Virus record (IMG/VR): IMGVR_UViG_3300033149_004629
Location: 1-20,116 of that record
Length of the DNA: 20,116 bases
Reading direction: 5' to 3' (one strand)
Source of the DNA: a virus
The position numbers were made by a program, and so were the translations under genes. This document shows, one piece after another, positions 1-20,116 of this stretch (positions are counted from its first letter, which is position 1; each line of letters starts with the position of its first letter). The notes below the pieces were generated by a model. It saw only the letters and a list, made by a program, of their open reading frames with translations, was not told the origin of the DNA and did not search any database.

Positions 1-18
1 CGGGGCCAAAGCGGATGT

Positions 19-107
19 CCGAAAGCGGAAAGCCGAAAGCCGAAAGCCGAAAGCGAAGGCTCGGAAGCTGGTCCGCTTTCCGCTTTCGGCTTTCCGCTTT
101 CCGCTCT
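19..107. repeat. Inverted array of heptamer repeats (GAAAG-type)
   Basis: Five tandem 7-base units of the form C[C/G]GAAAG or CGGAAAG lie at 19-53. After an irregular spacer (54-72), five units of the opposite orientation, (CCGCTTT/CGGCTTT), lie at 73-107. The two arms can pair as an imperfect long hairpin, with C/C or G/G mismatches where the variable base differs. The array fills most of the gene-free stretch 1-228, in which I see nothing else. The same family returns at 1273-1375 and 8574-8615. The units are directly visible. Function (terminator-like structure or selfish repeat) is unknown. Confidence 0.9.
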
Positions 108-228
108 TCAGTCACCCTTGACACGGGCCTCGGCGGTCGCTAGTCTGGACGACCGTCGTCTGCTTCTCCTGTCGGACCACGGGGCCCGGTGACTGCGAGC
201 ACCGGGCCCTCAGCTCGCAGGCTCTCGA

Positions 229-465
229 ATGGTCCGCCGCAGGCCCATCACCGACAAGGATCTTCAGCGCGGTCTCCCCCGGCACGCCGATCTGGGGCGC
301 GCGCTGTGGCGCGCCTGTGGCTCGGCAATTGTCCGGGGTCTCGCGTCGCTCTTTCTTCTGCTCCTGTTCATCGCGGCAACCATGCTCCTGGGCGCGTCGC
401 TCTTTCTTCTGCTCCTGTTCATCGCGGCAACCATGCTCCTGGGGATCTGGAAAGGCGCGCCGTGA
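229..465 (+). CDS. Small membrane protein with duplicated hydrophobic segment
   Basis: This 78-residue ORF is not recognised as a known family. The first ~38 residues are basic and polar. They are followed by two identical 17-residue hydrophobic stretches (ASLFLLLLFIAATMLLG, about residues 39-55 and 56-72) and a short tail. Each stretch could span a membrane, or together they could form a hairpin of two helices. The duplication comes from a perfect 51-bp tandem DNA repeat at 342-443. Without it the protein would be about 61 residues with one membrane span. No convincing ribosome site precedes the ATG, and overlapping frames on both strands are also open. The hydrophobic pattern and position 30 bases before the next plus-strand gene favour this frame. 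It could be a host gene or a phage-linked membrane protein such as a holin; I cannot tell. Confidence 0.45.
   Translation: MVRRRPITDKDLQRGLPRHADLGRALWRACGSAIVRGLASLFLLLLFIAATMLLGASLFLLLLFIAATMLLGIWKGAP
342..443 (+). repeat. Perfect 51-bp tandem duplication
   Basis: Bases 342-392 and 393-443 are identical over all 51 positions. The identity breaks immediately on either side (341 T versus 392 G, 393 C versus 444 G). Fifty-one bases are exactly 17 codons, so the duplication is in frame with the membrane-protein ORF at 229-465 and doubles its hydrophobic segment. The absence of any mismatch suggests a recent event, or alternatively a collapse/expansion artefact of assembly. Confidence 0.95.
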
Positions 466-495
466 GAGATTTCTGCTGTTTTCAAGGAGCTGCCC

Positions 496-1110
496 ATGGC
501 CGAGATAGTACATTGTCGGTTCTGTGGTGCGATAAACTCGATCGCCGCGGGCGATCCGGCTCCCCGCTGCCTGAAGTGCGAACAGCCATTGAGGCGGAAT
601 GACGGCCACGCCTATGACCGGACCGCGGCCGTCGCTCGCAGACTAGCCACATGGGTGCGCAATCACTTATGGGCAGCGTTCATCTTCGGGATGATCGTCG
701 CTCTGGTCACGCCTTGGCTCATCTGGCGAAGCGTGTTCGGCGAGTATGAGCACCGGTGGATCAAAGTATGGGACCCTGCGGAATTGGAGTTCAAAGAAAC
801 GAGGAAGCCTCTTCACTCCGGCGATATCTGCGAGGAACCCTACGTCCTGTATATAGATCGGTACCGCCGCTGGGACGATTCGATCGTGCACCGTGAAATC
901 CGCTTTTATCCAGCTGGGTCGTTCTATGACTGGCCTTGGCCAACGATCGAGACGTACGGGCCCATGACCCGTTCCGGCAAGCGACACGGTCATTGGGTGA
1001 TACGTAGGTACGATGAGAAGGACGTTTTGTTGCTGCGGGAAGTTGTTGATGAGTGGTTCTGGTATGGAGAACCGGTTTCCGAGGGCGAGTGGCACTTGAG
1101 AAACCGATGA
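496..1110 (+). CDS. Zinc-ribbon, single-span membrane protein with MORN-like C-terminus
   Basis: A clear ribosome site (AAGGAG, 7 bases before ATG) supports the start. The 204-residue product begins with a CxxC...CxxC zinc-ribbon pattern (C7, C10, C25, C28). A basic linker follows, then one membrane helix at about residues 56-78. The remaining ~125 residues would lie on the other side of the membrane. They are rich in Trp and Tyr, and near the end they resemble MORN/YwqK-type repeats (segments such as YGPMTRSGKRHGHW and GEPVSEGEWHL). A zinc ribbon plus transmembrane helix plus MORN-like tail is the kind of architecture seen in uncharacterised bacterial membrane proteins. No enzymatic motif is visible. 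It lies outside and convergent to the phage operon, so it is probably a host gene. Function unknown. Confidence 0.8.
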   Translation: MAEIVHCRFCGAINSIAAGDPAPRCLKCEQPLRRNDGHAYDRTAAVARRLATWVRNHLWAAFIFGMIVALVTPWLIWRSVFGEYEHRWIKVWDPAELEFKETRKPLHSGDICEEPYVLYIDRYRRWDDSIVHREIRFYPAGSFYDWPWPTIETYGPMTRSGKRHGHWVIRRYDEKDVLLLREVVDEWFWYGEPVSEGEWHLRNR

Positions 1111-1181
1111 TTCCCGAATGGCTCATCGATGATAGCGCCGAGATCACCGACGCCCGAGTGTTCGTCTTATGGAGGGCCTGA
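1107..1181 (+). CDS. 24-codon ORF overlapping the stop of the preceding gene
   Basis: An ATG at 1107 overlaps the TGA of the zinc-ribbon gene in the arrangement ATGA, which is typical of translational coupling. The frame runs 24 codons (starting MIPEWLIDDSAEIT) to a TGA at 1179-1181, three bases before the next possible start. It may be a genuine microprotein, a coupling leader, or the remnant start of a longer decayed gene. There is no homology I can name. Evidence is limited to the overlap and spacing. Confidence 0.25.
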   Translation: MIPEWLIDDSAEITDARVFVLWRA

Positions 1182-1183
1182 AA

Positions 1184-1399
1184 ATGGCAAATTTGGCTGC
1201 GCTGCTGGGGTCGATCGCCGTCGTGACTGGGTGCGGAACCGCGCTGGTCGGCGGCTTCGTGAGCATAGACTGCGGAAAGCCGAAAGCGGAAAGCCGAAAG
1301 CGGAAAGTCGAAAGCGGAAAGCCGAAAGCGAACGCCCCTTCCGCTTTCCGCTCTCCGCTTTCCGCTTTCCGCTACTGGACTACCCACGAACGACCTTAG
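1184..1399 (+). CDS. Small hydrophobic or lipoprotein-like ORF whose C-terminus is repeat DNA
   Basis: I chose ATG 1184 over an in-frame upstream ATG at 1169 because GGAGG at 1171-1175 sits 8 bases before 1184. The first ~28 of 71 residues are hydrophobic (MANLAALLGSIAVVTGCGTA). They include VTGC, which fits a lipobox, though the usual N-terminal basic residues are missing. From about residue 30 onward the reading frame passes through the heptamer inverted array and yields a Lys/Arg/Ser-rich low-complexity tail. The tail is probably not selected protein sequence. The gene may have been truncated or extended by the repeat. Confidence 0.35.
   Translation: MANLAALLGSIAVVTGCGTALVGGFVSIDCGKPKAESRKRKVESGKPKANAPSAFRSPLSAFRYWTTHERP
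1273..1375. repeat. Inverted array of heptamer repeats (GAAAG-type)
   Basis: Eight consecutive 7-base units (CGGAAAG/CCGAAAG, one TCGAAAG) occupy 1273-1328. A short spacer follows, then five units in the opposite orientation (CCGCTTT/CCGCTCT) occupy 1341-1375. The arms can form a long imperfect stem. It stands between the convergent ends of the plus-strand small ORFs and the minus-strand GT32 gene, so it could act as a two-way transcription stop, but there is no T-tract beside it. Confidence 0.9.
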
Positions 1400-1406
1400 C
1401 GGTCAC

Positions 1407-1434
1407 TCTCCCCTCACCCCTCGCCACTCTTCAG
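1407..1434. repeat. Short heptamer array (TCACCCC-type) over the GT32 stop codon
   Basis: Four seven-base steps read TCTCCCC, TCACCCC, TCGCCAC, TCTTCAG. On the minus strand this gives GTGGCGA, GGGGTGA, GGGGAGA, matching the start of the array at 7599-7633 (GTGGCGA, GGGGTCA). The TGA that ends the GT32 gene (1414-1416) lies inside it. The last codons of that gene are repeat sequence. Confidence 0.65.
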
Positions 1435-2025
1435 CCAACTGCCGGCGAATCGGTGGCGGGCCACGGAATGCCGGATGTCGTCGAAGGTGAGCTGTTGGCC
1501 TCGCTTGTGCTGCTGGTAGGTCAGCGGCAAGAAGGTCTTGTGCTCGTAGATGCGCACGTCGCCGCGCGACTTGACGATCGGGGCCAAGAGCCGGCTGGAG
1601 GTGGAGAGCTGCTCGTCGGGCCGGAAGCGACCGGGCAGGGCATCGAGGATCGCCTTGAATGCAGGATGCCCGGCCACGCCGCCGAAGATGCTGGCGGTCA
1701 CGTCGCCGCGATGGTTGGCAAAGGCGAAGAAGGCTTCGCAGCCGACGAGCCAGGGCTCGATGGACTGATACCACTGGTAGTCGGTGTCGCAGTACACGCC
1801 GCCGTTGCGGTAGACGAGCCAATAGCCGGCGATGTCCGAGCGCTGGACCACGTTCGCGCGGGACCAGACGTGTTGCAGCCGGGAAGGCAGGAGCACCTCA
1901 TCCCAGACGAAGTCGATCCAGGCCGGGTGTAGACGCTGGCACTCGGCGATCCACTCACGGTGCTGTGCCGGCATCTCCGGGCCGGCCCAGAAGCGGTGGA
2001 AGATGCGAGGGATGAGGAGGCTCAT
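1414..2025 (-). CDS. GT32-family glycosyltransferase (DXD sugar-binding type)
   Basis: The 203-residue product matches the OCH1-like / glycosyltransferase family 32 pattern. It starts with IPRIFHRFWAG (residues 5-15). It then has the segment RSDIAGYWLVYRNGGVYCDTD (residues 62-82), in which DTD at 80-82 is the DXD motif that holds the metal and nucleotide-sugar phosphate. HRFAGSW follows near the end (191-197). Such enzymes transfer a hexose from a nucleotide sugar to a glycan or protein acceptor. No signal peptide or membrane span is seen, so it is likely cytosolic. Its ATG overlaps the stop of the sulfotransferase-GT2 gene (ATGA), indicating coupled translation and a shared substrate. The last five residues are encoded by repeat DNA, so the C-terminus may be altered. 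Family confidence is high; acceptor unknown. Confidence 0.85.
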   Translation of the reverse strand: MSLLIPRIFHRFWAGPEMPAQHREWIAECQRLHPAWIDFVWDEVLLPSRLQHVWSRANVVQRSDIAGYWLVYRNGGVYCDTDYQWYQSIEPWLVGCEAFFAFANHRGDVTASIFGGVAGHPAFKAILDALPGRFRPDEQLSTSSRLLAPIVKSRGDVRIYEHKTFLPLTYQQHKRGQQLTFDDIRHSVARHRFAGSWLKSGEG

Positions 2026-3659
2026 CGCTGATCCCCTTCAAGCGTGACCGGGGAAAACAATTCGCCGCTGTGGTTGTGACGAGGCAGGTCGACCAGGTTC
2101 CACTTGGCCAGCAGCAGGTCGGCGTTGTCGCGGTGGCGAAAGCGATCGTATCCGCGCCCAGTCTGACGCACGTGGCGGGCAATCACCTGGGGCGTGAAGG
2201 CCAAGCGCCCGCCGTGTTGCTTCACGGTCAGCAGCCAATCGAGATGCTCCCGAGAAATCTTGAACTGCGGGTCCCAGGGACATTCCAGCAGGAACTGGCG
2301 GCGGGCCAGAAAGAAGTTCCAGCAGATGTCGGTGCGTCGGTAGCGGGTGTCGCCGACGGTCTGCCACGGCGATCGCAGTGGGCCGACCGTGGCCCGTTGC
2401 TTGCCGCCGGCCGCGGGGCGCAAGACCAGGTCGCCGGTCCAGTTGGACAGCCCACTGCCGGCCCAATCCAAGACGCCGGCCACGGCGTCGATCTGGGCGT
2501 CGCAGTTGAGCACGTCGACGAACCGCTCCAACAGGGTCTGATCGGTAAACAAGAAATCGTCGTCGGCCAGGAGCACGTAGCGAGCGCTGGCGTGCTCAAC
2601 AAGCCAGTTCCGCCCGAAGGCCAGGCCGGAATCGAAGGGGAGCATGAAGGCCCGCACGCCTGGGGCGCGGACCGTCTTCCAGAAGTAATCAGGATAATCG
2701 TCCGGCCGCCGCCAGGAATCGTCGGCCACCAGGATCTCCAGCGTGGGGTAGCTGCGACGGATCGACCGGACGCAAGCCGCCAACGCCCTGAAGCGGCGAA
2801 AGCTCTTGATCAGGACCTGGCAGTCGGCCGCCACCGCCGCGCCCGGTGATGTCGCCGGCCGGCAGTGGCGGGCCTTCTTGGGCTCGACGTGGGCGACGGC
2901 CGCCTCGATCTGGTCCGGGGCCGGCGTGAGGCCGAGGTAGTCGATCACCCGGCCCAACTCGTGACGCGGGTCTCGCAACAGATCGTGAGACCGAACCGTC
3001 AAGTAGCTCCGCTTCTCCAGGAACGCCTTCTGTTGGGTATCGAGGTAGGATTGCAGCCGACGGCACTCATCGGGCGTTGCCGCGAATCGACCCTTGCCTT
3101 GGGATCGGTCGACGAGCGATCGGACCGACTCCCAGTAGGGTCGCTCAAGGTGGATCACCTTCAGCCGGACGCCGCCGCGTTCCAGTCGTCGAAACTCTTC
3201 GCCCCAGGCGCAGAGCGTGGGATACTTCATGCCGACCGGTCGACCGTCGGCGAGTTGACGATGGAAGTCTACCCAAGTCCGCAGTTGGTTCTTGCGCCCG
3301 CAGATGAACACGTTTTCTCGCATCAAGCCGGCCCAGATGGTGGGAAATGGCATGGTCTGCTCGCAGAGCGCGGCCAGCTTGGAATCCTCGCCGCCGTTGG
3401 TCTGCTCGCCCATCCACACGCCCAGCTTCTCCAGACAGACGGCCAGGCAGCTCGACAGGGTGCGGTGGATGCCCAACACCAGGATCAGCTCGGAGTGGTA
3501 TCGCTCGGGCCGCGATCCGGACGGCTCTTGGCCCGGGCCGATGCCCTGCTCCCACAACTCTCGATAGGCCGGCCGCCGTTGGCAGAGCGAACACCAGTAG
3601 GTGGGGATGCCGTAGATCTCGCAGCGGTCGTCGATCGCGTGTTCGCAGGGATCACTCAC
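2022..3659 (-). CDS. Fusion of sulfotransferase-like domain and GT2 glycosyltransferase
   Basis: I place the start at GTG 3659, which overlaps the stop of the adhesin gene (GTGA). The frame is open further upstream, but that part is the shadow of the adhesin. The 545-residue product has three parts. First, residues 1-30 hold a Cys pattern C5, C13, C23, C26 that could bind zinc. Second, about 55-265 is sulfotransferase-like. It has LVLGIHRTLSSCLA (60-73) at the usual 5'-phosphosulfate loop, VGMKYP (142-147), and KVIHLERPYWESVRSLVDR (167-185) at the 3'-phosphate-binding strand/helix. Third, about 280-530 is a GT2 fold, starting VLIKSFRRF. It has VADDS (311-315), GLAFGRN (345-351), the metal-binding DDD at 366-368 (in LLADDDF), and a C-terminal W/H-rich region. 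The enzymatic roles (sulfate transfer and sugar transfer) are inferred from these motifs. The P-loop lacks the canonical GxxRSGTS, so sulfotransferase activity is uncertain. It sits between the tail adhesin and GT32 genes. Confidence 0.8.
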   Translation of the reverse strand: MSDPCEHAIDDRCEIYGIPTYWCSLCQRRPAYRELWEQGIGPGQEPSGSRPERYHSELILVLGIHRTLSSCLAVCLEKLGVWMGEQTNGGEDSKLAALCEQTMPFPTIWAGLMRENVFICGRKNQLRTWVDFHRQLADGRPVGMKYPTLCAWGEEFRRLERGGVRLKVIHLERPYWESVRSLVDRSQGKGRFAATPDECRRLQSYLDTQQKAFLEKRSYLTVRSHDLLRDPRHELGRVIDYLGLTPAPDQIEAAVAHVEPKKARHCRPATSPGAAVAADCQVLIKSFRRFRALAACVRSIRRSYPTLEILVADDSWRRPDDYPDYFWKTVRAPGVRAFMLPFDSGLAFGRNWLVEHASARYVLLADDDFLFTDQTLLERFVDVLNCDAQIDAVAGVLDWAGSGLSNWTGDLVLRPAAGGKQRATVGPLRSPWQTVGDTRYRRTDICWNFFLARRQFLLECPWDPQFKISREHLDWLLTVKQHGGRLAFTPQVIARHVRQTGRGYDRFRHRDNADLLLAKWNLVDLPRHNHSGELFSPVTLEGDQR

Positions 3660-4714
3660 GCCGGGTTCTCCGTGACTACCATGTAGTAGATACAGATGTA
3701 GGGCGGCTGGCCGGAAATCTCGGCCTGAAACGGGCCGTAGGTGAGGGACAATGGATTGCAGGAGCCGGTCGACGGGTAGGCACCCCAGTCGCCGCCGCAA
3801 CCGGAAATGCCTTGCTTCCATCCGCCGGCGCCGCCGCCCGGAGTGCCCGCACGATTGCACAACAGCCAATCTTCCCAATTCGACCCGCCGCCCGGGCAGC
3901 GGAGATCGAATTCGTAATCGTCCATCACCCAGGGACTGTCGGGCGTGCAGCCGAACTCCGGGAGTCGCCCCTCGGCGTGCCAGTTGAACAGGTTGTCCTC
4001 CTCATGATTCAGCTCCAGCGACTGACCGTCGAGGCAGGAGCAGGTTTGAACAACCACGAAAGTCAGCAAGAGCCGCCGCTTGACCGCATAGTGTCCGCAG
4101 TCGCAAGGACAGACCGGGCAGGCGTCGTCGGTGACAAAATGCTCCCAGAATTCAAAATTGTCGAAGTCCAAGGCCGTTGTGCCGCCGTTGCCGAGCCCCC
4201 AATAGCGGCCGGCCGGACTGCCCGACGGGAGCACGCTCCAGGCGATGTTCGATCCGAGCGAGCTTAAAGCGTAGATCCCCGAATAATTGCGGCAAGCGGA
4301 CAGCCGTATGTCGGTGCCCGGCGTGTAGGTGGTCAATACGGTCCTGATCGCACTGTCGACACCGCCGACCACTTGGCCCACCTCGAGATACGCGTCGGTG
4401 CCCGTGGCGGCACAGGCCAAGCCGGCCCAGTTGTAATTGCGGTCGTCCTCCCAGTTGATGACGATCCTATAGCGCTTGTTGGGCTGCGGGTTGACCAGGT
4501 CGACGTATGCCAGGCCGGTGGCCGTGTCCCAGGGGTGACGAGGTCCGATCACCACGGCGCCTTTGGTGCCCAGCTCGCGGAGCCGTTGACTGACGATGGG
4601 CCAATCGCCAAGACGCACCTCCCACGTCTCGCCCGGCGTGGAGGCGTCGGCCCGGTTGAACAGGTCCCGAAAGATGATGCAGCCCAGACAGCAACAGCGG
4701 CGCCGACCTCCCAT
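3656..4714 (-). CDS. Cysteine-rich, lectin-like tail protein (adhesin candidate)
   Basis: The start at 4714 is supported by AGGAGG (complement of 4725-4730) 10 bases upstream, inside the stop of the previous gene. The longer in-frame extension has no such support. The 352-residue product opens with CCCLGC (C7-C9, C12). Residues ~13-190 look like a concanavalin/LamG-type beta sandwich: FRDLFNRADAS, YRIVINWEDD, alternating strands, and ending LDFDNFEFW. A CPVCPCDC cluster (C199, 202, 204, 206) follows. The C-terminal ~130 residues are rich in Cys, Trp and Gly. Eighteen cysteines in a virion protein suggest metal binding or disulfides. Position last among the tail genes fits a receptor-binding or tail-tip protein. 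Translation is coupled to the downstream glycan-modifying enzymes, so it is a possible glycosylation target. Family assignment is by pattern only. Confidence 0.7.
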   Translation of the reverse strand: MGGRRRCCCLGCIIFRDLFNRADASTPGETWEVRLGDWPIVSQRLRELGTKGAVVIGPRHPWDTATGLAYVDLVNPQPNKRYRIVINWEDDRNYNWAGLACAATGTDAYLEVGQVVGGVDSAIRTVLTTYTPGTDIRLSACRNYSGIYALSSLGSNIAWSVLPSGSPAGRYWGLGNGGTTALDFDNFEFWEHFVTDDACPVCPCDCGHYAVKRRLLLTFVVVQTCSCLDGQSLELNHEEDNLFNWHAEGRLPEFGCTPDSPWVMDDYEFDLRCPGGGSNWEDWLLCNRAGTPGGGAGGWKQGISGCGGDWGAYPSTGSCNPLSLTYGPFQAEISGQPPYICIYYMVVTENPA

Positions 4715-4728
4715 TTTGGAGCACCCTC

Positions 4729-5361
4729 CTAACTGGACCCCGCACAGCCGGGCGTGGTGCAATCCAAGGAATTGACGTAGAGAATCTTCCCGTGCGTCTT
4801 CGAGGGAAACCAGTAGCCGTCGCCCGTTGCACACTTGGCCGGCTCGGGCACGCCATGTCGCCAGTCGATGGCCTTATAGGTGGTCGACTTGTCGTAATCG
4901 AAACCATCGGTCACCGGATTGCGAGTGCCCACCCAGACGTTGAAGACGATCCCGCGCCCGGGGTGATCCTCGGCCAACTGCAGCCCGGTAGGCAGGCATT
5001 GGGTGATGAACCACCACTGCCCGTTGTGCCAGAAGACATCGACCAGGCTGCCCTCATCGGCGTAGCAGTTGAGCCCCAGCCCGTGGGCCACGGCAATCGG
5101 GTTGTCGGTCGATTGGCGGTTGGCCAGCGTATGGTCTTGCCAGCCCTGGGTCTCGATGTAGGAGCCGTCGACGAACACGATGTGGAAGGTGTTGGCCGGG
5201 GCCTTGGGATACTGCGAGCTGTCCGGATCGGCCACGGTGATGGCCAGCCGGGTCTGACGGGCGGGGGTGATCCGCGCCGACCGGCCGGCGAGCTGCTCGA
5301 CCTGTCTCTTCAAGTCGGCCACCTCACCCGCGACTTCGCGTATCCAGTTGTCGTAGCGCAT
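4729..5361 (-). CDS. Minor tail protein with N-terminal coiled coil
   Basis: The ATG at 5361 overlaps the hub gene's stop (TGATG), so the two are probably co-translated. The 210-residue product begins with a short helix of heptad character (about residues 6-26, REVAGEVADLKRQVEQLAG). A mostly beta domain rich in aromatic residues follows (segments such as VDVFWHNGQWWFITQ), then a Cys-containing end. I do not recognise a named family. Lying directly after the tail hub, a coiled-coil plus beta protein is likely a tail-tip or fibre-base component that trimerises through the helix. The C-terminal CTTPGC pattern echoes the Cys-rich neighbour downstream. Confidence 0.65.
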   Translation of the reverse strand: MRYDNWIREVAGEVADLKRQVEQLAGRSARITPARQTRLAITVADPDSSQYPKAPANTFHIVFVDGSYIETQGWQDHTLANRQSTDNPIAVAHGLGLNCYADEGSLVDVFWHNGQWWFITQCLPTGLQLAEDHPGRGIVFNVWVGTRNPVTDGFDYDKSTTYKAIDWRHGVPEPAKCATGDGYWFPSKTHGKILYVNSLDCTTPGCAGSS

Positions 5362-7592
5362 CAGATCAGCTCCATCACGTCGAGTTCCGCCCACTGCGTT
5401 TGGATGGTGGTGGTGTGCGTCTCCTTCGTGCTTTGAGCAAAGGTCACCCGGATCGAGGTGATCACCGTGCGGATCGTCTCGGCCTCTTCGCCCTCGGGGC
5501 CGATCTCGGCGACAAGGTCGCCCACGTGGAACAGCCCGGCGTTCTGGACCTGTTCCCAGGTCAGCCTGAGTGTCTTGCGGTCCTGGCCGTACCATTCGTA
5601 GGCCAGTCGGGCGGCGTCTTCCAATAGCGCGAGGTCGTCGCGGATGTACTGGCCGGCGGCCGTGACCAGGTCGCCGTGGGTGTCGACGCCCAGCACGGTG
5701 CCGGGCACAAGAAGGATCCGCGCGGCCCGGGCCGAGGCGTCCACGGTCTTGATCCGCAGTGCGTCGATGGCACCCTCCACCGTGGCCGGATAGCGGGCCT
5801 CCAAGACCCAGTCGGCCTTGATGGCCACGGTGAAGATCATCTCGTCTCGCCAGTCGTACTCCGGTATCGCAATCCAGGCGTCGGCGTCGGTGCCCCCGTC
5901 GAAATCAGTGGCGGCGATGGCGTGCTGCGGCGCGCCGTGGACCTTGAGCACCAGCCCGGCGGCGGCGTCCTGCACGCGAACCGAGCAAGAGAAATATCGC
6001 CCGTGGCCGTCGCCGGTCCCCTCGATGGCCGCGCAGGCGGTGAGCTTGTCGGCGAGCTGGTACTTGTCCTCGGTGGAATCGAGATCGTCGTGCAGCTTGA
6101 AGAACACCAGCGGCTGCTGGTATTCGTAGGTCACGCCGGGCGCGGTGGCGTCGGTCGCGCCGTAGTCGCCTGAATAGTCCACGTTGACCCTCAGCGGCAG
6201 CTGCCGCTCGAAACGCATGGTGGGCCGGTAAAACAGCCGGTCGGTCTCCGGGTCCAGCCCGTTGTCGGTGTAGGCGTAGTTGGGCAAGATCGCCAACCAA
6301 TAAACGTCAGGGTCGATGCCCGCGGGCTCTTCGGGCCATCCCGCGGCGGCGCCGAACCAGCAGTAGACGCGACTCAGCTCCTCGCGGGCCCGGTAGTCGG
6401 CATTGCGCTGTTGCTGCTCGGCCAGGGTGAGGTCGTCGTATCCGGGAATGGGGGAGGCCGCCGCGTTGTAATCCTCCTGCTGCGCGGCGCTCCAATGCTC
6501 GACGATAGTGGTTTGATGCTCGTTGTCGTTGGCCCACAGACTCAGGCAGAACTCCAGCGGCTGGCCCACGGCCCGGACTTGGTCCACCTTTTCCACGGCC
6601 ACGGCGTCGATGGTGGCGCTGCGCACGTCCAGGGCCGACTCGAAATCAATGGCGATCTGGCGTTGGCTGGCCGTGGGCGGGTAGAGCCAGCCGGATGGCA
6701 GTTGCACCTGATCGGCGAAGAAGGTGCAGGGGCGAATTTCAATGCGGTCGTCGGCAGCTACCTCGACCGTGTACGACAGGCCGCGCCGACGATCCAGCAG
6801 GCCGTCGAGCACCTGCTTGAGGGTCCGGCCGTGGGTCGGCACGCGCGGATGATCGTGTTGCGGCAGATACAGTGCCGCGTCGTCGTGCAAGGTCAGTTCG
6901 ATCCGGTCGCCGCCGACCGAGGGCTGCGGGCCGTGCTCTCTGACCAGATGATAGGCGATGGCGAAGGTGTGCCACTGCTTGGCGTTCTCAAGATCCTCGA
7001 CCTTGGGGCCGGCGAACATATAGTTGCCGCGCGGGCCGACGTTGGGCGACATGTTCCCCACGCTGTGCGGCCGGTTGGCGGCGTGGGCCTTGGCCTGATC
7101 CGGGCCGTTGAACTCCAGGCCGCGACCCACCACGTAGAGCCCGCCGCGCCCGTTGTCCACGTAGGCCTTGCGGATGGTGTCCATCGACAACAGGCACTCC
7201 ATGCCAACGCATTGGAACGTCTGGAGCTTGGGCACGCTGGTCACGGTCCGCTTCACGTCCACGCAGCGGCCGTACCAAAGCAGGTCGTCGGCCTCGCCCT
7301 CCTCGCCCTCCTCTTCGGTGGGCGTGGTCTGGGGGATGGAGATCTTGATCCAATGATCGACGATGTCCAAGGGCTCCACCGCTGCGGTGCAGATCTCGCC
7401 TTGACGCGCGCCCGTGCCGTACTCCCAGATCAGTTGGGCCGAGGAGACCTTGGGCGACGCGCACCACTCGGCGAACACGCACCACAGGTATTGGCGCTCG
7501 GTCCAGTCGTCGGACCATTTCCGGCGGGTGTAGACCGTGGGCGCGACGGCCGAGCGACTGAGATCGGTGCTCGTCTCGATGCGGGTAGGCAT
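5361..7592 (-). CDS. Tail hub / baseplate protein
   Basis: At 743 residues this is the largest tail-tip gene, and its place after the tape measure and distal tail genes fits the hub. Residues 1-135 form a mixed domain with an acidic loop (EEEGEEGEADD, about 93-103). Residues ~220-330 include a segment like late-control-D/gp27-type hubs, TLKQVLDGLL followed by GLSYTVEV. The last ~100 residues (LRLTWEQVQNAGLFHVGDLV..., then an ITSIRVTF strand and IQTQWAELD) resemble the closing beta domain of many phage hubs, where a property such as surface tilt or offset is measured against a reference frame. In the virion it would join the tail tube to receptor-binding proteins and help puncture the envelope. 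The ATG at 7592 has no clear ribosome site; a heptamer array occupies the leader. Family naming is by position and weak motifs. Confidence 0.7.
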   Translation of the reverse strand: MPTRIETSTDLSRSAVAPTVYTRRKWSDDWTERQYLWCVFAEWCASPKVSSAQLIWEYGTGARQGEICTAAVEPLDIVDHWIKISIPQTTPTEEEGEEGEADDLLWYGRCVDVKRTVTSVPKLQTFQCVGMECLLSMDTIRKAYVDNGRGGLYVVGRGLEFNGPDQAKAHAANRPHSVGNMSPNVGPRGNYMFAGPKVEDLENAKQWHTFAIAYHLVREHGPQPSVGGDRIELTLHDDAALYLPQHDHPRVPTHGRTLKQVLDGLLDRRRGLSYTVEVAADDRIEIRPCTFFADQVQLPSGWLYPPTASQRQIAIDFESALDVRSATIDAVAVEKVDQVRAVGQPLEFCLSLWANDNEHQTTIVEHWSAAQQEDYNAAASPIPGYDDLTLAEQQQRNADYRAREELSRVYCWFGAAAGWPEEPAGIDPDVYWLAILPNYAYTDNGLDPETDRLFYRPTMRFERQLPLRVNVDYSGDYGATDATAPGVTYEYQQPLVFFKLHDDLDSTEDKYQLADKLTACAAIEGTGDGHGRYFSCSVRVQDAAAGLVLKVHGAPQHAIAATDFDGGTDADAWIAIPEYDWRDEMIFTVAIKADWVLEARYPATVEGAIDALRIKTVDASARAARILLVPGTVLGVDTHGDLVTAAGQYIRDDLALLEDAARLAYEWYGQDRKTLRLTWEQVQNAGLFHVGDLVAEIGPEGEEAETIRTVITSIRVTFAQSTKETHTTTIQTQWAELDVMELI

Positions 7593-7598
7593 AAGAGA

Positions 7599-7633
7599 GT
7601 GGCGAGGGGTCAGGGATCAGGGGTCAGGGATCA
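7599..7633. repeat. Heptamer array (GGGGTCA/GGGATCA)
   Basis: Five seven-base units in register: GTGGCGA, GGGGTCA, GGGATCA, GGGGTCA, GGGATCA. On the minus strand the last unit begins with the TGA stop of the preceding gene (7631-7633). The array fills the whole junction between that gene and the hub start. It is related to the array at 1407-1434, with which it shares the GTGGCGA unit. Confidence 0.9.
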
Positions 7634-8113
7634 GCCGAAGACCAGGATCACCTGGTAGCTCTCGCCCGGCGCGGCGGTGAACTTGAGGTTCTTGGCGCCG
7701 GCGGCCACGTCGGCCAGCTTGCCGCCGAAATACATCAGCGCGAAGTTTTCGCCGCCCTCCTCGATCACGATGGTGTCGCCGGCGTTGACCTGGTAGGGGT
7801 TGGCCGCGCCGTCCTCGACCACCAGGTTGTCGGTGGTCGACAGGTTCACCACCAGCATGGCCTGGAGCTTCAGCCCGCTCATGTCGAGCGTGCCCAGCTC
7901 GGGGTCGGCCGCGGCGGTGAGGTCCAGCGTCTGCGTGCCGGTCAGCTCGGCCGCGTATTTCTTGGTGACCGGGGGCGTGCTGTCGGCGTTGAGGGTCTGG
8001 GCCTGGTTGAAGGCCGAATGGACCGTGTCCAGAGAGCCGGCCGAGTCCACGTCGTCGCGCGTGACCAAGAGGGTCAACTGGGCGGCCAGGGATGCGTTGA
8101 TGGTTGTCGTCAT
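7631..8113 (-). CDS. Beta-rich tail accessory protein
   Basis: ATG 8113 is preceded by a good ribosome site (GAGGAG, about 9 bases upstream). The 160-residue product is not a family I can name. It is mostly short beta strands with Ala/Thr/Asp-rich turns (for example LDMSGLKLQAMLVVNLS and NLVVEDGAANPYQV). There is no membrane span and there are no cysteines. It resembles in layout the 129-residue product of 11773-12162: a LD[VM]S.[IL]K segment, an alternating beta region with an acidic-Gly turn, and a final strand. Both could be tail-surface or decoration proteins. It lies between the distal tail protein and the hub. Confidence 0.65.
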   Translation of the reverse strand: MTTTINASLAAQLTLLVTRDDVDSAGSLDTVHSAFNQAQTLNADSTPPVTKKYAAELTGTQTLDLTAAADPELGTLDMSGLKLQAMLVVNLSTTDNLVVEDGAANPYQVNAGDTIVIEEGGENFALMYFGGKLADVAAGAKNLKFTAAPGESYQVILVFG

Positions 8114-8119
8114 GGAGTG

Positions 8120-8539
8120 CTACTCCTCTGCTTGCTTTTCGATGACCACAAGGTGCCAGTCGCATTCGACCCAACCCCGCGAAGGCGGACAGAGCCCGCC
8201 CACGCCGCCGATCATGGCGAAGGTCCGCTGCTGCACGGGCCGAACGTCCAACACGGCCACGCGCACCGTCTCGTTGGTGATCGGGCTGCCGTTCCAGATC
8301 ACGTCCACGAACTGCCCGATCAGGAGGCGATAGAGCCCGTACAGGTGACGGGCATAACCCAACGTGAAGGCGTCGACCGTGGAGCGGAGCTTGAACGGTC
8401 GGCCCCGCTGGCCGGTCAGCCAGATGGCCGTCCCGTTCACGCCGGCCCGCTGTTTGGTGATCACCTCCTCGCCGATGGCCAGGGGATCGCCCTCCAGCGT
8501 GAGGAACGAAAACTGCCCGATGTAGTTCTGTGCAGCCAC
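8120..8539 (-). CDS. Distal-tail-like minor tail protein
   Basis: The start is a GTG at 8539; no ATG lies near the N-terminus. No strong ribosome site is visible because a heptamer array begins a few bases upstream. The 139-residue protein opens with a beta segment (NYIGQFSFLTLEGDPLAIGE). It continues with GYARHLYGLYRLLIGQFVDV and ends in strands rich in Val and Trp. Its size and place right after the tape measure match the small distal-tail or tail-tip adaptor found there in siphophages. The family is not recognised from sequence alone. It ends six bases before the next gene's start. Confidence 0.6.
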   Translation of the reverse strand: MAAQNYIGQFSFLTLEGDPLAIGEEVITKQRAGVNGTAIWLTGQRGRPFKLRSTVDAFTLGYARHLYGLYRLLIGQFVDVIWNGSPITNETVRVAVLDVRPVQQRTFAMIGGVGGLCPPSRGWVECDWHLVVIEKQAEE

Positions 8540-8545
8540 TGCAAC

Positions 8546-8615
8546 TGCCTGCCGTCTACTGCCTGCTGCCTATTCGGCTTTCCGCTTTCGGCTTTCCGCT
8601 TTCGGCTTTCCGCCT
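8546..8615. repeat. Composite heptamer array of two repeat families
   Basis: Ten seven-base units run without a break in phase. Units 8546-8573 are TGCCTGC, CGTCTAC, TGCCTGC, TGCCTAT. Units 8574-8615 alternate TCGGCTT and TCCGCTT and end TCCGCCT. The first family recurs at 11763-11776 and the second at 19-107 and 1273-1375. The array separates the tape measure stop (8621-8623) from the downstream gene's GTG. Confidence 0.9.
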
Positions 8616-8620
8616 GCTTC

Positions 8621-10585
8621 TCACCAACTGAGAGCCGGCTCCGCGCCGGCGTCGATCACCTGCGGTCTGGGCCTGGGGATCTCACGCTGCCCGCGGATCT
8701 CCTCTGCCAGGGCCTCGGTGGCGGCGTTGCCTTGCTCTACCGTGGTCGTCTGCCGGTCGATGGAGTCGATCAGTCGATCCAGCTTGTCGTCGAATTCCTT
8801 CGCCGACGGGACCCGCGCGGCCGTCGGCGCCGCGGGGGAAACCGGCGCCGCGGGCGGGATCTCCGGGGTCAGTATCCCCTGCGACTTCTTACGAAGCTTT
8901 TCCAGCTCGTTCTCCAATATGTCGGCTCTCAGGAGTTCGTCTGCGGTGGGTTGGTGCGTCGGCAAGACAAGGCCCCCTCCGGTTATTTCCGAGATGCCTC
9001 GCAGCTCCTTGATCTTCCGTCCCAGGATCTCCTCGAACGCCTCTTGCCTGGTGCGATCGATGCGCAAGTAGTAGTCGAAGAACTCGCTCCACCGAGTGAA
9101 TTGGCCCATCAAGCCGGTGTCGCCGGATTGCGCGAGAAGCTGGGAAAGGCCCTTTTCGCCAAACCAGGCGTACTGAGCTTCCATGGCGAGGCGCTGCCCG
9201 AGCTCGGTTTCCGTCTCAAGACGCTCGAAAGTTCCGCTCTTTCCGTGCTCGGCCCCGGCTATCTTCTGCGACACGGTAGCGCCGAGCCGGTCCAACATCT
9301 GCTGCGTGCGCTCGCCGGCCGCTTCGACCTTGGGCATGGCGGCCATCGATTGCTTGAACGTCTCCAGAAAATCCGCGTTGACCGCCTCGCTGGGATGCGC
9401 TCCGAGCATGGCCATGTACCCGCCGTAGGAGGTCGCCGGTGCACTGGCCACGTACTTGGCGATGAACTGCTCGCGCAGCTCCTCGTCCTCTCGCAGGCGC
9501 TGCCATCGCTGCTCGAAGCTCATCTCCCCGAACCCGCGGCGCTTCAGTTTCTTGCGCACGCGCCCGGTTAGCGGGTCCTCGATCCGCTCGTACACGTCCT
9601 CTTCGGGAAAGAAATCGGCGATGTCCTTGGCGATGGAGATGGCGGCCGTCTTGGAGAGGCGGCCGAACTTGTCGCCCAGCGACTTGGTCAAGGCGTTGTA
9701 GAGCGAGACGGCTTCCTCGGGCGTCATCTCCGTCGCGGTCATGCCCGCCACGGCCGGCGTGGCGTACTTGGCCATCTCCTCGGGCGTGGTCACTCGGGCC
9801 TGCCCGGTCGCGGAGATTAGCCACCCCATCGCCTTCATGAGGTCCTTTTCGCCGATCGCCTTGCTGATGTCCAAGGCGCCGCCAGCCAATCCGCGCGCCG
9901 TCTCAAGGTCGTAGGGGGCGAACGCCAAGCCCAGCCTGGCCGCTTCGGCCGCCCGCCGGAGATCACCGGCCGCCGAGAGAGTGTCCTGCATCACCTGATG
10001 GACGGCGACCTTGCCGCCCGCCGGCTTAATCTCCTCGAACAGCTTCTGGACTGCCGCCTGATATTCCTCGACCGGAGTTTCTATTGACAGCATTCGGATC
10101 GCGCCCCGCTCGGCCTCGGCAAGCGACACGTGCGCCTCCTTCGCCTTGCGCCGCAGCTCCTCCTCCTCTTGCATGGCCTGCACTACCAGTTGAATCGCCG
10201 TGCGCACCGAGAAGTATCCGGCCACTACGCCCTTGAGTGACGCCGCCCAACTGGCGACCCCTCGTTGTGCCTGCCCGCTTTGACTGAGCATCGCCGCGTG
10301 TGCCCTGGCTGCCTGTTGGCGAAACTGCTCTTGGGTGATGATGCCCTTCTTGAGTTGCGCGTCCAGCTCGCGGAGCTTGTCAATGTATTTCTGCTGCCCC
10401 GGCCTGCTCTCCTGATACGCCCTTCGCGCCGCCCGCATCAACTGCTGGTGACTGCTGGCCCCCTTCTTCCCTTCCTGGCTGACCGCGCGGAGCTTGTCCT
10501 GAAGCTTGGTGATGGTGCCCTGCATCTTGGCCATCTCGGCCTGGGCTTGGCCGAAGTCGGCGGTCCAGGTTTGTTTGATCGCCAT
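8621..10585 (-). CDS. Tape measure protein
   Basis: This 654-residue protein sets tail length and is threaded in the tail tube, probably aiding DNA passage. It begins with coiled-coil-forming helices (residues ~13-100, heptads such as ITKLQDKLRAV). A hydrophobic patch follows at about 110-138 (VVAGYFSVRTAIQLVVQAM), as in many tape measures. A long helical, Ala-rich body comes next (ETARGLAGGALDISKA is typical of tape-measure-like phage proteins), and a Pro/Ala-rich segment precedes the last helix (PEIPPAAPVSPAAPTA). It follows the tail-chaperone-position gene, as expected. By the usual relation of residues to tail length, the tail would be fairly short to medium; this is inference. The leader is heptamer repeat with no clear ribosome site. 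Confidence 0.8.
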   Translation of the reverse strand: MAIKQTWTADFGQAQAEMAKMQGTITKLQDKLRAVSQEGKKGASSHQQLMRAARRAYQESRPGQQKYIDKLRELDAQLKKGIITQEQFRQQAARAHAAMLSQSGQAQRGVASWAASLKGVVAGYFSVRTAIQLVVQAMQEEEELRRKAKEAHVSLAEAERGAIRMLSIETPVEEYQAAVQKLFEEIKPAGGKVAVHQVMQDTLSAAGDLRRAAEAARLGLAFAPYDLETARGLAGGALDISKAIGEKDLMKAMGWLISATGQARVTTPEEMAKYATPAVAGMTATEMTPEEAVSLYNALTKSLGDKFGRLSKTAAISIAKDIADFFPEEDVYERIEDPLTGRVRKKLKRRGFGEMSFEQRWQRLREDEELREQFIAKYVASAPATSYGGYMAMLGAHPSEAVNADFLETFKQSMAAMPKVEAAGERTQQMLDRLGATVSQKIAGAEHGKSGTFERLETETELGQRLAMEAQYAWFGEKGLSQLLAQSGDTGLMGQFTRWSEFFDYYLRIDRTRQEAFEEILGRKIKELRGISEITGGGLVLPTHQPTADELLRADILENELEKLRKKSQGILTPEIPPAAPVSPAAPTAARVPSAKEFDDKLDRLIDSIDRQTTTVEQGNAATEALAEEIRGQREIPRPRPQVIDAGAEPALSW

Positions 10586-10586
10586 T

Positions 10587-10614
10587 GCAGCGGGCAGGGG
10601 TTAGGGGTCAGTAG
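10587..10614. repeat. Short heptamer array spanning a stop codon
   Basis: Four in-phase units: GCAGCGG, GCAGGGG, TTAGGGG, TCAGTAG. The TAA stop of the 296-residue gene (10601-10603) and the alternative -1 frame stop (10608-10610) both lie inside it. The array sits between that gene and the tape measure ATG. Confidence 0.7.
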
Positions 10615-11491
10615 CCGAGGCTGATGAGTTCAAGGGCACAGCGGCTGGGTCGGTGATCGGGGAGTCGGCCGGCTCGCCAGGCGCGATACTTTGCAATTCG
10701 GGCTTGGGCGCCTGCGCGGGGCTGGCGTTTTTTTTTGCCGTTGCCGCGTGATACACGTCCCAGAACGTCCATAGATCCACCGCCGCTGCGAGAACCCGAA
10801 ACCAGTTCTCGGAGCCGATCAGCCGCAGCAGGTTCTGCTCCACGCGACCCACGCGATAGTTGAGCGAGAGGGCCTGGATGCACCACTTGAGGGCCTCGGC
10901 CGGGTCGAGCGAGAGCAGGTTGCGGCCTTCCGCGTCGTCGGGACTCAAAAAGAGGTCGACCACGCCGGCGAACTCGGTCCACAGCTCGCGGTAGGCCGTT
11001 TGGATCTCTTCCCGCACTTGGCCGTCGCTGCCTAGAATCCAGTCCTTGGGCAAGCCGCTGCCGCCGGAGAGGTCGCGGATCACGGGCACCAGCCACTTTT
11101 GGTTAAGAGCGCCCAGCTCGGTCCAGTAGCCGTCGAACTGCTGGGCGCCCTTGCGTGCCAGCTCGGCCGGCGTCGGGGGCTGGTGCTTGTCGAGGCAGGC
11201 CCAGAAGCTCTGGTCGCCTTCGTGGAACTCGGTCCAGTCCTGGTGGTCGGGGTAGTAGCCGGTGCGCGTGGGCGGCGCGTGCTTGACCGGCATGGCCATC
11301 AGAAAGGTGCCCGGCTGATCGCCCGGCCCCTTGGTGACCGTCTCCTCGACGTAGCAGTCCGCCTCCACTATCTGGATATCGGCAAAGGTCCGGTCAAGGC
11401 GCAGAGGACGGAGAATCTCCCCGGCCAGCTTGTGGTCACGCACAAGCTGGTGCTTTGAGATCTTCGGGAAAAAATAGGTCGGGGGTGCCAT
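10601..11491 (-). CDS. Tail-assembly-chaperone-position protein
   Basis: ATG 11491 overlaps the stop of the 82-residue gene (TAATG). The 296-residue product has an N-terminal mixed domain and a helical core (LDPAEALKWCIQALSLNY, VEQNLLRLIGSENWFRVLAAAVDLW). It ends in a low-complexity Pro/Ala/Ser tail starting at the A9 run (TAKKNASPAQAPKPELQ). Its place just upstream of the tape measure is where tail chaperones are encoded, often with a programmed -1 frameshift. A nine-A run at 10728-10736 is a possible slip site, but the shifted product would have almost the same length and a basic tail. Sequence does not match a family I can name. Confidence 0.6.
   Translation of the reverse strand: MAPPTYFFPKISKHQLVRDHKLAGEILRPLRLDRTFADIQIVEADCYVEETVTKGPGDQPGTFLMAMPVKHAPPTRTGYYPDHQDWTEFHEGDQSFWACLDKHQPPTPAELARKGAQQFDGYWTELGALNQKWLVPVIRDLSGGSGLPKDWILGSDGQVREEIQTAYRELWTEFAGVVDLFLSPDDAEGRNLLSLDPAEALKWCIQALSLNYRVGRVEQNLLRLIGSENWFRVLAAAVDLWTFWDVYHAATAKKNASPAQAPKPELQSIAPGEPADSPITDPAAVPLNSSASATDP
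10728..10736 (-). promoter_or_regulatory. Possible ribosomal slippage site (nine A in mRNA sense)
   Basis: In transcript sense the sequence reads GCA AAA AAA AAC in the main frame. Both other frames stay open for roughly 35-45 codons past the run. A -1 shift would give a tail ending in SLGY at 10608. Such A-runs can cause -1 slipping and are used in phage tail-chaperone genes. Here the shifted tail is short and basic, so this may instead be an ordinary Lys-coding run, or a place prone to sequencing error. Confidence 0.35.
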
Positions 11492-11739
11492 TACTCACCG
11501 TCAACGTCCTCGGGCGGGTCGGCCGGCTCCGGTTGTGACAAGGTCTTGGCCACTTCCTCGAAGCGCTCGATGATCGCCCTGGCCCCGGCCAGGCTGATCG
11601 GCTTGGTGATCCGGACCAGGGGGCCGCGCTGCGATCGCGGGTCGAGCACGGCCACCGCGCCGAGATGGACGCCCTGTTCCTGATAGCGGTTGACGAGCAC
11701 GGCTCCCGACCGCTGCTGACTGATCTCGAAAGTGCGCAT
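11491..11739 (-). CDS. Small phage protein of unknown function
   Basis: ATG 11739 has a ribosome site (GAGGAG, about 10 bases upstream) and the stop overlaps the next start (TAATG). The 82-residue product is soluble, with an N-terminal strand-rich part (RTFEISQQRSGAVLVNRYQ) and a C-terminal helix (AGARAIIERFEEVAKTL), ending in an acidic tail. I do not recognise a family. Lying between tail-tube accessory and chaperone genes, it is probably a tail-morphogenesis factor. Confidence 0.65.
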   Translation of the reverse strand: MRTFEISQQRSGAVLVNRYQEQGVHLGAVAVLDPRSQRGPLVRITKPISLAGARAIIERFEEVAKTLSQPEPADPPEDVDGE

Positions 11740-11755
11740 AAGGGTGTCTCCTCAG

Positions 11756-11776
11756 TGCCCGCTGCCTGCCGGCTAC
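11756..11776. repeat. Short heptamer array (TGCCTGC-type)
   Basis: Units TGCCCGC, TGCCTGC, CGGCTAC. The last 14 bases match 8546-8559 at 13 of 14 positions. The TAG stop of the 129-residue gene (complement of 11773-11775) lies in the last unit. It is short and degenerate, so the call rests mainly on the match to the composite array. Confidence 0.55.
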
Positions 11777-12162
11777 ACCGTTGGATCGACCAGAAACCTT
11801 GCCTTGAGGTTGGCCGTGGACCCGCTGGCGTTGGTCACATACAGCGCGGTCACGTCGGTGGCAAGCGGTCGCAGCGCGGCCCCGTCCGACTCGCTCCACT
11901 CTTGCGGTACATCGGCCGAGAGCGAAATCGTGTCGTCGGGGGTGCTCCCGTCGTTGGTCTCCAGGGTGATGTCCTGATCGCTCTCCAGGTAGATCGCCTT
12001 GATCTGCGATACGTCCAGGGTCAAGGCGATGAGGTAATCGGTTTCGCTGTCCGCGATCGGCTCGTCGATGGTCACGATCTGGCCGGCGGTTACGGTCTCT
12101 TCCTTTTCCAGGGCTTCGCCGGCGAACGACCAGCCCCGCTTGATCTTCACGCTGTGCGACAT
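11773..12162 (-). CDS. Beta-rich tail accessory protein
   Basis: I start at ATG 12162 (GTGAGAA a few bases upstream) rather than the longer frame, which runs back into the tail tube gene. The 129-residue product is acidic and mostly predicted beta, rich in Asp/Thr/Ser (TVTAGQIVTIDEPIADSE, QDITLETNDGSTPDD), with a closing strand NLKARFLVDPTV. No named family is recognised. It follows the tail tube gene and may decorate the tube. Its layout resembles the protein at 7631-8113, and the two may be distant paralogues. Confidence 0.65.
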   Translation of the reverse strand: MSHSVKIKRGWSFAGEALEKEETVTAGQIVTIDEPIADSETDYLIALTLDVSQIKAIYLESDQDITLETNDGSTPDDTISLSADVPQEWSESDGAALRPLATDVTALYVTNASGSTANLKARFLVDPTV

Positions 12163-12182
12163 GGGATTCTCACTTTGTGGCG

Positions 12183-13127
12183 TTAGGCGATGGCCGCGGC
12201 GGTGTCCACGGCGAGTGGATGGAGGGTGGTCCCGGTGGAGATTCTCAGGTTGGCGCGGAGCCCCAGGGACGCCTCCTGTTGGACTCCTGCGCTGCCCTGG
12301 TTGGGCACCAGAAATCCGCACGGGCTATCGTTGTTGGAGAACTTGATGTGCTCCTCGGCGGCGTCGGCCACGTTGGTGGTCCCGTCGCTGGATTTCTTGG
12401 TCAAGTAGGCCAGCAAGGCCGTAAGCTGGACCCCGTCAGTGCCCGGGGTGACCCAGTAGCTCAGGTCGGGCGTGTCGATCGAGAGCACCGGATCGCAGCG
12501 TCGGATGCCGACGAAGGTCAAGAACGTCTGGCCGTCGGACGCCTTTTCGTTCAGCTCGTGATTCTGCTCCAGGGTCCAGCCCTGCACCCCGTCGATAAAC
12601 GAGCCGTTGGCCTTAACCGGCCCCAGGGTCCATTGACTCGGGGCAAGCACGTCCGCGGGGATTGTCTGGCTGCCCAGCCCGGCCAGCGGGTTGTTGGTGC
12701 CGTCGAAGGTGGGCACGACGCGGCACTCGATCTCGGCGATCTGGTTTTGCCGAGCCTCAATCCGCGTCCAGTAGAGCATCGATCGCTTGGCTCGCACCAA
12801 CAAATGCGAGGCCTCGCCGATCGCCGCCCGCGTGCCGAAATTGCTGGCCAATCGGTAGTAGAGGTCGACGTTCTTGTCGTTGTAGTCCTTGAGGCTGATC
12901 CCGTCGCCGTCGGTGCAGAGATCGAGAATCGTCTTGATGGCCGGTGTGCGGAAGGTGATCTCCGGCTTGGCACCGTGGGCGCCACGGAAGCTGGGCACGA
13001 TGGCGGCGCCGGCGTACTTGGTGATCAGCTCGACGTTGGCCGCGGGCGTAACGTCGGTCAGCTCGCCGATCCAGGTAGCGTCGAGGAGGATTCCGTGCAG
13101 GTAGTATTGGAGCGTAGTTCCGGGCAT
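12183..13127 (-). CDS. Major tail tube protein (probable)
   Basis: ATG 13127 is preceded by AGGGTGA. The 314-residue protein opens with an N-terminal segment naming its tube-like function by position only (TLQYYLHGILLDATWIGELTDV). It is a mainly beta protein with repeated strand-turn elements (ITFRTPAIKTILDLCTDG, WTLGPVKANGSFIDGVQGW) and C-terminal strands. Its place after the neck genes and before the chaperone and tape measure is the canonical place of the tail tube subunit, which stacks as hexameric rings. No diagnostic motif exists for this fold, so the call rests on order and beta character. Confidence 0.65.
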   Translation of the reverse strand: MPGTTLQYYLHGILLDATWIGELTDVTPAANVELITKYAGAAIVPSFRGAHGAKPEITFRTPAIKTILDLCTDGDGISLKDYNDKNVDLYYRLASNFGTRAAIGEASHLLVRAKRSMLYWTRIEARQNQIAEIECRVVPTFDGTNNPLAGLGSQTIPADVLAPSQWTLGPVKANGSFIDGVQGWTLEQNHELNEKASDGQTFLTFVGIRRCDPVLSIDTPDLSYWVTPGTDGVQLTALLAYLTKKSSDGTTNVADAAEEHIKFSNNDSPCGFLVPNQGSAGVQQEASLGLRANLRISTGTTLHPLAVDTAAAIA

Positions 13128-13131
13128 CGAA

Positions 13132-13617
13132 TCACCCTATGTGTACGGTATGAGGTGCTTTCATTCTCTGGAGTAGCTTCTCGGCCACGCGCTGCTCGAC
13201 CCGCTCGATGCGGCGAATCTCGTCGGGCGTGATGGCGAAGATCTCCGCGGCCATGTTGGGCACGTTCGCTCGGCGCGGTCGCTGCGGGATGTAGCTGGGC
13301 GTGAAGAGCCGGATCGTGGTCCGCGAGGGGAAGCCGCGCACGCCCACGGTGGTCCGCGTGGCCGCCTCTCGCGTGTCGCCGGTCATCACCAAGGGCAAGC
13401 GGCCGTACCCCTGGCGCTGCTTCTGCCTCATGTACTTGGCCCCGCGCGGCCGGTAGCCGTACTTGGTGGCCGCCCCGGCGCGGAAGTGGCGCTTGAGAAT
13501 GCTGTTGACCCAGTAGTCGCCGCCCGCCTTGTGTGCCAGCGAGCGCACGCGATCGAACCGCCGGGCGTATCGCCCCGGGTCCGGATCAAACGTGATCGTG
13601 CTCCGCAGGATCATCAT
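13132..13617 (-). CDS. HK97 gp10-like neck/tail completion protein
   Basis: Two consecutive ATGs at 13617 and 13614 follow GGAGAG; the second has better spacing. The frame is open further upstream but that part shadows the neighbour. The ~161-residue product is highly basic. It has helices (FDRVRSLAHKAGGDYWVNSI), then short strands (LVMTGDTREAATRTTVGVRG), then TIRLFTPSYIPQRPRR, and a C-terminal helix. This helix-strand pattern, size and position fit the HK97 gp10 family that completes the tail end. It sits 8 bases after the preceding stop and 4 bases before the tail tube leader. Confidence 0.55.
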   Translation of the reverse strand: MMILRSTITFDPDPGRYARRFDRVRSLAHKAGGDYWVNSILKRHFRAGAATKYGYRPRGAKYMRQKQRQGYGRLPLVMTGDTREAATRTTVGVRGFPSRTTIRLFTPSYIPQRPRRANVPNMAAEIFAITPDEIRRIERVEQRVAEKLLQRMKAPHTVHIG

Positions 13618-13625
13618 CTCTCCAC

Positions 13626-14126
13626 TCACTTCCACTCCACCAGGAACCACACGTCCCAATAGGCGCCGGCCGACGGCGCGTCCCAATCGTCGGAGTGCAT
13701 CAGCGGGCGCAGAAAGCTGATCCGTCGGATGCACAGCCGGTCGTCGACGCCCGATTGGTTTTTGATCTCGGTGATCACCTCGTCGACCCAGCCGGCGAAA
13801 TCGTCGCCGGAGTCTTGGCGGGCCGCCTTGGGCCAGCGGTCCCGGTCGGTGAGGATGAGCACGAGGGCCCCGGAGCCCATTAGCCGGATGGACGCGCCGC
13901 CGGCGAACTGCTCCAGGTCGAAATCGGTTGCCGGCCAGATGGCCGCGAATGGGCGGGCCGCCTTGACCAGCGTGGGGTGATCCGTGTAGAGCCACCGCTT
14001 GACGTGCTTTTCGGCCTCCGCCCGGTCGGACGCCTCGACCCGGCGCTGAAAGGCCGGGCTCTCGGCCACCAGGCGAGAGAGCCCGTACACGCTGCCCGTG
14101 ATCGGTCCCTTAACGGTTGGCACCAC
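13626..14126 (-). CDS. Tail-terminator-like neck protein
   Basis: The start is a GTG at 14126 (AGGA about 10 bases upstream), overlapping the preceding gene's 3' end by 17 bases. The 166-residue product is mixed alpha/beta. It has a hydrophobic strand pair (SIRLMGSGALVLILTDRD), a helix (FAGWVDEVITEIKNQSG), and a final strand (GAYWDVWFLVEWK) that resembles the closing strand of tail-terminator and tail-completion proteins. Position between the joining protein and the gp10-like protein supports a role in capping the tail tube. Family is inferred. Confidence 0.55.
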   Translation of the reverse strand: MVPTVKGPITGSVYGLSRLVAESPAFQRRVEASDRAEAEKHVKRWLYTDHPTLVKAARPFAAIWPATDFDLEQFAGGASIRLMGSGALVLILTDRDRWPKAARQDSGDDFAGWVDEVITEIKNQSGVDDRLCIRRISFLRPLMHSDDWDAPSAGAYWDVWFLVEWK

Positions 14127-14520
14127 GTCTAATGTCCTGTTCCAGGCTTCTTCCGTAGCTGTGCGGCCGGTCGCGCGCGAACAGCAGATCCCAGGTGTAG
14201 GGCGTCACGTTTCGGCGTTGGCCCTGATAGGCAAAGGGTGTTGAGTCGGCGGACTCGTCCGGGTGCCGAAAAGCGAGCCCGGCCACGGGGCTGGCCACGC
14301 CGCCGTCGGCGTGCGACTCGTCGCGGCGCACGGTGAGCCAGACCCGCTCCAGCTCCGACTCGACAAACTCCTCTCGCTCGATTTCACGCTCGTCTTCCTC
14401 GATAACGGCCTTGACCTCGCGGGGCGGCCCGTCGGGCGGCAGGACGGTAACCGTCCTGCCGAAATAGTGCAGATGGTCGGGCAAGGCCACCCCGGCGAAG
14501 TCCTGGTCGTGGGTGCTCAT
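14110..14520 (-). CDS. Head-tail joining protein (stopper-like)
   Basis: ATG 14520 overlaps the stop of the decoration gene (TGATG), so this frame is read as a separate 136-residue gene rather than the long frame running through the decoration gene. The product contains an N-terminal strand (YFGRTVTVLPPDG), a very acidic helix (VIEEDEREIEREEFVESELE), and a beta half (VWLTVRRDE, AYQGQRRNVTPYTWDLLFAR). The small beta-barrel pattern and position suit a lambda gpFII-type head-tail connector. Similarity is in layout only. Confidence 0.55.
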   Translation of the reverse strand: MSTHDQDFAGVALPDHLHYFGRTVTVLPPDGPPREVKAVIEEDEREIEREEFVESELERVWLTVRRDESHADGGVASPVAGLAFRHPDESADSTPFAYQGQRRNVTPYTWDLLFARDRPHSYGRSLEQDIRRGANR

Positions 14521-15497
14521 CAGACCCTGGTCGTGGGCAAGTCCATGCAGCGGCAGCGGATGAACTGGACGCGAAGGTCGGCCGTGGTGTCGTCGCTGGT
14601 CTTCTCCATGTGGACGATCGGGAAGATCGGCCCGGTCGCCGCGTCGAGCTTGAACGTGGAGTCCGGCAGCACGTTGACCCCGTCGATGTAGAGCTGGATG
14701 TCCGCCAGATTGCGGCAGTCGATCCAGACCTCGAAGAAGGTGTCGTCGACGGCGTCCACGGTCGTATCGGTGGCGTTGACCTCCGTTGTCCCGTCGTCGG
14801 ATTCCGCGAGGATGCTCAGAGCGCTGCCGTCCAGGTGGAAGGTGACCTGCTCGGTCACGGCGTCGAAGTCCGCGCCGCCCGGCCCGTTGGCAAGCCCGAA
14901 GTTGATATCGAGGGCGGCGTTGTCCCCGATGTCGTAGATCGCGACCTTCATCTCGCAGATCGGCCCGTCCGCCACGGGGATCTTCTTTTCGGCCTCGGCC
15001 ACGTACATCTCCGCCTTGCCGATCTCGGCCACCGCGTCGAAGGCCAGGATCAGGTCGGAGATCCCGGTGGCCTCGGTCACGCCCAGGCCATTCGTGACAG
15101 CGTGTGTCCAAAGCGTGTTGGTGTGCTTGCGATCCAGCTCGATGAGGTTTGCCTGCTTGGCGTTGAGGTTGACCTTCATGGTCGCGGCCGCCGCCGCGGC
15201 GTCGCCGTAGGCCGTGCCGATGTAGAAGTCGCCGGACTGCGGCCGGAAGTGGGCCGCGTTGGCCGATCGGTCCCAGTAGACCTTTCCGCCGTCGAGGAAG
15301 CAGATGTCGGCCGTCTTGGTGACCTCCACTACTCCGCTGTCCTTGATGGGCACGTTGTCGCCGATGGCCCGGGCGTTGAGGCAATTGACGAAGCCCGCCC
15401 GCCCGTCGGGCAACTGGATCAGCTCTCCGCCGGCCCGCGCGGCGGCTGCGACGAACTGTGACTCGTCGGGTTCGAGTCGGTAGATGGCATCCGGCAT
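14520..15497 (-). CDS. DUF2190-like capsid decoration protein with lectin-like C-terminal half
   Basis: A strong ribosome site (GAGGAG, about 8 bases upstream) supports ATG 15497. Residues 1-115 look like the DUF2190 capsid cement family: ELIQLPDGRAGFV (25-37), a VPIKDSGVVEVTK strand (49-61), GGKVYWDRSANAAHFRP (70-86), and GTAYGDAAAAAATMKVNL (94-111). Residues ~116-325 are beta-rich and resemble a LamG/concanavalin sandwich (FFEVWIDCRNLADIQLYIDG, about 254-273). The protein would bind the capsid lattice by its N-terminal part and display a carbohydrate-binding-like domain outside. It follows the capsid gene directly, as expected for cement proteins. Cement proteins of this family are usually near 110-130 residues, so this is an extended form. 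Confidence 0.7.
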   Translation of the reverse strand: MPDAIYRLEPDESQFVAAAARAGGELIQLPDGRAGFVNCLNARAIGDNVPIKDSGVVEVTKTADICFLDGGKVYWDRSANAAHFRPQSGDFYIGTAYGDAAAAAATMKVNLNAKQANLIELDRKHTNTLWTHAVTNGLGVTEATGISDLILAFDAVAEIGKAEMYVAEAEKKIPVADGPICEMKVAIYDIGDNAALDINFGLANGPGGADFDAVTEQVTFHLDGSALSILAESDDGTTEVNATDTTVDAVDDTFFEVWIDCRNLADIQLYIDGVNVLPDSTFKLDAATGPIFPIVHMEKTSDDTTADLRVQFIRCRCMDLPTTRV

Positions 15498-15555
15498 GGT
15501 TCAACTCCTCTTGAAGTGTTGCGTGTCGTGTTTTGGCCTCTCCGGCCGGCGTGGC

Positions 15556-17895
15556 CTAGGAGGTGCCGTCTGAGTAGTGCAGTGCTCGGTAGCAGAGGGC
15601 CTTGGCCCCGATATCGAGGTTGATGTCGAAACCCACGCCGTATTGACCTTGGGTGAGCACGAAGGATCGCATCTGCGGTCTCCGCCCGGTCCCCCGGAGA
15701 TAGCCGACCTCGATGGTCTTGGCCCCGTTCTCGCCCGGTCGACCGGCCAAGAACCAGTTGGTGGCCGAGCCGGTGTATTTGGTGCCCGTTGCCGGATCGA
15801 CCACGCCGGCGGCGCCGATCCGGTCGTCGCTTCGCAGGTTCAGCTCCTCGAAGGCCAACGGGTTGTAGATCCCGTCGGTGCCGTCGTAGTCCCGCGTGAT
15901 CGACTTCAGCAGCACGGCGGCCGTGAACCGGAGGTCCTGGGGCACGATCAGAAATCGCGCCTTGACGTTCAGCGGGCGCGTGCGGATACGGTGCTTGCTC
16001 ATGGCGATCAGCGCGGCCTCCAGGCCCGCAGCGTCCAAGGCGTCCTGCGTGAGGTTGGCGTGTCCGCCGGCGGTGGTCTCCGCGGTGGCGTTGAACAGCG
16101 CGCCGCCGTCCGACAGGGCGGCGTTGGCCAAGAGGATGGCGTACACCAGGTTCGGTCGCAGTTGCGCGGCCGAGCTGCCCATGTCCCTGGGCGCGACCTG
16201 ATCCACGGCCCCCAGCCGATCGTCGATGATGTCCTGCTCGTCGATCACGAACTGGCCGGCGTAGCGGGCGATCTTGTACTCCTCCTTGGAGTCGGAGTCG
16301 TCGAGGTGCTCGGCGGTCTTGCCGCGGCTCAGCTTCTTGAGGGCGCCGAACTTGCCCATGGCCACGCGCTCGTTGGTCTGGAAATTGGCCACGTCGGCCT
16401 CGCTCACCCAGCCCACGGTGGAGTCGGCCGCGTCGGTGTACCCGGCCAACAGTTGCGCGCTTACGTTGGTGCTGAAGATGTTGGTCAGCGCCGAGCCGGA
16501 GACGGCGGCCCGGATCATCTCGCCGCGAGCGGTGGGCACGCGAATACCGTCCAGCCGGCAGGCCTCCCGGCAGATGTCGATCAGGGACCAGTCGCGGTAC
16601 TGGTAGCCGCGCTCGGCCGCCTGCTCCAGGTCCGTGGTGGGCTGATCCTCGCGGCGCCGCACGAGCGAGCCGTCGATCACTCGCACGAAGTCCCTCACCG
16701 GGTCGAGGTTCTCGCGGATCATCATCGCCGCGCCCAGGGCGGCCAGCGTGCAGTCCTGGTCGTGGCCGCGCACGTGGATTGACGGGGCGCAGCCGACCGG
16801 CGGGGTGCGGTCTTCGCGGTGTGCGCGAAGGAACTCGCGCGCGGTTCGGGCTTCGTCCCATCGCTCGCGGATGGCCTGATCGACCAGCTCGGGCGGCGTG
16901 CGATCGTCGGCCAGCTCGCGGATGGCCAGCACGCGCGCGTGCTCCTGCTCGGCTCCCTCGGCACGGATGGCGTCGGCGTTGGGGGCGGCTTCGAACACTC
17001 TCAACGGCTCCGCTTGGAGCAGTTCGCCTTGACGCTGGCCGGTGGCTTCCGGTCCTGCCTGAGTCTCGCTCCGCGTGGCCAGCTCCTTGGTGGGGTCGTC
17101 CGGGTCGACCTTGAGCCCTTCCAGGGTCATGCGGGTCATCAGCCTGGAGGTCTCGTCCTCCGGGTCCTCGCGCGCCAGGATCGTGGCGATCTGGCCCGAG
17201 CGTCCGGAAAGCAGGCCCAGAAAGGTACGGGCCTCCTCCTCGCTGGCCTGGGTCCGCAGACCGATCGATTCCAGATACTTTCTCAGTCGGGGGTTCATTG
17301 GCTGTTCCTCTTCTCTTGGTATGGGCCGGCGGCCCGATTCGCTCCTGGTCTTGGCCGCCTCGTCCGCGCCGATCGGCGTGAGCGATAGCTCGCGGGCGAC
17401 CCACTTGGTGGTCACGCGCAGGACCCGGTCCCGCGCCCGATACTCCTTGCCCAGCACGGCCCGCCGCTCGCCCGGCTGGATGTCGACGTAGTCCACCGGC
17501 TCGTAGCCGATCGACACGTCACGCGCGTGGCCGTCGCGGTACTTCTGCCAGGCACGCTCCGCGCCTTCGTCGCCCGCGGCAAAGTACACGCGGCACACGG
17601 TGGCGGTGCCCTCGACGCGAAGGTCGCGGGCGGATCCGAAAACTGAATCCATCGATGAGCGGTTGTGGTTGTGCAACAGCACGAGCTGATCGGGCAGCTC
17701 GGCCCCGCGGGCCAGCAGTATCTCGTCGATGATCCGGCCCCGCTCCCAATCGAAGACGGGCACCGGGTTCTCGGTGGTCATCACGGCCTCGATCGACCGC
17801 TGATCGAGGTTGACCGAATCGGGCCGGGTCTGAAGCGCGCGCGTGGTCAGCTCGCGTTGACGGCGGACGGTTCGCGTAAACAGGCCCTTAAGCAT
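15556..17895 (-). CDS. Prohead protease / major capsid protein fusion
   Basis: I start at ATG 17895 (GGAG upstream, 8-base overlap with the portal stop); the frame extends further into the portal gene only as shadow. The 779-residue product has an HK97-type prohead protease at about 1-190: LVLLHNHNRSS with His75/His77, and DVSIGYEP with Ser128, as candidate catalytic residues. A ~200-residue linker rich in charged residues and possibly acting as scaffold follows (about 200-430). The capsid protein occupies about 430-779 (GSALTNIFSTNVSAQLLAGY, VSEADVANFQTNERVA, KIARYAGQFVIDEQDII, RFLIVPQDLRF, and a final QYGVGFDINLDIGAKALCYR). Protease-capsid fusions are an established phage arrangement; the protease cuts itself and the scaffold away during head maturation. 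A possible internal start is at 17298. Confidence 0.85.
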   Translation of the reverse strand: MLKGLFTRTVRRQRELTTRALQTRPDSVNLDQRSIEAVMTTENPVPVFDWERGRIIDEILLARGAELPDQLVLLHNHNRSSMDSVFGSARDLRVEGTATVCRVYFAAGDEGAERAWQKYRDGHARDVSIGYEPVDYVDIQPGERRAVLGKEYRARDRVLRVTTKWVARELSLTPIGADEAAKTRSESGRRPIPREEEQPMNPRLRKYLESIGLRTQASEEEARTFLGLLSGRSGQIATILAREDPEDETSRLMTRMTLEGLKVDPDDPTKELATRSETQAGPEATGQRQGELLQAEPLRVFEAAPNADAIRAEGAEQEHARVLAIRELADDRTPPELVDQAIRERWDEARTAREFLRAHREDRTPPVGCAPSIHVRGHDQDCTLAALGAAMMIRENLDPVRDFVRVIDGSLVRRREDQPTTDLEQAAERGYQYRDWSLIDICREACRLDGIRVPTARGEMIRAAVSGSALTNIFSTNVSAQLLAGYTDAADSTVGWVSEADVANFQTNERVAMGKFGALKKLSRGKTAEHLDDSDSKEEYKIARYAGQFVIDEQDIIDDRLGAVDQVAPRDMGSSAAQLRPNLVYAILLANAALSDGGALFNATAETTAGGHANLTQDALDAAGLEAALIAMSKHRIRTRPLNVKARFLIVPQDLRFTAAVLLKSITRDYDGTDGIYNPLAFEELNLRSDDRIGAAGVVDPATGTKYTGSATNWFLAGRPGENGAKTIEVGYLRGTGRRPQMRSFVLTQGQYGVGFDINLDIGAKALCYRALHYSDGTS
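17296..17310 (-). promoter_or_regulatory. Candidate internal ribosome site and ATG within the protease-capsid gene
   Basis: In transcript sense GAGGAACAGCCAATG appears at codon 200 of the fusion gene. GAGG lies 8 bases before ATG 17298, in the charged linker just after the protease. Translation here would give a 580-residue capsid precursor without protease. Overlapping internal starts of this kind are known in phage head genes (for example lambda C/Nu3 and Mu I/Z). Use of this site is inference. Confidence 0.35.
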
Positions 17896-19474
17896 CGGCC
17901 GTCTCCGGTTCGGGCTCTGGGTCGAACTTGCCATCGGGGGCCTGGTCGGCCGGCGGCGCGGCGTCGTCTGCATCGTCCGGCCCGTCGAGGTCCTCACCGA
18001 CCGGCTTGTCGCTGGTCGACGCCTCCAGCTCGGCGTGGGTGGCGAACTTGGCGCTCTTGCCGAGGATCATGGGCATGGGCGGCAGACCGGCCGCCTTCAA
18101 CTTCTTGTGGGCCCGTACCCATTTGGCGATCTGGCCGTCGAGGGTCTTGCCGTCCTTCGCCAGCACGTCCTGCGGCGCGTCGGAGCCAATCTCCAGCCCG
18201 ATGCGGTCGGCGGTCTTTTCCTTGGAGGGGTCGACGTGGGGCGGCCGGGGCCACGTCCAGTCGTATTCCACGTCGGGCGGGCGCGGCGGCACCGGTCGGC
18301 GCTTGGCGCGATCGGAAAGCGCAGCCTCGCGGGCCACGTCGTCGACCAGCTCGGAGAGCGGGCCGGTCGAGCGCGGAGTGCCGGAGATGGCGTATTGGAT
18401 CACAGCACAGGCGCGATCGTAGTTCTGGCCGTCGAATCGGGCCGATGAGTAGTTGTGCCGGCCGGCGTCGAGGCGGACGATCATTACTGGCATGGCCACG
18501 GCTCGGCCGAGATCCATCTGCCGCTCGGAACGGTACGCGGTGTATTGCGTCTGGGGCTGCTGCGGCGTGAGCATGGCCGGCTTCCAGCCCGGCGGGCCGG
18601 TGCCCTGGGTGCCCCGCTCCTGCTCGATCGACTCGTCGACCTCCATGAACTGGGCGTCGCTGTGCTCGGTGTACCAGTACACGCCTTGGTTGGCGGCCTG
18701 GTGTGCGGCCTCCAACACCTCGGCGTCATAGTCGCGCAGGTCGGCCAGTGACTGGAGCGAAGAGGCGAGCCAGGGCACGCCGCGGGCCTGATCGCTTTCT
18801 CGCAAAAGAAAGAAATGCACGATGTCGTCGGGCGACACGGGCGTGGGTTCGACGGCCAACTCCCAGCCGCCGAACGAGTCCACCTCGGTGATCCAATAGC
18901 GCTGCGGCTGGCCGTCTCTTGAGAATTGGATGCCCATCACCACGTTGGTGTCGCCGCTCATCTCCACCGGCGTGACCAGGCGCCGCGAGTCGATGGGTTT
19001 GAGGCGCATGGCCACCGGCGTGTCCACGTTTTGGGCGGTGATCTTCTGGGCAAGGAACTCACCGGTTTTCCACAGGCTCTGCACCCAGAGCCGCAGCAGC
19101 GCTGCGCCGGAAACGCGAGGGTTGGGAGTCGGTGCCTTGAACCAACGCCGCCAGTGGCTTTCGAGCCAGTCGTTGTAGGCTTCCGACTCGCTCTGCACCT
19201 GGAGGTCGGGGCCGTCGCGCCCGACGATGTCCACGTAGTGAGTGAAGATCGTGCCGTCGACCAGCGCGTTGTTATCGGCCTCGTAGATGGCCCGGGCGCG
19301 GAGCACGGCCAGGTCGCTGGCCAGCTCGGCATTGATCGAGCCTTCCGCCGCGTTGAGCCAGTGGGCCTGGTTGAGGCGGTGCGTCTTGGCCGCCTCCCAG
19401 CGGCGCACGCCGTAGCTCCACCGGCCGGCCGGGGCGGGGTAGCTGCGAGCGACTTTGCCCATCACGCTGTTCAC
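17888..19474 (-). CDS. Portal protein (lambda gpB-like)
   Basis: The start is GTG 19474, with AAGGA nine bases upstream; ATG 19462 (residue 5) is an alternative. The 528-residue product shows the lambda-type portal pattern: YWITEVDS (strand), VSPDDIVHFFLLRESDQARG (the D-I-x-H...RG feature shared by portals of this family), VPWLASSLQSLADLRDYDAE (helices that line the channel), and a helical, charged C-terminus ending in a long acidic tail (PEPEPETADA). The portal forms a dodecameric ring at one capsid vertex through which DNA passes. It lies between the gpW-like gene and the protease-capsid fusion, with which it overlaps by 8 bases, as is typical. Confidence 0.85.
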   Translation of the reverse strand: MNSVMGKVARSYPAPAGRWSYGVRRWEAAKTHRLNQAHWLNAAEGSINAELASDLAVLRARAIYEADNNALVDGTIFTHYVDIVGRDGPDLQVQSESEAYNDWLESHWRRWFKAPTPNPRVSGAALLRLWVQSLWKTGEFLAQKITAQNVDTPVAMRLKPIDSRRLVTPVEMSGDTNVVMGIQFSRDGQPQRYWITEVDSFGGWELAVEPTPVSPDDIVHFFLLRESDQARGVPWLASSLQSLADLRDYDAEVLEAAHQAANQGVYWYTEHSDAQFMEVDESIEQERGTQGTGPPGWKPAMLTPQQPQTQYTAYRSERQMDLGRAVAMPVMIVRLDAGRHNYSSARFDGQNYDRACAVIQYAISGTPRSTGPLSELVDDVAREAALSDRAKRRPVPPRPPDVEYDWTWPRPPHVDPSKEKTADRIGLEIGSDAPQDVLAKDGKTLDGQIAKWVRAHKKLKAAGLPPMPMILGKSAKFATHAELEASTSDKPVGEDLDGPDDADDAAPPADQAPDGKFDPEPEPETADA

Positions 19475-19522
19475 TCTTCCCGTTCCTTTGCGCGTCTGCG
19501 CCTTTGCGAGAGCCTCTTCACG

Positions 19523-19792
19523 TCAACTACTCACCCGGGCCCGGGTGATCTTGGTTCGCTGCACGCCGAGGGTGGCGGCCAATGATCGATTGCGTCTCAG
19601 CCGGACGTTGTGGATGAACTGGTTGATTCGCGCGTCGCTCCACTGCAAGCCGGTGGAGCCCTTGGTCGAGTCCGGCATGGCGGCCAAATGGGCCTGCGCG
19701 GCCAGGGCCTGATCCTCGGCGGTGTCGTAGTCGCCGGAGGCCAGGGCCGCCGCCGCTGCGGCCATGGCCGTTGCAACGTCGCTTGCGCTCAT
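19523..19792 (-). CDS. gpW-position small head protein
   Basis: The 89-residue product starts at ATG 19792, one base after the preceding stop codon. Its N-terminal half is Ala-rich and helical (ATAMAAAAAALASGDYDTAE). The C-terminal half is basic (FIHNVRLRRNRSLAATLGV). In lambda-like phages the small head-joining gpW lies immediately upstream of the portal, and this gene has that position and size class, but sequence identity is not recognised. The 48 bases between it and the portal hold only short GC-rich sequence. Confidence 0.5.
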   Translation of the reverse strand: MSASDVATAMAAAAAALASGDYDTAEDQALAAQAHLAAMPDSTKGSTGLQWSDARINQFIHNVRLRRNRSLAATLGVQRTKITRARVSS

Positions 19793-19793
19793 T

Positions 19794-20081
19794 TCACTCG
19801 TCCGCTCCGTTTACGCCGACCCGTTCCAGGCCGCGTCGAATCCAGGCCACGTCGGTGGCGATGCGAGAAAGCTCCACCTCTTGGCGTTGGAGCCGGTCTT
19901 CGTTCCGGACGCTCCGCGCGGTGTTGGCCTCGATCCGCTGCAATGCGCCGGCCCGCTCGGCGGAGAAGGTCCAGACCGCGCCGCCCAACGTGCCCAGCCC
20001 GCCGATGAGGATCACGATCCAGCCGACGACGATGGCTGTCTTGTTCAGCGTCCAGGGTTTTTGCGGCAGTGCGCGGACCAC
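19794..20081 (-). CDS. Membrane-anchored coiled-coil protein, N-terminus uncertain
   Basis: The 95-residue frame as given starts at GTG 20081, but it stays open to the window edge (20116) and no ribosome site is seen, so the true start may lie outside. It has one hydrophobic segment (AIVVGWIVILIGGLGTLGGAVW, about residues 16-37). A charged helical stretch with heptad spacing follows (GALQRIEANTARSVRNEDRL, VELSRIATDVAWIRRGLERV). A single span plus coiled coil fits holin- or spanin-like phage proteins, or DUF2730-type Mu proteins. None is a firm match. It is probably part of the phage operon because only one base separates it from the next gene. Confidence 0.5.
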   Translation of the reverse strand: MVRALPQKPWTLNKTAIVVGWIVILIGGLGTLGGAVWTFSAERAGALQRIEANTARSVRNEDRLQRQEVELSRIATDVAWIRRGLERVGVNGADE

Positions 20082-20116
20082 GTGTGCGTGCCGGCCAGCG
20101 GGCCGGCTCTCAAGAG

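Follow-up and report, generated by a model that had tools for sequence, protein, structure and literature searches.

The gene set at the end of the tail operon

The window analyzed here is the whole 20,116-bp IMG/VR record IMGVR_UViG_3300033149_004629, with positions counted from its first letter. Its minus strand carries a portal gene (PF05136) and a fused protease-capsid gene (PHROG 4523, 1.6e-77), both of which are clear from Pfam and PHROG matches. The genes that follow, encoding tape-measure-like, tail-tip and P4 proteins, owe their names to position and conservation. The tail operon then ends with three genes that are the subject of this analysis. In the order in which they are read, the last five genes of the operon are:

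5361–7592, minus strand: conserved 743-aa tail-tip protein, its role inferred from position
4729–5361, minus strand: 210-aa tail protein (P4) upstream of the module
3656–4714, minus strand, start ATG: Cys-rich 352-aa tail-operon protein, a candidate acceptor or adhesin
2022–3659, minus strand, start GTG: 545-aa fusion, with a sulfotransferase-fold domain between a Cys-motif N-terminus and a GT12/GT2-type glycosyltransferase
1414–2025, minus strand, start ATG: 203-aa GT32-type glycosyltransferase

A sequence-only reading of this DNA had described the last three genes as following one another with four-base stop/start overlaps. That description is confirmed. All three open reading frames are present and the junctions are exactly −4 bp (GTGA and ATGA), with the 545-aa and 203-aa genes starting inside the preceding stop. 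A purine-rich stretch resembling a Shine-Dalgarno (SD) sequence lies 5' of both overlapping starts. A separate SD (AGGAGGG) precedes the Cys-rich gene, and 14 bp lie between its start and the stop before it. A scan of 1200–5400 turned up neither promoter-like nor terminator-like sites on the minus strand, and the arrangement therefore fits one operon. However, other junctions of the same tail operon also show short overlaps. For that reason the overlaps by themselves say little, and they were rejected as proof of function.

Domains of the encoded proteins

The 545-aa protein is a composite, and the features that matter for its activity are:

3507–3659, minus strand: Cys motif, residues 1–51 (CEHAIDDRCEIYGIPTYWCSLC...)
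2874–3491, minus strand: sulfotransferase-fold domain, residues 57–262
3444–3479, minus strand: 5'-phosphosulfate loop (5'-PSB) VLGIHRTLSSCL, in which the Gly of R-[SA]-G-[TS]-S is replaced by Leu68
3210–3233, minus strand: GMKYPTLC, containing Lys145
3102–3158, minus strand: 3'-phosphate-binding (3'-PB) motif VIHLERPYWESVRSLVDRS, with R173, S181 and R185
2100–2825, minus strand: glycosyltransferase domain, residues 279–520, B4GALNT1 (GT12)-like, with a DDDF metal motif

The N-terminal Cys motif is shared with short stand-alone proteins found at the same place in two near relatives, G002 and G005, which match residues 12–56. In G002 the short protein runs on into a DUF6171-like zinc ribbon, and the enzyme domains of the 545-aa protein seem to stand in place of that ribbon. 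In one chain, the viral locus L131 combines a Cys motif, a ribbon-like Cys pattern (recognized by eye), a GT25 domain and a sulfotransferase domain.

The sulfotransferase domain is 30–43% identical to the corresponding domains of phage GT25-sulfotransferase proteins, although the Pfam family Sulfotransfer_3 scores below the cut-off (0.021). An AF2 model was made from an alignment with 14 phage homologs. Residues 1–280 were folded alone because a mixed alignment of both enzyme domains misplaced fragments of the glycosyltransferase. In the domain core pLDDT is mostly >90. When the model was compared with known structures, sulfotransferases ranked first in Foldseek and occupied all of the top 11 rows in VIA (Z 13.3–14.1), whereas adenylate kinases reached at most 12.6. 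The structure prediction called for by the sequence-only reading has thus confirmed, at the level of a model, that residues 57–262 have a sulfotransferase fold, with the P-loop fold of the PAPS-dependent family.

Does the P-loop also fit PAPS? Here the answer is mixed. R173, S181 and R185 (R-x7-S, with an Arg four further on) align with protein-tyrosine sulfotransferase 2 (TPST2) in the same spacing, and Lys145 aligns with the Lys of 'NKDPF' in that enzyme. However, the 5'-PSB loop reads HRTLSS and departs from the pattern R/K-[STA]-G-[TS]-[TS], whose Gly is kept in every other aligned sequence. The same balance emerges from comparison with TPST1/2 and bacterial PAPS sulfotransferases (STF1, StaL and the CurM/olefin synthase sulfotransferase). 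The window domain shares their fold (Z about 13–14), 3'-PB spacing and active-site Lys, but it lacks the 5'-PSB Gly and is only about 11–21% identical to them in structure alignments. Perhaps the module is partly degraded, with working glycosyltransferases and a sulfotransferase domain that is inactive or has turned into a binding or scaffold domain. The sub-threshold Pfam score would fit this explanation, as would RTLSS, which alone among the aligned sequences replaces R[SA]G[TS]S. Nevertheless, we consider it unlikely. The 3'-phosphate motif, Lys145 and the fold are all kept, the reading frame is intact with no stops over 545 codons, and RTLSS itself may be a sequencing error. On the reading preferred below, the domain would still be active.

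The C-terminal part of the protein had been called GT2. It is indeed a glycosyltransferase, with PF00535 matching residues 282–403 above the cut-off (2.9e-10), but not a generic GT2 enzyme. Its closest solved relative is human B4GALNT1 (beta-1,4-N-acetylgalactosaminyltransferase 1, GT12; 9h6j), which phmmer matches to residues 266–477 (E 4.3e-22) and with which it has the DDDF motif in common. Judged by catalytic-domain similarity and the DDD metal motif, the domain is GT12 (B4GALNT1-like), and the family would suggest UDP-GalNAc as a candidate donor. Unlike B4GALNT1, it belongs to a phage protein and follows a sulfotransferase domain. A sulfotransferase fold and a glycosyltransferase are joined in one polypeptide, as the earlier reading had it. 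The GT32 assignment of the 203-aa protein has also held up, with PF04488 at 27.6 bits against a gathering score of 23 and a DXD motif in GGVYCDTDY. Family names of this kind do not, however, tell which sugar is moved or where the enzyme acts.

The first gene of the set has been harder to place. Its product was described as a Cys-rich, lectin-like tail protein. It is Cys-rich, with 18 Cys, but nothing has been found to bear out the lectin-like part. There is no Pfam or PHROG match, the predicted model was unusable (pLDDT 29), and profile matches in the PDB were meaningless hits to de novo designs. A true Laminin_G_3 protein (E 8.3e-16), which is lectin-like, does lie inside the module of a relative, L107. 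The Cys-rich protein has a homolog at the same place in G005 (IMGVR 3300028840_002503), and in the window it is the only adjacent candidate for an acceptor.

Recurrence of the module in relatives

Finding relatives required an indirect route. Direct searches of IMG/VR with P0001, P0002 and P0003 found none, nor did those with P0001 in genome contigs and in phage and plasmid collections, and a search of IMG/VR with the tail-tip protein returned only three relatives that were already known. P0001–P0003 are too divergent for direct searches, and capsid and domain profiles were therefore needed. Most of the capsid relatives found in genomes belong to planctomycetes (Phycisphaerae, Gemmatales), the exceptions being one Sumerlaeota and one other bacterium. 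The host of the window virus is probably a planctomycete as well.

Within this capsid lineage the module is not universal. G003 has the same tail tip (42–45% identical) and the closest distinct capsid (63–64%), yet downstream of its tail there is a short zinc-motif protein and no enzymes. It is the one informative relative for this comparison, since the G002 and G005 contigs end before the enzyme position. Among 31 other capsid-related records a GT32 gene occurs only in G011, as does a GT2-type match (weak and below the cut-off). Together with the gap in G003, this makes the module accessory in the lineage. GT2 matches in G035 and G037 were set aside as ordinary-looking cellular GT2 proteins.

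In a single protein of 677 aa, G011 (capsid 41–43%) joins a Cys motif to three domains, of which one is GT12-like, one is a P-loop domain resembling sulfotransferases and one is GT32. The P-loop domain (GHSGTRT, KDPR) has no Pfam match and was assigned by eye and by its likeness to L093. The gene starts inside the end of a Cys-rich 236-aa tail-operon gene, and the tail type of G011 is that of the Ser-rich loci described next.

These loci form a wider family. When P0001 was used over 392 genomes of the phylum it uncovered planctomycete prophages, L090 and L091, in which a tape measure, a tail protein, GT32 and a Ser-rich tail protein accompany a GT25-sulfotransferase (GT25-ST) fusion. The sulfotransferase domain is 39% identical to that of the window. 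A search seeded with the sulfotransferase-domain alignment alone then yielded 33 viral loci, 30 of which (L102–L131) were examined in detail, and further planctomycete genome loci. In every one of the 38 loci examined (the 30 viral loci plus genome loci) the sulfotransferase domain is fused to GT25, and the same two tail proteins lie beside the fusion in 36 of them. The set, including the window, amounts to 12 clusters at 75% identity, so the loci are not independent.

The tail protein beside the fusion mostly contains a mucin-like tract with up to 89 Ser/Thr per 100 residues. An open reading frame with at least 40 Ser/Thr per 100 occurs in 28 of 30 viral loci, compared with one of 45 capsid-related control loci that lack this sulfotransferase domain (Fisher p about 4e-17, a value to be read with the non-independence of the loci and the different lineage of the controls in mind). 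The window itself has no Ser/Thr-rich protein (maximum 12 per 40 residues), and hence no Ser-rich acceptor beside its glycosyltransferases. P4 was considered as a counterpart of the relatives' Ser-rich tail protein and rejected. The two are not homologous (hhalign probability 0.1) and are analogous in position alone.

Other features tie the window to this family. Its own glycosyltransferase family is found as stand-alone genes downstream of GT25-ST in 21 viral loci, which were left out of the profile that found them, and GT32 genes occur in L090, L091, L105 and L160. GT25 and Sulfotransfer_3 both score above the Pfam cut-off in L111 and L090, and the tape measure of L111 is confirmed by PHROGs (1.8e-81). 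The three genes of the window represent one divergent version of a module that recurs in relatives and is displayed more clearly by the GT25-ST loci. What does this mean for the conserved synteny that the sequence-only reading looked for? The same enzyme families do lie beside tail proteins at tail-operon ends, but not in G003. In other words, G003 is the kind of relative that was expected to count against the idea, one with the same tail and no enzymes, and it does so in part, yet the enzyme families recur at the tail-operon ends of other relatives.

Possible targets of the enzymes

One clue to the target is that the relatives' GT25 domain matches procollagen galactosyltransferase and the sulfotransferase profile matches protein-tyrosine sulfotransferase, which weakly fits a role in protein modification. 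The same enzyme types recur next to tail proteins with an unusually high serine content, which suggests that the viruses decorate their tails with sulfated sugars, and in the relatives distal tail proteins are probably sulfated. For the window, the explanation we prefer is that the tail operon of a planctomycete (pro)phage closes with an accessory module that assembles glycans and sulfates them, acting on distal tail proteins. We regard this as about an even call. The gene order, the coupling, the domain families, the sulfotransferase fold and the recurrence of the enzyme families beside tail proteins all speak for it. Against it are the lack of a Ser/Thr-rich protein in the window, the 5'-PSB Gly lost in the window only, the enzyme-free G003 and the non-independence of the sulfotransferase loci.

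If tails are the target, the enzymes would be made late, in register with the tail proteins, and co-translation would bring acceptor and enzymes together. The GT12-type domain and the GT32 protein would then act in the cytoplasm and glycosylate a distal tail protein, the putative acceptor in the window being the Cys-rich protein and in relatives, more evidently, the Ser/Thr-rich tract. As a final step, the sulfotransferase domain would transfer sulfate from host PAPS to the glycan or to the protein itself. As a result the assembled virion would show an anionic glycan at the end of its tail.

The earlier reading had left the choice between the tail or adhesin and the host surface open. The tail is favored by gene position and by the mucin-like tail proteins that relatives have, but sequence does not decide. 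Phage glycosyltransferases are classically conversion genes (PMC12619734), and the enzymes could alter planctomycete envelope or capsule glycans, either in the lysogen or late in infection, and might for instance block superinfection in a manner resembling serotype conversion. PHROGs classes the GT25 and GT2 matches of the relatives as moron genes, and in some relatives there are additional polysaccharide pyruvyl transferase or capsule-synthesis domains. However, the enzyme genes lie within the late tail genes, to which they are translationally coupled, and no promoter-like site was found for them. They are also associated with a single kind of tail protein. A flippase or lipid-carrier gene beside the enzymes was not noticed either, although the search for one was not systematic. 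Host-surface modification therefore seems doubtful. Much less probable still is modification of phage DNA or nucleotides, with the position a matter of chance. Phage glycosyltransferases often act on DNA (PMC12619734), but no DNA-modification gene was recognized in the window, the place beside tail proteins recurs in many relatives, and a sulfotransferase partner would be out of keeping with such a role.

Comparable systems are known. In Gram-positive bacteria, the loci for serine-rich-repeat glycoprotein adhesins encode a Ser-rich surface protein beside its presumed glycosyltransferases. The relatives of the window have the same arrangement with a Ser-rich tail protein gene. The differences are that the protein belongs to a phage tail instead of a cell wall, that a sulfotransferase is present, and that the window itself has no Ser-rich protein. 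To our knowledge, glycosylation of virions by phages has been described in few systems. In mycobacteriophages it is established as the work of phage enzymes, according to two papers that cite Freeman et al. 2023 for it (PMC12619734, PMC10877033), and those glycosyltransferases are believed to modify structural proteins of the phage itself, namely capsid and tail-tube subunits. The present module, predicted from its genes, differs in that a glycosyltransferase is fused to a sulfotransferase fold, the enzymes lie at the tail-operon end, the families are GT12-like, GT25 and GT32, and relatives have mucin-like tail proteins. Phage virion glycosylation is thus not new, but no description of a phage glycosyltransferase-sulfotransferase module or of a mucin-like tail protein was found in the open-access literature (most subscription literature was outside the search). 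To that extent the suggestion of an undescribed module stands.

What would the glycan do? It could be a shield, serve adhesion, or act as a ligand for host receptors of sulfated polysaccharide. Planctomycetes feed on sulfated polysaccharides with very many sulfatases (PMC4042473). On the strength of this biology it can be speculated that the sulfated mucin-like tail glycans are ligands captured by such a host receptor, which would put the glycan on the phage and its receptor on the host, the opposite of the familiar pairing of phage lectin with host glycan. We think this distinctly unlikely.

If tail sulfation is real, tails that bear sulfated glycans would make up a widespread class among the phages of a phylum specialized on sulfated polysaccharides. 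Several of the viral contigs have IMG identifiers that we take to be those of isolate genomes, and it may therefore be feasible to induce the phages and study their virions by glycoproteomics. As a further use, the module would provide compact natural glycosyltransferase-sulfotransferase fusions for making sulfated glycoproteins.

Repeats and a gene start in the window

A CGGAAAGC-type repeat forms two clusters to the left of the tail operon, at window positions 1-110 and 1272-1380. Each cluster is made up of inverted repeats and folds back on itself, and the clusters may mark a prophage edge or host DNA. There is also a perfect 51-bp tandem duplication at 342-443 (CGCGTCGCTCTTTCTTCTGCTCC...). 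Elsewhere in the window, the protease-capsid fusion, taken as its longest open frame, shares 110 bp with the end of the portal gene (17888-17997). The true start of the fusion may be further inside this frame.

Tail and sugar-modifying genes in related loci

Two viral loci (L105, L111) from the search seeded with the sulfotransferase (ST) domain and a planctomycete prophage (L090) contain the following.

L111:10648-15079, downstream of the GT25-ST fusion: genes for a sugar-transferase-like protein, a radical SAM protein (PF04055, 9.4e-11) and two GT12-like proteins
L105:6197-7852: Ser/Gly-rich tail protein with a central HINT (pretoxin/intein-like) domain (PT-HINT 1.9e-4, under the cut-off)
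L090:4752-5594, within the tail operon: polysaccharide pyruvyl transferase gene (PF04230, 6.8e-10)

The set in L111 recurs in several loci. The pyruvyl transferase is possibly a further anionic sugar modification.

Fusions ahead of long repeat proteins

Two loci in planctomycete genomes have a GT-sulfotransferase fusion directly ahead of a long repeat protein.

L092:6909-16845: fusion followed by a repeat protein with a Ser-Pro-rich N-terminus
L093:9050-14671: fusion followed by a repeat protein with RHS repeats (PF05593, 5.5e-67)

Therefore, the GT-sulfotransferase enzymes may act for further surface proteins as well.
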